A DNA stretch of 54,590 nt from Microcoleus sp. LEGE 07076 (GTDB lineage Bacteria; Cyanobacteriota; Cyanobacteriia; Cyanobacteriales; Microcoleaceae). The position numbers and the translations under genes were made by a program. The stretch covers positions 1-54,590 of the forward strand of contig NZ_JADEWV010000013.1 of NCBI RefSeq assembly GCF_015207455.1. The letters run 5' to 3'. Positions 1 to 54,590 of this stretch are shown piece by piece. The notes beneath the pieces were generated by a model. The model worked only from the letters and a program-made list of their open reading frames with translations. It was not told where the DNA came from and did not search any database. Position 1 is the first letter of the stretch; each line of letters begins with the position of its first letter.

Positions 1-335
1 GAGTCAGTTCGCGATCGCATGGAGGCGAGAAACCCGGTTTCTACGAAAATAAAAGGTTTAGTAAGGAGAAATATATGAAGAAACCGGGTTTCTGAGATTT
101 GCGCGCACAAGTCATAAGATCGTAAAACTGTCATAAATGCCAGCGCTTGTTTCCCTTCGATCGCATTGACATACTTTATGTATTTTCACTGATGTAGGGT
201 TCGCCGTGCAGACCTTACTTAAATCTAGGGTGTACCGTGTTTCCTGCAAAATTTACCTCTGATATTAAATATTATTAATATCAAACCAAGTATCGCTTAA
301 GATGTAATTATATAGTTAAAACCAGGAGTGACAAG
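1..335. other. non-coding start of window with dispersed repeat motifs
   Basis: No gene is recognised here. Two copies of the dispersed palindromic motif AGAAACC(C/G)GGTTTCT are visible, near 29-42 and 79-93, the same family that recurs through the window. The stretch just before 336 is AT-rich and probably holds the promoter of the following gene. A GGAG ribosome binding site lies about 7 bases before the ATG at 336. Confidence 0.5.
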
Positions 336-785
336 ATGTTTTATAAAGAGCGAGTTCAAGTAATTAAAAGATTAGGTCTAGTTATAGCTGGCATTAGCGC
401 GATTCCCTTCGGGATAGCTTCGCTTCACGGCTTTTTGACTCCCCCAGCAGAAGCAACAGCACTAAATCAACCCGCATCTTCCAGTTTACCGCATTCTCGA
501 TCGTTCCAAATTGCTCAAGTTGAGGGATGTCCCAAGGCCGAAATGGTGGAATCTTTCGCAACAGCCAACTTTTCCGTATACATTTGCAAAACCCAGGAAG
601 GCGCTATTTTTTACCGAGGCCTCAGCAAAAGAAATGGCAGCCAAATTAATGTGATGCAAGTAACTACAAGTGACGACGGAACTTATGAAGCGACTAACGG
701 CAATATTATCTATTCGATTAACCCCGATCGCCTGCAAGTCCGGCAGAATGGTAAGCTAATCTTGACCGAAGCTGTCATCAAGTAA
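336..785 (+). CDS. small exported protein of unknown function (149 aa)
   Basis: I do not recognise a family. The N-terminus is basic (KERVQVIKRLG) followed by a hydrophobic stretch (roughly residues 14-32) and an Ala/Pro-rich segment, which fits a signal peptide or signal anchor. The mature part is about 110 residues, with two cysteines (in VEGCPKAEM and VYICKTQ) that could form a disulfide, and alternating polar and hydrophobic residues that suggest a beta-rich fold. The start is supported by GGAG about 7 bases upstream of the ATG. The gene stands alone, transcribed towards the convergent yqgF-like gene. An outer-membrane, periplasmic or thylakoid-lumen location is inferred from the signal only. 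Confidence 0.6.
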   Translation: MFYKERVQVIKRLGLVIAGISAIPFGIASLHGFLTPPAEATALNQPASSSLPHSRSFQIAQVEGCPKAEMVESFATANFSVYICKTQEGAIFYRGLSKRNGSQINVMQVTTSDDGTYEATNGNIIYSINPDRLQVRQNGKLILTEAVIK

Positions 786-914
786 CGCGAACTGTTATTC
801 AACGATCGGATAAATTTAGGGTGCATTTGATTCAATTAAAAATTTCAAGACAAGCAAAAACCGATTGATTCCTTAACAATCAAAGAGAATCAGCGGTAAC
901 GGTTATACAATTGA

Positions 915-1310
915 CTAATTTTTGTTCAAATATCTTTCAATTAGGACGATCGCCACTATATCATCTACAGGCCGCGGCGGAGTCCGCATTCCCTGCGGAA
1001 TCAAGCGAGAAAGTCCCGTCGGAGGGTACATTTCCCAGTAGCGCTCCTTTGCTTCTAGACTGCTGAATCTCTCATCAACTCGCACAATTTTGAGCGAAGG
1101 CGGCAAACTCTGCGTCAGTTTTTGTTTCCAACTCTTAGAAGTAGTTTGATCTCCCATCACCAATAACTCAACGGGAAACTGTTCGCACAAAGATTGAATA
1201 GTCGAAATTGTACTTTCGGAGGGTACAACTTGATGGTAACAGATGTTTCTGTCTCTACTCACGACGGCAATGCCGCACTTGTCTTTACCCGGATCGAAAC
1301 CTAAAATCAT
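915..1310 (-). CDS. RuvC-fold nuclease of the YqgF/RuvX type (131 aa)
   Basis: The protein opens with ILGFDPGKDKCGIAVV, the first RNase H/RuvC-like strand with its catalytic Asp. It ends with a DDIVAI segment carrying the last acidic residue of the fold. An internal DERFSS matches the conserved DER(F/Y)(S/T) segment of YqgF proteins. These act in processing the 5' end of pre-16S rRNA and resemble Holliday-junction resolvases. I chose the start at 1310 because the DPG motif normally lies within a few residues of the N-terminus; an upstream in-frame ATG at 1376 would add 22 residues without family similarity. It is convergent with the preceding gene. Assignment to a YqgF-like cyanobacterial family is fairly sure; the exact substrate is not. 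Confidence 0.75.
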   Translation of the reverse strand: MILGFDPGKDKCGIAVVSRDRNICYHQVVPSESTISTIQSLCEQFPVELLVMGDQTTSKSWKQKLTQSLPPSLKIVRVDERFSSLEAKERYWEMYPPTGLSRLIPQGMRTPPRPVDDIVAIVLIERYLNKN

Positions 1311-1514
1311 ATTTATTAGTTCTGTATTAATAAGTTTGTAGTTGCGCTGTTGTAGTCGAGGAAACCCAATCGCCAACCTATATCTAATCTGACACTTGCA
1401 TTCTTGAATGTCTCAAAATCTTTTTGGGCGATCGCACTTATTTTACTTGACTTTTTTGCAGGATTGACATATTATATCATCATGGGAATCCGTGCGGCCA
1501 TATAATGGCTTAAA

Positions 1515-1967
1515 TCAAAAGCCGGGTTTTTGTCACAATATTTGCTTCCCCGTTTTGATTTATCGAAAAAACCCGGTTTCTTGGACTCCCCGCGCACAAG
1601 TCAGAAACCGGGTTTTTGTCACAATATTTGCTTCCCCGTTTTGATTTATCGAAAAAACCCGGTTTCTTGGACTTCCCGCGCACAAGTCAGAAACCGGGTT
1701 TTTGCCACAATATTTGCTTCCCAGTTTTAATTTATCGAAAAAACCCGGTTTCTTGGACTCCCCGCGCACAAATCAGAAACCGGGTTTTTGCCACAATATT
1801 TGCTTCCCAGTTTTAATTTATCGAAAAAACCCGGTTTCTTGGACTTCCCGCGCACAAGTCAGAAACCGGGTTTTTGCCACAATATTTGCTTCCCCGTTTT
1901 GATTTATCGAAAAAACCCGGTTTCTTGGACTCCCCGCGCACAAGTCAGAAACCGGGTTTTTGCCACA
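1515..1967. repeat. 86-bp tandem repeat array, about 5 copies, with inverted CCGGG arms
   Basis: Repeat units start about every 86 bases (near 1519, 1605, 1691, 1777 and 1863) with a final partial unit from 1949. Each unit holds an outward copy of AAACCCGGTTTCT and an inverted AGAAACCGGGTTT about 22 bases apart, so each can fold into a hairpin. Between hairpins lies a conserved spacer including TTTGCTTCCC and TTTATCGAAAA. Units differ by only a few bases, such as GTCACAA/GCCACAA and CCCCG/CCCAG. The array sits just past the stop codon of the DUF3084 gene at 1984. The short open frames that run through it are repeat artefacts. Confidence 0.9.
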
Positions 1968-1983
1968 AAGTCGATCGCACTTA

Positions 1984-3693
1984 TTACTTAACTTTCACAT
2001 CTGAGCCGCCCGGTGGTTGTTGCCCGGTGCGGAAAACCACGGCTCCGTTTGACAAAGCAACTAAATCTATCTTAAGCGGGCCGGCGATGTAGGTGACATC
2101 TGCGGCGATCGCCCGAACTTCCAGGGATTTCTCGTACTGCTGCAATCGATCGATAAAACCAGCCAAAGTTTCAATCCGACTGTCGGCAACTTGGACTCTA
2201 CCGCCGACAATACCGATCGATCGAGCGCGAAATTGAGAAGCTTCGATCAATTGCAGCAACTGCTGCCGCACCTGTTCGTCTGTCAAACTCACCGGATCGA
2301 TAGCAACCCCTGCAATCACATCTCCAGCCCGGAAAACCACTCGATTGATTTCGGCTTCTGCAAATACCTTAATCAGCTTTTCTTGCCGCAGGTAATTAGC
2401 GCCGGCGACTATTCGCACCACGTAGTCTTTACCGTCTTCGATCTGACTGATTAATCGATCGATTTCCGCTTTAGTAATTTGAATCACCTGTTTGCGAAGC
2501 TTGGTATTTTCCGGCTGCATTAGTTCGACGGTGGTTTTATTGGCTTCTTGCAACAGTCGATCGAGCGCGCGGCTTGCCGTACCCGGTTCCAGGATGCGAA
2601 CCACGCCAGCAGCTAAAATTTGACCGCGCCGGACCGCAACTGTTCCCTCGCGGATGGCTTGAAAGTCCCTTTCCAAAACCTGCACTTGCTGCTGCAAGAT
2701 ATTTTGTTGCTTTTCGAGTTGAGCTTGTTGCTGCGCGAGGGTTTCTAAGAGTGCTTCCCTCTCGGCAATTACTTTGTCTCTCTCGACAATTATGCGATCG
2801 CGCTCGGCAAGATTTTGCGCCCGCTGGGCAATTTCCTTGTCCCGCTGAGCAATTAGTTCGTTGCGATCGACAATTGCTGCATCTCGCTTGGCAATTGCTG
2901 CATCTCGCTTGGCAATTTCTCCCTCTCGCTGGGCAATTTCTGCGTCTCGCTGGGCAATTTGAACTTTCACCTGCTCTCGCTGCTCGATTAACTCTTGGCG
3001 TTCCGCTTGCAGTTGAGCGATTTCCGAGCTCAAAGTTGTTTTTTGAGCAGAAACTGTTTTCAATTGGTTCTCAGTGCGATCGAGCTGAGCTCTTGTAGTC
3101 GCTCTGGCAGTTTCCACAAGTTTCAACTGTGCTTCGGTGCGGGATTTAGCTGCTTCCACCGTAGCAAGCTGTTCTTCCGTTTCCGATTTAGCTGCTTCTA
3201 CCTGACTTAACTGCTCTTGGGTTTTAGACTTTGCTGCTTGCACGCTGTTGAGCTGGGCCCGCAGCGAGTTTAATTTTGCTTCTGTCTGAGCTTGCTCGGC
3301 ATTAGCAGTTTGCAGCGATTGATTAATTTGCTCTAATTTGGCTTTAGCTTGCCCTTGAGCGGCTCTGGCTCCATCTAATTCAGTTTCAACTCGTTTTTTT
3401 TCTTGAGTGGTTTCTTTGAGTTCTCTGCGGGCTTGGTTGAGCCTTTTTTGAATCTCGTCTATTTGAAAAACCCCGGTTCGCAGAGGCTTGCTGGTAGCAA
3501 ACAAAATGGCCAAAGTAATTGCTGACAGGATGCTGCCGGCCATCACTGTCACCACAACAGCAGTGTCGCGGGGGCGAAGTTTGAACAAACTCAACCTTGC
3601 CTTGCCGACTTTTGTCCCAAGACGATCGCTGACAGTGGCGATCGTACCCCCCAACACTAAAATTACAAATACTAAGATGTATCCAGCAGTCAT
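1984..3693 (-). CDS. DUF3084 coiled-coil membrane protein (569 aa)
   Basis: Two hydrophobic segments (about residues 3-20 and 46-66) flank a basic cytoplasmic stretch (KARLSLFKLRPRD). A very long charged heptad region follows (about 80-345) rich in Gln, Glu and Ala, with internal repeats of the IAQRDAEIAQREG type. A globular C-terminal domain of about 200 residues follows, with IEPGTASRALDRL-like and GDVIAGVAIDP segments. This architecture is the cyanobacterial DUF3084 family, whose function is unknown. A structural or envelope-tethering role is a guess based on the coiled coil. The gene follows ntcA on the same strand with a hairpin between them. The repeated coiled-coil DNA produces long antisense open frames that are not genes. 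Confidence 0.85.
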   Translation of the reverse strand: MTAGYILVFVILVLGGTIATVSDRLGTKVGKARLSLFKLRPRDTAVVVTVMAGSILSAITLAILFATSKPLRTGVFQIDEIQKRLNQARRELKETTQEKKRVETELDGARAAQGQAKAKLEQINQSLQTANAEQAQTEAKLNSLRAQLNSVQAAKSKTQEQLSQVEAAKSETEEQLATVEAAKSRTEAQLKLVETARATTRAQLDRTENQLKTVSAQKTTLSSEIAQLQAERQELIEQREQVKVQIAQRDAEIAQREGEIAKRDAAIAKRDAAIVDRNELIAQRDKEIAQRAQNLAERDRIIVERDKVIAEREALLETLAQQQAQLEKQQNILQQQVQVLERDFQAIREGTVAVRRGQILAAGVVRILEPGTASRALDRLLQEANKTTVELMQPENTKLRKQVIQITKAEIDRLISQIEDGKDYVVRIVAGANYLRQEKLIKVFAEAEINRVVFRAGDVIAGVAIDPVSLTDEQVRQQLLQLIEASQFRARSIGIVGGRVQVADSRIETLAGFIDRLQQYEKSLEVRAIAADVTYIAGPLKIDLVALSNGAVVFRTGQQPPGGSDVKVK

Positions 3694-3715
3694 TCCGATT
3701 TTAGATTTGGGATGG

Positions 3716-3747
3716 TGGATTTTGGATTGAATCTAAAATCCAAAATC
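3716..3747. terminator. 12-bp stem hairpin between ntcA and the DUF3084 gene
   Basis: GGATTTTGGATT at 3716-3727 is perfectly complementary to AATCCAAAATCC at 3736-3747, with an 8-base loop. It lies in the short gap between the ntcA stop and the DUF3084 start, both on the minus strand, so it could attenuate or end ntcA transcription. There is no long U-run. The same AAAATCC repeats are common intergenic elements in such genomes, so it may simply be a repeat. Confidence 0.5.
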
Positions 3748-3770
3748 CAAAATCCTATACTTTCTCGGCA

Positions 3771-4436
3771 TCAAGTGAATTGCTGGCTTAAGGCCACTGG
3801 GTTGTGGACTGTGATCTTTTTCTTGTGGATCGAAATCATTGTTTCTTGTCTGAGATCCCCGAGCAAACGAGTCACAGTTACCCGCGTCGATCCGATCGCT
3901 TCGGCGATCGCCTGGTGGGACAGCTTCAAATCAATCGTAATCCCATCCGCGCCCGGCACGCCAAAATCCCGGCACAGAATTAGCAAAAAGCTGACGAGTC
4001 TCGAACCCATATCTCGGTGTGCGAGCGTTTCGATCATCATCTCGGTTTGCAAAATCCGAGAAGAAAGTCCCCGGAGCAAAACCATAGGCAATTCTGCGTC
4101 TTCCTTGAGAGCTTTCTCGACTTGTTCGATCGGCAGCGATATCAATTCTACCGGCGTAAAAGCTACCGCGTGGTAAAACCTGTCCGAGCGGTGTCCCGTA
4201 ATCAGAGACAGCACGCCGAATACACTGTTTTCCCGCAGCAGCGCCACGGTAATTTCTTCCCCTGCTTCATACACCCTAGAGAGCTTCACAGCACCTTTAA
4301 TGAGAACGTAGACACGCTCAGCCGGGTCTCCAGGGAAAAAAATTGTCTTGCCCCGTTCAAAGTTTTCCACAATGGGCGGAAACGCCCCGCCACTGATTTG
4401 GCGGAACACGGCTGCTAGCGGTCTATCATTTGTCAC
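3771..4436 (-). CDS. ntcA: global nitrogen regulator NtcA
   Basis: NtcA is the CRP/FNR-family activator that senses 2-oxoglutarate and controls nitrogen assimilation in cyanobacteria, acting as a DNA-binding dimer. The sequence shows the cyclic-nucleotide-binding-like beta barrel ([30 protein letters not shown]), the long dimerisation helix ([20 protein letters not shown]) and a C-terminal helix-turn-helix ([20 protein letters not shown]), all near-canonical. I place the start at the GTG at 4436, giving 221 residues, because AAGGA lies 7 bases upstream and the length matches known NtcA proteins of about 223 residues; a TTG at 4460 would add 8 residues. I saw no clear GTA-N8-TAC site in the upstream gap (4437-4757), so autoregulation is not shown here. 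Confidence 0.95.
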
Positions 4437-4757
4437 GACTAGATCCTTTGTACTAATCAATAGTTTGTAACTTGCCGATTAAGCTTATTGAGTAAATATA
4501 CTGACCGACCTCCAATGTCTAGGGATTCTGTTACTGCCATCTAATGTTAAGGTAAACACACGCTGTATGATATTAAATCTAGCCTTTCTCTTAACTTTTT
4601 CAATTCCGCCCCGATCTAGCTCCACAGCAAAATTAATCTCAATTGCGTCTCAATTGTGTCTGAATCAGTTAAATCTGAATCAGTTGTGTCTAAACTGGCG
4701 GGGTTGTCGGATCTAGCGAATGAGAACGGTGCAAGTTGCTGAAGAGAAAAAATACAG

Positions 4758-5534
4758 ATGATAGATTTGACCGGAAAAAATGCTCTTGTTACGGGCATTG
4801 CCAACAATCGCTCGATCGCCTGGGGCATCGCTCAGCAGCTCCACAAAGCAGGGGCCAACCTCGGCATAACTTTTTTGAAGGACGAAAAAGGCAAGCACGA
4901 GCGCAAAGTCGCCGAACTTGTAGAACCGCTCAATCCCAGTCTGTATTTGCCCTGCAATGTCCAAGACGAAAGCGAAATCGAGTCTACTTTTAAAACCATC
5001 GCCGACAAATGGGGCAAGTTAGATATCCTGGTTCACTGTTTAGCCTTTGCCGGCAAAGACGAACTTTCAGGAGATTTCACCAACACCTCCCGCCAAGGCT
5101 TTTCCAATGCCTTGGATATTAGCGCATACTCGCTGGTGAGGCTTTGTGCTGCTGCTAAACCGCTGATGGTAGAGGGCGGGAGTATTATCACCCTGACTTA
5201 TTTGGGCGGCGTGCGGGTAATTCCTAATTATAATGTGATGGGAATTGCTAAGGCAGCTTTGGAGATGAATGTTCGCTATCTGGCGGCGGAACTGGGCCCG
5301 TTAAATATTCGGGTAAATGCGATTTCTTCGGGCCCGATTCGGACTCTGGCTTCGTCAGCAGTTGGCGGCATTCTGGACATGATCCACCACGTTGAGGAAG
5401 TGGCACCGCTGCGGCGGACTGTGACTCAGCAGGAAGTGGGAAATGCTGCGGCTTTTCTATGCAGCAATCTCTCTAGCGGGATTACGGGTCAGGTTTTGTA
5501 TGTGGATGCGGGTTACGAAATCATGGGAATGTAG
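4758..5534 (+). CDS. fabI: enoyl-[acyl-carrier-protein] reductase (NADH), FabI
   Basis: FabI reduces trans-2-enoyl-ACP in the last step of each type II fatty-acid elongation cycle, in the cytoplasm. The short-chain dehydrogenase fold is visible: the nucleotide-binding motif GIANNRSIAWG (about residues 13-23), the HCLAFA strand end, the Tyr-X6-Lys catalytic pair in NYNVMGIAKAALE, and RVNAISSGPIRTLA. The C-terminus is DAGYEIMGM. The length of 258 is normal. It is divergent from ntcA (322-base shared upstream region) and followed by hisB on the same strand, an arrangement I recall in several cyanobacteria. Start at ATG 4758 fits the family N-terminus. Confidence 0.95.
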   Translation: MIDLTGKNALVTGIANNRSIAWGIAQQLHKAGANLGITFLKDEKGKHERKVAELVEPLNPSLYLPCNVQDESEIESTFKTIADKWGKLDILVHCLAFAGKDELSGDFTNTSRQGFSNALDISAYSLVRLCAAAKPLMVEGGSIITLTYLGGVRVIPNYNVMGIAKAALEMNVRYLAAELGPLNIRVNAISSGPIRTLASSAVGGILDMIHHVEEVAPLRRTVTQQEVGNAAAFLCSNLSSGITGQVLYVDAGYEIMGM

Positions 5535-5668
5535 CAGTTGACAGTTGACAGTTGTAGGGTGCGTCGCTACCAACCATCGCAAACAAAAATCAACCATCGA
5601 TGAGCGACGCACCTGACAGTTGACACTTGACAGTGAGGTTTTTAGAAAGTTGACAGTTGACAGTCAGG
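5534..5668. repeat. heptanucleotide (GTTGACA) repeats plus an inverted-repeat element
   Basis: Between fabI and hisB there are short runs of the 7-base unit GTTGACA (near 5537-5554, 5614-5634 and 5648-5665), like the short tandem heptamers known in filamentous cyanobacteria. Embedded among them is a longer inverted repeat: GGTGCGTCGCT at 5558-5568 pairs with AGCGACGCACC at 5603-5613. The same GAGCGACGCACC sequence reappears near 14658 and 17750, which suggests a dispersed palindromic element. The rest of the gap up to 5757 has no other structure that I can see. Confidence 0.65.
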
Positions 5669-5757
5669 TTTTTAGACTCTCGAAAAAACAGTCCGCTGTT
5701 CGGTTTCGACTGTCTGCTGAAAAAGTGCTAATCCCAAATTACTAATTATCAATAACT

Positions 5758-6417
5758 ATGAATGACCAATTGGGAATTATGGAAATAATCGATCGCCCTC
5801 CTCTTCCTCCTACAAGTTCGGTTCAACCAGCCAGGGCCGCGTTGGTGAAACGCACAACATTGGAAACGGATGTCAATGTCAGCCTGAATCTCGACGGTTT
5901 GGGAACTTGCAAAGCGTCTACGGGGATTCCGTTTTTAGACCATATGTTGCACCAAATTGCTTCTCACGGATTGATCGATTTGGACGTACAGGCGATCGGC
6001 GATTTAGCGATTGACGACCACCACACCAACGAAGATGTGGGAATTACCTTGGGCCAAGCGCTAGCAAAAGCTGTCGGAGATCGATCGGGCATTTCTCGCT
6101 TCGGACACTTCATCGCCCCGCTGGATGAAGCATTAATTGAAGTAGTCCTAGACTTTTCGGGACGGCCTCACCTAAGTTACAACTTGGAAATTCCCACCCA
6201 GCGGATCGGCACCTACGACACCGAATTAGTCAGAGAGTTTTTTTCAGCGGTGGTGAACCACACTCACATGACGCTGCACATTCGACAGTTACAGGGCGGA
6301 AATTCCCACCACATTGTAGAAGCCGCATTCAAAGCCTTTGCGCGAGCTCTGCGGATGGCCGTAGAAATCGATCCCCGACGCGCCAGTCGGATTCCGAGTT
6401 CTAAAGGAGTTTTGTAG
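5758..6417 (+). CDS. hisB: imidazoleglycerol-phosphate dehydratase HisB
   Basis: HisB removes water from imidazoleglycerol phosphate to give imidazole-acetol phosphate in histidine synthesis. The sequence has the paired metal-binding motifs of the family: [13 protein letters not shown] (about residues 60-72) and the DDHHTNED block, then [16 protein letters not shown] near the C-terminus, with Mn-binding His and Glu residues. The C-terminal tail RIPSSKGVL is canonical. The first 25 residues are variable; an internal ATG at 5779 is an alternative start. The gene follows fabI by 223 bases and ends before a strong hairpin at 6426-6455. Confidence 0.95.
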
Positions 6418-6425
6418 TTTGGGGT

Positions 6426-6455
6426 TTTGCAGTAGCGCAGAAGCGCTACTGCAAA
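6426..6455. terminator. 13-bp perfect hairpin between convergent genes
   Basis: TTTGCAGTAGCGC and GCGCTACTGCAAA form a perfect 13-bp stem with an AGAA tetraloop. It lies between the hisB stop (6417) and the stop of the convergent restriction-enzyme-like gene (6464). It is therefore well placed as a bidirectional transcription terminator, although the flanking T-runs are short. Confidence 0.7.
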
Positions 6456-6463
6456 CTTGTAAA

Positions 6464-7414
6464 TCAAAATATATCTGCTATGTAGTTAAAAACACCTTGA
6501 CTTCCCTCGCCGTACTTGCCGATAAATCGATCGATTAGTCGATCGCTACATTTTTCTATAGCATCAGCAATAGAACTTTGTGCTAAAACTTGACTGGCAG
6601 ACTGACGCAAAACTTCAAACAGATTCACAGTAAAATCAGTATCTTCACTGACAAAATCCCACAGTTCTCGATCGATCAAAGTGCTCATTTCAGAATTCGG
6701 CAGAAGTTGCTTCAGCAGACCAAAAGTTACAGTTTTATTAGTTCTCTTGCCGTAAGCTATACCAATATAAGCGCGATCGCCTGCATTAATTTTTTCCTGA
6801 ATTTTGTCAGCCCAATATACTATCTGGTCTTTATCCATATCATTCGGACCGCTTTTGACCTGTATCCAACAGCGATCGCCATCAATGGTAGTTTTGATGG
6901 CATCCCATCCTGACTTACCGGGCGGACTTTCTGCACTTTCAGAACAAGATATCAATAGTTTTTCAATAAAAAACCCCATAGAAGTAACAATAGACCTAGT
7001 GGCTGCCATATAAACATTAATTCTGACAACTTCTGCTGGAGTATCGAGATTTAACGCCCTAATTAAAAAAGGGTTGGGATGAATTTTTTCTAAAGTCAGA
7101 TTTTCCACCATAGCTAACTGCCGCCTTGTAAAGTCCCGACAGATACTAGCTAGAAAATTTTCAGCTATAGTAAGTTGCAGCGAAAGCTTATCTGAAGATA
7201 TAAATGCTAAAATGCGTTCAATCTCATCGGAAGTAAATCTGAGCAGTCTTTTGCCAGAGATGCTGCTGATGCCGTTTCTGAGTATTTCTGCTTGTAAGTT
7301 TAAAAATTCTTCTAACTCCGCAAAGTGACTGGCGAAAGAGCGAGACTTGCTGGCAGGCATTCCCACTTCTTTTTCTAAAACAAATGCTAATAATTCATGA
7401 AGTTGCTCTGACAC
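6464..7414 (-). CDS. PmeII-like type II restriction endonuclease (316 aa)
   Basis: The central part has the order expected of a PD-(D/E)XK nuclease: GWDAIKTTIDGDRCWIQVKSG gives the Asp and the (Q)VK dyad (about residues 169-189). It is followed by IGIAYGKRTNKT. The preceding NPFLIRALNLDTPAEVVR and SIVTSMGFFIEKL segments match what I remember of PmeII-family restriction enzymes. The start is a GTG with GGAG 8 bases upstream. It lies 74 bases downstream of the TdeIII-like gene on the same strand and could share its transcript. No DNA methyltransferase is encoded nearby, so it is either an orphan whose partner is elsewhere, or it does not need one. The family name is from memory and should be treated as probable. 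Confidence 0.65.
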   Translation of the reverse strand: MSEQLHELLAFVLEKEVGMPASKSRSFASHFAELEEFLNLQAEILRNGISSISGKRLLRFTSDEIERILAFISSDKLSLQLTIAENFLASICRDFTRRQLAMVENLTLEKIHPNPFLIRALNLDTPAEVVRINVYMAATRSIVTSMGFFIEKLLISCSESAESPPGKSGWDAIKTTIDGDRCWIQVKSGPNDMDKDQIVYWADKIQEKINAGDRAYIGIAYGKRTNKTVTFGLLKQLLPNSEMSTLIDRELWDFVSEDTDFTVNLFEVLRQSASQVLAQSSIADAIEKCSDRLIDRFIGKYGEGSQGVFNYIADIF

Positions 7415-7488
7415 TTTTATTTCTCCTAAACTCGGCTTTAAATATTACTTAAATTCAAAGAGAAACCTGAGAAGAAACTCGTACTTTA

Positions 7489-8328
7489 CTAAAATCCAAA
7501 AGCCAGAGCATCAAGCATATACTTACCCTTCTCCCGTCCGACTTCTTGATATATATCCAAAAGTTCTTCATAAGCAGTCTCTCCCCCTATAATATGCCAA
7601 AACTCATGCCCCATAATGACAGCTTGTTCAAAAGGCGTATACATCCTGGCCACTGACCATTTATAATCAGAACGATTTGGCCCGTAAGGATTGTAAGCCA
7701 TAGCATAATAACATTGAGCATCGGGGCGAGACTGCCCGCACAGTAAATGATATCTCAGCAGCCGTTGAATTACCTCCAAACATTGTCCTTTGTTGGGTTT
7801 CGATCCTTTAATTTCAAAGAAAAACTTGCTCCCGTCACGGGATAGCACGTACAAATCTGCTTTGACCGATCGCCTAACTAAATGATTGTTTTTTTGAGCC
7901 TCAAGAACAGCTTCGATCATTTCGTCAAAACTAGGTTTATTGGCATTCTTGTCTGCTGACTGCTCAAATAGCGCTATCTGACGCTCAATTTCATGGATAG
8001 CCTCTATGCTAACTTCGCCATAAATTTCATAGCTTCTGCTTGCTTCTTGGTGATGTTCCAAAGCAATCAGTTTTGCACATTCTTCATAAGTTGTGCCCAA
8101 GCTGCTGATGCAAAATCTTTCAAACTCGTTAATCCGCAGCAACTCTGAGGGCATAATAGCAGCCTGAAACGGTTTCAATTGACCTTGAGAGGATTTGCAT
8201 GATAAATATGCTGCTGGAATATCAAGTTTCGGTATTAGCCGTCCTCTGTATTCATTGACAAGATTTTCGATGAAAACTTCTAAGTATGCTTTGATGATGG
8301 CGCGTGTAATTGAGCTAATAGCTGACAT
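7489..8328 (-). CDS. TdeIII-like type II restriction endonuclease (279 aa)
   Basis: The middle of the protein reads VKADLYVLSRDGSKFFFEIKGSKPNKGQ, a clear PD-(D/E)XK core (Asp, then EIK) at about residues 155-180. The following MAYNPYGPNRSDYKW and MGHEFWHIIGG segments are typical of the TdeIII family, whose type member cuts GGNCC. The family normally has about 270-300 residues, so this is full length. The ATG at 8328 is the first codon of the match. It is upstream of the PmeII-like gene in the same direction. No cognate methyltransferase is visible in the window. Cut specificity is inferred only from family membership. Confidence 0.75.
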   Translation of the reverse strand: MSAISSITRAIIKAYLEVFIENLVNEYRGRLIPKLDIPAAYLSCKSSQGQLKPFQAAIMPSELLRINEFERFCISSLGTTYEECAKLIALEHHQEASRSYEIYGEVSIEAIHEIERQIALFEQSADKNANKPSFDEMIEAVLEAQKNNHLVRRSVKADLYVLSRDGSKFFFEIKGSKPNKGQCLEVIQRLLRYHLLCGQSRPDAQCYYAMAYNPYGPNRSDYKWSVARMYTPFEQAVIMGHEFWHIIGGETAYEELLDIYQEVGREKGKYMLDALAFGF

Positions 8329-8410
8329 TATTTTACTGCAAATATTCAGTTTACTTGACTTGTTGAAAAGTGTAATACCAAATCAAGCTTAAATATCCCC
8401 CCTTATTTCT

Positions 8411-8456
8411 TAGTCCGCGGAGGCGGACTTTGTTTTTGTAGTTGCGGTTTCAACCG
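8411..8456. repeat. palindromic dispersed element with two hairpins
   Basis: AGTCCGC-GGAG-GCGGACT (8412-8429) is a perfect 7-bp stem with a 4-base loop, followed by a T-rich run. GCGGTT-TC-AACCGC comes just after it. The element lies between two minus-strand genes (the TdeIII-like gene and the GH15-like gene stop at 8472). In the minus direction it has no U-run, so a dispersed palindromic repeat is more likely than a terminator. Confidence 0.5.
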
Positions 8457-8471
8457 CCGAACTATCTCAAT

Positions 8472-11400
8472 CTATCCAAACTTCGTCAAGAATCGGAAAG
8501 CATCCAGTACGTGACTCGCGCAAACGTAGGGCGAAGTATTGTAAAATCCTTGCCACGCCGCCGCCTTATCTTCATCGTATTTATCCGTTCTTTCCGGGTG
8601 TTTTCCTTGCCAATTCAAGCGCACCGCGTGACCGATTAAGACATCTAAAACGATGTACTCTTCAACTTTTAATTCAGGATTGCGCTGGCCAATTGCTGCC
8701 AACTCCATCAGCGCCTCAATATTGACTTGTCGGTATTCTGGTGCCACAATTTTATTCAGCAAATGCTCGATTTGGAGCGCAAAATTCTTTTCGCCTGGGG
8801 TCATCTCCGATAAAATTATATCGCTATCTAACCGATTTCGACGTTCTAATTTATCGCCAATAATCAAGCCCTTGCAGTGCCGCAGCAGTCCCCAAACACT
8901 CGGATAAAAATCCTTCGGCACGCGATTGACAGTACCTTCCATCTGCCGCTTCCGCCGCCATCCTCCCGCAGGCATTTGCGGTTCTTCGGAAACTGGCGCT
9001 ACTACCCATTCAATATCTTTTTCCGGCTGTTTGACGCGCAGGGATTCTTGCTGTTTGAGAATTTGATTCATTTCCTCGTATTCTGTCAATACTTGGCGCA
9101 GCCGATTTTTAATTTCAAAGGGACTTAGCTGCATTAAATATTCGTAAGCTTCATTTTGCGTGACTCCCAATTCGCGGGCTAATTCGCTGGTTAACAACAA
9201 AATAAAGTAGCTAACTCTCAGTGTCAGAAGACCTTTAAACAACTGCGGTTCGGATTTAATTAGGACGCTGAGATAGATAATAATTTCTTGGGTGAGAACT
9301 CTGTCGCGAACATCTTCTCCGCAGAATTCCCGAATTTTGTCCATCACTTCTGTATAAGAACCAGGCCGCGAAATCACCGAATCTTCGCTGTAGGCTTTCC
9401 CCACAGCAATCTGTTTTTGCCGCACCAAAATATCTGTCACGCCATCTGACAAGCTGATATCAACTTTGTCGAGCAAACCTGCGGCATAGCGGATAACTGC
9501 CCATTGGATTTTTGATTGCGAACTTTCGCCGGATTTTGTATAAACTTCGTTCAGCAAATCCACAACTTGTACTGTTGCTGCCGCACCTCCAAATCCTGTA
9601 TCGAAATAGAGTCCTTTGAGGCGAACTAACGTGTGCAGCAACTCAATTTGTTCGTACAAGTTTTCTGAATCTCGCAGGCTATCTAGCAAGAATTGAGTAT
9701 TGGTTTCGCACTCTAATTTGAATTCTTGGGTGTGACCCAACGGCCAAGTCTTTTCTGGATTGTAACTCAGATAGCTGCGGGTTTCTGCTGCACCTGTCAC
9801 CGGAGATTCCGTGAATTTAAAATCGTGCATGAAATCTATTCTTTCGGTGCCTGCGGTCAGCATTAACTGCTTGAGATTTCCCAATTTGACTGGGGTGTTG
9901 TTGCAGTGTCCGTCCCGGAGTTCTTTCATCAATTCTAACAAGGCTTCGGGGCCGGTTTCCAGCATCGTGCGAGTCAGCATCAGCGTTACCGTGGGGCGTC
10001 CCAACTGATACCAGTGGCAGTGAATGTGAGCTATTTCGCTCTTAATTTTAGATACTAGAAAATGGTAGTCTAAAGTTAGGTAAAACTCTTGTCTGTCTAA
10101 GAATGAAGGGAGAAATACGATCGCCTCTTCGCGAATTTTAAACACCCGGGAAGTTGTCAAACTCCTCAGCCTGCGGACGGGGCGGCCTGTTAAGCCTAGT
10201 GGGTCGTTGCGTCCGATTTGCGTGTAAATAGCTGATAATTCTTTACTCTGGCGGACTTGAATTGGTTCTAGCTGTTTGGGGGTTTGTGTTGCAATGTTAT
10301 TAGTGGCTAATTGTGCTTGCAAATCTTCGTCTTCTGCTAATAGGGCAATTTGCACTAAAGGTTCTCTGTGTTGGCCCACTGACAGGTGCCTTCCCAGCGG
10401 GTCAATATCACCAACTGCGATTAATCCTTCGTTAAGCAATTGACCGAGAAAATACAAACTTTGCGCCCAAACTAGGGGAATATTTTCATTGGGAAAGCGC
10501 TGCTGGCTGCGGGGGTTTAATTTTTCTGCTTCTATATTTTCGGCAGGAACGTAATACAATTCGGGTAGTAGTGGCAAACCAGATATATCGACTGCCAGAG
10601 ATGCCAAACGCTGCTGGTACTCTTCGATTTGGGCTTGATTGTTTTCAAATATGCCGTCCAAGAACAAATAAGTGAAAAATAGCGGCCACTCGCATTCTAT
10701 ATGCTCGAACTGCTTTAATTCTGTGGGTTCGTAATGCAGGCGATCGACATCTTCTAAAACTGTTTGATGTCCGTCTCGCAAAAATCGCTTGCAGCCATAT
10801 TTTCCTTGCAATTTGTCAATTATCTTATTTCTGGTTCGCGCTACTAATTCTTTGTCTTCAACTGCAAAAGCCGGAAAACTAATCGCGCTCAATAAAGCTG
10901 CGTCTACTTCTTTTGAACTAGATTCGCGAGGCAAAAGCGATTCCAAAGTTACGCGGCTTCTGGCAATTTCATCCGGCAAAACATGAATTACCGATGCTTG
11001 AGAACCGTTAACCCCGAACAAATCCAATCCATTTATTGCTTCGAGGGCTGCTTTTGCCATGCCAACGGAACTAGCATTCAATTCGGCATTACCGCGATTA
11101 ATTTTATTGCCTCTTTCCCAAATTCCGTAATCGGGAGTGCGGTAAGTTCTGCCAATGTAGTAAACTAAATTTTGCACGAAATTGACTTCATCAATTGTAA
11201 AAATTATATGCAATCCTGAAGCCGTCATTTGAGCCAAAATTAACAAGAAAATAGATGTAGCGTCTAGCTGCAAGTGTCCCCACTCGTCATCGCCAACAAC
11301 AATACTGCCAGTTTGAGTGTTGTATTTAGCGTGCAGGGCGTCTAGCGGCAACTGAGTATTTTTAAAACTTTCGACTTTGGTCGATTGCTGCATCATCGCA

Positions 11401-11681
11401 AACAGCAAACCCCGCATTAGTTTGACTGTGCTGTGTTCGAGTTCAAATGTTCTACCGCGATCGCCGTCGATTTTCCGGTAAGCTAAACCCAAACCCCAAA
11501 CTGCCAAAATACTGTACACGTTATCGCGCACCCAAGCATCGGTGTAGTCGCCGTGAGCGTTAACAGCCGTACTCGCCGGCAGCAAACCAGTAATTGGGTT
11601 CTGGCGCTTGAGGATGACGTTTTTGATTTGCTGGTAGTAATAATCTAACCTGGTTTGCCGCTCGGTTGTTGCGATCGCCAT
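8472..11681 (-). CDS. glycoside hydrolase family 15 / phosphorylase-kinase-like protein (1069 aa)
   Basis: The N-terminal two thirds resembles the (alpha/alpha)6 barrel of GH15 glucoamylases and the phosphorylase b kinase alpha/beta subunits: DAWVRDNVYSILAVWGLG (about 46-65), LDATSIFLLILAQM, YGIWERG and ECEWPLFFTYLFLDGIF. In glucoamylases this barrel hydrolyses alpha-glucans; in kinase subunits it is regulatory. The family is common in cyanobacteria as a protein of about 1060 residues with a long C-terminal extension, here containing RVPKDFYPSVWGLLRHCKG. A role in glycogen or storage-glucan metabolism is the family inference. Glutamates that could serve as catalytic acids are present (WERG, ECEWP), but I cannot confirm activity. 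It is monocistronic by appearance. Confidence 0.8.
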   Translation of the reverse strand: MAIATTERQTRLDYYYQQIKNVILKRQNPITGLLPASTAVNAHGDYTDAWVRDNVYSILAVWGLGLAYRKIDGDRGRTFELEHSTVKLMRGLLFAMMQQSTKVESFKNTQLPLDALHAKYNTQTGSIVVGDDEWGHLQLDATSIFLLILAQMTASGLHIIFTIDEVNFVQNLVYYIGRTYRTPDYGIWERGNKINRGNAELNASSVGMAKAALEAINGLDLFGVNGSQASVIHVLPDEIARSRVTLESLLPRESSSKEVDAALLSAISFPAFAVEDKELVARTRNKIIDKLQGKYGCKRFLRDGHQTVLEDVDRLHYEPTELKQFEHIECEWPLFFTYLFLDGIFENNQAQIEEYQQRLASLAVDISGLPLLPELYYVPAENIEAEKLNPRSQQRFPNENIPLVWAQSLYFLGQLLNEGLIAVGDIDPLGRHLSVGQHREPLVQIALLAEDEDLQAQLATNNIATQTPKQLEPIQVRQSKELSAIYTQIGRNDPLGLTGRPVRRLRSLTTSRVFKIREEAIVFLPSFLDRQEFYLTLDYHFLVSKIKSEIAHIHCHWYQLGRPTVTLMLTRTMLETGPEALLELMKELRDGHCNNTPVKLGNLKQLMLTAGTERIDFMHDFKFTESPVTGAAETRSYLSYNPEKTWPLGHTQEFKLECETNTQFLLDSLRDSENLYEQIELLHTLVRLKGLYFDTGFGGAAATVQVVDLLNEVYTKSGESSQSKIQWAVIRYAAGLLDKVDISLSDGVTDILVRQKQIAVGKAYSEDSVISRPGSYTEVMDKIREFCGEDVRDRVLTQEIIIYLSVLIKSEPQLFKGLLTLRVSYFILLLTSELARELGVTQNEAYEYLMQLSPFEIKNRLRQVLTEYEEMNQILKQQESLRVKQPEKDIEWVVAPVSEEPQMPAGGWRRKRQMEGTVNRVPKDFYPSVWGLLRHCKGLIIGDKLERRNRLDSDIILSEMTPGEKNFALQIEHLLNKIVAPEYRQVNIEALMELAAIGQRNPELKVEEYIVLDVLIGHAVRLNWQGKHPERTDKYDEDKAAAWQGFYNTSPYVCASHVLDAFRFLTKFG

Positions 11682-11792
11682 TTGGTTTTCCTTGGTTTTC
11701 CTGATGCAAGCAGAATTGCTGTGAATAGACTTTTAAATATATCAGAGATTACAGGATCTATCAAGTTCTGCAAACAAAACAAGGTGATTGCC

Positions 11793-11930
11793 ATGTCTAG
11801 CCGCAACAACAATAATAACCAGGTTTCTTTTGTAAAAGTTGTTTACTCTACAGTGAAAATTAATGGCAAAATTGAGCTAGTACCGATGGCATGGTACGCT
11901 GACGGCTCTGTCAAGAAAATTGAACGTTAA
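11793..11930 (+). CDS. small conserved-looking protein (45 aa), unknown
   Basis: The short frame begins MSSRNNNNNQ and continues with a beta-rich segment (FVKVVYSTVKINGKIELV) and WYADGSVKKIER. AAGG(TG) lies about 6 bases upstream of the ATG at 11793, which is good support for this start and against the longer frame from 11655, which overlaps the promoter of the divergent GH15-like gene. I do not recognise a family. A stand-alone 45-residue protein with an Asn-rich head and a compact tail is plausible. Conservation in relatives would decide whether it is real. Confidence 0.5.
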   Translation: MSSRNNNNNQVSFVKVVYSTVKINGKIELVPMAWYADGSVKKIER

Positions 11931-12219
11931 TGAGCGATCGCGCCGTCAGCATTATAGCGCTAGGCATACCAAAAATCCTGTTTTTTGGCCAGAGAATGAT
12001 GACTTAAGCTGTCGGACAAATAAACATTGTATGTTCAGGGCGGGCCCGACACCCCACCAGACTTTAATTGTGGTTTGACATATAATTTAGATGCGTAACA
12101 GCTTAGCAGACTGTTGGTGGGAGAAACCGGGTTTTTTGGGTCCAAAAGTGGTCTAGCATCGATCGCCAAACTAAGCTAATTTAAACAACTAGGTGTGTAG
12201 GAATCTCACAGAAAGAAAT

Positions 12220-12951
12220 ATGGATCGATCGCAGCCGCAATTTTCAGTGCTGGGACTACCAGTTCACATATTAGACGATTACGCAGGTTTGCTGATAGAG
12301 CGCCTGCATCAAGGGTTGGGAAGTCACGTCGTCACGCTGAATGCTGAAATGGCGATGCAAGCCGAGAAAAATACGGCTTTAGCTGATGTAATTCGCAAAG
12401 CAGAACTCGTAATACCCGACGGATCGGGAGTAGTGCTGTACTTGCGAATGCGCGGCAAATCGGCAAAGCGCTATCCGGGAATTGAACTAGCAGAATCGCT
12501 GCTGCAAGAAGCCGGAAAATTGCCGGATTCGGAACCAATATTGTTCTTTGGGGGTTCGCCGGGAGTGACAGCGAAGGCGGCAGAAACTTGGCAGCAAAAA
12601 GTTAACGGCTTGTCGATTTCTGCTCAACACGGCTATCTGACAGCAGATGAAGAAAAAGACTTCCGTGATAGCCTCAAAAAAATGCAGCCAAAACTAATTT
12701 TTGTCGGCTTGGGAGTGCCTCGCCAAGAGTTTTGGATTGCCGAGAACCGACACCTTTGTCCGCAGTCTATTTGGGTGGGAGTTGGCGGCAGTTTCGATAT
12801 TTGGGCGGGAACAAAAGACCGCGCGCCGGCTTGGTTTTGCGACCATCATTTAGAATGGTTGTACCGGCTTTATCAAGAACCTTGGCGCTGGCGACGGATG
12901 TTGGCTTTGCCACAATTTGCATTGAAAGCTTTGGGGAATTTTCGAGGTTAA
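12220..12951 (+). CDS. WecG/TagA/CpsF-family glycosyltransferase (243 aa)
   Basis: Members of this family (GT26) transfer N-acetylmannosamine(uronic acid) or related sugars to lipid-linked acceptors in cell-wall and exopolysaccharide synthesis. The diagnostic segments are all present in order: TLNAEMAMQAEK, VIPDGSGVVLYLR, RYPGIELAESLL, FFGGSPGV, GLGVPRQEFWI and GVGGSFDIWAGTKDRAP. A C-terminal basic/aromatic tail (WLYRLYQEPWRWRRM) probably contacts the membrane. I use the ATG at 12220; a GTG at 12193 in the same frame would add nine residues that do not look like the family. The gene appears monocistronic. Confidence 0.85.
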   Translation: MDRSQPQFSVLGLPVHILDDYAGLLIERLHQGLGSHVVTLNAEMAMQAEKNTALADVIRKAELVIPDGSGVVLYLRMRGKSAKRYPGIELAESLLQEAGKLPDSEPILFFGGSPGVTAKAAETWQQKVNGLSISAQHGYLTADEEKDFRDSLKKMQPKLIFVGLGVPRQEFWIAENRHLCPQSIWVGVGGSFDIWAGTKDRAPAWFCDHHLEWLYRLYQEPWRWRRMLALPQFALKALGNFRG

Positions 12952-13172
12952 AAGATCGGGCGGGGGTCTTCAAAATCCCAAGCCAACAGCCAATCTGCGT
13001 CGGCATTACCGCAGCCGATCGAATATATTTGGCTGTGTTTGAAATGCTGGAAAAACTCCTGACATTTTAAATAAAACAAATTTACTGAATTAACCGCCCA
13101 ACGATCGCTAGGCTTGTCCGTGCGCTATCATGGAAGGATTCACAGAAAAGCCTAGCGATTGGGAGTCAACCT

Positions 13173-13463
13173 ATGCAAGCAATCCTTTTAAGCCGTGAAG
13201 AAGTTGCGAAACGTGCCTATCGAATCTATGAGGGTGGAATTCGTCAGAAGGTTGAGATAGAGGAAAATATTGGCAAAATGGTCATCATCAATGTTGAGAC
13301 AGGTGACTGTGAAGTCGATGCAACAGGGCTACAAGCAGCTAAAAACCTCCAAGCAAAGTCTCCGTATGCACGACTCTTTGGCATCCGCATCGGCTATAAT
13401 GTAGCGGCTTCTTTCGGCGGTGTGATGGAGCGGGTGAGTAGTGATTTCCGGTATCGTGACTGA
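13173..13463 (+). CDS. small protein paired with an aspartic-protease gene, antitoxin-like (96 aa)
   Basis: The protein has a helical N-terminus (LSREEVAKRAYRIYEGGIR) and a beta segment (GKMVIINVETGDCEVD), followed by RLFGIRIGYNVAASFGG. I recognise it as a type of small cyanobacterial protein normally encoded just before a clan AA aspartic protease gene. The function is unknown, and an antitoxin-like or regulatory role is only suggested by the pairing. GGGAG about 8 bases upstream supports the ATG at 13173. The partner overlaps its 3' end (GTG at 13441) but is broken. A deleted copy of this gene, including its upstream region, is found at 18975-19163. Confidence 0.65.
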   Translation: MQAILLSREEVAKRAYRIYEGGIRQKVEIEENIGKMVIINVETGDCEVDATGLQAAKNLQAKSPYARLFGIRIGYNVAASFGGVMERVSSDFRYRD

Positions 13464-13641
13464 TAGACACGCGATCGTCTAGCTGACATTTCTCTTGGTG
13501 AATGGCGCAACTTTTCCGATCGAGTTTGTCATCGATACAGGCTTTACGGATCATCTTTGCCTCCCGCCAGAGGCTGTAAACTGGTGTGGTGTTGTATTAA
13601 TAGAAATTCAAATCGAACAATTAATCAAGATGAGCGATTGA
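13441..13641 (+). pseudogene. truncated clan AA aspartic protease with an in-frame stop
   Basis: Reading from GTG 13441 gives ISGIVTDRHAIV, then a TAG stop at 13480, then in the same frame LTFLLVNGATFPIEFVIDTGFTDHLCLPPEAV. The DTG motif with following hydrophobic residues is the active-site turn of retropepsin-like clan AA proteases. Family members continue for about 60 more residues after this point. Here the similarity stops near 13585 and runs into unrelated sequence leading into the next gene. So there are two lesions: a nonsense codon and loss of the C-terminal half. The start overlaps the 96-residue partner gene. Confidence 0.75.
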
Positions 13642-14549
13642 GTATCAATTCGGGTCTTTCCTCTTCTTTGATAAAAAAATACTCGATTACTATCATTATC
13701 TTGATCGTATTAAGCGTACTCAGCATTTTTCTTAAATCGGATAAAGTTAACAGCAATATTTGGAGTTTTTCAGTTGAATTAAAGGTTACATCGCTAACTT
13801 TAGTTCTTCTCTTTCTTTTTTGGCTTCCTATTTTACTTCCTTGGACTCTTTCTCAAGTTCCGCAAGTGCAAGGTTCTCTAAATTGGTTGCGCGAACAAGG
13901 CATTGAGGAAATTGAGACTAATCTACTGAGAATTAAACTAAAATACGGTGTTCAAGAAGCATCAGAAAAATACGAAGAAAAAATATCAGATATTGGGGCT
14001 ATAAATCTAACATCTCAGGAAACGCAGCAGCAGCTTGAGGGACGCTATCGAGAGGCCATAGCTTTAGTTGATGCTGCGAGCGATATAGATTCAACGGAAG
14101 CATTGAACCGGATAGATCAATTGGCTGGCTATTACGATAGGGTTAGAGATGAAATGCCCTTTGGACGTAACCGTACAAAATTAATGCACGAAATTTCCTC
14201 AACAATGTGGACTTTAATTCCTAAAGTTATAAATTTTCCTGTTCATGAAAGATTAAATAGCTACAAGGGGGGAGAGCGTTTGTCTGCTTACCAGCACATT
14301 GAGTGGAACACATCAACTGATTATATAAATTTGTTAGTTTCTAGAGCAGTTGGTATTCTGGAGAGACCCTACACTCAATACAGTGCTTTATTGGCACTAA
14401 GAAGAGTGGTAACAAACAATCAATTTGCTCCCAGTCAATCAGCAGAAATCATAGATATTTTGAACTGGTCAGCAAATCTTGATTATATCAAGCCAGATCG
14501 CCGAGAATTAATGATTGAAATTGCCTCGCTACTAAAGACAAAGGCATAA
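13584..14549 (+). CDS. membrane-anchored protein of unknown function (about 321 aa)
   Basis: Two strongly hydrophobic segments near the N-terminus (IKKYSITIIILIVLSVLSIFL and TLVLLFLFWLPILLPWTL) suggest two membrane helices. A soluble, mostly helical cytoplasmic domain of about 220 residues follows, with EEIETNLLRIKLKYGVQEA and IALVDAASDIDSTEALNRIDQLAGYYDRVRDEM-like stretches. I do not recognise the family. No ATG exists before the first helix: possible starts are GTG 13584 and TTG 13638, and the true start may have been altered when this gene was joined to the truncated protease. It is AT-rich and lacks HIP1 sites, unlike the flanking core genes, which suggests transfer. A terminator-like hairpin follows at 14726. 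Confidence 0.6.
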   Translation: MWCCINRNSNRTINQDERLSINSGLSSSLIKKYSITIIILIVLSVLSIFLKSDKVNSNIWSFSVELKVTSLTLVLLFLFWLPILLPWTLSQVPQVQGSLNWLREQGIEEIETNLLRIKLKYGVQEASEKYEEKISDIGAINLTSQETQQQLEGRYREAIALVDAASDIDSTEALNRIDQLAGYYDRVRDEMPFGRNRTKLMHEISSTMWTLIPKVINFPVHERLNSYKGGERLSAYQHIEWNTSTDYINLLVSRAVGILERPYTQYSALLALRRVVTNNQFAPSQSAEIIDILNWSANLDYIKPDRRELMIEIASLLKTKA

Positions 14550-14569
14550 AGCCTGCTAGTTCCGCCGTA

Positions 14570-14656
14570 TAACAACTCACTTGCACCAGACCGAATCAAC
14601 TTTATCGGGTTAGGCACGAAAGGTTATTGGCAGCCGCTGAAAAGCAACGTTAGAAC
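14570..14656. other. possible degenerate attC-like site after the membrane-protein gene
   Basis: The stretch begins with CGTATAACAACTC, resembling the left (R''/L'') half of an integron attC site, and ends with CAACGTTAGAAC, resembling the right (R') half. The inner arms do not pair convincingly, so this may be a hybrid of two sites, or chance. It is listed because the same kind of site, in better shape, follows the DUF262 gene (17640) and the five-gene module (27163), and because here and after the DUF262 site GAGCGACGCACC follows shortly downstream. Confidence 0.3.
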
Positions 14657-14725
14657 GAGCGACGCACCATACCCTCGATCGCGACAATAGCTCACCCGGA
14701 TTTGGTATTACAAACCGCAAAAACT

Positions 14726-14762
14726 GCAAAAAACCCGGTTTCTTCAAGAAACCGGGTTTTTA
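14726..14762. terminator. AAACCCGGTTTCTT hairpin, terminator-like
   Basis: A nearly perfect palindrome, AAAACCCGGTTTC with loop TTCAA and GAAACCGGGTTTT, is followed by Ts. It fits an intrinsic terminator for the preceding plus-strand gene. Almost the same hairpin, with the same flanking ACCGCAA..ACTGC and TATTCGAT, occurs at 17821-17854 and 27261-27294. Confidence 0.65.
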
Positions 14763-14864
14763 TCTATTCGATATCATAGGAAATAAAGGTTGCAGGTGCG
14801 ATCGCACTCTACCCTAAGTTTTCGATCGCGTATCATAGAGTTAGTCTTAGGAGAAACGTAGAAT

Positions 14865-15239
14865 ATGACTCTGGTATCAAATGAACAAGCAGCGATCGTT
14901 CGCACAGAACGCGGGCTGACGATCGCAGGTACACGCATTACGATTTACGATGTGATGGACTACGTGACTGAACACTATCCATCAAAGTTTATTCGCGCTA
15001 TGCTTGATCTTACCGAAGAGCAGGTGGCTGCTGCGCTGTCTTATATTGATTCCAACCGTGCAGAGGTTGAAGCGGAGTATAATCTTGTTGTTAAGGAAGC
15101 AGAAGAACTACGGCAGTATTACGAAGAACAAAATCGGGAGCGTATTGCCCGCATTGCTGCTAAGCCTCCAAAACCAGGTACAGAAGCTATTAGGGCAAAA
15201 CTTAAAGCGGAAAAAGCCAAGCTTGCATCACGAGCATGA
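14865..15239 (+). CDS. DUF433 domain protein, probable antitoxin (124 aa)
   Basis: Residues about 10-65 (RTERGLTIAGTRITIYDVMDY, LDLTEEQVAAALSYIDSNR) are a DUF433 domain, a short winged-helix-like module commonly encoded before PIN-like toxin genes. The C-terminal half is a charged helix rich in Glu, Arg and Lys. GGAG lies upstream of the ATG at 14865. The stop codon overlaps the next start (ATGA at 15236), the usual coupling of toxin-antitoxin pairs. The partner toxin is interrupted, so this antitoxin may now be an orphan. Confidence 0.75.
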   Translation: MTLVSNEQAAIVRTERGLTIAGTRITIYDVMDYVTEHYPSKFIRAMLDLTEEQVAAALSYIDSNRAEVEAEYNLVVKEAEELRQYYEEQNRERIARIAAKPPKPGTEAIRAKLKAEKAKLASRA

Positions 15240-15631
15240 ATTTTCTAGTCGATCATAATTTACGCGGACATTCTGTTGTCCTAGCTGGAAGTTTGGCTGC
15301 AAGCGGTTGGCTTGAGTTGATATCAATTCGATTTGTTCTGTTTGAAGAGGTTGGGTTAGCAGTCACGAGCGACGACCGTGTTGTTTGGCGGTATGCTCAA
15401 GCTAATCAAATGATTTTAATCACCGCCAACTGAAGCATGAAGGGCAAAGATTCTTTGGAGCAAGTGATGCGCGAGGAAAATACTCCTACATCATTACCAG
15501 TTGTCACGATTGGCAATATCGATCGGCTACTTGCAGATCCAGATTATCGGAATCTTTGTGTCAACCGTTTGGTTGACATTGTAGTTGATATCGAAGATTA
15601 CCAGGGCGCAAGGCGTATCTTTATTCCGTAA
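15236..15631 (+). pseudogene. PIN-like (DUF5615-type) toxin interrupted by a TGA
   Basis: The frame from ATG 15236 (NFLVDHNLRGHSVVLAG) runs to a TGA at 15431-15433 inside MILITAN-stop-SMKGKDSLEQ. It then continues without a frame change to 15631, ending in DIEDYQGARRIFIP. The two halves together give the length and motifs of an intact PIN-like toxin of about 131 residues, and CGA (Arg) is the probable ancestral codon. One base change therefore seems to have killed the gene. A second ATG at 15437 could restart translation of the C-terminal half. Translational coupling to the DUF433 gene (4-base overlap) is intact. Confidence 0.8.
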
Positions 15632-15699
15632 CACTTAACATTAGAATAGTAGGAGTCGTATCTGTGGAGACATGGCATAGCAACGCAGCGAAAAGGAGC
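15632..15699 (+). other. gap with nothing recognised
   Basis: Between the broken toxin and the dispersed repeat starting near 15700 I see no gene, hairpin or promoter that I can support. Confidence 0.4.
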
Positions 15700-15905
15700 G
15701 TCAACCTCAAATCTCGAATCGATCGAGGTAATTTACGTAAGTTTACAAAATCGTGTCACTTTTTCTTGCCGACAGGGCGATCGGTAAGGTTTATTTTTTG
15801 AATTAAAGCAGACAACAAGCTGTTCAGAATGTTCGGAGTTAAACCGCAGATGTGCGGTATAATCCAACTAGGAATAGTATTGTACCGCATCTGCGACACA
15901 ATTAT
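15700..15905. repeat. dispersed island repeat, copy A, with hairpin at its right end
   Basis: The left part contains AATCGATCGAGGTAATTTACG, TGTCACTTTTTCTTGCCGAC and AGGGCGATCGG. The right part has a bulged inverted repeat, GCAGATG-TG-CGGTAT (from 15846) against ATTGTACCGCATCTGC (15879-15894). The sequence is shared with copy B (22321-22540) through to ACAATTAT, where the two copies diverge abruptly. Shorter copies lie at 17891-17960, 20490-20572 and near 21537-21575. Confidence 0.75.
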
Positions 15906-15945
15906 AAGTTAGGCCTCAAAATCCTAAATCATAGGATCGATAAAG

Positions 15946-17634
15946 ATGGAAGCCTCGACAACAATTAGAAAAATGATGGCTGGCAACAAAATTGTTGTGC
16001 CGACTTATCAGCGGGCTTACTCGTGGGATACTCCCTTTCCAAAATCAGATCGAAATACTCAAACAAATGTATTCCTGGAAGACTTAGAAGAATACAGTAA
16101 GAGCAATGCAAGCACCCCCTATTATTTTGGACACTTCCTTTTTGAGGAGAGAAATAAGGAATTCAATGTTATAGACGGACAGCAACGCCTCACAACTATT
16201 GTCATTTTCCTATCTTCTCTTTTTGCAAAAATGAAAGATATAAGAAATCTTACAGATTCAGAAGAAATTTGTTACGAAGACATGGTGAAGAGGCGTGACG
16301 TAATACGCTTTTCCACTGTTGATTACGACAACCAATTGTTTATTGACTATGTAATTGAACGAACTAAAGTTGATCATAATGGTCTCGACACAGAATCATC
16401 AAGGCGGATTGTTAGGGCATTTGATTTTTTTAATGAACGACTTGCAAGCAAAGATGAAGAATATCTGACTAAAATGCTCTCAATAATTAGTGAGGCAGCT
16501 TGTAGTACCCATCCGGTTCAAAGTGAATCGGAAGCAATCCAAATGTTCATATTTCAAAATAATAGAGGAAAGCGACCTTCAAATCTGGAAATCATAAAAG
16601 CTCAATTTATGTACAATGTCCATTTGCACGGCAATGAAGATAGAGATGCGCTTACAGTAGAGATTAAAAATCGCTTTGAAAGAATCTACAGGTCTATATC
16701 GTCTATCGAATATCGTATTAATGAAGATGATATTTTACTGTATACTTTGCGAGTTCATTTCAACTCACTTTGGGAAGTGAATTCGATAGAAAGAATCAAC
16801 AAGATTTTGACAAGTGGAGATCCTATCGATTTCATTAAGTCCTTCACAAGATCTCTCTCAACAAGTTTTGAACATCTCTCTCTTTTTTTTGGAAGACATG
16901 AACGAGAGAATTTCGCAATCCATTCCTTAATCACACTTGGCAGAATTGCGATTGCACTTCCGTTTATCATAAAGGCATATAAATATGCCCTAGCTACTGA
17001 TGAAATTAGTGTGCTGTGTTCTTCTTTGGAAGATTTGGTGATTCGTCATCGGCTGATCGGTACTCGTGCCGATATGACCTCAAGAATAAATGATGTTTTT
17101 GAAAAGTTTACTGAAGAGAATAAAAAAACTTCTCCGATAATTGAACGTATAGAGTGGATGAAAACGACATCAGAATGGTGGTGGGCTTATTGGAACAACG
17201 AACAGCTTAGAAATGCTCTCCAACGTGGAATAGATCATGCAGTCGCCAAATATCTGCTTTGGAAATATGAAGTACATTTAGAGCAGCAAGGCAAAAGCGG
17301 TTATTTGCCTACTCGGTTTGACAGAATCATCAGTCCAGAAGTTGAACACATCGCTCCGACAACTGAACCTGAAATCAAGCCTCATGGCTATGGCAATTAC
17401 GATGAAGAGTTCAGGAATCAATATTTGAATTGTCTGGGCAACTATCTGTTGTTATCGAAATCGCATAATTGTGCGGTTGGCAATATCTCACTTAAACAAA
17501 AATTGGCTACCTATATGCACAACGAACAACAGAGAGAAGTGAAGAGCTTAGTACCTGAGGATGGAATATGGAGCAAAGAAATAATACAAAAACGGAAAGA
17601 TAAGATTATCGCTGCACTCATAGCTATGTGTTGA
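15946..17634 (+). CDS. DUF262/DUF1524 (GmrSD-like) protein (562 aa)
   Basis: The N-terminal DUF262 domain (about residues 1-220) shows VPTYQRAYSWD, YYFGHFLFEE and the conserved VIDGQQRLTTIVIF, the ParB/Srx-like nucleotide-binding loop of this family. The C-terminal DUF1524 domain (about 430-560) has VEHIAPTTEP, LNCLGNYLLLSKSHNCAVGN and SLKQK, matching the His-Asn-His nuclease of GmrSD/BrxU proteins. In that family the DUF262 half hydrolyses NTP and the HNH half cuts modified phage DNA. Restriction activity here is inferred, not shown. The gene is AT-rich with no HIP1 octamers. It lies between a GTTAGGC box (15908) and an attC-like site (17640-17726), as a gene cassette would. Confidence 0.8.
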   Translation: MEASTTIRKMMAGNKIVVPTYQRAYSWDTPFPKSDRNTQTNVFLEDLEEYSKSNASTPYYFGHFLFEERNKEFNVIDGQQRLTTIVIFLSSLFAKMKDIRNLTDSEEICYEDMVKRRDVIRFSTVDYDNQLFIDYVIERTKVDHNGLDTESSRRIVRAFDFFNERLASKDEEYLTKMLSIISEAACSTHPVQSESEAIQMFIFQNNRGKRPSNLEIIKAQFMYNVHLHGNEDRDALTVEIKNRFERIYRSISSIEYRINEDDILLYTLRVHFNSLWEVNSIERINKILTSGDPIDFIKSFTRSLSTSFEHLSLFFGRHERENFAIHSLITLGRIAIALPFIIKAYKYALATDEISVLCSSLEDLVIRHRLIGTRADMTSRINDVFEKFTEENKKTSPIIERIEWMKTTSEWWWAYWNNEQLRNALQRGIDHAVAKYLLWKYEVHLEQQGKSGYLPTRFDRIISPEVEHIAPTTEPEIKPHGYGNYDEEFRNQYLNCLGNYLLLSKSHNCAVGNISLKQKLATYMHNEQQREVKSLVPEDGIWSKEIIQKRKDKIIAALIAMC

Positions 17635-17639
17635 ATAAG

Positions 17640-17726
17640 GCATAACAATTCAAATGCAGCGGACGGTCGAGAGCTGCTCGTGTGGAGTTTGAGGTTGTCT
17701 GCCGCCGCTGATTTGAGCCGTTAGAC
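17640..17726. other. attC-like recombination site after the DUF262 gene
   Basis: GCATAAC (17640-17646) and GTTAGAC (17720-17726) are the outer R''- and R'-type boxes of an integron attC site. Each is 4 bases from an inner arm. CAAAT-G-CAGCGG on the left pairs with CCGCTG-ATTTG on the right and leaves one unpaired G, the extrahelical base typical of attC. Total length is 87 bases, within the normal range. No integron integrase is visible in the window. The site is 5 bases beyond the DUF262 stop codon, the usual cassette spacing. Confidence 0.7.
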
Positions 17727-17820
17727 CGCAAAAGTTACCGAGTGATAATGAGCGACGCACCATATCCTCGATCGCGACAATAGCTAATCCGGATTTGATA
17801 TTACAAACCGCAACAACTGC

Positions 17821-17854
17821 AAAAAACCCGGTTTCTTGAAGAAGCCGGGTTTTT
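17821..17854. terminator. AAACCCGGTTTCTT hairpin, second copy
   Basis: The palindrome AAAAACCCGGTTTCTT with AAGAAGCCGGGTTTTT has one mismatch and could end transcription from the DUF262 gene. The right flank (TATTCGATCGCC, then TCAACCGAATCTACAATTA) is the same as the sequence between the hairpin at 27261 and the stop codon of the RTX gene at 27327. This place therefore carries a copy of the RTX gene 3' flank. Confidence 0.65.
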
Positions 17855-17890
17855 AATCTATTCGATCGCCCTCAACCGAATCTACAATTA

Positions 17891-17960
17891 CAATCGATCG
17901 AGGTAATTTACGTAAGTTTACAAGAGCGTGTCACTTTTTCTCACCGACAGGGCGATCGGC
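17891..17960. repeat. dispersed island repeat, short copy D
   Basis: CAATCGATCGAGGTAATTTA through GACAGGGCGATCGGC matches the left part of copies A and B, without the right-hand hairpin section. It precedes the pair of genes at 18019 and 18585. Confidence 0.7.
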
Positions 17961-18018
17961 TTAAATCATAGCAATTAAAAGTAAAATTGAGCCTTTAGTT
18001 TCTATAGGCAAAACCGTT

Positions 18019-18588
18019 TTGAGCCAGATTCAAGTCTTAAACCTACAGAGCCTCGATCGGGGACTTCCCGCCATTACACCAGCTTTTGGAGCGGCACTCG
18101 CAGAAGCAGGTGCGATTTGTTTAACAGATGAAGATCATCAACGCGGAGTAACACTCGAAGTCGAGGGAGAATTTTCCACCACATTCATATTGGATTGGCA
18201 ACCCGTCACGGAACAAGCACGGCGATGTTGGAATGATCAAGAATATGCAACGGAGCAAGCTGCTTATGCAGTCGCGTTTCTGTTAATTCTTCAATTAACC
18301 AATCTCACAGTCATTGAGCGTTCTCGCAAAGGAACTGGATTTGACTACTGGTTAGGAATTCAAGATTCAACCGCCACATTGCCATTTCAGCGAATGGCAC
18401 GTTTGGAAGTCTCTGGAATTCGCCAAGGCAATCGAAGCCAAATTAACGCCAGAGTCAAGCAGAAAATCGAGCAAACCCGCGCATCTGATGCACAAGGTTT
18501 ACCAGCGTATATCATTGTAGTAGAGTTCAGCCACCCGATTTCCGTCATTAGTGCCAAGCATAACCCTGAAGGAGCCAGAGCCCAATGA
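18019..18588 (+). CDS. conserved cyanobacterial protein of unknown function (189 aa)
   Basis: I recognise the pattern (LDRGLPAITPAFGAALAEAGAIC, VTLEVEGEF, AAYAVAFLLILQLTNLTVIERS, GFDYWLG) as a recurring uncharacterised protein but know no function. The start is a TTG followed by AGCCAGATTCAA, the same first codons as the downstream gene, which supports it. The stop overlaps the start of the next gene (ATGA at 18585), so the two are translationally coupled. A mid-protein helix (AAYAVAFLLILQL) is hydrophobic but too short and polar-flanked to call a membrane segment. The pair may be a defence or toxin-type module because of its island position, but nothing in the sequence proves that. Confidence 0.65.
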   Translation: MSQIQVLNLQSLDRGLPAITPAFGAALAEAGAICLTDEDHQRGVTLEVEGEFSTTFILDWQPVTEQARRCWNDQEYATEQAAYAVAFLLILQLTNLTVIERSRKGTGFDYWLGIQDSTATLPFQRMARLEVSGIRQGNRSQINARVKQKIEQTRASDAQGLPAYIIVVEFSHPISVISAKHNPEGARAQ

Positions 18589-18974
18589 GTCAGATTCAAG
18601 CGCTCCACCAAAAAGCAATGGATTTAGCCGAAGCCGCAGCAGTTGCCCGTTTGAGGGGAACTCCAGAACAGGCTGCCCAATTGACGCGCCAAGCCTTTGA
18701 AAAAGAAACCCAAGCTGCTGCATTAATTGCTAACTCTCTTGATGCCGAACCTACTCGTTCTGTCCTCCACCGCAGTGCAGCATCTCTCGCGATCGAATGT
18801 GGTGAATTACAAGTCGCAGAACGTTTGATTACAACTGCATTATCTGGCAATTCTCCTCTGGAAATTGCTGAAGAACTCAAGGATTTATTCATCCAGATCA
18901 ATTTGAGCCAATATCTGAAGCGCCAAGGAATTCATATCGATCTCAACCAACTGCAAGGACTGGTAAATCAATGA
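18585..18974 (+). CDS. helical repeat-like partner protein (129 aa), unknown
   Basis: The protein is almost all helical and Ala-rich. Repeated helix-turn-helix units such as MDLAEAAAVARLRGTPEQAAQLTRQAFEKE and SAASLAIECGELQVAERLITTAL-type stretches resemble tetratricopeptide repeats. Its start overlaps the stop of the preceding gene by 4 bases. It probably forms a complex with the 189-residue protein. No enzymatic motif is seen. Confidence 0.65.
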   Translation: MSQIQALHQKAMDLAEAAAVARLRGTPEQAAQLTRQAFEKETQAAALIANSLDAEPTRSVLHRSAASLAIECGELQVAERLITTALSGNSPLEIAEELKDLFIQINLSQYLKRQGIHIDLNQLQGLVNQ

Positions 18975-19163
18975 ATTGAACGCCCAACGATCGCCCTGTT
19001 TGTCCGTGGGATATCATGGAAGGATTCACATAAAAGCGTAGCGATGTCTCCGTGTGCAGGACTCTTTGGCATCCGCATCGGCTATAATGTGGCGGCTTCT
19101 TTCGGCGGTGTGATGGAGCGGGTGAGTAGTGATTTCCGGTATTGTGACTGATAGACACGCAAT
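18975..19163 (+). pseudogene. internally deleted copy of the 13.1-13.5 kb antitoxin/protease locus
   Basis: The first about 70 bases (CGCCCAACGATCGC to AAAAGCGTAGCGAT) match the region before the gene at 13173. The sequence then jumps to TCTCCGTGTGCAGGACTCT, which matches 13361 onward, and follows the original through the protease start to about 19163. About 200 bases, the start and most of the 96-residue gene, are missing. The following protease sequence is lost after about 12 codons. Confidence 0.8.
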
Positions 19164-19214
19164 CGTAAAGCGGAATGTTAAAATCAGGCTAGTCCCTTGG
19201 AGCCAAACGAGCCA

Positions 19215-19445
19215 ATGCTAACCCTAGACCAACTCATTTCAGAGGCAACTGCATTACCAGATGCAGCCAAAGCTATCCTCATTGACAAAATTGTGGAAAG
19301 CATGACAAGCCAAATCGAACAAGATATTTTGATGGCAGGAGTAAAGAAAGCTCAAGAACGGATTGCCGAAATTGATAGTGGCGCAGTCCAAACCATTCCT
19401 GGAGATATTGCCTTGGCCCAAATACGGCAACTCTCAAAGCAATGA
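19215..19445 (+). CDS. addiction-module antitoxin (76 aa)
   Basis: LTLDQLISEATALPDAAKAILIDKIVESM and the VKKAQERIAEIDSGAVQTIPGD region match the small unstable antitoxins (addiction module component family) that precede ParE/RelE toxins. I take the ATG at 19215; a TTG at 19197 in frame would add six residues. It overlaps the following toxin gene by 4 bases (ATGA). It should bind and neutralise the toxin and repress the shared promoter. Confidence 0.8.
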   Translation: MLTLDQLISEATALPDAAKAILIDKIVESMTSQIEQDILMAGVKKAQERIAEIDSGAVQTIPGDIALAQIRQLSKQ

Positions 19446-19726
19446 AATATGAATTTCACCCAGCCGCCCTGCAAGAATATGCAGAGGCTGTGCAATTCTT
19501 TGCCCAACAAGATAGACACCAGGATTTCATCGACACGATAGAAAACGCCATATTTAAAATTATTGGAGCACCAGAACGCTGGCCGCTTATTGAAAGTCAG
19601 ATTCGTCGTTATTTGACCCTCAAGTTTTCCTATGCCATATTATATCGAGTCTATCCCGATCGAATCGTGATTGCGGCGATCGTGAGTTGTCGTCGCGATC
19701 CAAGCTACTGGAAAAATCGCCTCTGA
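19442..19726 (+). CDS. RelE/ParE-family toxin (94 aa)
   Basis: The fold signature is plain: YEFHPAALQEYAEAVQFF at the N-terminus, ERWPLIESQIRRYLTLKFSYAILYRV in the middle, and VIAAIVSCRRDPSYWKNRL at the end. Toxins of this family either cut mRNA on the ribosome or poison gyrase. The conserved Arg and Tyr residues of the C-terminal strand are present. The frame is intact, and it is coupled to the preceding antitoxin gene. Confidence 0.85.
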   Translation: MKYEFHPAALQEYAEAVQFFAQQDRHQDFIDTIENAIFKIIGAPERWPLIESQIRRYLTLKFSYAILYRVYPDRIVIAAIVSCRRDPSYWKNRL

Positions 19727-19792
19727 AAATGGACTTCAGCAATAATAATTTAAGTACAAACCTGTCAATAACCCATTCACCGCCGAAAAATC

Positions 19793-20026
19793 ATGACAGC
19801 CGCCGAAAAACTTTACCAACTAATCCAAGCCCTTCCAGAAAACCAAATCAACGAAGTCCTCAACTTCGCTGAATTTCTCTACCAAAAAAAACTCTCCCCC
19901 CGTCAAACTATCTCCCCCGGCACTCTCACCGGACTTCGGGGTATTGCCAAACGGTCTGGAGCAGCCCCAAACGATGAGGACTTACAGGCAGAATATACCG
20001 ACTATCTCACTCAAAAATACCAGTAA
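19793..20026 (+). CDS. DUF2281-type antitoxin, copy 1 (77 aa)
   Basis: TAAEKLYQLIQALPENQINEVLNFAEFL and a C-terminal toxin-neutralising tail (LRGIAKRSGAAPNDEDLQAE) are typical of DUF2281 antitoxins that pair with PIN toxins. The paired toxin at 20035 is frameshifted. A second copy of the pair, with an intact toxin, is at 21625-22277. The two antitoxins differ at about a dozen positions. Confidence 0.8.
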   Translation: MTAAEKLYQLIQALPENQINEVLNFAEFLYQKKLSPRQTISPGTLTGLRGIAKRSGAAPNDEDLQAEYTDYLTQKYQ

Positions 20027-20034
20027 CTCTTCCC

Positions 20035-20443
20035 GTGAAAATTCTCATCGATACCAACATCGTCCTGGACTTAATCCTGGAACGGGAACCCTTTGTCGAG
20101 AGTGCGATCGCCCTTTTCGAGCAAATTGAACGGGGCAACGCCAGAAGGCTATATCGCCGCAACTACCATCACCAATATTTTCTACATCATCCGCAAAACC
20201 GAAGGTCGTGAAGTCGCTCTTGCTGCCATTCATCGACTACTAACTGGACTCCGATTTTGTGCTGTCGATCGCCAAACCGTCGAAACTGCTCTCAGTCTTG
20301 GACTGAAAGACTTTGAAGATAGTATCCAACTCGCCTGCGCGACGATCGATCGACTTGATGCGATCGTCACGCGCGATCGGAAAGACTTCATTGGTAGCAA
20401 CCTCCCCATTTACTCCCCCACAGAACTCTTAAACCTGCTATAG
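20035..20443 (+). pseudogene. PIN-domain toxin, copy 1, frameshifted
   Basis: From GTG 20035 the protein starts KILIDTNIVLDLILEREPF as in the intact copy at 21870. After ERGN the frame is lost: the DNA here reads AACGCCAGAAGG where the intact copy reads AACTTAGAAGG, one base more. The remainder (GYIAATTITNIFYIIRK to the end) is preserved in the +1 frame up to 20443. The gene is 409 bases long against 408 in the intact copy. The catalytic Asp residues are all encoded but split between frames. Confidence 0.85.
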
Positions 20444-20489
20444 CAGAAAAATATCTAAAAAAATTCCTAACTCCGAGCATAAGGATCGT

Positions 20490-20572
20490 CAACCTCAAGT
20501 CTCAAATCGATCGAGGTAATTTACGTAAGTTTGCACGATCGTGTTACTTTTTCTTGCCGACAGGGCGATCGG
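20490..20572. repeat. dispersed island repeat, copy C
   Basis: CGTCAACCTCAAGTCTCAAATCG through GGCGATCGGAGTAAG matches the left part of copies A and B. It follows the frameshifted PIN gene in the same way that copy B follows the intact PIN gene, so it is part of the same segmental duplication. The rest of the gap to 20717 holds a 31-codon open frame from 20633 that I do not consider a supported gene. Confidence 0.7.
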
Positions 20573-20717
20573 AGTAAGATTTCAAAGTTGTATTAGAAGG
20601 CGATCGTAAAGTTGATGTTCAACTATTAAGTAATGAGTGAGATTGCATTTCGTAAAATTAATCTTGTGGCTATTCATGCTAGGATTCAGCCAATTGTTCC
20701 ACTCACTATAGACGATC

Positions 20718-21227
20718 GTGCTGACTGATCAACATATTGCTGAAGCTTTGAGTCGTGCATACGTCCGTGCGATCGCTGGACGTGCCGGACTCAACTTAGC
20801 TATTCGGGAATACGACTATGGCGTGGATGGCAGTTTTGATGAGGTTGTGGTACGCCAAAATCGTCGGGTTGAATCTGGCTTTTCTCTCAGTTTTCAACTC
20901 AAAGCCTCGACCCAATGGCAACTCGATGATATTCAGGTTGTCTATGACTTGGAGGTGAAGACCTACAATGATTTGATTCTCAGACGCAGCATGAGAAGCG
21001 CAACACCCTGTATCCTGATTTTGTTAGCCCTGCCCTCGGATTCTATGCAATGGCTCATTTGTGAAGAAACAGAACTCAGATTGCAAGGAACCTGCTACTG
21101 GGAGTACCTCAGTGGTAGCCTCAGCGAAAATCGCCAGTCTGTCAGGATTAGAATTTCACGATCGCAACGCCTGACCCCAGAATCTTTGCTAACCTTAATA
21201 GAGAACGTCAAAACAGGAGAATGGTGA
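20718..21227 (+). CDS. DUF4365 domain protein, PD-(D/E)XK-like (169 aa)
   Basis: REYDYGVDGSFDE followed by SGFSLSFQLKAS gives the Asp and the Q-x-K pair of a PD-(D/E)XK-type nuclease core, as in DUF4365 proteins. Beta strands (CILILLALPS, MQWLICEE) follow. The gene starts with GTG at 20718 and overlaps its small partner (TGATG at 21225-21229). DUF4365 genes are often found in mobile or defence contexts. A nuclease role is inferred from the motif. It lies between the two copies of the DUF2281/PIN duplication. Confidence 0.75.
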   Translation: MLTDQHIAEALSRAYVRAIAGRAGLNLAIREYDYGVDGSFDEVVVRQNRRVESGFSLSFQLKASTQWQLDDIQVVYDLEVKTYNDLILRRSMRSATPCILILLALPSDSMQWLICEETELRLQGTCYWEYLSGSLSENRQSVRIRISRSQRLTPESLLTLIENVKTGEW

Positions 21228-21526
21228 TGACCCCTGAAGTTTTATCAAGTTACCCCCAAATCCAGGAGCTTCATATTGCTGAAGTGGTTAGCTATCTCCA
21301 GGAGAATCACTGGATATCGGTCAGTCATCCCAGTACACGGTTGCTTGTGTTTGAAAAAGGAGTTGACGATCGGGGCAAACCAATTCAGATTGTTCTGCCA
21401 AGCAAGGATGATTATGAAGATACGCCCTACTTACTAGCTAAAGCAATAAATCTTCTATCTTTTCTGCAATCTGTATCATTTCAGGAGATCGTGAAAGCGA
21501 TCGGTGCGTTTGCAAATGTCAGTTAG
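21227..21526 (+). CDS. small partner of the DUF4365 gene (99 aa), unknown
   Basis: I do not recognise the family. The sequence (IQELHIAEVVSYLQENHWISV, PIQIVLPSKDDYEDTPYLLAKAINLLSFL) is mixed alpha/beta with no catalytic motif. AGGAG at 21215-21219 is 7 bases from the ATG at 21227, which I therefore prefer to the ATG at 21221. The start overlaps the DUF4365 stop, so the two are coupled. An inhibitor/antitoxin or subunit role for the DUF4365 protein is a fair guess. Confidence 0.65.
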   Translation: MTPEVLSSYPQIQELHIAEVVSYLQENHWISVSHPSTRLLVFEKGVDDRGKPIQIVLPSKDDYEDTPYLLAKAINLLSFLQSVSFQEIVKAIGAFANVS

Positions 21527-21536
21527 ATTGAGATCT

Positions 21537-21575
21537 TGTCATTTTTTCTTGCCGATAGGGCGATCGAAGTAAGAT
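21537..21575. repeat. dispersed island repeat, fragment E
   Basis: ATCTTGTCATTTTTTCTTGC and GATAGGGCGATCGAAGTAAG match the middle of copies A to D. The following bases (TGTCAAAGTTGTGTTAGGAG) match the sequence after copy C near 20578. Confidence 0.55.
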
Positions 21576-21624
21576 GTCAAAGTTGTGTTAGGAGACGATA
21601 AAGCCCACCCACCCTCTAAAAGCC

Positions 21625-21861
21625 ATGACAGCCGCCGAAAGACTCTATCAACTGATCCAAACTTTCCCAGAAAGCCAAATCAACGAAGTCCTCCACTTCG
21701 CTGAATTTCTCCAGCAAAAACAACTCGCCACTCCTCAACAGGCTATCCCTCCTGGCACCCTCACCGGACTTCGGGGCATCGCCAAACGGTCTGGAGCAGC
21801 CCCTAGCGAGGAGGAACTGCAAACAGAATATACCGACTATCTCACTCAAAAATACCAGTAA
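21625..21861 (+). CDS. DUF2281-type antitoxin, copy 2 (78 aa)
   Basis: This protein matches the antitoxin at 19793 (TAAERLYQLIQTFPESQINEVLHFAEFL, then an almost identical second half from PGTLTGLRGIAKRSGAAP). It is 9 bases upstream of the intact PIN toxin gene and should neutralise it. The duplication extends beyond the coding parts into the downstream repeat. Confidence 0.8.
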   Translation: MTAAERLYQLIQTFPESQINEVLHFAEFLQQKQLATPQQAIPPGTLTGLRGIAKRSGAAPSEEELQTEYTDYLTQKYQ

Positions 21862-21869
21862 GCCATCCC

Positions 21870-22277
21870 GTGAAAATTCTCATCGATACCAACATCGTCC
21901 TGGACCTAATCCTGGAACGGGAACCCTTTGTCGAGAGTGCGATCGCCCTTTTCGAGCAAATTGAACGGGGCAACTTAGAAGGCTATATCGCCGCAACTAC
22001 CATCACCAATATTTTCTACATCATTCGTAAAACCGAAGGTCGTGAAGTCGCCCTTGCTGCCATTCATCGACTACTAACTGGACTCCGATTTTGTGCCGTC
22101 GATCGCCAAACCGTCGAAACCGCTCTCAGCCTTGGCCTGAAAGACTTTGAAGATAGTATCCAACTCGCCTGCGCGACGATTGATCGACTTGATGCGATCG
22201 TCACGCGCGATCGGAAAGACTTCATTGGTAGCAACCTCCCCATTTACTCGCCCACAGAACTCTTAAACCAGCTATAG
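21870..22277 (+). CDS. PIN-domain ribonuclease toxin, copy 2, intact (135 aa)
   Basis: PIN toxins cut RNA using clustered acidic residues. Here the first is in LIDTNIVLDLI, another in KDFEDSIQ, and the last in VTRDRKDF, with a Thr/Asn helix (TTITNIFYIIRK) between. The start is GTG at 21870. It is the working version of the frameshifted copy at 20035. It is encoded directly after its DUF2281 antitoxin. The 3' side runs into dispersed repeat copy B. Confidence 0.85.
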   Translation: MKILIDTNIVLDLILEREPFVESAIALFEQIERGNLEGYIAATTITNIFYIIRKTEGREVALAAIHRLLTGLRFCAVDRQTVETALSLGLKDFEDSIQLACATIDRLDAIVTRDRKDFIGSNLPIYSPTELLNQL

Positions 22278-22320
22278 TAGAAAAATATCTAAAAAAATTC
22301 CTAACTCCGAGTATAAGGAT

Positions 22321-22540
22321 CGTCAACCTCAAATCTCAAATCGATCGAGGTAATTTACGTAAGTTTACAAAATTATGTAACTTTTTCTGACCGACAGGGC
22401 GATCGGGGTGGTTTATTTTTTATTTTTGAGTTAAAATCAAAGCAGACAACAAGCTGTTGAGAATGTTCGGAGTTTAAACCGCAGATATGCGGGATAAGCC
22501 AACTAGAAATGTAATTGTACCACATCTGCGGTACAATTAT
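22321..22540. repeat. dispersed island repeat, copy B, left border of the five-gene module
   Basis: The whole of copy A is matched, including AAAGCAGACAACAAGCTGTT and the hairpin formed by GCAGATATGCGGG and CCACATCTGC. It is identical to copy A up to ACAATTAT, which ends at 22540. After that copy A goes on to AAGTTAGGCC and the DUF262 gene, while this copy goes on to GCGCTATCTC and the five-gene module. The remaining bases to 22612 show no further structure. Confidence 0.75.
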
Positions 22541-22612
22541 GCGCTATCTCGCTGCTCACTGAGGTTTTCTAGATCCGAAATGTGTTTCATGTTTGATAAA
22601 CAGAAGAAAGCT

Positions 22613-23242
22613 ATGAAGTTTCCTGGTTCTAAAGGTGAACACCAAGCTCAAGAGGAATTTGGTACTACAAGTCGAGCAATCGCTTTTTACAACAAGCAGA
22701 TGTTGGATTATCTGAACCCTCTAATGCAACAATTTATTTCAACTCAGGAGATGGTATTCATAGCTACATCAGATGCTAGTGGTTCGTGTGATTGCTCATT
22801 CCGTGCTGGTCTTCCTGGTTTTGTTCGAGTTCTCAATGATAGAGTGATTGCTTATCCTGAATATCGTGGCAACGGTGTAATGGCAAGCATTGGTAACATG
22901 ATGGAAAACCCGTCCATCGGCATGATTTTTCTTGACTTTTTTCAGAGCACAGTGGGTCTGCATGTTAATGGAAAGGTGCGAATAGTTGAGAATCAAGAGT
23001 TGCCCAATCAATTAGATATGGCAAGGGCAATAATGGAAGACCTTCAGCCAACCAATGGAAGATATCCAGAGCGCTGGGTATTTGTTGAAGTAGAAGAAGC
23101 CTACATACATTGTTCAAAGCACATTCCTCTTTTACAAAAGCTTGACAAAGAAATTCATTGGGGTACAGATAGCACGAAGCATAAGAGTGCTGATTTCTTT
23201 AAGTCTAAGGATTGTCCACGAGTATGGAAGGAAGATGAATAA
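22613..23242 (+). CDS. pyridoxamine-5'-phosphate-oxidase-like FMN-binding protein (209 aa)
   Basis: The protein has the split-barrel flavin-binding fold: MVFIATSDASGSCDCSFRAG, GFVRVLNDRVIAYPEYRGNGV, NPSIGMIFLDFFQSTVGLHVNG and WVFVEVEEAYIHCSKHIP. I recognise this as a frequent stand-alone pyridoxamine-phosphate-oxidase-like family of unknown substrate. I choose ATG 22613 (MKFPGSKGEH), where family similarity starts; ATGs at 22580 and 22589 are alternatives. It is the first gene of the module and overlaps the next by 8 bases. The module is AT-rich and I see no HIP1 octamer in it. A redox or FMN-reductase function is inferred only from the fold. Confidence 0.75.
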   Translation: MKFPGSKGEHQAQEEFGTTSRAIAFYNKQMLDYLNPLMQQFISTQEMVFIATSDASGSCDCSFRAGLPGFVRVLNDRVIAYPEYRGNGVMASIGNMMENPSIGMIFLDFFQSTVGLHVNGKVRIVENQELPNQLDMARAIMEDLQPTNGRYPERWVFVEVEEAYIHCSKHIPLLQKLDKEIHWGTDSTKHKSADFFKSKDCPRVWKEDE

Positions 23243-23720
23243 ACTAACATTACTTCCAGCTTTATCTGAGCCTGTTCTAGAAAGAATCGATGGATCAGAA
23301 TATAACATCAAGTATTTATATTGTTTGAGAAGCCATATGAAATATATATGCACCACTTGCAGTAAGGAGAAGAGACACGACAAGGCATTACTGCCTGCGA
23401 ATCAACGATATATAAGTGGGCGAATTAGCTTTGTTATTAGCGAAAGTCAAAGGCTAAGTACGTCGCTCCTTATATTATCAGGAAAGTATGGTTTGATAGA
23501 TGTTGAACGTGAAATACCTTGGTACGATCAAAAGCTGGTTGCTGGAGATTTAGAGACTTTAGTGAATATTCTGGTCAAGCAGCTTCAAGATAAACAGGTT
23601 TCAGAAATTATATTTTATGGTAGATCGCGCGAGATACCTGACTGGAAACCATATTATGATGTTCTTGAACAATCTTGTCGTCAACTTAATGTGACAATAT
23701 CTTACGTGTACCTTAGCTAA
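23235..23720 (+). CDS. DUF6884-like protein (161 aa)
   Basis: The core LLILSGKYGLIDVEREIPWYD with a preceding CTTCSKEKR cysteine pair and a following EIIFYGRS strand fits the DUF6884 type. Such proteins are small, often phage- or island-borne, and share a Rossmann-like fold with the accessory domain of archaeosine-type enzymes, as I recall. The start at 23235 has AAGGAAG immediately upstream and overlaps the previous stop. Its place beside a transglycosylase-like gene suggests a role in handling a modified base. Moderately sure of the family, unsure of the function. Confidence 0.55.
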   Translation: MNKLTLLPALSEPVLERIDGSEYNIKYLYCLRSHMKYICTTCSKEKRHDKALLPANQRYISGRISFVISESQRLSTSLLILSGKYGLIDVEREIPWYDQKLVAGDLETLVNILVKQLQDKQVSEIIFYGRSREIPDWKPYYDVLEQSCRQLNVTISYVYLS

Positions 23721-23777
23721 AAACCAAAGCTATCTTCACACCAATCTATGAAGTTTCAACCCTAGTGAGCAAGAAAT

Positions 23778-25136
23778 ATGAAAGTAGCTTTAATTAATCC
23801 TCCAGCTTCTAGAATTATTTATGGAAATGAGTATAAGCTGAAAAGTATTATTCCTTGTTTGGGTCTTTTCTACTTGCAATCGTACTGTAAGGACATTGCA
23901 GACATAGAAATTTTTGAGGGAGAGTTTTACTCTGATCTAGAACATTTTATCAATGCGATAAAAGCTTTTAATCCAGATATTATTGGAATAACAAGCAATA
24001 CTTCTACATATCCACTATGTGTACAAATTGCGGAAAGCGTAGATGCAAAGGTTAAAGCGGTAGGTGGTCCCTATTCTAGCTTTAGAGTTTCTGAATCTCT
24101 AGAAACATTTGATGTTGTTTTCATTGGTGATTCAGAAGTTTCTTTCCGAATGCTTCTTGAACGTCAACCTCTGGAGACAATTCCATCAATCGCCTTTAAA
24201 GAACCAACCGGGGCAGTAGTTAGAACCGACAATGCTTGTCTTCCTCCTTTAGATTCAATCCCATTCCCCGATCACTCAAAGATCCAACTAGGCTTGTATC
24301 AAGCCTCTCCACATCGGAAATTGCAAGAACCTTTTGCAACAATGATTACAACTCGAGGATGTGGTTTTAAATGTTCATTTTGTCTATCGGCTAAAGGAGG
24401 AATGAATGATGGCAAATATAGGGAACGCTCAGTCGCTAATGTTGTCCAAGAGCTAGAACTCCTAACAACTGAATTTGGAGTGAAAAGTGTTCAGTTTTGG
24501 GATGACACTTTCACTATGAGACGAGATAGAACAAAAGAGCTTTGTTCGGAAATTAAAAAGCTAGGGATAGAATTCGTCTGTAACACGAGAACCGATAAAA
24601 TTGATTCTGAAATAGCTAATTGGTTAGCAGACGCTGGCTGTCGTGGTGTATTTTTTGGTGTTGAATCTGGAGATCAATACATACTCGATCTAGATATGCA
24701 TAAAGGTGCTAAAAATGAACAAGTCAAGAATGCTATTGAGTACTGTAAAGAAACAGGTATGTGGAGTACTGCTAGTTTTATTTTTGGATCAATAAACGAT
24801 ACTGAAGAGTCTATACAGGATACTGTAAATTTTGCAGTAGAACTAGACGCTGACTATGTTTTATTTAACATTTATACTGCTCACCCTGGAACATACGGTT
24901 ATATGGAAGCGCTCCGGCAATCAATTATTGATGAATATAAAGTAGATCTTGAGCGTTGGCTAGACGAGCCTGTTGGAATTCCAACTATCTGTAAAAATCT
25001 TTCTCGGCAGCAGCTTCACAAGCTGAAGGCAGAAGCATACGTTAAGTATTATACACATCGAGGAGCCGACAAGTATCGTGATATTATCAAAACCTATCAA
25101 GAAGAGATTCTTCGATTAAGTAATGCTCTAGCTTAG
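23778..25136 (+). CDS. B12-binding-domain radical SAM enzyme (452 aa)
   Basis: The N-terminal part (about 1-135: VALINPPASR, NPDIIGITSNTSTYP, VKAVGGPYSS, VVFIGDSEVSF) is a cobalamin-binding-type Rossmann domain. The radical SAM barrel starts at TTRGCGFKCSFC (about residue 196), with the CxxxCxxC cluster-binding cysteines. SVQFWDDTFTMRR, CNTRTDKID, GVFFGVESGDQ and TASFIFGS follow along the barrel. Enzymes of this architecture methylate or rearrange unreactive carbon centres. The conserved His of many B12-binding domains (DxHxxG) is not seen, so B12 may not be bound. It is the third gene of the module, 57 bases after the DUF6884-like gene. Confidence 0.85.
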   Translation: MKVALINPPASRIIYGNEYKLKSIIPCLGLFYLQSYCKDIADIEIFEGEFYSDLEHFINAIKAFNPDIIGITSNTSTYPLCVQIAESVDAKVKAVGGPYSSFRVSESLETFDVVFIGDSEVSFRMLLERQPLETIPSIAFKEPTGAVVRTDNACLPPLDSIPFPDHSKIQLGLYQASPHRKLQEPFATMITTRGCGFKCSFCLSAKGGMNDGKYRERSVANVVQELELLTTEFGVKSVQFWDDTFTMRRDRTKELCSEIKKLGIEFVCNTRTDKIDSEIANWLADAGCRGVFFGVESGDQYILDLDMHKGAKNEQVKNAIEYCKETGMWSTASFIFGSINDTEESIQDTVNFAVELDADYVLFNIYTAHPGTYGYMEALRQSIIDEYKVDLERWLDEPVGIPTICKNLSRQQLHKLKAEAYVKYYTHRGADKYRDIIKTYQEEILRLSNALA

Positions 25137-25184
25137 TATCAACCCGAAGACTATCCTATTTAGATTTTAATACAGAAAAGTATC

Positions 25185-25976
25185 ATGACTATAGAATTAG
25201 CGCTTGAGTCTCCTATCTCGATGATGAATGAATTATGCCCTTTGGGCGATATAGAGTTGTGCTTTGTTCATCTTTTTAAAGAAAACTCTGTGTATAGAGA
25301 CTACTATCTTGACGCAAAGAAGAAAGGACGTTTCTTAATTCTTGATAATGGAATCATGGAACTTGGCTATTCAATGTCGTCAGATGACTTAATCACAAGT
25401 ACATCCGAGTTACAGCCAGATTTAGTAACACCTCCAGAAATACTAGGTGATGGGGACTCTACTCTTAAGTTGACCTATGCTTTTGCTGAGGCATTTGAGC
25501 GTAGTAAGCTTTATCCTAGTACAAAAATTTTAGGTGTTGCTCATGGCTCCAGTCTTCAAAGTTGGTGTAAAACATTTCAAGAGCTTCTACAAATCCCTTA
25601 TATTTCAAGAATTGCTGTTCCATATCGAATTCCATTTGATGTAACTCAGAGTACGAGAAATTGCTCTGAATTAGAGGCTTTCGTGGTGAGAAGAGTCGAT
25701 ATCTGTAACTGGATTGATGAAAAATATCCAAATACGGAAATTCATTTATTTGGACTTGCCCACCCTAGCGAAGTTAATTACCAAGCAAAACATAATTTCA
25801 TTAAGAGTATTGATACTTCCTTGCCAATAATGGCAGCCACTAGAAACATAAGATACGATGTCCTTGACTTTGGTTTATATGAAAAAGATAGGTTAAACAT
25901 ACAACTACCTTACAGTAAAAAACTTATTGACTGTGCAGAACGAAATATAACTGTATTAAAGCAGGTTTTAAAATGA
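25185..25976 (+). CDS. small tRNA-guanine-transglycosylase-like TIM-barrel protein (263 aa)
   Basis: The motifs fall in the order seen in tRNA-guanine transglycosylases and the DpdA DNA enzymes. FLILDNGIMELG is at the position of the substrate-binding SDSGGFQ, and PDLVTPPEILGD follows. ILGVAHGSS stands for GIVQGG, ISRIAVPYR comes next, and IHLFGLAHPSEV stands for LMGVGTP. FIKSIDTSLP puts an Asp where the nucleophile lies. The Zn-binding Cys/His cluster is absent, as in the short phage-type relatives I remember. A base exchange on DNA, RNA or a nucleotide is plausible but unproven. The last 4 bases overlap the next gene. The family is inferred from motif order, not from a search. Confidence 0.55.
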   Translation: MTIELALESPISMMNELCPLGDIELCFVHLFKENSVYRDYYLDAKKKGRFLILDNGIMELGYSMSSDDLITSTSELQPDLVTPPEILGDGDSTLKLTYAFAEAFERSKLYPSTKILGVAHGSSLQSWCKTFQELLQIPYISRIAVPYRIPFDVTQSTRNCSELEAFVVRRVDICNWIDEKYPNTEIHLFGLAHPSEVNYQAKHNFIKSIDTSLPIMAATRNIRYDVLDFGLYEKDRLNIQLPYSKKLIDCAERNITVLKQVLK

Positions 25977-27151
25977 CTATAAAGTTCGCATTCGATTTTG
26001 ACGGAGTATGTACAGATCTATCATTTTTGGCTGAGAAAGAAGTTGATAGATCAGAGTTTTTATATTCACCTATTTCTTTTTTTATCTGTCCGATTCGCAC
26101 AGGAATTGTTCAGTTGATGTCAGTCTCTAGTTTTTTTAGCAATATTTTTATCCTAACTTCGAGACCTGAAGAGGCTAAACCTTTCATAAAAAAATGGTTG
26201 CTAGAAAACCAGCTATTAGATCTTGTGGAAGACATCATATGCTGTAATGGGAGACCAAAAATTAACGTAATGAAGGAGCATAAAATAGATGTGCTTGTTG
26301 ATGATGAAAAAAGAAATCTGCCAGATCATATTGTAGATTTTAAATTTATCCTTTGGCAGGATCAATACTGGATAGATCTGTTAAAGAATATACTGGAATA
26401 CTTCATTGCTTCTCGCGCAAGACTCAAAAACAACCCAAGAAGTTTCTTAAAAGAGTTTAAGCTTTCTACTGACATTGGAGCCTCACCAGTCTTCATCTTA
26501 ACTTTGAATGATCGTAGAAATATAAAGCTAAGATTATGCTCAAATAATCAGACTAGAGATAGAATCATCAGCTTTTTGAGAATTACAGAGGAGAATAGAT
26601 ATTCTCATGTTGCTGTTTTAATTGCCGTGAATGGTTTAGCTATTTTGAAAACTTACATTGAAGGAGTCAACGTTTCATCTTTGAGAGAACAGGATAGGAT
26701 GGACATGATATTCAAAGTTGGTGTTGCATTAGCTAAGTTACATTCAATCGAAGTTGATGAGTTTAACTCAGATTTCAGACTAGAGGTGTTGAATGATGGA
26801 GTAAGCTTACTCGTGTTTTCTGCCGATAACTACAATATAATTGTTACTGAGACAGGAGAAATTGCGTTTATTGATCTGGAAGCTTGTAATGTCGGTTCTA
26901 GATGGGTTGACTACTTCTGGGCAAGAGAGCAACTATGTCAAAGTGATCGGGAAAAGTTAATACTAAAGGAAGGATATTTTTCTGTTTATATGGGAAATCT
27001 TCTTTGCCCTGATGAGGAAAAAATGGCAAGACTTAGCTATAAAGTTTGGCTTACATATCAGTTTCAGCAAAGCAAGCTTGCTCATGCATCTAACTTGCAA
27101 AAAGTTTCGTTAATCAATAAAGCATTTCAAGATCTGTGGTCTTTAGAGTAA
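25973..27151 (+). CDS. HAD-like phosphatase fused to an APH-like kinase domain (392 aa)
   Basis: Residues 1-150 show HAD motifs: FDFDGVCTD (the nucleophile and acid Asp), IFILTSRPEEA, and VLVDDEKRNLPDH. They resemble 5'-nucleotidase-type phosphatases. Residues about 165-385 look like an aminoglycoside-phosphotransferase-type kinase: VGVALAKLHSIE, then SADNYNIIVTETGEIAFIDLEA and WVDYFWAREQL. The usual catalytic HGDxxxxN loop reads SADNYN, so His and Gly are replaced while Asp and Asn remain. Fusion of a phosphatase and a kinase in one chain suggests work on a phosphorylated small molecule. It is the last gene of the module and is coupled to the TGT-like gene by ATGA. Confidence 0.65.
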   Translation: MTIKFAFDFDGVCTDLSFLAEKEVDRSEFLYSPISFFICPIRTGIVQLMSVSSFFSNIFILTSRPEEAKPFIKKWLLENQLLDLVEDIICCNGRPKINVMKEHKIDVLVDDEKRNLPDHIVDFKFILWQDQYWIDLLKNILEYFIASRARLKNNPRSFLKEFKLSTDIGASPVFILTLNDRRNIKLRLCSNNQTRDRIISFLRITEENRYSHVAVLIAVNGLAILKTYIEGVNVSSLREQDRMDMIFKVGVALAKLHSIEVDEFNSDFRLEVLNDGVSLLVFSADNYNIIVTETGEIAFIDLEACNVGSRWVDYFWAREQLCQSDREKLILKEGYFSVYMGNLLCPDEEKMARLSYKVWLTYQFQQSKLAHASNLQKVSLINKAFQDLWSLE

Positions 27152-27162
27152 GTCCAAAGCGA

Positions 27163-27249
27163 GATAACAACCCTGCTGGAGCGGACTGGCAAAAGATCTT
27201 GGTTGTGCTGCAAAGGTTACTTGCAGTCGCTCAGCAGGAACTTTATACC
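27163..27249. other. attC-like site ending the five-gene module
   Basis: CCTGCT-G-GAGCG-G-ACTG-G-CAA (27172-27192) pairs with TTGCAGTCGCTCAGCAGG (27221-27238): 18 base pairs interrupted by three single unpaired Gs, all on one arm. That is the pattern of extrahelical bases in integron attC sites. Outer boxes are GATAAC (27163-27168) and TTTATAC (27242-27248), where a perfect site would have GTTATC or GTTATAC, so the cleavage G is missing. The site starts 11 bases past the stop of the last module gene. Confidence 0.6.
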
Positions 27250-27260
27250 GCAAAAACTGC

Positions 27261-27294
27261 AAAAAACCCGGTTTCTTCAAGAAACCGGGTTTTT
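27261..27294. terminator. AAACCCGGTTTCTT hairpin, third copy, between module and RTX gene
   Basis: The palindrome is the same as at 14726, with 10 or more paired bases and T-runs on both sides (A-run on the left, T-run on the right). It lies between the plus-strand module and the stop codon of the minus-strand RTX gene, and can terminate transcription from both directions. Confidence 0.7.
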
Positions 27295-27326
27295 ATTTAT
27301 TCGATCGCCTTCAACCGAATCTACAA

Positions 27327-30300
27327 TTACTTCACGGTAGAAGTGCCAGTCAAACCGCTATTCCCTAGTAGATTAACTGGACTTGCAGCCGGAGTGATTA
27401 AGAGGCTGTTGTCCTTAGCAGCAGTATTCGCAGTTGGGATAATGGAACTACTAACAATCGCGCCAGTCAAAGGAACGATCGGCTGAGTTTGAGCGCTGGT
27501 GAGAGAAGTCAACAAGCTCTTTGTGTCGTAGATTAAGATGTCATCGTCGGTTTCGCTAAAGGTCTTCATGGTTGGGATTGAACCGCCATTTAGCAAGATG
27601 TCATTGGTGGTAGTTTTGACAGAAGTTGCTGTTGCACTAGCTGGATTAGTAACTGTTGTTAATGGTTGCAAACTGAGACTTGCTGCTGCCGAAGTCGTGC
27701 TAGTTGTCAGACTAATTGGTGCTGTTGCAGTAGCTGGAGTCGTACCTGTTGTTAATGGCAGGTTGAGACTTGCTGCTGCGGTAGTCGTGCTGTTTGATAG
27801 AGTAATTGGTGCAGTATTTGTGCTGTTTGGCAGACTAATTGATGCAGGAATAGCGCTTGATAAGCTAGTGCTAGAACCGCTACCGATCGCACTTAGAACA
27901 TCGTCACTCTCAACAGGTTCGCCAGTTAAAAAATCGACAGGCGAGGGATTATTGAAAACTCCAGGCAGCGGGGCTCCGGGAGTGATGGAAATAAACCGAG
28001 AACTGTCGATCGCACTAAATTGAGTATCTTTCACCCAAGCTAAATGTTCGCCGGTGCCTGCGATGCTGATCAAAGCATCGTTAGTATAATTCTCGCCGCC
28101 TTGAACGATTTGCAATTGGTCAAAAGTGAGGTCTTGTGTGAGTCCGAGGTAATCGCGATCGGCTTGGAAGTAGAAAATGTTATCCAGTCCCGAACTTGGC
28201 GACAGTACAAATATGTCGGAACTGCTGCCGCCAATCAGCGAATCTTGACCGTTGCCGCCCTTGAGCACGTTGTTGCCTTCGCCCCCGTAAACGCTGTCAT
28301 CGCCGTCGTTGCCGTTGAGGCTGTCGTTGCCACTGCCACCGTTTAAGAAGTCGTTGCCATTACCGCCGTCGAGGGTATCGTTGCTGCTGCCGCCGTCGAG
28401 ACTGTCGTCGCCTTCGTTGCCCAACAGGTAGTCGCTGCCGGCTTCCCCGGTTAGCAAGTCGTTGCCACAACCGCCGTCGAGGGTATCTTTACCGGCGCCG
28501 CCCAGCATGGTGTCGTTGTCGCATTCACCGAACATCAAGTCGTCGCCGTTGCCGCCTCCCATCCAGTCGTTGCCGCTGCCGCCGACGAGGGTGTCTTCGC
28601 CGGAGTCGCCGGTGAGAGTGTCGTCGCCGGAGTCGCCGACAACCAAGTCGTTACTCGCGCCGCCGTCCATCAAGTCGGTGTCGTCGCCGCCGTAGAGGGT
28701 GTCTTCGCCGACTTCGCCCAACATCGTGTCTTGTCCTTGACTGCCAAACATCAAGTCGTTGCCGGCACCTCCGAAGAGTTTGTCGTCGTCGATGCTGCCG
28801 TCAATTTTGTCGTTGCCGGCACCTCCAAGTAATTGGTCGTTGCCGGTACCGCCGAACAGTTCGTCGTTGCCAGCGCCACCGTCGATGGTGTCGTAGCCGG
28901 AACCGCCGTCGATTTTGTCGTTGCCTGCTTCTCCAAAAATCAGGTCATCGTCTTCGTTGCCCCAAATGTTGTCGTTGCCAGCGCCGCCGTAAATCGAGTC
29001 GTCGCCTGCTTGGGCCCAAATGTTGTCGCTGCCGTCGCCACCGAGAATTGAGTCGCCACCGGAACCACCGTCGATGTTGTCGTCTCCGGTTTGTCCGAGG
29101 AGGGTGTCGGCTGCGTCTCCGCCGTAGATTTGGTCGTTGCCGCGGCCACCGTCGATGAAATCTCGGTCTTCGCGGCCGTAGAGTTCGTCGTCGCCGTCGT
29201 TGCCCCAGAGGGTGTCGCTGCCGGTACCGCCATCGAGGAAGTCGTTGTCGTCGTTGCCTTCGAGGCTGTCGTTGCCGGATTGACCGAAGATGCGATCGTC
29301 CCCTTCACCACCTGCTAAAGTATCGTTGTTCGCGCCGCCGTCGATGTAGTCGTCACCGCTGTTGCCGTCGGCGAAGTCGTTGCCGTCGTTTCCGTAAATT
29401 CGATCGCGCCCTGCACCTCCACTCATGCTATCGTCGTCAGCGCCGCCTTCTAAGTAGTCGTCGCCATTGTTACCGGAGAGGGTATCTTTGCCGATTTGAC
29501 CGAAAAGTCGATCGGCACCATCGCCACCATCGAGGCTGTCGTTGCCGGATTCGCCCCACAGTTGGTCGTCTCCGGTTTGTCCCAACAGCGTATCGTCGTT
29601 ATCTCCACCCCACAGTTGGTCGTTATCGGCATTTCCTTCTAACAGGTCATTGCCTTGGCGACCGTATAATTTATCACGCCCGTCGTTGCCGGAGAGAGTA
29701 TCGTTTTCGGTGCCACCGTCCAGAATGTCATCACCACTGCCACCTGCGAGAATATCGCGGCCGGCTTCTCCCAACAGGCTGTCATTATCTTCGCCGCCGT
29801 CGAGGGTGTCGTCGCCGTTACCGCCGAACAGGGTATCTGTGCCCGATTCTCCCTGCAAGATGTCAGCGTCGTCTCCTCCCCAGAGAGTGTCGCTATCGTC
29901 GCCACCGAACAGGGTGTCGAGGCCGGATTGACCGTAAATTCGATCGCGCCCTTCGTTCCCCTGAAGCAAATCGTTGCCAGAACCGCCGTCAACAATGTCA
30001 TCGCCGCGGTTGCCGATAACCGTATCATCACCGACTTGTCCGAACAGACTGTCGTTATTATCACCACCGTCCAGGATGTCGTTACCGTCGCCGCCTTCGA
30101 GGGTGTCATTTTCGGTACCGCCATCGAGGGAATCGTTGCCGAGTTCGCCAAACAGCCGGTCTGTTCCCGCATTGCCTTCCAGGATGTCATCGCCGCTGCC
30201 GCCGTAGAGAGTGTCGCTGTCACCTTGACCCAGCAGGGTATCGTTGCCGTCGCCTGCCAAGAGTGAGTCATCGCCGGAACCGCCTTCTAATAAGTCGTTG

Positions 30301-33300
30301 CCAGCTTGACCGAACAGGGTATCTCGGTTGTCGCCACCGTAGAGGGAATCGTTGCCATCGCCTGCATCGAGAATGTCGTTGCCGTTTTCGCCGTAGAGGT
30401 AGTCATCGCCAGCTTGGGCAAATAAGGTGTCATCATCTTGACCACCCCAGAGGTAGTCGTTGCCGCTTCCGGCATCGAGAATGTCTTTGCCACTGTCGCC
30501 GTAGAGACTGTCGTTGCCTTCTGCTGCGTAGAGTGAGTCGTTGCCCGCTTCGCCAAACAGGTAGTCGTCGCCTGCTTCGGCTAATAAGGTGTCATCGTCT
30601 TGACCGCCCCAGAGGTAGTCGTTGCCTGCGCCAGCATTCAGAAAGTCTTTGCCACTATCGCCGTCAAGGGTATCGTTGCCTTCGGCTGCGTAGAGGAAGT
30701 CGGCCCCCGCTTCGCCAAACAGGTAGTCGTCGCCGGCTTTGGCGTATAGGGTGTCGTCGTCTTGACCACCCCAGAGATAGTCGTTGCCAATTCCAGCATC
30801 GAGGATGTCTTTGCCGTCGCCGCCGTAGAGGCTGTCGTTGCCTTCGCCTGCATCGAGGCTGTCGTTGCCACCTTCGCCAAACAGGTTGTCGTCGCCAGCT
30901 TTGCCGAATAAGGTGTCGTCATCTTGACCTCCCCAGAGGAAGTCGTTGCCGATTCCGGCATCGAGGATGTCTTTGCCGTCGCCGCCGTAGAGACTGTCGT
31001 TGCCTTCGGCTGCATCGAGGGAATCGTCGCCCGCTTCGCCGTAGAGGTTGTCGTCGCCTTCTTTGCCGAGGAGGATGTCGGCATCGTCGCCGCCGTAGAG
31101 TTGGTCGTTGCCTTCGCCTGCATCCAGGGTGTCTTTGCCGGTGCCGCCGTAGAGGTAGTCGTTGCCTGTTCCGGCATCTAAGGTGTCGTCGCCTGCATCG
31201 CCTGCGAGGGTGTCGTTGCCAGCTTCGCCGATGAGGGTGTCTTGGTCGTCGCCGCCGGAGAGTTCGTCGTCGCCGATGCCACCGTAGATTAAGTCGGTGT
31301 CTCCTTCTCCGTAGAGTTTGTCGTTTTCGCCTTCGCCGTAGATGGTGTCTTTGTCTTCGCCACCGTACACAAAGTCGTCGCCAGCGCCACCGTAGAGTAA
31401 GTCGTTGCCTGTTTCGCCAAAAATCGTGTCGTTGCCGTAACCCGCGTCTCCTGCCACTGTGTCGTCATCGCTACCGGCGTAGATTAAGTCGTCGGCATCG
31501 CCACCTCGGATGTAGTCTCGGCCTGCTTCGCCGTACAGGGTGTCTTCGTCTTGGTTGCCGTAGATGCTGTCGCCGCCGTCGCCGCCGTAGATTAGGTCGT
31601 TGCCGAATTCGCCGTAGAGTTTGTCGTCGCCGCCGAGTCCGTCAATGCGATCGTCCCCAGCATCTCCAGTGATAACGTTAACCGTATCGTCGCCGGTAAT
31701 GTTGTCGTCATGGCGAGAACCGGCGACGTTTTCAATGCCGACAATTTGGTCTCGGTCTCCCCAGCCGTCAGTAGCATCGCCTGTTTGTAAGTTGACAGTA
31801 ACGCCGTTGGGGTCGCGGCGGTAGCTGAGAATGTCGATGCCTTCTCCGCCGTAAAACGAATCATTGCCGCCATTGCCAACTAATAAATCGTTGCCTTCTA
31901 ATGCCCAAATTCGGTTATCTTTTTCGTTGCCAATTAAGATGTCTTCAAAGGGAGTACCGATGATATCTTCTAAATTTCTCAAAGCATCGGTAGTGCCAAA
32001 ACCATCTTTTCCGGTACCGGCCGCAATTTCAAAATCCCGTTCGAGTTCGGTGTAATATTCGCTGGGATTGACATCGGTAACGAATTCTTTGAAACGTTGT
32101 TTGGTGTTGGTTTCGTAGTCGCTATTTTCGTCAATATTAACGATAACGCCACGAGGAGAATTGATGTAATTAACGAGGTCAATTCCTTCGCCGCCGTCAA
32201 TTAAATCGTCGCCGATTTCTCCGATTAACGAGTCATTGCCAGTACCGCCAAATAATTCGTCATTTCCGGCGTTGCCGTTGAGAGTGTCGTCGCCAGCTTG
32301 ACCTAAAAGTACGTCATCATCGAAGCCGCCAAACAAGGTATCTTTGCCGTCGCCACCATCGATGTAATCTTGGCCTTGACTGCCGAAAAGATTGTCATCG
32401 CCAGCTTGTCCGTAAATATCATCGTCATCGGCACCCCCATCAATGATGTCTTGGCCGTCGCCGCCTTCTAGCCAGTCGTTACCTTCGTTACCTTGGATGA
32501 CATCGTTGCCACCTTGTCCGTAAATTCTGTCATCTCCGGTATTGCCGGAAAGCAAATCTTGGCCGTTGCCGCCATCGATGAAATCGTCATCGGCGTTGCC
32601 TTCTATGGTGTCGCTGCCGTCTTGTCCGTAGAGGATGTCGTTGCCTTCGTTGCCTTGGATGAAGTCGCGGCCGCTGCCACCTTCGGCGTAGTCTTCGCCA
32701 GTGTTTCCTTGGATGATATCGTTGCCGGATTGGCCGTAGAGTTTATCATCGCCTTGTTCGCCGTAAAGTACGTCATTTTCAGTGCCGCCGTCGATGATGT
32801 CGTCACCTTCACGACCGTAGATAATGTCGATGCCGGCGTTGCCGTAGAGAAAGTCGCTATCAATCCCGCCGTCGAGGGTATCTTCACCTTCATTTCCTTG
32901 TAGGGTGTCGCTGCCAGCTTCGCCAAGGATGATGTCGTTACCATCGCCACCACGTACTTCGTCGTTATCTGTGCCAGCATAAACAATATCATTGCCAGCT
33001 AAGGCATAAACAATATCATCGCCAGCACCACTGGTGATTATATTAACTCCATCGTCACCTTCAATTCGATCGCCAAAGCCAGAACCGACAACATTTTCTA
33101 GACCAGAAATATTATCTTGCCCGCCAAATCCATCTGTAGCAATACCATCTTTCAGGCTGACGGAAACACCGCTAGGATCGCGGCGGAAACTTACAGTGTC
33201 AATTCCTCCATTTCCTTCTAGTCGGTCGTTGCCAGCACTGCTAATAACAAGATCGTTGCCAGTACCTGCTTCAATGACATTATCTAAACCATTGCCGATT

Positions 33301-35714
33301 AAAATATCGTTAAAAGAAGAACCAACAATATTTTCAACTGCAACAATACTATCTGCAAAACCAAAACCATCTAATGCTTGACCTGAAGCAATTGCAAAAT
33401 TAGGTTCAAGGTCAAATATTCCTGCTGTTTGTTGGTGTTGATAGTTATTGTTTTCATCAATGTTGACAATAACACCACTAACTGAATTGGCGTAACTGAT
33501 TGTATCTATGCCAATTCCTCCATTAAGTAAATCATTGCCTTGTTCACCTTGCAAGAAATCATCTCCTTGTTCGCCATGAAGACTATCACTACCAACCCCT
33601 CCATAAATAGTATCATTGTCTTCAGCACCCATGATTCTGTTGGCGTATGAATTGCCGTAAAGGACATCATTACCTGCTTCACCATAGAGATTTTCAACAC
33701 CAGCAGATTCAGGTAAGCTTAAAATATCATCTCCAGCAGTTCCTACATTGGGGAAGATAGTATTGAAAGGTATTTCTGTTGAAATTCGATTAAATGTAGG
33801 ATCGCTTCCTGTGATAAGTCGATAAAAATCGTTAAAACGAGTTGCTGCATTACCATTGAAAATAGGAATTTTCTCTGGAGTCTCTGCTAATTCTGGGAAT
33901 TCATGAAGAGTGAATTCTGCGCCGAATCCAGCAGACCCACCTAATACGTCAGCACCTACTTTAAAATCAATATTTCCAATTTTAGCCTTGATTTTGCGTT
34001 GGAACTCTAAATAAGCATTGGCATCGAGAAATATTTCAGGATTAAACTCTAGAGTCAAATCAATCTTGGAATCGTTATCTAAATCTTTTTCTAGCAAGTC
34101 GTCAATAACTTCAAACTGGTTATTTACGCTACTAAATTCTCCTCCAACAATTTTAGGATCTAAATCTCTTAGACCAGCCTTCAAACTGTAGTCAAAATTT
34201 ATTTGTTGTATATAATCTATTGGTAAAACTCGCCACTCATATTTAAAATATGCTTGTTGTCCCAATATATCCAAAGAGCCTTCTCTTGAATCTGCTGCCC
34301 ATTTCATTTTAGGAATAAGTGCAACTAATTTATCAAGAGCCATTTTACCTTCTAATAAAGTAGTTTTCTCTTCGATTGTCCAAGAATATTCATTCTTGAC
34401 TTTAGTTATGTTTGCAAGAGATGGAAAATCCGGAGGGTTCATCCCAAAACTGAGTAAACCACCGAATAAATCTACAGCATATTCCCCATTATCTTTGACT
34501 TTTACACTATTTTCATTGGGAATTGTTCCAGTTGAGTTGTCACCTGATTTATTAGATGTATTTTCATCTTTTTGGGGTTTTGAAGAAGGTGTATTACTCG
34601 CAAAAATGTACGTTTCTAAAAATGGTATATCAATGATTTGTTGGACAAGACGAGTATCTAATTTGATAATATCGAATGACTCTTTCCCTTTTTGTGCAGG
34701 AAATAATTGTAAAGCTTGGTTAAAGCCTGCTCCATTTATAAACGCAGATAAACCACCAATATTATAGTCAAGAACAGCAGCTAAAGTAGCATAAGCAAAA
34801 GGTGATATGTAATTAAAGCTTCCGTCAACTTTTGGAGTGAAATCAAAAGTAATTTGACTATTGAAAGTATTGGCAGCAGTAGCCTTTATTAAAGAATCAA
34901 ATGGCAAATCGAGCTTGAGTTCTCCCAAATTGTATCCTGCTTTTGCTTCAAATCCAGCAGTAATCGAACCCCCCTCCAATCCAAAACCAATATTCGCGTC
35001 TGTAAAGCCAAGATCTACATCATAAGATTTTGTTGTCCCTCCATAGTTGAAGGTACGTTTGAGTCGATCCTCAGAATCATAATTCCACGAATTACTTATA
35101 TTGAGTCCCAAGAATTTATTCAGATATTCTGCCGTACTGGCATGAAAAACAAATTTTCCAAAACTAAGATCGCTTGAATAAGTTTTTGTTTCTATTGACT
35201 GTTCAACAAAGATACTGGAGTTGCCTAGATTTAAAACAGTAGAGTCATCTTCTTGTCTCATTGAATCCAAAGTGAAAGAATTTAAGCTTTGACCCAAAGC
35301 TATAGCTGTAAAGATTGCTCCTTCATCTCCTTCAGTATCTTTATTATTAATCTGCCAATCCACAGAATGACCAATTTCTTCCAATAAAACACTGGTAATC
35401 CCTTGAAGATTATCAGTGTTTTGGGTCAAAAAGTTTTCGGAAACATAAATGGTATTGTTTGAACCCGCATAAGCAGCATTAGCCCCTTTGAGTTCAGAAC
35501 CAGTACGAATTTCGATCGCAGGCAAAGACACAAAATCGCTGTTAATCCACTGCTGGCGGATTTCTTCTAGCTTACCAGCATCAAAATTTGTGCCGAAAAT
35601 ACTTTGAGCTTTGGCAACAAAATCATCACCCTTGGCAAAATTATTTAACGTGGTGTAAACGGCTTGCAGGGAAGTTTCGATCGCAGAATTGAAAGAGTTG
35701 TTAGAAGTAGCCAT
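27327..35714 (-). CDS. giant RTX calcium-binding repeat protein (about 2795 aa)
   Basis: The N-terminal about 170 residues include TSVLLEEIGHSVDWQIN, a metallopeptidase-like zinc-helix relic often found at the start of cyanobacterial RTX proteins. A unique part of about 480 residues follows. From about residue 655 to 2500 there are over 150 nonapeptides of the GGxGNDxLx type, which bind calcium as a beta roll. They are broken by spacers of the GVIVNIDENSDYE and NLEDIIGTPFEDILIGN type. The C-terminus is a Ser/Thr/Ala-rich tail without repeats. Such proteins leave the cell by type I secretion without a signal peptide and act in surface coats, motility or adhesion. I use the ATG at 35714, with AGGA upstream, rather than 35762. 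No secretion genes are adjacent. Long reading frames on the opposite strand are shadows of the repeats. Confidence 0.9.
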   Translation of the reverse strand: MATSNNSFNSAIETSLQAVYTTLNNFAKGDDFVAKAQSIFGTNFDAGKLEEIRQQWINSDFVSLPAIEIRTGSELKGANAAYAGSNNTIYVSENFLTQNTDNLQGITSVLLEEIGHSVDWQINNKDTEGDEGAIFTAIALGQSLNSFTLDSMRQEDDSTVLNLGNSSIFVEQSIETKTYSSDLSFGKFVFHASTAEYLNKFLGLNISNSWNYDSEDRLKRTFNYGGTTKSYDVDLGFTDANIGFGLEGGSITAGFEAKAGYNLGELKLDLPFDSLIKATAANTFNSQITFDFTPKVDGSFNYISPFAYATLAAVLDYNIGGLSAFINGAGFNQALQLFPAQKGKESFDIIKLDTRLVQQIIDIPFLETYIFASNTPSSKPQKDENTSNKSGDNSTGTIPNENSVKVKDNGEYAVDLFGGLLSFGMNPPDFPSLANITKVKNEYSWTIEEKTTLLEGKMALDKLVALIPKMKWAADSREGSLDILGQQAYFKYEWRVLPIDYIQQINFDYSLKAGLRDLDPKIVGGEFSSVNNQFEVIDDLLEKDLDNDSKIDLTLEFNPEIFLDANAYLEFQRKIKAKIGNIDFKVGADVLGGSAGFGAEFTLHEFPELAETPEKIPIFNGNAATRFNDFYRLITGSDPTFNRISTEIPFNTIFPNVGTAGDDILSLPESAGVENLYGEAGNDVLYGNSYANRIMGAEDNDTIYGGVGSDSLHGEQGDDFLQGEQGNDLLNGGIGIDTISYANSVSGVIVNIDENNNYQHQQTAGIFDLEPNFAIASGQALDGFGFADSIVAVENIVGSSFNDILIGNGLDNVIEAGTGNDLVISSAGNDRLEGNGGIDTVSFRRDPSGVSVSLKDGIATDGFGGQDNISGLENVVGSGFGDRIEGDDGVNIITSGAGDDIVYALAGNDIVYAGTDNDEVRGGDGNDIILGEAGSDTLQGNEGEDTLDGGIDSDFLYGNAGIDIIYGREGDDIIDGGTENDVLYGEQGDDKLYGQSGNDIIQGNTGEDYAEGGSGRDFIQGNEGNDILYGQDGSDTIEGNADDDFIDGGNGQDLLSGNTGDDRIYGQGGNDVIQGNEGNDWLEGGDGQDIIDGGADDDDIYGQAGDDNLFGSQGQDYIDGGDGKDTLFGGFDDDVLLGQAGDDTLNGNAGNDELFGGTGNDSLIGEIGDDLIDGGEGIDLVNYINSPRGVIVNIDENSDYETNTKQRFKEFVTDVNPSEYYTELERDFEIAAGTGKDGFGTTDALRNLEDIIGTPFEDILIGNEKDNRIWALEGNDLLVGNGGNDSFYGGEGIDILSYRRDPNGVTVNLQTGDATDGWGDRDQIVGIENVAGSRHDDNITGDDTVNVITGDAGDDRIDGLGGDDKLYGEFGNDLIYGGDGGDSIYGNQDEDTLYGEAGRDYIRGGDADDLIYAGSDDDTVAGDAGYGNDTIFGETGNDLLYGGAGDDFVYGGEDKDTIYGEGENDKLYGEGDTDLIYGGIGDDELSGGDDQDTLIGEAGNDTLAGDAGDDTLDAGTGNDYLYGGTGKDTLDAGEGNDQLYGGDDADILLGKEGDDNLYGEAGDDSLDAAEGNDSLYGGDGKDILDAGIGNDFLWGGQDDDTLFGKAGDDNLFGEGGNDSLDAGEGNDSLYGGDGKDILDAGIGNDYLWGGQDDDTLYAKAGDDYLFGEAGADFLYAAEGNDTLDGDSGKDFLNAGAGNDYLWGGQDDDTLLAEAGDDYLFGEAGNDSLYAAEGNDSLYGDSGKDILDAGSGNDYLWGGQDDDTLFAQAGDDYLYGENGNDILDAGDGNDSLYGGDNRDTLFGQAGNDLLEGGSGDDSLLAGDGNDTLLGQGDSDTLYGGSGDDILEGNAGTDRLFGELGNDSLDGGTENDTLEGGDGNDILDGGDNNDSLFGQVGDDTVIGNRGDDIVDGGSGNDLLQGNEGRDRIYGQSGLDTLFGGDDSDTLWGGDDADILQGESGTDTLFGGNGDDTLDGGEDNDSLLGEAGRDILAGGSGDDILDGGTENDTLSGNDGRDKLYGRQGNDLLEGNADNDQLWGGDNDDTLLGQTGDDQLWGESGNDSLDGGDGADRLFGQIGKDTLSGNNGDDYLEGGADDDSMSGGAGRDRIYGNDGNDFADGNSGDDYIDGGANNDTLAGGEGDDRIFGQSGNDSLEGNDDNDFLDGGTGSDTLWGNDGDDELYGREDRDFIDGGRGNDQIYGGDAADTLLGQTGDDNIDGGSGGDSILGGDGSDNIWAQAGDDSIYGGAGNDNIWGNEDDDLIFGEAGNDKIDGGSGYDTIDGGAGNDELFGGTGNDQLLGGAGNDKIDGSIDDDKLFGGAGNDLMFGSQGQDTMLGEVGEDTLYGGDDTDLMDGGASNDLVVGDSGDDTLTGDSGEDTLVGGSGNDWMGGGNGDDLMFGECDNDTMLGGAGKDTLDGGCGNDLLTGEAGSDYLLGNEGDDSLDGGSSNDTLDGGNGNDFLNGGSGNDSLNGNDGDDSVYGGEGNNVLKGGNGQDSLIGGSSSDIFVLSPSSGLDNIFYFQADRDYLGLTQDLTFDQLQIVQGGENYTNDALISIAGTGEHLAWVKDTQFSAIDSSRFISITPGAPLPGVFNNPSPVDFLTGEPVESDDVLSAIGSGSSTSLSSAIPASISLPNSTNTAPITLSNSTTTAAASLNLPLTTGTTPATATAPISLTTSTTSAAASLSLQPLTTVTNPASATATSVKTTTNDILLNGGSIPTMKTFSETDDDILIYDTKSLLTSLTSAQTQPIVPLTGAIVSSSIIPTANTAAKDNSLLITPAASPVNLLGNSGLTGTSTVK

Positions 35715-35939
35715 GATTCTTATCCTCGTGTGGTAGATACAATGTGTTCTGAAAATTGACAAAGCGACTCTATCGACAAGCCCGATCGCACTTCCGCACT
35801 CTCTAGCTGTCGTAGATCCGTCATTTACCCAAACTGATATCCCTTGGGAATTTGGTTCGGATTGCGATCGGGAAGTTACGGGCGATACGACTTTTGAATA
35901 AATCTCAACAAGTGCGATTAGCTTCGTAATTTCCCTTCT

Positions 35940-36205
35940 ATTTACTTATCAGGGTGAACTCAGTGTTTTTATGCAAAACTCTACGGATTTTTTGTAAAGT
36001 TTTGTGAACACTGCGTGGAAGTACGGAACAACGGGTGTTTTTGGGGTTTTAGGGGCGATCGCCCCTAAAGCCTGTTTGTTCTTCCTATTTACTTATCAGG
36101 GTGAACTCAGTGTTTTTATGCAAAACTCTACGGATTTTTTGTAAAGTTTTGTGAACACTGCGTGGAAGTACGGAATAACTGGTGTTTGGGGAATTTAGGG
36201 GCGAT
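35940..36205. repeat. two tandem copies of a 120-bp non-coding repeat
   Basis: Copy 1 (35940-36060) and copy 2 (36087-36205) both run from ATTTACTTATCAGGGTGAAC through GCGTGGAAGTACGGAA to TTTAGGGGCGATCG and differ at few positions. A third copy is at 36430-36552, a partial one at about 37757-37826, and an inverted partial one at 38098-38156. This region is upstream of the RTX gene on its strand; 35715-35939 shows nothing I can name beyond a probable promoter. Confidence 0.75.
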
Positions 36206-36394
36206 CGATAGTACGCATGGGCCCAGAAACCGGGTTTGTTTGCAGAAATTCCGTCGCAGTCGAAAAATTTGGTAAAAACCCGGTTTCTTTGGTAAGAGTG
36301 CATAAATCCTGACGCGCTTAGTCCAAGAAACCGGGTTTCTCTGATATTTTTCACATCCTCACCAGATTTCGCAAAGAAACCCGGTTTCTGAGTT
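36195..36394. repeat. 200-bp direct repeat, copy 1, left of the toxin-antitoxin pair
   Basis: TTAGGGGCGATCGATAG, CGCATGGGCCCAGAAACC, TTCCGTCGCAGTCG, CATAAATCCTGACGCGC and GATTTCGCAAAGAAACCC recur in the same order at 37810-38018. Four CCGGGTTT/AAACCCGG motifs lie inside, forming further hairpins. Confidence 0.75.
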
Positions 36395-36429
36395 ATCGCG
36401 CGCCCCCACTGCCTTTTTGTTGTTCCTGT

Positions 36430-36552
36430 TTATTTATCAGGGTGAGCTCGGTGGTTTTATGCAAAAATCTCAAGTTTTTTTTGTAAACTTTGGCAAACAC
36501 TGCGTGGAAGTACGGAAGGATGGGTGTTTGCGGGGTTTTAGGGGCGATCGAT
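36430..36552. repeat. third, diverged copy of the 120-bp repeat
   Basis: TTTATCAGGGTGAGCTCGGT, CACTGCGTGGAAGTACGGAA and GGTTTTAGGGGCGATCG correspond to copies at 35940 and 36087, with about 15-20 per cent differences by eye. It is downstream of the toxin gene. Confidence 0.65.
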
Positions 36553-36588
36553 CTTTGGTGTTGGGTTTCGTTCCAAGTTGGTTGGCAA

Positions 36589-36643
36589 GGTGCGTCAGAA
36601 CTCGACTTTTTGTGGCGATCAAGAATCTCGCAACTGACGCACC
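36589..36643. terminator. inverted repeat directly after the toxin stop codon
   Basis: GGTGCGTCAG (36589-36598) pairs with CTGACGCACC (36634-36643), ending immediately beside the stop codon of the minus-strand toxin gene at 36644. It may act as a terminator or 3' end protection. The related GGTGCGTCGCT motif occurs near 5558. Confidence 0.5.
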
Positions 36644-37165
36644 CTACCACTTGTTTGACGGAGGAAATGGAGTTGATTTAGGATGACTCCCAGCGTAGTA
36701 AACAAGCACTTTGCGTTTGTCTTCATCCGGTACATAAAATACTCGGTCTGAACCTGTTACTTCATACTCCCACGCACCTTTGTAGAGTTTACCTTTTAAG
36801 GGAAAAACTCTCTTTGGTTTTCTCGTCATCGGCGCAGTACATAAATCCTGATAGCACCGACGAGTATTCTCAGGAACACGTAACATTAACGCTTCCCAAT
36901 CCCGGTTAACCCGTCGGTTTTTCGCTACTACTAACCAGGGCGATGCAGGTATTTGTGCGATCGATTCTGTTTCGCTTTCTTTAACAGATTGCTTGGTTCG
37001 CGGTGCTGTCAGCGGTTCTTCAGGAGGTTCTACCAACTCTGACAGCACAGGCGCTAGTGCGGGATTTTCCGCTTCGGCTTCTAGAATTGCCGGTGATGGT
37101 GTCGGCTGTTCTTCAGGAGATACTGGGCTTTTTGAATCATCTGGAATAGGTGTAGAGTGCGTCAT
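36644..37165 (-). CDS. RelE-like toxin with a long Pro/Glu-rich N-terminus (173 aa)
   Basis: Residues about 1-75 are a low-complexity tail rich in Pro, Glu and Ser. The C-terminal 95 residues look like a RelE/YoeB-type domain: RDWEALMLRVPENTRRCYQDL, PLKGKLYKGAWEYEV, DRVFYVPDEDKRKVLVYYAGSHP. The order of a helical pair, then a Gly/Lys strand, then a Tyr-rich strand, is what RelE folds show. The start overlaps the antitoxin stop (ATGA at 37162-37165). The extended N-terminus is unusual for this toxin class. mRNA cleavage is a family inference. Confidence 0.65.
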   Translation of the reverse strand: MTHSTPIPDDSKSPVSPEEQPTPSPAILEAEAENPALAPVLSELVEPPEEPLTAPRTKQSVKESETESIAQIPASPWLVVAKNRRVNRDWEALMLRVPENTRRCYQDLCTAPMTRKPKRVFPLKGKLYKGAWEYEVTGSDRVFYVPDEDKRKVLVYYAGSHPKSTPFPPSNKW

Positions 37166-37671
37166 ACCTGAACCGATTCGGTCGTATTTTCTACTAAAGG
37201 TTGAGTCAATAAGACCTCATTAATTTCGTCGCTAAAAGCTGTTGCAAGTTCAGGACTAGAAATTGCGATCGCGCTTTCATGCCATTCATAAATCGTTGCC
37301 TCAATCCGATCCCAAGCCGCAGGTTCCGACTCCACAAGACGGTAATCTTTCTCTATTTCTGCGCTCAATTCGCTAAGTTCATCCTTGTCAAATACTTTCA
37401 GCCACCCATAGGGATGTTCTGAACCAATCTGTTCTCCCAGACGCAACCGATAAGCAGCGGCCGTCACCTCAAAGACTCTCAGGGAAAGGGCGGCGGCTTT
37501 TACCAACAGCGACATCTCTTCGCGGCGCAGCAACGCAAAATGCTGGTCGTTGCGAGTGATTGTGATCGGGCGATCGATCGCCAAATCCAGAACTCGACCC
37601 GGTTGTCGGTTCAATTCCGTGGCGCTAATTAATCGATCGCCGTACACCAGACGCGAAGATTCACTCAGCAT
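37162..37671 (-). CDS. Phd/YefM-like antitoxin (169 aa)
   Basis: The N-terminal third (LISATELNRQPGRVLDLAID, PITITRNDQHFALLRREEM) is a Phd/YefM DNA-binding domain. The rest is a longer acidic helical part (EIEKDYRLVESEPAAWDRIEA) that should wrap the toxin. I choose ATG 37671, which has AGAGGTG 8 bases upstream; an ATG at 37710 would add 13 residues but has no ribosome binding site and touches the palindrome. Phd-type antitoxins repress their own promoter, and the palindrome at 37715-37734 is a fitting operator. Confidence 0.75.
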   Translation of the reverse strand: MLSESSRLVYGDRLISATELNRQPGRVLDLAIDRPITITRNDQHFALLRREEMSLLVKAAALSLRVFEVTAAAYRLRLGEQIGSEHPYGWLKVFDKDELSELSAEIEKDYRLVESEPAAWDRIEATIYEWHESAIAISSPELATAFSDEINEVLLTQPLVENTTESVQV

Positions 37672-37714
37672 AGCTTTTTCACCTCTATCAACATCGGAAT
37701 GCTTTTCCATTCAT

Positions 37715-37734
37715 ATACGTATAATTATACGTAT
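37715..37734. promoter_or_regulatory. 20-bp perfect palindrome, probable antitoxin operator
   Basis: ATACGTATAATTATACGTAT reads the same on both strands. It is 44 bases upstream of the antitoxin ATG at 37671, in an AT-rich stretch that would also hold the promoter. Phd/YefM antitoxins bind short palindromes of this kind, so autoregulation of the toxin-antitoxin operon is the simplest reading. Confidence 0.7.
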
Positions 37735-37809
37735 TTACGAATATTTTCCGTTTTTTACCCACCTCACCAAGCTGGGTGAAAGTACGGAAGGATGGGTGTT
37801 TGCGGGGTT

Positions 37810-38018
37810 TTAGGGGCGATCGATAGTTGAGGACTTACGCATGGGCCCAGAAACCGGGTTTTTTTGCAGAAATTCCGTCGCAGTCGAAAAATTTGGTAAA
37901 AACCCGGTTTCTTTGGTGAGAGTGCATAAATCCTGACGCGCTTAGTCCAAGAAACCGGGTTTCTCTGATATTTTTCACATCCTCACCAGATTTCGCAAAG
38001 AAACCCGGTTTCTGAGTT
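37810..38018. repeat. 200-bp direct repeat, copy 2, right of the toxin-antitoxin pair
   Basis: Nearly identical to 36195-36394 in the same orientation, including the CATAAATCCTGACGCGC segment and all AAACCCGG motifs. Together the two copies bracket the toxin-antitoxin operon, so they could have served for its duplication, loss or insertion by homologous recombination. Confidence 0.75.
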
Positions 38019-38097
38019 GCCGATGCCCCAGTCTTAACAAAAATTTACATCCAATTTTACAGCCAAATCCACCGCACAGCAATACTTTCAACGATTG

Positions 38098-38156
38098 GCT
38101 CAAAAAAACTTCAGAAATTCGCATAAATTCCCCCAGCTCACCCTGATAAGTAAATG
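38098..38156. repeat. inverted partial copy of the 120-bp repeat
   Basis: Read on the minus strand this gives TTTACTTATCAGGGTGAGCT and TTTATGCGAATTTC, matching the start of the repeats at 35940 and 36087. It lies just before the sigma-like gene and may contribute to its 5' region. Confidence 0.6.
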
Positions 38157-38185
38157 TAGGAACAAAGTTGCGGCCGCACTGAACT

Positions 38186-38860
38186 ATGAATGATGAGTAC
38201 AACCCCTCCCAGGGGGAAGACCACCCATCCGATCGCCAATTGCTATATCAAGAGTTAGATATTCTTGTCACCCAAATTTGCCAGGAAATCTCGAACCCTT
38301 GGAAGCAAAGACGTTTGTTGAATCAGCTTATTGTTAAGATGGAAAACTCCGGTCTGATCTGGAAGGAAGATGTACCTTACTATGAAGATGCTGTAGCAGA
38401 ACAGTGGGGGTTTTTCTGTAGCAATTTGTGGGAATCCCGCACGGGTACTCAGTACGATCGTACTCGCAGTAACCCGATTACTTGGTTCAATAATCGTTTG
38501 CGGTGGCGACTGTTAACTTTGGCTCAAAATCTAGCTGAAGAAAATGGTAGGAGATGTCAGAATGAAAAAAGATTAGAACAGTTGCCCGTTGAGGATGAAA
38601 CTCATATCATCGAATGTGTGCAATTCTTTGAAATCGTTCAAAGCTGGATTGAGACTAATCCTGATGGCATATTAAACGAACATATTCGAGGACGCAAGGA
38701 TCTAACTTGTCAAGTTATCTTGAGCAGTATGTTGTCTGGCAAAAAAATTACCCAAATGGCAGCCGAATATGGCTGTGCTTATCAGACAATTTACGGCTTT
38801 TGGAAAAACAAATGTCGTCCTCGTTTGTTGGAAAAATTTGGCAAAAATTATGGTTGTTAA
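38186..38860 (+). CDS. sigma-factor-like helix-turn-helix protein (224 aa)
   Basis: The C-terminus (KKITQMAAEYGCAYQTIYGFWKNKCRPRL) is a clear helix-turn-helix. The middle part (SNPITWFNNRLRWRLLTLAQ) resembles the core-binding helix of cyanobacterial sigma-70-like proteins that accompany DUF1822 genes. A distinct sigma region 2.4 cannot be seen, so it may be a divergent group 3/4 sigma or a transcription regulator. It starts the four-gene operon 38186-43021, 25 bases before the DUF1822 gene. It could direct transcription of that operon. Confidence 0.6.
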   Translation: MNDEYNPSQGEDHPSDRQLLYQELDILVTQICQEISNPWKQRRLLNQLIVKMENSGLIWKEDVPYYEDAVAEQWGFFCSNLWESRTGTQYDRTRSNPITWFNNRLRWRLLTLAQNLAEENGRRCQNEKRLEQLPVEDETHIIECVQFFEIVQSWIETNPDGILNEHIRGRKDLTCQVILSSMLSGKKITQMAAEYGCAYQTIYGFWKNKCRPRLLEKFGKNYGC

Positions 38861-38885
38861 TCTTACAAGGAGTTAAAATAGGCAG

Positions 38886-40037
38886 ATGAAGAACAATAGT
38901 ACCGGAACCCAATCATTGCCAATGCCAATTACCCAAAAGGCAATTCGTTTAGCATGGCAATTTGCTTCGGAACACAAACATCCGCAAAAGGTGGAACAAA
39001 TTTATATCAACACTTTGGCTGTGTTGGTAGTTTGCGATTATTTAAAATTGTTAGATATTGAAACTGACTTGAGTCAATGCGATAGCTGGAATCCGGTAAT
39101 TCGCTTGTTTGAAAATGTGGCAGATTTGTACATTAAAGGATTGGGTAAAATTGAGTGTATCCCCATTAGAAGAGTACATCAAAATACCCAAAATGGCAAT
39201 GCAGTTTCGGCTGCAAATTTACCGGAAACCTGTCCCATTCATACTGAAGCTAGGGATGAACGCATCGGTTATATTGCGGTCGAAATTGATGAAGAAGAAA
39301 AGCAAGCAAGATTGTTGGGCTTTTCTCCGACTGCGGCAACGGGCGAGTTAGTATTGAGCGATTTGTATTCCCTGGATGACTTCTTGATTCACCTAGAAAA
39401 AATACATGAATCTAAAGTCGATCTGCGTCAGTGGCTGGAGAATAAATTTACAGCGAATTGGCTGTCTGTTGAATCAATCTTCGATCCGCAGCCGGAGACT
39501 GAACCGACTGAGATTGAAAACCCAATCAAATCTAATTTAGGCAATTGGTTGCAGAATGTTGCCGAAGCAGGTTGGCAGAAATTTGAGCAAGGTAAACAAA
39601 ATTTAGAAGACCTGATTTTTCCTGAGGATAACCCAAGTTTTGTATTCCGAGGAGGTGGCAATTCCACTACAGAATCTGGCGCGCGTATAAGTAGTAATAT
39701 TAATAGGTTTCCTGAAGCTGATGTCACGCGGGCAAAGTTGATTGATTTGGGAATGCGTTTGGGCTCAACAACTGTGGCTTTGTTGGTGGCGATCGCCCAA
39801 GAGGACGATCGCACTTTCAGAGTTCACGTGCAACTGCATCCGGCGATTGGCGATCGTTATTTGCCGCGTCACCTTAAACTGTCGTTAATATCTGATGCTG
39901 GAGAAATTTTACAGGAACTTGAATCTACTGTTCAACATCAGTGCATTTCACTGGAATTTTACGTTGAACCCGGAGAATGTTTTGGTATTCGACTGGCGAT
40001 CGACGATTTGAGCATAACAGAAAATTTTATGGTATGA
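38886..40037 (+). CDS. DUF1822 family protein (383 aa)
   Basis: The N-terminal portion (MPITQKAIRLAWQFASEH, VEQIYINTLAVLVVCDYLKLLDIETDL, IGYIAVEIDEEEKQARLLGF) matches DUF1822, a family mainly found in filamentous cyanobacteria next to sigma-like and CHAT genes. The C-terminal half (about 255-380) is beta-rich (LIDLGMRLGSTTVALLVAIAQEDDRTFRVHVQLHP). Function is unknown. The gene is second in the operon, 30 bases before the CHAT gene. Confidence 0.8.
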   Translation: MKNNSTGTQSLPMPITQKAIRLAWQFASEHKHPQKVEQIYINTLAVLVVCDYLKLLDIETDLSQCDSWNPVIRLFENVADLYIKGLGKIECIPIRRVHQNTQNGNAVSAANLPETCPIHTEARDERIGYIAVEIDEEEKQARLLGFSPTAATGELVLSDLYSLDDFLIHLEKIHESKVDLRQWLENKFTANWLSVESIFDPQPETEPTEIENPIKSNLGNWLQNVAEAGWQKFEQGKQNLEDLIFPEDNPSFVFRGGGNSTTESGARISSNINRFPEADVTRAKLIDLGMRLGSTTVALLVAIAQEDDRTFRVHVQLHPAIGDRYLPRHLKLSLISDAGEILQELESTVQHQCISLEFYVEPGECFGIRLAIDDLSITENFMV

Positions 40038-40067
40038 TTCTCTGATTACTGTTACCGCAGCAAATTT

Positions 40068-41924
40068 ATGACTTGGACTGTCATATTGGCTTTAGGGTCT
40101 GGAACTCTTCAAGAAGGCTTTCCTCTCGTCACGGCGAAGTTGAAAAACCAAGCAAGACCTATCAATATTCAATTCAAAGGAAGCTTGCTACCAGTACCAG
40201 ACCTTGAGGTACTGCAAAGAAGATGGAAAGTTTGTTGTTCTGGGTTCCAATCTAGCCGCAGCAATTCTCGGATAAAAATCAAGCCTACAAGCACAGCGTA
40301 TGTTTCGGAAAACAATCCTCGCGCTATATATGAAGGGTTGAAAGAAGAGATGCAAAAATGGCTGAATGCTGACGAATTTTACCGAAAAATTGAGGTAAAT
40401 CTTAGGACGCAAATCGGCAATACATCTGAATACATTCAAATATTTCTAGAGTGCGATGATTCTGAGATTTGCGAGTTGCCTTGGGATGCGTGGAATTTTC
40501 GGGAAGCGTACTGCAACAGTGAAATCATCAGCAGTCCGTCAGAGTATAGAATACTACCTCAGCAGGAAACTCAAGCAGGAATATATCTGCCTTCTCGGGG
40601 CAGAATTTTATGTGTTTTAGGTAATAGTAAAGGCATAGATGTTAAAAAAGATACTAAAAGTATCGCACAAAGTTTGGGCGATCGCTGCCAATTAGAATTT
40701 TTAGATAACCCGACACCGGAAGAGTTTAACGATCATCTTTTTGATGAAAAAGGCTGGCAAATTTTCTTTTTTGCAGGACACAGCGATAGCGATAATAATG
40801 CTACAAACGGACGGCTGCATATAAATCAAAATCCTGCCAACAATACTATCACAGTAAATGATTTTAAAATAGGTGTAAAGCGAGCGAGTTTTAAAGGGTT
40901 GCAATTGCTAATTTTTAATTCTTGTTCGAGTTTGGGATTGGCAGCGGATTTGGTGAGCCAGAATTATTCTTTGCCGTCAATAATTGTAATGCGCGCACCA
41001 ATTCCCGACCCAATTGCTCACGATTTTGTAAAGTCATTGTTTAGATATTTGGCGGATGGAGAACCTTTGTTTTTGGCAATGCGAAAAGCTAAGGATGATT
41101 TGCTGCACTGGGAATCTCGATTTCCGGGCGCTAGCGGGATTCCGGTGCTGTGTCAGCATCCAAATTTTGAGGAATTGACGTTACCGCGAAGAGACGCAAC
41201 TAAACCTTTGATTTCAGCAGCGGATGGTGTGTCAAATCGCCCAAACCACCCGCAATTTACGATTCCAACTAAAGTTATGCAGCGTACAAGCATCAGTTTA
41301 GCTGTTTTGGCGATCGGCTACATATTAATCGGCCCGATCGTTGCCAGTGTTGCCAATAAAATTGGCATGAAAAATCATAAAAAGGGTCAACTCTTTATTG
41401 CCGAAAAATACTACCAATTAGCAAATTTATTAAATCTAAACTATGCTGCTTCTTACTATAATTTAGCCGACTTGTACGAGAGCTTGAATGAAAAAGAATA
41501 CGCCGAAAAAGCAATGAAGGAGGCGGCGCGGCGGGGTTCTACTGAAGCGAATGCTGAAATATCCCGATCGCTAATTCTGAATAATCAACCTCAAGAAGCT
41601 TTAAAGTTTGTCGCCGCTTGTTTAGAAAATACTCAATACGACGGAGTAAAAGCCGCTTGTTTTAAAAATCGCGGCTGGGTGCGGTTGACACAAAAGCAAT
41701 ATGATGCTGCGGAAGCAGATTTAAGAATAGCAATAAAATTCAGAGACGATAGCCCTGAAGCTCAATGTCTGTTAGCAGAGGTACTGGAAACTAAAGGTAA
41801 GTCACAGGAAGCATTAGAAGCCTGGAATAAGGCGCTTCAATATTCTAATTACCGCATACCGAAACAAGATGAATGTATCCAAATTGCTCAGCAACGTTTA
41901 CAAGCAAAAGGAAATATCAAATGA
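40068..41924 (+). CDS. CHAT-domain (caspase-like) protein with membrane helix and TPRs (618 aa)
   Basis: The CHAT domain occupies about residues 150-380, with the catalytic His in FFFAGHSDSD and Cys in IFNSCSSLGLA, the dyad of separase- and caspase-like proteases. A single transmembrane segment (SISLAVLAIGYILIGPIVAS, about 407-426) follows. About 170 residues of TPR-like helices come next (YYNLADLYESLNEKEYAEKAM, GWVRLTQKQYDAAEADL, AQCLLAEVLETKGKSQEALEAW). The layout suggests a membrane-anchored protease with a partner-binding domain on the other side. It overlaps the next gene by 4 bases. Proteolysis and any target are inferred. Confidence 0.85.
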   Translation: MTWTVILALGSGTLQEGFPLVTAKLKNQARPINIQFKGSLLPVPDLEVLQRRWKVCCSGFQSSRSNSRIKIKPTSTAYVSENNPRAIYEGLKEEMQKWLNADEFYRKIEVNLRTQIGNTSEYIQIFLECDDSEICELPWDAWNFREAYCNSEIISSPSEYRILPQQETQAGIYLPSRGRILCVLGNSKGIDVKKDTKSIAQSLGDRCQLEFLDNPTPEEFNDHLFDEKGWQIFFFAGHSDSDNNATNGRLHINQNPANNTITVNDFKIGVKRASFKGLQLLIFNSCSSLGLAADLVSQNYSLPSIIVMRAPIPDPIAHDFVKSLFRYLADGEPLFLAMRKAKDDLLHWESRFPGASGIPVLCQHPNFEELTLPRRDATKPLISAADGVSNRPNHPQFTIPTKVMQRTSISLAVLAIGYILIGPIVASVANKIGMKNHKKGQLFIAEKYYQLANLLNLNYAASYYNLADLYESLNEKEYAEKAMKEAARRGSTEANAEISRSLILNNQPQEALKFVAACLENTQYDGVKAACFKNRGWVRLTQKQYDAAEADLRIAIKFRDDSPEAQCLLAEVLETKGKSQEALEAWNKALQYSNYRIPKQDECIQIAQQRLQAKGNIK

Positions 41925-43021
41925 AAACCAGGATGGCAATTTTTATCGGTTTAAGTTCGATCGCAACTACCGCCCTAGCAGCCAGCAACCGAATATCCAA
42001 CGGACTGATTATCCATACTAGCGGGGAAGTTGCGATCGAGCGCCAAAACGGCTTAATTGTTCGCCCTACCAGCGGTACGCCGATTTATCCGGGAGACAAA
42101 TTGCGAACAGCACAAAACGGACAACTTACCCTCCAATGTGCAGATTTGGGAATTAAGTCGATCGCACCTTCTCAAAATCAATTGAATAGCTGTTTGTTAG
42201 CCAACAAAAAAGCTGCTTGCAGTGAGGATGTAATTAAATGTCCCCATCGCGGTGACGGTAAAATTGCTTGGCACAGCGCGCCGATTCCTTATATTATCAG
42301 TCCGCGCAGCACAAAATTGCTGAACGACAAGCCAATTTTGCGGTGGAATCCGGTAGCTGGTGCGACTAGCTATAAATTGAGCCTCCGCGAAAACGGAGCG
42401 CAATTAAACTGGGAAATGACTGTTAGCGGTACTGAGGCTGTGTATCCAGGGGAACCGGCGTTGAAACCGGGTGCTAACTACAAGTTGATTGTGGATGCAA
42501 ATACGGGCGCTTCTTCCGAAAGTGCTATCGGGCAGGGGAATATCGAGTTTAGCTTGCTGGATGAGGGTGAGGTGGAAAGGGTGAAAAGTGAGGTTGGGGC
42601 GATCGACAAACAAGTACCTAATGAAAGCGCCAAGAAATTAGCAATCTCTAGCATTTATCTTAACACAAGTGCGATCGCAGAAGCAATAGAAATTTTAGAA
42701 AGTTTACCAAAAACCGGAGTTGAAACACCGCCAATTTATCGTACTTTGGGCGATTTGTATTTGGAGAGATTGCAACTGGTTCCGCAGGCTAAATATTACT
42801 ATTCAAAGGTAATTAGTGGGGCAAAACCTGACGACATCGAGGAGTTAACAGTGGCCCGCTACGGGTTGGGGCAAGTGCATTCAGCGATGAGAGAAAACCA
42901 GGAAGCAATGGGTTATTTGCGAATCGCCAAAGATGGATTTCAAAATTTAGGAGATTTGCCAATGGTGGAAAAAATTGATAAGCAATTGCGGGATTTGCAA
43001 AGGAGGGAAGACAGAAAATAG
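41921..43021 (+). CDS. secreted FecR-like/TPR-like protein (366 aa)
   Basis: The start at 41921 overlaps the CHAT stop (ATGA). The N-terminus (KTRMAIFIGLSSIATTALAASN) is a signal peptide. A FecR-like beta domain follows (SGEVAIERQNGLIVRP, PIYPGDKLRTAQNGQLTLQC), then a Cys-containing segment, an Ig-like or fibronectin-like part (KPILRWNPVAGATSYKLSL), and C-terminal helical repeats (AEAIEILESLP, PIYRTLGDLYLERLQLVPQAKYYY). The protein is probably periplasmic and could contact the extracytoplasmic part of the CHAT protein. Last gene of the operon. Confidence 0.75.
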   Translation: MKTRMAIFIGLSSIATTALAASNRISNGLIIHTSGEVAIERQNGLIVRPTSGTPIYPGDKLRTAQNGQLTLQCADLGIKSIAPSQNQLNSCLLANKKAACSEDVIKCPHRGDGKIAWHSAPIPYIISPRSTKLLNDKPILRWNPVAGATSYKLSLRENGAQLNWEMTVSGTEAVYPGEPALKPGANYKLIVDANTGASSESAIGQGNIEFSLLDEGEVERVKSEVGAIDKQVPNESAKKLAISSIYLNTSAIAEAIEILESLPKTGVETPPIYRTLGDLYLERLQLVPQAKYYYSKVISGAKPDDIEELTVARYGLGQVHSAMRENQEAMGYLRIAKDGFQNLGDLPMVEKIDKQLRDLQRREDRK

Positions 43022-43112
43022 TCATGTTAGCGGTTGAATTGGCGATCGTATTCGTAGAGGCGGGATGGTGAAAAATATCAGATACAACTCACATCTTGCA
43101 GCATTCTCGCTT

Positions 43113-43132
43113 AACAGGCCGGAGAGCCTGTT
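43113..43132. terminator. 7-bp hairpin after the CHAT operon
   Basis: AACAGGC-CGGAGA-GCCTGTT forms a perfect stem but has no U-run, so it is only a possible terminator. It lies between two copies of ATGGTGAAAAATATCAGATA (near 43064 and 43153). Confidence 0.4.
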
Positions 43133-43224
43133 CATAAAAGGCTAATTGAAAATGGTGAAAAATATCAGATACAAACGAGTTTGCCGATGCAAAACCACTC
43201 TCTCCCGCGCCCGGTTAATTTATA

Positions 43225-43947
43225 CTACGAACCAGAGAGGATTTTTAAGTAAGCTTGTACTGTGTTGGACAATCCCATTTCTAGCGCCTCCGCAATTAAA
43301 GCGTGACCGATCGACACTTCTAGGATATCAGGAATAGAGCAAAATTGAGCTAAGTTTTGCAAATTTAAATCGTGTCCGGCATTCACTTCCAAACCTGCTG
43401 ATTGAGCGGCTTTAGCTGCTAACCTATATTGTTGCAAAACAGATTCTGCTTTACCTTCGCGAAAAGCAGTTGCATAGGGTTCCGTGTACAGTTCTACGCG
43501 ATCGGCTCCCACTTCTTTTGCTAGGGGCATAAGAGCAGGATCTGCGTCCATAAACAAGCTGACTCTGATGCCGTTATTTTTTAATTTTTCAATTATTGGT
43601 AACAGGCGAGATCGATTTTCGGGAATGTTCCAACCGCTATCCGATGTTAGCACGTCGGGAGCGTCCGGCACCAAGGTACATTGAGCTGGTTTTACGTCGC
43701 AAACTATATCCATAAAAGGAGGCTGAAACGGGTTTCCTTCGATATTGAATTCGACGGTTAGCATTTTGGCTAAGTCGTAAACATCGGCAGCTTTGATGTG
43801 TCTTTCGTCGGGGCGGGGATGAACTGTAACGCCGTGGGCTCCGGCGGCAATGACTGTTTTTGCGGCTTCGGTAACGCTGGGAATCCCAATGTTTCGAGAG
43901 TTTCTGAGGAGGGCGATTCTGTTGATGTTGACGCTGAGTTTTGTCAC
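43225..43947 (-). CDS. pdxJ: pyridoxine 5'-phosphate synthase PdxJ
   Basis: PdxJ joins 1-deoxyxylulose 5-phosphate and 3-amino-2-oxopropyl phosphate to make pyridoxine 5'-phosphate. The TIM-barrel motifs are conserved: LSVNINRIALLRNSR, GVTVHPRPDERHIK, TLVPDAPDVLTSDSGWN, VSLFMDADP, VELYTEPYA, LEVNAGHDLNLQNL and EVSIGHALIAEAL. The catalytic Glu and His lie in the N-terminal barrel strands. The start is GTG at 43947. The 240-residue length is normal. The gene stands alone and is convergent with the CHAT operon. Confidence 0.95.
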   Translation of the reverse strand: MTKLSVNINRIALLRNSRNIGIPSVTEAAKTVIAAGAHGVTVHPRPDERHIKAADVYDLAKMLTVEFNIEGNPFQPPFMDIVCDVKPAQCTLVPDAPDVLTSDSGWNIPENRSRLLPIIEKLKNNGIRVSLFMDADPALMPLAKEVGADRVELYTEPYATAFREGKAESVLQQYRLAAKAAQSAGLEVNAGHDLNLQNLAQFCSIPDILEVSIGHALIAEALEMGLSNTVQAYLKILSGS

Positions 43948-44008
43948 GGGATGTTAATTTTAAGGTTGATACTACTATATTAATCGCTTTCGGTACGAAA
44001 CCTTGAGC

Positions 44009-44165
44009 CTATTGCGGTAGTGTTAGCGTGTTATCCAAGTAAAAATTAGCTTCTGTAAGCGGTAAATTTTCTGCAAAAAAATCCTCTGCTATTTGCTGTT
44101 TTGCTGCCAAATCTTCGAGATTGGCAATGCAGAAAAGACTGGTGGCGCGATCGAATTTATCACCG
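44009..44165 (-). pseudogene. 3' fragment of a nucleotidyltransferase gene
   Basis: Read on the minus strand, this encodes LFCIANLEDLAAKQQIAEDFF, identical to the C-terminal part of the intact gene at 46723, followed by a different tail ending in NTLTLPQ and a stop at 44009. Bases 44075-44137 are identical to 46771-46833 (63 bases). The sequence upstream diverges and has no start. The two copies bracket the PARIS genes. Beyond it, the gap up to 44222 shows nothing else. Confidence 0.75.
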
Positions 44166-44222
44166 CATCGGAGACATTTTATAGAAAAATAAGTAGTTAA
44201 GTTAATGGATACATGATGTAGC

Positions 44223-45149
44223 TTAACTATCTTTACTGTGCAGCAATGCCAAATAATTATTCAAACTTTCGGGGGTTTCAGCATATACCGAAAAAAGACT
44301 GATAGCTTGCTCATTACTCAACTTTTCCCCAAAAGTAAACTTTATTTTGTCTTTTATATAGTTTTTAGAATTTGATGAATCCTGTAAAATTAGTTGAATC
44401 ATTGTAACCACAAACTCCATTTCATATTTGCCTCTAAAAGTTTTATATTGTTCACAACGGGTAAAGTCATCAAGCTTTATGTTTAAAATATCTTCAGAAA
44501 CTTCCAAGGCTTGTGGGAACTTGTGTTTGATGGTTTCACAATCATATTTTTGTACTACCGAGTCTAGCGTAAAATGAATAAAGTCTTTTGGTAATTTATC
44601 GACTAAATTTACACCTGTTTGGTTTCCTGTTTGATTTCTAATCTCTATCAAGCAAGCATACCAAGCGTTAATCAAACTCGTAGCTTGATGAAACTCTTGT
44701 TGTCTCTGCGTAAAAAGGCTAATACAAACTTGAAATGCTTCATCACTAACTTCTGATAAATGAAGTTCATTTTTTAGGATTTCTTTGAAAACATCTACTG
44801 AAGCGTAAAAATTTTCAATAGAATAACAAGGTGTTTCAAATATAGGTGGGTTATGAGGTGGTAAAGGTTCATTGAAATCCCTATCAATGAAAAAAGCTTT
44901 TTTGTATTTATCGTATTCCGCATGAATAGTAATAAGTCGGTAAACCTCTAATACTTTATCTCTGCCACCGCAATTTATTGGGTAATAGTTATCTGTGAAA
45001 CGCTTGATTCTTGGTACATAGTAAGCATTATCATTTCCCTCAAAAAAGCAAAACAAGCCATCCTTACCTTTTTTGGTATGCAGGGCAAACTCTGCATAAG
45101 CAACTTGGGATTTTTCTCGGCTTTTCCTGAGTTTTTCTATGTATGACAT
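44223..45149 (-). CDS. ariB: DUF4435 protein, probable PARIS effector AriB (308 aa)
   Basis: The segments GLFCFFEGNDNAYYVPRIKR, PINCGGRDKVLEVYRLI and KKAFFIDRDFNEP are the DUF4435 (Toprim-like) core with the acidic Glu and DxD residues. In the PARIS anti-phage system the ATPase AriA senses phage anti-restriction proteins and releases AriB, a nuclease that attacks host tRNA and causes growth arrest. The protein length and its position directly after an AAA ATPase gene, with an ATG overlapping the ATPase stop (TAATG at 45149), agree with that system. The name is a context-based inference. Confidence 0.75.
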   Translation of the reverse strand: MSYIEKLRKSREKSQVAYAEFALHTKKGKDGLFCFFEGNDNAYYVPRIKRFTDNYYPINCGGRDKVLEVYRLITIHAEYDKYKKAFFIDRDFNEPLPPHNPPIFETPCYSIENFYASVDVFKEILKNELHLSEVSDEAFQVCISLFTQRQQEFHQATSLINAWYACLIEIRNQTGNQTGVNLVDKLPKDFIHFTLDSVVQKYDCETIKHKFPQALEVSEDILNIKLDDFTRCEQYKTFRGKYEMEFVVTMIQLILQDSSNSKNYIKDKIKFTFGEKLSNEQAISLFSVYAETPESLNNYLALLHSKDS

Positions 45150-46522
45150 TAGGCTGTAATGACTTGTGAAGGTTGAATATATTCGTTTAAGCCAATGGCA
45201 TATTTATCCAACTCATTATCAAAAATGAATGGGGAATGAGTTACTGCCAAAAGGAATTCACATTTTCCTGAATTGAGAATATCTGGAAGTAATTGCTTTT
45301 GCCAAGGCATTGATAATGATAACTCTGGTTCATCAAAAAGCACAACGAATTTTTTGTCACCTTCTGAAAGGTAAATTTTAGAAAATATTGAAATAATTTG
45401 CTTTTCTCCTGAAGAAAGTTTACTCAATGGAATGTCAGAAGAATTTCTCTCGGATTTAATAAAAATTTTGATTTCACTTTCATCATAAAATACCTTTTTA
45501 TTAATCAAATATTTATTGCAAACGTCTCTGAATAGTTTTACGGACTTGTCTAACTCTTTTTGAGACGAGTAAATTTCAATAAGTTTCTTTAGGAAAAAGT
45601 TGAGAGAGTTATCTTTTGCTATTAGCTTGGTTTCTTTTGTTAAAAGCAGTTCACTAATTTTTTCTTTTTTTTGTTCTGAAATTCGATTTCCCACTCGTGA
45701 TAATAAAATTGCAACATCATTATCTTCGATATTTTTCAAGAACTCACTGTCTTTTTCATCTTCTTCATCTTCTATCAGTTGACTGAGAATTTCGGATGAC
45801 ATCTGTGAAAAACCTTCCTTCAAAAATCCATCAATATCATTTTGAATTTTGTTAAAACGTTTTTGGACATCATCCATGCCAAATTGAATAAGTGTATTTT
45901 CTTGATTTAAAAGTTCATCATCACTATAACCAAGATTATATAAGTCTTCTTCAACACGCCTATATGTTGGGAAGTACATAATCTCAGTTTCTTCAATACC
46001 TGATTCAATGTCTTTTGCACAATCACGAAAAAAGAGGTTGGATTGGTTGTCTCTATTTATTTCTAGTCTCTCAAAAACTCGAAAGATATGATTAACAGGA
46101 AACTTGCTAGATTTTAAATTATATTCAAATTCAAGCTCTGCTTCTAATGAGAATTTTCTTCTCTTACCTTTGCTTTGGATAAATCGATTTCTGAGCATCT
46201 CCAGTTGAGGATAACCAACTTGATCTATAAAATCTCTAAGCACTGGATGATCGTAAAGTTCCTGAATCAATTCATTTACCTTGTCTTTAGATATTTCAAT
46301 AGGATTTTTTTGGGAAAATTCTAAAATTAATTTATCAAAGCTGAATTCACCCAGCCTAAAAAAGTTTCTTTTTAAAGTGTAATAAAAAAGGTTTAAGACT
46401 TGAGTTTTCCCCAGTCCATTTTCTCCAACGAGTATTTTTGTATTCTCATCAAAGGGAATGTGAACATCATCTGTGCCGAAAAGACCCTGCACTGAAAAAG
46501 ATTTTATATTACTTGTGTTCAT
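45149..46522 (-). CDS. ariA: AAA ATPase, probable PARIS sensor AriA (457 aa)
   Basis: Walker A is ILVGENGLGKTQVLNLF (about residues 31-47). The ABC-type signature is PLSKLSSGEKQIISIFS (about 367-383). Walker B is KFVVLFDEPELSLSMPW, and VTHSPFIFDN gives the sensor His. This is the AAA_15/OLD type of SMC-like ATPase. Together with the downstream DUF4435 gene it forms a PARIS-like pair. The insertion between Walker A and signature is helical and charged, as in AriA. The operon is AT-rich and without HIP1 octamers, unlike its neighbours. Confidence 0.75.
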   Translation of the reverse strand: MNTSNIKSFSVQGLFGTDDVHIPFDENTKILVGENGLGKTQVLNLFYYTLKRNFFRLGEFSFDKLILEFSQKNPIEISKDKVNELIQELYDHPVLRDFIDQVGYPQLEMLRNRFIQSKGKRRKFSLEAELEFEYNLKSSKFPVNHIFRVFERLEINRDNQSNLFFRDCAKDIESGIEETEIMYFPTYRRVEEDLYNLGYSDDELLNQENTLIQFGMDDVQKRFNKIQNDIDGFLKEGFSQMSSEILSQLIEDEEDEKDSEFLKNIEDNDVAILLSRVGNRISEQKKEKISELLLTKETKLIAKDNSLNFFLKKLIEIYSSQKELDKSVKLFRDVCNKYLINKKVFYDESEIKIFIKSERNSSDIPLSKLSSGEKQIISIFSKIYLSEGDKKFVVLFDEPELSLSMPWQKQLLPDILNSGKCEFLLAVTHSPFIFDNELDKYAIGLNEYIQPSQVITA

Positions 46523-46722
46523 TTTCTTGTCCTATTGATTAGAGCCATCAAATAAAGATTCTAGGGTTTTAATCATGGCATTCCTAGATGTGGGGCAAGC
46601 TAGGATTTCCCACCTTAAACAAGGATAGCACAATTTTGAATGTATTGACAATCGCAATTGGGAGATTTAATAAGTAAACGATTAAGATATGTTTGAGTTC
46701 AGATTGTAACAGATATTGTTTA

Positions 46723-47490
46723 CTATGCAATACTCCGAAATTTCGCTGCTACCAGCGGTAAGGTTTCAATAAAAAAATCCTCTGCTATTTGCTGTTTTGC
46801 TGCCAAATCTTCGAGATTGGCAATGCAGAAAAGGGGTGCAACTTTATTGACTATTTCGGGCGGAAAGTCTCGGCTAAAATATTTTAGTTGAAAGTCGGAT
46901 CTGTGGGGACGGTAAATCATTCCCAAAAGTTCGATTAAGGGTAGAAGCGTCCAATTGTGATAGTTGCCGATCGCCTCTACTATATTTCCGCGATAAATCT
47001 CTTTTTTTACCAGAGGTTGCAGCAAATTAAAACGATTTTTTATTTCGTTGAATCGAATTTGCATTTGGGCAAAATGCTGGTTTGTATCCAAATGAGCGGG
47101 TACAATTAAATTGGCTTTGTCAAAGGCGATCGGGACTTTTCCGTGTCTCTCTATTTCGAGAAATTCGTTGCGGCTGCTGCGCCGGAAAACGGCAAAATCT
47201 ATTAACAAAAAGGGCGGGGTTTCTTTGAGCCGCCAGAAGCACTGCGACTGACCGTGCCAAGCGGGTTCTGGAACTCGATATTTGAGTTCGATTTCGCCAA
47301 TTTGTGCGAGGGCTTTTTCGACAATTTCAAAGGTTTCTTCCACGCAGTTATCTTCAACCGCAACGGCAATATCGAGGTCTGACCATTCGTCGGTGTATCC
47401 GTGGGCTGCTGAACCTCCTTGCCACAAAGCGAGAACAAAATCTAAAGGTTGTAAGGTTGAAACAATCTTTTCGAGAATGATTTGTCTCAT
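46723..47490 (-). CDS. nucleotidyltransferase-domain protein (255 aa)
   Basis: WQGGSAAHGYTDEWSDLDIAV is the G-G/S ... D-x-D signature of minimal nucleotidyltransferases (about residues 23-43), and the third acidic residue is in LLIDFAVF. A helical C-terminal domain of about 130 residues follows. Such proteins transfer a nucleotide to an antibiotic, a protein or an unknown acceptor. The 3' end is duplicated at 44009-44137, on the far side of the PARIS genes. Transcribed in the same direction as ariA, 200 bases upstream. Confidence 0.75.
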   Translation of the reverse strand: MRQIILEKIVSTLQPLDFVLALWQGGSAAHGYTDEWSDLDIAVAVEDNCVEETFEIVEKALAQIGEIELKYRVPEPAWHGQSQCFWRLKETPPFLLIDFAVFRRSSRNEFLEIERHGKVPIAFDKANLIVPAHLDTNQHFAQMQIRFNEIKNRFNLLQPLVKKEIYRGNIVEAIGNYHNWTLLPLIELLGMIYRPHRSDFQLKYFSRDFPPEIVNKVAPLFCIANLEDLAAKQQIAEDFFIETLPLVAAKFRSIA

Positions 47491-47762
47491 TCAATCAAGG
47501 TATAGTATTTGTTTTTGTGGGCTTCCATAAGTATAACAAACATCGCGGGTTGAGATTGCTGCGGCATTGTTCTGCGAAAAATTGCTAAATGCGCCCGGTT
47601 GTGCACTGCTGTTGAAAATTACATGAAATGGGGCAAGCCACAGCGGTAATCCTTGGGAAAGTCCGATCGCCCGCAATTGAAAATCAGTCTTAAATTCTCA
47701 CTCATCAGAAACCTGCACGCTGTCGAGTAACATGAGAAAGGATTAATTTTTAACAGCGCGGC

Positions 47763-48623
47763 ATGGCTACTATTTGGGAACTCGACTTTTACAGCCGTCC
47801 AATTATAGACGAGCGAGGGAAAAAAAAATGGGAAGTGTTGATTTGCGAAAGCCCGCTGAATGTAGGCGACAAGGCCGAATCTCTGTTTCGTTACTCGCAA
47901 TTTTGCCCGAGTACAACCGTGAATTCCCTGTGGCTGGCTGGTGCAATTAAAGAGGCGATCGCCACCTCACCGAAACGGCCAGAAAAAATTCGCTTTTTCC
48001 GGCGCCAAATGGCGAACATGATTACCAAAGCCTGCGAGGAATTGGATATTCCCTCAGCCTCCAGCCGCCGCACCCTCGCCCTCAGCCTGTGGCTGGAAGA
48101 ACGGATGCAAGACGTTTATCCCGCCGAACCGGGCTATCAACCGGTTGTGAACCCGAGCGTTCAATTTGTACCCGAAACGCCCGTGGCGCTGCCGGACGCC
48201 TTAATCGGCGAAAAATGGGCGTTTGTCAGTTTGCCGATCGCAGCTTTTGATGAAATGTCCGAGTGGGACATCGGATTTGGCGAAGCTTTCGGGCTGCCGA
48301 TGACACGCCTCGCCCCTGAAACGCAAATTCCGGGACTGATTATCTACTCGTCGAGAGCAACAGCTTTGGCAGGTTGGATGTCGGGTTTAGAGTTGGCTTT
48401 TATCAAATTTGAAAGCGGCCCGCCCCCTAGGCTGGTATTAGATACGGGAGCTAACGATCGCTGGATTTTAGCTAATCTCAGAGACGCAGCAACTGAGAGG
48501 GAAGCCGCATCATTTGAATCTGCGAAACAACAAGCAAAAAAAGTACATTTCTTGGCAATTCAGTCGAATCCACAATCGGAATCTTTCGATGGATTTTGGC
48601 TGTTGCATGAACTAAGTCTTTAG
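47763..48623 (+). CDS. Tab2/Atab2-family RNA-binding protein (286 aa)
   Basis: WELDFYSRPIIDERGKKKWEVL at the N-terminus, then FCPSTTVNSLWLAGAI, KIRFFRRQMANMITKACEEL, SSRRTLALSLWLEERM and the closing SFDGFWLLHELSL are typical of the Tab2 family. In algae and plants the family helps translation of photosystem I/II mRNAs in the plastid; the cyanobacterial form is presumed to have a related RNA role. The length matches the family. It stands alone, divergent from the nucleotidyltransferase gene. Confidence 0.85.
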   Translation: MATIWELDFYSRPIIDERGKKKWEVLICESPLNVGDKAESLFRYSQFCPSTTVNSLWLAGAIKEAIATSPKRPEKIRFFRRQMANMITKACEELDIPSASSRRTLALSLWLEERMQDVYPAEPGYQPVVNPSVQFVPETPVALPDALIGEKWAFVSLPIAAFDEMSEWDIGFGEAFGLPMTRLAPETQIPGLIIYSSRATALAGWMSGLELAFIKFESGPPPRLVLDTGANDRWILANLRDAATEREAASFESAKQQAKKVHFLAIQSNPQSESFDGFWLLHELSL

Positions 48624-48911
48624 TCAGTTGTTATTTGTCAGTTGTCAGTTGTTATTTGTTAGTTGTTATTTGTGAGTTGTTAGTTGTTAGTTGTTAGTGG
48701 AAATTAAGAATTGAAAATTGGGAATTTGCAACCAATAACCAATAACCAATAACCAATAACCAATAACCAATAACCAATAACCAATAACCAATAACCAATA
48801 ACCAATAACCAATAACCAATAACCAACTACCAATAACCAACTACCAACTAACAACTGCCAACAACCAACAGCCAACTGCCAACTGCCAACTGCCAACTAC
48901 CAACTACAAAA
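48624..48911. repeat. heptanucleotide microsatellites, including about 13 copies of AACCAAT
   Basis: The left part has degenerate runs of GTTATTTGTCAGTTGTCA type. From about 48729 to 48826 the 7-base unit AACCAAT is repeated almost perfectly about 13-14 times, then decays into AACTACC, AACTGCC and similar units until just before the ATG at 48912. Reading frames across it give WLLVIGY repeats and are artefacts. Such short tandem heptamers are characteristic of filamentous cyanobacteria. Confidence 0.85.
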
Positions 48912-50207
48912 ATGACCAATCACCAATCAGCAGAAAAACTGCTAGAACTAGCCACCAAAGCAGGTGCCGAAGCTGCTGAGGTACTGGAATCGCAATCGCT
49001 CTCGCGGCCGGTCTTTTTTGAGGCAAATCGCCTCAAACAGCTAGAAACCGCCCAAGCAGAAGGCATTGCTCTGCGGCTGTGGCGGGACGGGCGGCCGGGT
49101 TTGGCGGTGGCTTACGGGCCCGTGGAACCGCAGATTTTGGTCGATCGGGCGATCGCGCTTTCGCAACTCAACGAACCCGAAACGATCGAACTCGGCAGCG
49201 GGGACAAAGTTGTTTACCCCGATGGCGGAGTGTCGGTGCCGACTGGACAGCTAGTAAACTGGGGAAAAGAGGCGATCGCGATCGTCCGCGAAGCCTATCC
49301 CGAAAGCCTCTGCAGCGCCGAACTCGACTGCGAAATCGAAAGCACCCGCTTGCTGAACACCCTAGGCTTGGATTGCAGCCACACCGACACCACCCTCAGC
49401 GGTTACTTGTCAGCAGAATTAGTGCGGGGCGAAGATTTCCTCAACATTTGGGAAGGCGAAACCCAACGCGGCACTCTCGACTTAAACACTAGCGCCAAGC
49501 GGGTTTTGCAGCGGTTGGAATGGGCGAAATCTAATGTTGCTCCCGCCACGGGGCGCGTGCCGGTGCTGTTTACAGCCAAAGCCGCCGATTTGCTGTGGGG
49601 AACTGTCTGTGCGGCGTTGAATGGCAAACAGGTACTAGAAGGCGCTTCGCCTTGGAGCGACAGGCTAGGTAAACAAGTGACATCGCCCCTTGTCACCCTT
49701 TCGCAGCAGCCGGATATCGGGCCCTATAGCTGTCCTTTTGACGACGAAGGCACTCCCACTCGGGCGATCGTCTTTATCAACAGCGGAGTATTGCAGTTAT
49801 TTTATACCGATCGCACCACCGGTCGAGCCTTGGGCAGCGGCACCACCGGCAACGGATTTCGCCCGGGTTTAGGCAGCTATCCCACACCGACTTTGTTCAA
49901 TATTTTGATTAAACCGGGTTCTCTTTCCCTAATCGATTTAATCGTTCAACTAGACGACGGAATTGTAGTCGATCAAACCCTCGGTGGCAGCGCCGGAATC
50001 TCCGGCGACTTTTCCATTAACGTCGAGCTAGGCTACCGAGTCAAAAAAGGTCAAATAGTCGGTAGAATCAAAGATACAATGGTAGCAGGCAACGTCTACA
50101 GCGTCCTCAAACAATTAGTAGAATTGGGAGGAGACTCAGAGTGGAACGGTTCTTGTCACACACCATCTGTAATTGTAGAAGGATTGTCCGTCATCGGCAA
50201 AAGCTAA
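48912..50207 (+). CDS. pmbA: TldE/PmbA-family protein (431 aa)
   Basis: TldD/TldE proteins form a heterodimeric metalloprotease that unfolds and cuts small peptides; TldE is the non-metal-binding partner. The sequence shows LLELATKAGAEAAEVLESQS, GIALRLWRDGRPGLAVAYG, RVPVLFTAKAADLLWG, CPFDDEGTPT, NLYTDRTTGR-like LQLFYTDRTTGRALG, and the GISGDFSINVELGYRVKKGQIVG C-terminus. The HExxxH zinc site of TldD is absent, which favours TldE/PmbA. The start follows the microsatellite directly, so its promoter lies in or beyond the repeats. Confidence 0.85.
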   Translation: MTNHQSAEKLLELATKAGAEAAEVLESQSLSRPVFFEANRLKQLETAQAEGIALRLWRDGRPGLAVAYGPVEPQILVDRAIALSQLNEPETIELGSGDKVVYPDGGVSVPTGQLVNWGKEAIAIVREAYPESLCSAELDCEIESTRLLNTLGLDCSHTDTTLSGYLSAELVRGEDFLNIWEGETQRGTLDLNTSAKRVLQRLEWAKSNVAPATGRVPVLFTAKAADLLWGTVCAALNGKQVLEGASPWSDRLGKQVTSPLVTLSQQPDIGPYSCPFDDEGTPTRAIVFINSGVLQLFYTDRTTGRALGSGTTGNGFRPGLGSYPTPTLFNILIKPGSLSLIDLIVQLDDGIVVDQTLGGSAGISGDFSINVELGYRVKKGQIVGRIKDTMVAGNVYSVLKQLVELGGDSEWNGSCHTPSVIVEGLSVIGKS

Positions 50208-50618
50208 TCGGTAATCGGTAATTTGAAATAAAGCTCCTCCGGGTGCGGATATCCAAAAATATTGATCAAATCCCAACTATGTGAGACTGTTTAGTCTTGC
50301 ACACAGCCAAAACCATTGAATAACATCAAGTCCGGTCGATTCCCCCTAGTATGGTAGGGGCGGGTTCACCAAAAATATCTGCCAATAATTGAAAATTCCA
50401 AAAATCCGCCCAGGCTTTTACTCTCTGTCGATCGACCGGACTCGCTCTCACATCCATGCAACCGCAAACGAGACGATATGACTGCCAAAATCTCTATTGC
50501 CAATTATGAATTTTCCAGCACAATTTTCTCCTGCTACAAGTGATAATGTTCAAGGTTCGGCGCACCTACAGGTAGAGGTTCCGCGTAATTCCTGCAAAAT
50601 CAAAAATCTCAAATAGTT
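50208..50618. other. 411-base gap with no recognised feature
   Basis: I see no gene, strong hairpin or repeat that I can name. TAGGGGCGGGTTCACC near 50356 and GTCGATCGACC near 50428 are common intergenic words in these genomes. A promoter for the GDSL gene is expected near 50540-50610. Confidence 0.4.
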
Positions 50619-51575
50619 ATGCGTATTTGTTTCATCGGCGACTCTTTGGTAAACGGTACTTGCGACCCAAAATGTTTAGGTTGGACAGGAAGAATTTGCG
50701 CCGCAGTTTGCAAGCAAGGACAGGATATCACCTACTACAATTTAGGAGTGCGGGGAGAAACCAGTACCGATATACAAACTCGCTGGTTGAACGAAATTTC
50801 ATGCCGCCTGCCTGACTACTGCGACGGCAGAATAATATTTTCCTTTGGCGTCAACGACACTCACTTAGAAAACGAAAAAATTCGCATAGAAGTAGAAAAA
50901 TCAATTGAGAATGCCCGCTATATTCTCACATCAGCCAAAAAAATATTTCCAGTATTAATGGTAGGGCCGCCGCCAGTTATCGATGCCGATCGCACAAGCC
51001 GGATTGTCAACTTATCCGAACATTTTTCAAAACTTTGCAGCGAATTAGAAGTGCCTTATCTAGATGTTTGCAAGCCGCTGCAAAAATCAGAAATTTGGCA
51101 AAAAGAACTTGCCGAAAATGACGGTTCCCATCCAGGCGCCGCCGGTTACGCTGAATTGGCTAAAATAGTTCACAATTGGGACGGTTGGAAAGCTTGGTTT
51201 AAAAACATCAATATATCAGATCGAGAGACAGTAACGCTGTTCCGAGCCGTCGGGAAAAAAGAAATGGAACTGATTAAAGAAAGCGATTTTCTGGCATTTC
51301 CGCCGCGCTTATCCTTTCAGCCTATTTTTTATCCCGTACTGCACAAAGCCTACGCCGTACAAATCGCCCGAGATTGGAATACCAAAGATGCAGCATCGGG
51401 ATATTTTGGCTATGTAACCAAGTTTCGAGTTTTGGCTGAATTCTTAAAAAAATATCCCTTGCAAACTGTCAGCAGTTCGATTCATCAAGAATATTGGATT
51501 CCCGCCGCAGAGTTGGCAGAATTCAATCGCAATATTGTTGGAAAAATTGAGATTTTGGCTGAATATCAACCGTAA
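50619..51575 (+). CDS. GDSL/SGNH hydrolase with an extra C-terminal domain (318 aa)
   Basis: The SGNH hydrolase domain covers about residues 1-195: FIGDSLVNGT (nucleophile Ser), NLGVRGETSTDIQ (Gly), FSFGVNDTH (Asn) and DGSHPGAAGYAEL (Asp/His). These enzymes are esterases or lipases. The last about 115 residues (TVTLFRAVGKKEMELIKESD, FPPRLSFQPIFYPVLHKAYAV, IHQEYWIPAAELAEFN) are a separate domain that I recall as a stand-alone cyanobacterial protein of unknown function; here it is fused. The HAD gene follows by 14 bases, so they are probably co-transcribed. Confidence 0.8.
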   Translation: MRICFIGDSLVNGTCDPKCLGWTGRICAAVCKQGQDITYYNLGVRGETSTDIQTRWLNEISCRLPDYCDGRIIFSFGVNDTHLENEKIRIEVEKSIENARYILTSAKKIFPVLMVGPPPVIDADRTSRIVNLSEHFSKLCSELEVPYLDVCKPLQKSEIWQKELAENDGSHPGAAGYAELAKIVHNWDGWKAWFKNINISDRETVTLFRAVGKKEMELIKESDFLAFPPRLSFQPIFYPVLHKAYAVQIARDWNTKDAASGYFGYVTKFRVLAEFLKKYPLQTVSSSIHQEYWIPAAELAEFNRNIVGKIEILAEYQP

Positions 51576-51589
51576 ACTAGGAGTACACT

Positions 51590-52288
51590 ATGCTTGATTT
51601 CAATCAATTTGAAGTGGTTAGTTTTGATTGCTACGGCACTCTCATCGATTGGGAAAGTGGCATATTACCAGTGTTGAGAAAATTGCTGTCTGCCCGCGAA
51701 ATCGATTTCAGCGATGACGCAACTTTAGAAATGTTTGCTGAGTTTGAATCGGCACTGGAAAGCCACCAGATAAATTATATGACCTATCGGGAGATTTTGC
51801 AAGAAATAGTGAAAAAAATTGGTCAAAGATTTAATTTTGAACCAACAGGAACAGAAATTAAAAGTTTGGCTGATTCTGTGAAAAATTGGGAGCCATTTTG
51901 CGATACAGTCCCAGCTTTGACCACACTCAAACAAAAATATAAACTGGCGATAATTTCTAACATTGATGACGATTTGTTTGCAGGTACTGCCAAACATTTA
52001 AAAGTTGAATTTGACTGGGTGATAACTGCCGAACAAGTGCGATCGTACAAACCGTCAACTCGCAACTTTGAAATTGCCATGCACAGCATGGGCGCAGCAC
52101 CGGAAAAACTCCTGCACGTCGCTCAAAGCCTGTATCACGACATTGTACCGGCCGCATCGATGGGAATACCGACAGTTTGGGTAAATCGGAGACAGGGAAA
52201 AGCAGGATTTGGGGCGACACTGCCAGCCAGCGCCCAACCCGATTTAGAAGTGCCGGATTTGAAAACGTTGGTGGAGGCGATCGGATAA
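51590..52288 (+). CDS. haloacid-dehalogenase type II-like HAD hydrolase (232 aa)
   Basis: The HAD motifs are VSFDCYGTLIDWE (Asp nucleophile; FDxYGTL is typical of type II dehalogenases), LAIISNIDDDL (Ser/Asn motif II), SYKPSTRNFE (Lys motif III), and HVAQSLYHDIVPA (motif IV). The substrate may be a 2-haloacid or, more likely in this organism, a phosphorylated metabolite. GGAG upstream supports the ATG at 51590. Confidence 0.85.
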   Translation: MLDFNQFEVVSFDCYGTLIDWESGILPVLRKLLSAREIDFSDDATLEMFAEFESALESHQINYMTYREILQEIVKKIGQRFNFEPTGTEIKSLADSVKNWEPFCDTVPALTTLKQKYKLAIISNIDDDLFAGTAKHLKVEFDWVITAEQVRSYKPSTRNFEIAMHSMGAAPEKLLHVAQSLYHDIVPAASMGIPTVWVNRRQGKAGFGATLPASAQPDLEVPDLKTLVEAIG

Positions 52289-52346
52289 ATAACCGCAGAT
52301 TGATGTCAAAATAGTTGTTAAAAATTACAGAAATGTGGAGATTACC

Positions 52347-53444
52347 ATGAATCACCAAATATTGACGGGATTGTTGACGGGGTTAGTTGTTTCTATGACC
52401 CCAAGTTTGATAAATTGTCAACCCAGCTATGCGCGAAACAACAAATTTTCAGGGGAAATTCCGAGCAGTCTAAATTTGAGTTTCTTGGCTTTAGCGAAGG
52501 TGGATTTGGGAGTGCAGGTGGCGAGGGATAGTGTGGGGGCAGAACCGACAGCCGAAGATTTTTACAATCAGGCTGGGGATAAGTATGACAAAGGAGATTT
52601 TCGGGGTGCTATAGAGGCTTACGATCGATCGATTCAGCTTAATCCTAATTATGTTGCTGCGTACATCGGCCGAGGTAATGCCCGCGACGATTCAGGAGAC
52701 AAACAGGGTGCTATTGCCGATTACGATCGAGCCCTGAAACTTGACCCCAACAATGCCAGTGCGTACTACAACCGCGGTATTACCCGATCGAGGTTAGGAA
52801 ACGCGCAGGGTGCTCTTGCCGATTACGATCAATCACTGAAAATTAACCCCAACTATGCCAGTGCTTACTACAACCGGGGACTTGTCCGATCGAGGTTAGG
52901 AGATACGCAGGGTGCTCTTGCCGATTTCGATCGAGTCGTACAAATCGAGCCCAACAATGCCACTGCTTACAACGAACGGGGTAATGCTAGCTATATATTA
53001 GGAGACAAGCAGGCTGCTCTCGCCGATTTCGATCGATCGTTGAAAATTAACCCCAACTATGCTGCCGCCTACACAAACCGAGGTAATGCCCGCGATGACT
53101 TAGGAGACAAACAAGGTGCTATTGCCGATTACGACCAATCCCTAAAAATTGACCCCAATAATGATAATACCTACTACAATCGGGGTGTTACCCGATCGAG
53201 GTTAGGAGACAAGCAGGGTGCTCTTGCCGACTACGATCGAGCCGTACAAATTAACCCCAACTATGCCAGTGCTTACTACAACCGGGGAATTGTCCACTAT
53301 GACTTAGGAGACAAGCAGGCTGCGATACAAGATTTCCAAAAAGCCGCAGACTTGTATCAGAAACAAGGAAACACAGAGAGATACCAAAAAATATTAAACA
53401 TAATTAAAAAACTTCAACTAGACGGCAAAACTCCCGCACTCTAA
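52347..53444 (+). CDS. secreted tetratricopeptide-repeat protein (365 aa)
   Basis: The ATG at 52347 has GGAG 7 bases upstream, and the first 30 residues (NHQILTGLLTGLVVSMTPS) form a signal peptide. From about residue 70 to 350 there are about eight 34-residue TPRs of the form AIxDYDxALKxxPNxAxAYYNRG, with alternating DDLGDKQGAIADYD and RSRLGDKQGALADYD. The repeats are so similar that they must have been amplified recently. A C-terminal helix (AAIQDFQKAADLYQKQGN) caps the array. Function is unknown; protein-protein interaction in the periplasm is likely. Confidence 0.85.
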   Translation: MNHQILTGLLTGLVVSMTPSLINCQPSYARNNKFSGEIPSSLNLSFLALAKVDLGVQVARDSVGAEPTAEDFYNQAGDKYDKGDFRGAIEAYDRSIQLNPNYVAAYIGRGNARDDSGDKQGAIADYDRALKLDPNNASAYYNRGITRSRLGNAQGALADYDQSLKINPNYASAYYNRGLVRSRLGDTQGALADFDRVVQIEPNNATAYNERGNASYILGDKQAALADFDRSLKINPNYAAAYTNRGNARDDLGDKQGAIADYDQSLKIDPNNDNTYYNRGVTRSRLGDKQGALADYDRAVQINPNYASAYYNRGIVHYDLGDKQAAIQDFQKAADLYQKQGNTERYQKILNIIKKLQLDGKTPAL

Positions 53445-53563
53445 CTATACTCCGTTCAGTGACGGGAGGAATGCGCGTGAGGCGTACCCGCTGAGCAAAT
53501 CTTCGACTCCTATTGCAATATTAAATTTCACGAGATACGATAACACCAGAGTTTGTCAATGTA

Positions 53564-54178
53564 ATGTCCCAAGTGCTCACCGCCAAGCTAAAACTCAAAC
53601 TGACTACCGAGCAAAAAGCTGTGGTGTCTCAGAGAGAGAGACGGTTTATCGCTGACGTCAACCACAAAATCAGCAAGCATATTGCAAAGCCTAACACCCT
53701 GATTAAACTAGAAAACCTCACCGGAATCCGGGACAGAACTAGAACTAAATCGGGCAACAAGGCAAGCAAGAAGAGACGACTAGCTAATCGAAATAAAGCT
53801 AAAGGGTCTTATGCCGAATTGCAGGGATATATTGACTACAAAGCAAATCTAAATGGTTCGTTAGCAACGAAAGTTCCGGCTCATTACACATCGAAAAGTT
53901 GTCCTAAATGCGGACATACTTCGGATACGAATAGACCGAACAAAGGACTATTGTTCCGTTGCGAATGTTGTGGACATGAGTTACACGCTGATTTGATTGG
54001 TGCGCGAAATATTGCAATGAGAGCGTTGCTTGTTCGACAAAACTGGACGAGTACGGGGAGCTTGTCAGCATCCCCTGATGTATCGAACGGTGAAACTAAA
54101 GCTGAGATTCTTTCTAGACTCTCGGAATTGCGGTGGAGTCCAGATGCAAGCCCGCATCTCCGGCGGTACTCCGCTTGA
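53564..54178 (+). pseudogene. internally deleted TnpB (IS200/IS605 family OrfB)
   Basis: The start (MSQVLTAKLKLKLTTEQKA) is a TnpB N-terminus, but after about 23 residues it jumps to RERRFIADVNHKISKHIA, which belongs near the middle of the RuvC domain. LIKLENLTGIRD (RuvC-II Glu), CPKCGH...CECCGH (zinc ribbon) and HADLIGARNIAMRAL (RuvC-III Asp) remain. Full proteins have about 400 residues; about 200 are missing, including the REC part and the RuvC-I Asp, so it cannot be an active nuclease. No TnpA is adjacent. Confidence 0.85.
54135..54172 (+). ncRNA. possible omega-RNA 3' hairpin at the end of the tnpB remnant
   Basis: GGAGT (54135-54139) pairs with ACTCC (54168-54172), and inside it AGATGC (54142-54147) pairs with GCATCT (54154-54159). 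The structure overlaps the tnpB 3' end, where guide-type omega RNAs are transcribed in this family. The match to a known omega RNA is by position only. Confidence 0.45.
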
Positions 54179-54282
54179 TGCTGGGTAGTTGACTTTTAAT
54201 TCCTTGCATTTTCCCAAAAAACCAAGCAATTTCTTGCTAAACTCTAACCGAGCAGACAATTTGCAGGCAATAAACGCTATTT

Positions 54283-54590
54283 ATGCCGTACATTACTATC
54301 CCTAAACAATTTAGGGAGCCTTCCAGAGTCATCAAATCTCAACTATTTTTAAAACCGAGACGACTCGCTATTTTTGAAGCTTGTCTGATTGGCTTGGTTG
54401 CCGGACTAGCAGGCGTTTTGCTCAAATCAGGAGTGGGATGGCTCGGTAGTTGGCGAGTTGCTACCTCAACAGTAATCCCAGTTTGGATACTGCTTCCGAG
54501 CGTCGGTTTATTGGGCGGTTTCCTAACAGGTTTGTTAGTAGAACGTTTGGCTCCAGAAACCGCAGGTAGCGGCATTCCCCACGTCAAAGC
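54283..54590 (+). CDS. CLC-type chloride channel/antiporter, N-terminal part
   Basis: The frame begins at ATG 54283 and runs off the window end, giving the first 102 residues. A hydrophobic helix (IFEACLIGLVAGLAGVLLKSGVGWL) is followed by VIPVWILLPSVGLLGGFLTGLLVERL and then GSGIPHVKA, which is the first anion-selectivity motif (GSGIP) of the CLC family. Function is chloride or proton-coupled chloride transport across the inner membrane. The rest, including other filter motifs and any CBS domains, lies outside the window. Confidence 0.85.
   Translation, partial: MPYITIPKQFREPSRVIKSQLFLKPRRLAIFEACLIGLVAGLAGVLLKSGVGWLGSWRVATSTVIPVWILLPSVGLLGGFLTGLLVERLAPETAGSGIPHVK

Follow-up and report, generated by a model that had tools for sequence, protein, structure and literature searches.

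A module of four genes on the forward strand of Microcoleus sp. LEGE 07076, encoding a DUF6884-like protein, a B12-binding radical SAM protein, a short DpdA-like transglycosylase and a HAD-APH fusion, is conserved in the same order in a prophage-like Symploca contig. Together they probably replace guanine in DNA with an unusual base, one that may not have been described before, and the reading that we favor, with some confidence, is a phage-type 7-deazaguanine DNA-modification module with a hypermodification step, carried here as an integron-type cassette. If this is true, it would extend the 7-deazaguanine modifications of DNA by a new route and perhaps by a further base, it would bring B12-radical SAM chemistry to a DNA base precursor, and a single modification module would occur as an insert in a phage in one genome and as integron-type cassette cargo beside a GmrSD-type gene in another. 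No description of this gene set was found in the excerpts of the literature consulted.

A four-gene module shared with a prophage-like contig

ORF calling in the window, the whole 54,590-nucleotide stretch of DNA that was analyzed, located five same-strand ORFs at 22541-27151, as a sequence-only reading of this DNA had claimed. That reading took all five as one set. Their order does recur in a second genome, and so is not unique to this one, but only for four of the genes, those at 23337-27151. In the Symploca contig (L002), homology at the DNA level begins at the start codon of the DUF6884 gene (ATG 23337) and stops with the fusion gene. The remaining gene, encoding a PNPOx-type FMN protein (22580..23242, +; 220 aa, or 251 aa from 22487; PF01243 E 1e-12), lies beyond these limits and is absent from the Symploca module. 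It was rejected as a member; the PNPOx matches in Symploca are only distant (37% and 24%) and on other contigs. A PNPOx match was present in 8 of the 29 genus genomes including this one, all the others at 29-36% identity. Of the two gene overlaps that had been proposed, the one between the PNPOx and DUF6884 genes is probably spurious, because it needs a start at 23235 but homology to the sole close relative begins at ATG 23337. The transglycosylase and HAD-APH genes do overlap by 4 nt in this genome, and the Symploca relative has a gap at the same junction.

Profile searches recovered the families named from the letters alone (PNPOx, DUF6884, radical SAM and APH), DUF6884 below its cut-off. 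The first protein of the module (23337..23720, +; 127 aa, or 161 aa with the start at 23235) matches the DpdC model of PADLOC (E 1.3e-5) and PF21818 (E 2.1e-5), the latter with 25.1 bits under a cut-off of 30, so that we call it DUF6884-like and not a member of the family. DUF6884 is the domain of dpdC (PMC11888242), and the DUF6884/DpdC motifs are CxxxK and LSAxxG (PMC11701544). CxxxK is kept and the LSAxxG position reads LSGxxG, both module copies being alike. The second protein (23778..25136, +; 452 aa) has a B12-binding domain (PF02310 E 6e-11) and a radical SAM domain (PF04055 E 1.5e-26), both above the Pfam cut-offs, and its CxxxCxxC (C195, C199 and C202) is kept in 3/3 aligned sequences; by these domains and this motif it belongs to the B12-dependent radical SAM family. 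The last protein (25973..27151, +; 392 aa) joins a HAD-like to an APH-like domain. Its HAD half gave no Pfam HAD match, and we take it to be HAD-like from the motifs DFDG and DD, recognized by eye, while the APH-like half matches PF01636 (E 4.1e-5) with 23.9 bits for a cut-off of 23.2. The catalytic loop of APH kinases usually reads HxDxxxxN. At that position both module copies have VFSADNYN, which makes "kinase" uncertain as a name for this half.

The most conserved protein between the two copies is the radical SAM protein (79% identity), followed by the DUF6884-like protein (62%) and the fusion (56%). Compared with the Symploca copy, pN is 0.12-0.26 against a pS of 0.69-0.75 in all four genes; dN/dS is 0.07-0.17 in three of them and undefined for the DpdA gene because dS is saturated. 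The four genes evolve under purifying selection.

Terminase and portal genes border the module in Symploca. L206, a phage contig that matches the Symploca contig at ~96%, is without the four genes, which are therefore an insert in the phage-like contig. The module loci known are two only, and wider relatives of the Symploca contig are few (4 loci). This phage location bears on whether the set might make a small molecule, an antibiotic-like deazapurine nucleoside for which the DpdA-like protein was recruited as a base exchanger. Small molecules are the usual substrates of APH-like and HAD domains, and B12-radical SAM proteins of the matched group serve, by their model names, many natural-product pathways; nevertheless, with the second copy in a phage and neither an export nor a resistance gene among the four, we regard such a pathway as very improbable.

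The module resembles the Dpd genomic islands (dpdA-C with dpdD-K) in having a DpdA-like and a DpdC-like (DUF6884) protein. It differs from them by the extra radical SAM and HAD-APH genes, by the shortness of its DpdA and by the lack of a dpdB-like gene: the DpdB model had no match at E <= 1 among the five segment proteins, so the island arrangement of dpdB beside dpdA and dpdC was not found there. The two shared genes could constitute a plain dPreQ0/dADG-type system that makes a known 7-deazaguanine, with the radical SAM and HAD-APH proteins acting elsewhere, in regulation or on a cofactor, and riding along. A known base needs, in kind, no more than DUF6884/DpdC and DpdA (PMC11888242), and they are the two genes with counterparts in known families. 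That all four genes, and nothing else, were kept between two distant hosts, with the radical SAM protein changing least, argues against it and leaves this explanation unlikely.

The DpdA-like transglycosylase and a possible pathway

The 263-aa protein (25185..25976, +) is a putative short DpdA-like DNA-guanine transglycosylase, which agrees with its earlier designation as TGT/DpdA-like. No Pfam match was obtained. The DpdA models of PADLOC (E 3.8e-7) and NCBIfam (E 8.6e-6) both match it far below the NCBIfam cut-off, the NCBIfam match reaching 24.8 of 200 bits. Thirty phage records match the protein, one group of them annotated DpdA, and a phage match annotated "DNA guanine transglycosylase" has an E of 5e-18. 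Short phage relatives, among them the DpdA of Flavobacterium phage immuto, Cellulophaga phiST, Weizmannia phage Youna2 and relatives of Campylobacter CP220, are of similar length and align over the full length at 22.6-28% identity. Asp54 and Asp210, candidates for the pair of catalytic Asp residues of a DpdA, are invariant in 35/35 aligned sequences, as is Arg170. Both cyanobacterial copies depart at His7, Ser56, Asp85, Gln120 and Tyr200, which are kept by 31-33 of the 35. In a weak hhalign comparison with E. coli Tgt (probability 11%), Asp210 stands opposite the Asp of "FDC" and Asp54 falls outside the alignment. Streptomyces phage SF3 gp35, considered as a second DpdA, breaks conserved alignment columns; it was left out of later alignments and SF3 was retained only for the radical SAM comparison.

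The neighborhoods of the viral relatives point the same way, preQ0/preQ1 genes (que/folE) being found nearby in 74/80 loci versus 1/80 random viral loci. Taken together, the sequence and the gene neighborhood of its relatives support membership of the 263-aa protein in the widespread phage DpdA family. Relatives on viral contigs were found only with a broader alignment (A6): a scan with the window transglycosylase as single protein found none, and alignment scans with HAD-APH and with DUF6884 were likewise negative. Whereas the phage relatives mostly sit beside queC/D/E/F or folE, the window copy sits beside the radical SAM and HAD-APH genes with no que gene, and a DUF6884, radical SAM or HAD-APH gene of the window type was found at 0/80 of the viral loci. 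In CP220, where a relative is present, no que gene is annotated within 6 kb. Rosebush-type mycobacteriophages such as Godines have a transglycosylase with queC, queD, queE and GTP cyclohydrolase near a gene weakly like DUF6884; this likeness is not significant (E 0.08), and the 10 kb examined hold no radical SAM/HAD-APH module.

As a TGT relative, the protein might instead target tRNA or another RNA and alter host or phage translation, and an effect on tRNA has been proposed for some phages that have preQ0 genes but lack DpdA (PMC6884629). Its nearest relatives, however, are phage proteins, one group of which is annotated as DNA guanine transglycosylase, and "GVAHG", an HVAHG-type site, is shared with the aligned region of the solved DpdA 7ui4, itself a weak match (E 0.16). 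We therefore hold RNA modification to be rather improbable.

For the DNA-modification module that we favor, we infer DNA as the substrate and the following order of steps. The supply would be preQ0, or another 7-deazaguanine base related to it, made by the host. The module carries no preQ0 genes, neither the window nor the pieces of the Symploca contig yielded any, and the host genome encodes QueD. The short transglycosylase would exchange this base for guanine in DNA, and the DpdC-related DUF6884 protein would alter the 7-substituent or help to recognize DNA. The B12-dependent radical SAM protein and the HAD-APH fusion may build or activate an extra group, giving a hypermodified base. In a phage, the module would be a moron against restriction.

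A foreign segment ending in an attC-like hairpin

The module and the PNPOx gene lie in a foreign, exchanged segment (22541..27246, +), a cassette-like insert that ends with an attC-like hairpin. In two same-genus genomes the flanks are common (the window up to 22540, and from 27247 or 27258 on) and the cargo between them differs, consisting of defence-like genes. The AT-rich, HIP1-free character ascribed to this DNA was borne out: GC is 0.372 against 0.441 for the window, and of the 22 HIP1 octamers and 152 CGATCG sites that the window has, none fall within the segment. Its left border is a repeat end at 22540, again as had been noted. A resident prophage around the module was considered and is not supported, the flanks among the window ORFs scanned being a gene of restriction type, PIN/DUF2281 pairs, DUF4365 and an ORF that is very long and repetitive.

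The attC-like right border proposed earlier is backed by same-genus relatives, covariance-model matches and distance to the ORF. The core sites of attC read RYYYAAC ... GTTRRRY. The hairpin that ends the segment (27161..27248, +) lies 9 nt past the HAD-APH stop, has seven same-genus relatives (model R1) and starts AGATAAC, with CTT in its right core where attC has GTT. A second hairpin (17639..17726, +; cmsearch E 2.9e-11) follows the stop of a GmrSD-type gene by 4 nt and ends GTTAGAC; a third, weak one (14566..14655, +; cmsearch E 0.06 and 0.034) follows a 330-aa ORF by 16 nt and ends GTTAGAA. In the alignment of 8 copies (7 distinct), 94.0% of cells are paired and covariation is 0.201 versus 0.107 when shuffled, a value reached by 0/500 shuffles; three pairs show a double change, a number also reached by 124/500 shuffles. 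The hairpin thus has compensating changes, as for attC. Folded alone, the 27161 hairpin is modest (z -1.86, with 8/200 shuffles equally good), so that the attC-like case rests on the relatives and the position.

Rfam gave nothing at the gathering score, and a plain DNA search of the own genome found no significant copy (best other E 0.37). Of 710 candidates in the own genome, the model search scored 150 and did not pick up the 17639 site, so its count is a lower bound. Eighteen model matches were inspected and five (L236-L240) were removed, as they resemble a different, terminator-type repeat. The remaining 13 start -7 to 65 nt past a same-strand ORF stop (search of 250 nt upstream, 60 aa minimum); these are raw distances, and five of the positions share one homologous 68-73-aa ORF. 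A pooled count of 21 distinct rows includes the removed repeat type and a model-fitted alignment and is therefore not relied on. No intact integron integrase was found with TIGR02249, 0/29 genus genomes having a match over the cut-off and the own genome none at E <= 1e-10; sub-cut-off matches were seen in 10/29 genus genomes, several of them fragments with stops, and also in 13/14 control genomes. The likeness to integron cassettes and CALIN thus lies in genus-conserved, attC-like hairpins right after same-strand ORFs, with no intact integrase found, and the segment differs from such cassettes in holding five genes in one cassette, in a left border that is not attC-like and in its altered right core.

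In this cyanobacterium, the module would have come in as an integron-type cassette, together with a PNPOx gene that is unrelated to it, in a slot for defence-like cargo. An anti-phage modification system, as suggested at first, is not favored as its function, since its second home is phage-like and DpdA modification in phages protects phage DNA (PMC6884629). In the present host, the role could be either protective of phage DNA or anti-phage. More tentatively, and with somewhat more doubt than belief, we suggest that the product is a hypermodified 7-deazaguanine undescribed in DNA, made through a methylcobalamin-type radical SAM protein and HAD-APH, and that the module moves between phages and integron-type cassettes in chromosomes, which would let a bacterium keep the anti-restriction chemistry of a phage next to a type IV restriction cassette potentially able to read bases of this kind. 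The GmrSD-type restriction gene here occupies a neighboring paralogous slot (15946..17634, +) and matches PF03235 (E 1.1e-26), PF07510 (E 5.4e-12) and HEC-06 of PADLOC (E 3.9e-36).

A conserved four-gene unit and its phage-like second home

The ORF calls placed five genes on the same strand between 22580 and 27151, bearing out the co-directional set proposed by the sequence-only reading, and profile searches assigned them to the PNPOx, DUF6884-like (scoring under the Pfam cut-off), B12-binding radical SAM and DpdA-like families and to an APH-like domain. When genome contigs were scanned once with the transglycosylase as query, a single relative was uncovered, on a Symploca sp. contig (L002) with the same gene order of DUF6884-like, radical SAM, transglycosylase and HAD-APH fusion. 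DNA homology with L002 covers 23336-25123 and 25165-27144 of the window, its left edge falling on the DUF6884-like start codon (23337) and its right edge on the HAD-APH end. The conserved unit is four genes; the FMN protein (PNPOx), previously counted as a member of the set, lies outside this homology and drops out of it. The proteins of the two copies are 62% (DUF6884-like), 79% (radical SAM), 67% (transglycosylase) and 56% (HAD-APH) identical, with pN of 0.12-0.26, pS of 0.69-0.75 and dN/dS of 0.10 (DUF6884), 0.07 (radical SAM) and 0.17 (HAD-APH), that of the transglycosylase being undefined as dS is saturated. By these values, the module genes are old, have been kept and parted long ago. 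Both a transglycosylase and a HAD-APH gene were found in one of the 386 cyanobacterial genomes drawn, the present one.

On its downstream side, the L002 module has genes encoding terminase small (E 7.1e-5) and large (E 1.1e-21) subunits and a portal (E 4.6e-42); ahead of it lies a gene matching methylases and ParB-like proteins. With the L002 terminase as query, four viral loci were matched, including L206, a phage contig without the module that aligns with L002 in five pieces (95.6-96.8% identity) on both module sides. The flanks are nearly contiguous in L206 (8502, 8510), whereas 4.4 kb separates them in L002, so that the module was either inserted into a phage or deleted from one. Insertion is favored, as the GC content of the module (0.331) is below that of the remaining L002 (0.437). 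Left of the insert, L002:5676-5760 contains a perfect-looking hairpin and the repeated TTAGAGGT, missing from L206.

The transglycosylase and its preQ0 associations

The NCBIfam DpdA model matched the transglycosylase significantly (E 8.6e-6), at 24.8 bits, far under its 200-bit equivalog cut-off. Further matches were found in 30 phage records (E <= 1e-3) and four plasmid records, the top phage matches being annotated as DNA guanine transglycosylase. With these models and relatives, the TGT-like enzyme first suspected here holds at the sequence level, and the protein is, by homology, a predicted phage DpdA.

Genes of the preQ0 pathway lie within about 6-7 kb in three of the four phage neighborhoods read (out of the 30 records), with none annotated within 6 kb of the relative in Campylobacter phage CP220, and queD, queE and folE are present in both plasmid neighborhoods read (out of four records). 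On the Streptomyces plasmids L005 and L006, the DpdA-like gene adjoins queD, queE and folE; on L005, one neighbor also matches the phosphorylase superfamily, and a gene for a phage portal is close by. An alignment scan of viral contigs gave at least 566 relatives, and in neighborhoods of the best 80, QueC, QueD, QueE, QueF or FolE was matched (E <= 1e-5) at 74 loci (73 without FolE), against one of 80 control loci (80 of the 120 hit by an arbitrary 14-base pattern). As the 80 viral loci are mutually related and partly overlapping, the association is strong but does not represent 74 independent events. DUF6884, radical SAM and HAD-APH proteins of the window's type were found at none of these best 80 of at least 566 loci. 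Phage queries returned no que genes in the window or in the Symploca pieces L002 and L045-L047; the host genome has QueD as two adjacent PF01242 matches, and the Symploca genome has QueD too, with a QueC-like gene beside it.

Asp54, Arg170 and Asp210 are invariant in 35 aligned sequences, among which both cyanobacterial copies diverge jointly at His7, Ser56, Asp85 and Tyr200, and share with two others a His replacing Gln at position 120. The GVAHG stretch containing His120 also occurs in the aligned part of the solved DpdA 7ui4, although this match is not significant (E 0.16). Excerpts of Hutinet et al. (PMC6884629) describe DpdA2 as without a histidine that DpdA conserves, and we infer that His120 is this residue. 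An altered base pocket, if there is one, would fit an altered base.

Partner proteins

The dpdC domain is given as DUF6884 and dpdC as required for dADG in S. Montevideo (PMC11888242), and the Pfam authors assign to DUF6884 a DNA-binding, YaaA-like fold and the motifs CxxxK and LSAxxG (PMC11701544). The DUF6884-like protein here reads CxxxK and LSGxxG. On an Aulosira plasmid (L048:6938-14133), a gene for a DUF6884 protein stands ahead of sigma-like, IrrE-like, HerA-like and metallophosphoesterase genes. In the module's radical SAM protein the three cysteines are present; its nearest models are HpnJ, PhpK and BchE-type, and its reaction is not readable from these matches because none comes close to its own cut-off. 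In Streptomyces phage SF3 (L013:8073-10371), a B12-radical SAM gene lies between genes for a 279-aa protein and thymidylate kinase, possibly another base-hypermodification locus. The HAD half of the fusion was assigned through motifs seen in the alignment, where the HAD Asp pairs are conserved; the APH loop is unusual, and the protein might bind instead of phosphorylating.

The exchangeable slot and its attC-like hairpin

The flanks of the foreign segment (22541-27246) are common to two same-genus genomes, where the slot holds other genes, encoding a P-loop protein (L232:3724-5142; weak PADLOC LeoA match, E 3.1e-5) and a PDC-S26-like protein (L233:3409-4533; E 6.1e-9). A paralogous slot in the window has the same leading and trailing repeats around a GmrSD-type gene (15946..17634, + strand). 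CGATCG is absent from the segment, against about 13 copies expected at the window's rate.

The right-flank hairpin (27161..27248) is attC-like in form, with an outer box, unpaired spacer, stem with extra-helical base and variable loop. DNA searches with this flank matched the hairpin over ~80 bp at 78-83% identity in 7 of the 29 genus genomes. Across eight copies (seven distinct) the stem is kept with compensating changes; its covariation score beats 500 of 500 shuffles, whereas the count of doubly changed pairs does not. The hairpin model located another window site immediately past the GmrSD-type gene (17639..17726; E 2.9e-11) and a weak third (14566..14655; E 0.06) after a 330-aa ORF. Thirteen sites, several being one cassette in different genomes and five of another type having been removed, start -7 to 65 nt past a same-strand ORF stop. 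This placement and the stem conserved in relatives speak for the attC-like right border noticed earlier. Against attC counts the right core, altered at 27161. Also against it, the hairpin model gave no site beside the L002 module, and none was found at the segment's left border or, at E <= 0.1, after the L232 and L233 cargo; no integron integrase scored above cut-off in the 29 genus genomes. Three reviews (PMC8618304, PMC9668308, PMC8352920) describe attC as conserved in chromosomal integrons, cover CALIN elements, mention cyanobacterial attC, and report phage-resistance functions in integron cassettes.

A mobile DpdA-type DNA-modification module is the most economical account. What is new is that a B12-radical SAM enzyme and a HAD-APH fusion stand where preQ0 genes would, the set having stayed together both in a phage and in a cassette on a chromosome. 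No description of the four-gene set was found in the literature searched, a partial selection outside which key phage 7-deazaguanine papers lie. Tentatively, the module could make an undescribed hypermodified 7-deazaguanine in DNA and move between phages and integron-type cassettes, a reading we place somewhat short of probable because only two module loci are known.

In another genus genome, L225:3178-4180 forms a cassette-like unit in which a 225-aa ORF is bracketed by two attC-like hairpins of the same strand. Directly before the two cargo slots of the window lies a repeated block (15693-15911 and 22315-22540) in which a TATAAT-like hexamer is enclosed by an inverted repeat; judging the promoter by eye, the block may be a common promoter/operator of exchangeable cargo. 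At 19772-22276, a DUF2281/PIN gene pair is duplicated in tandem, the copies being 82-97% identical.
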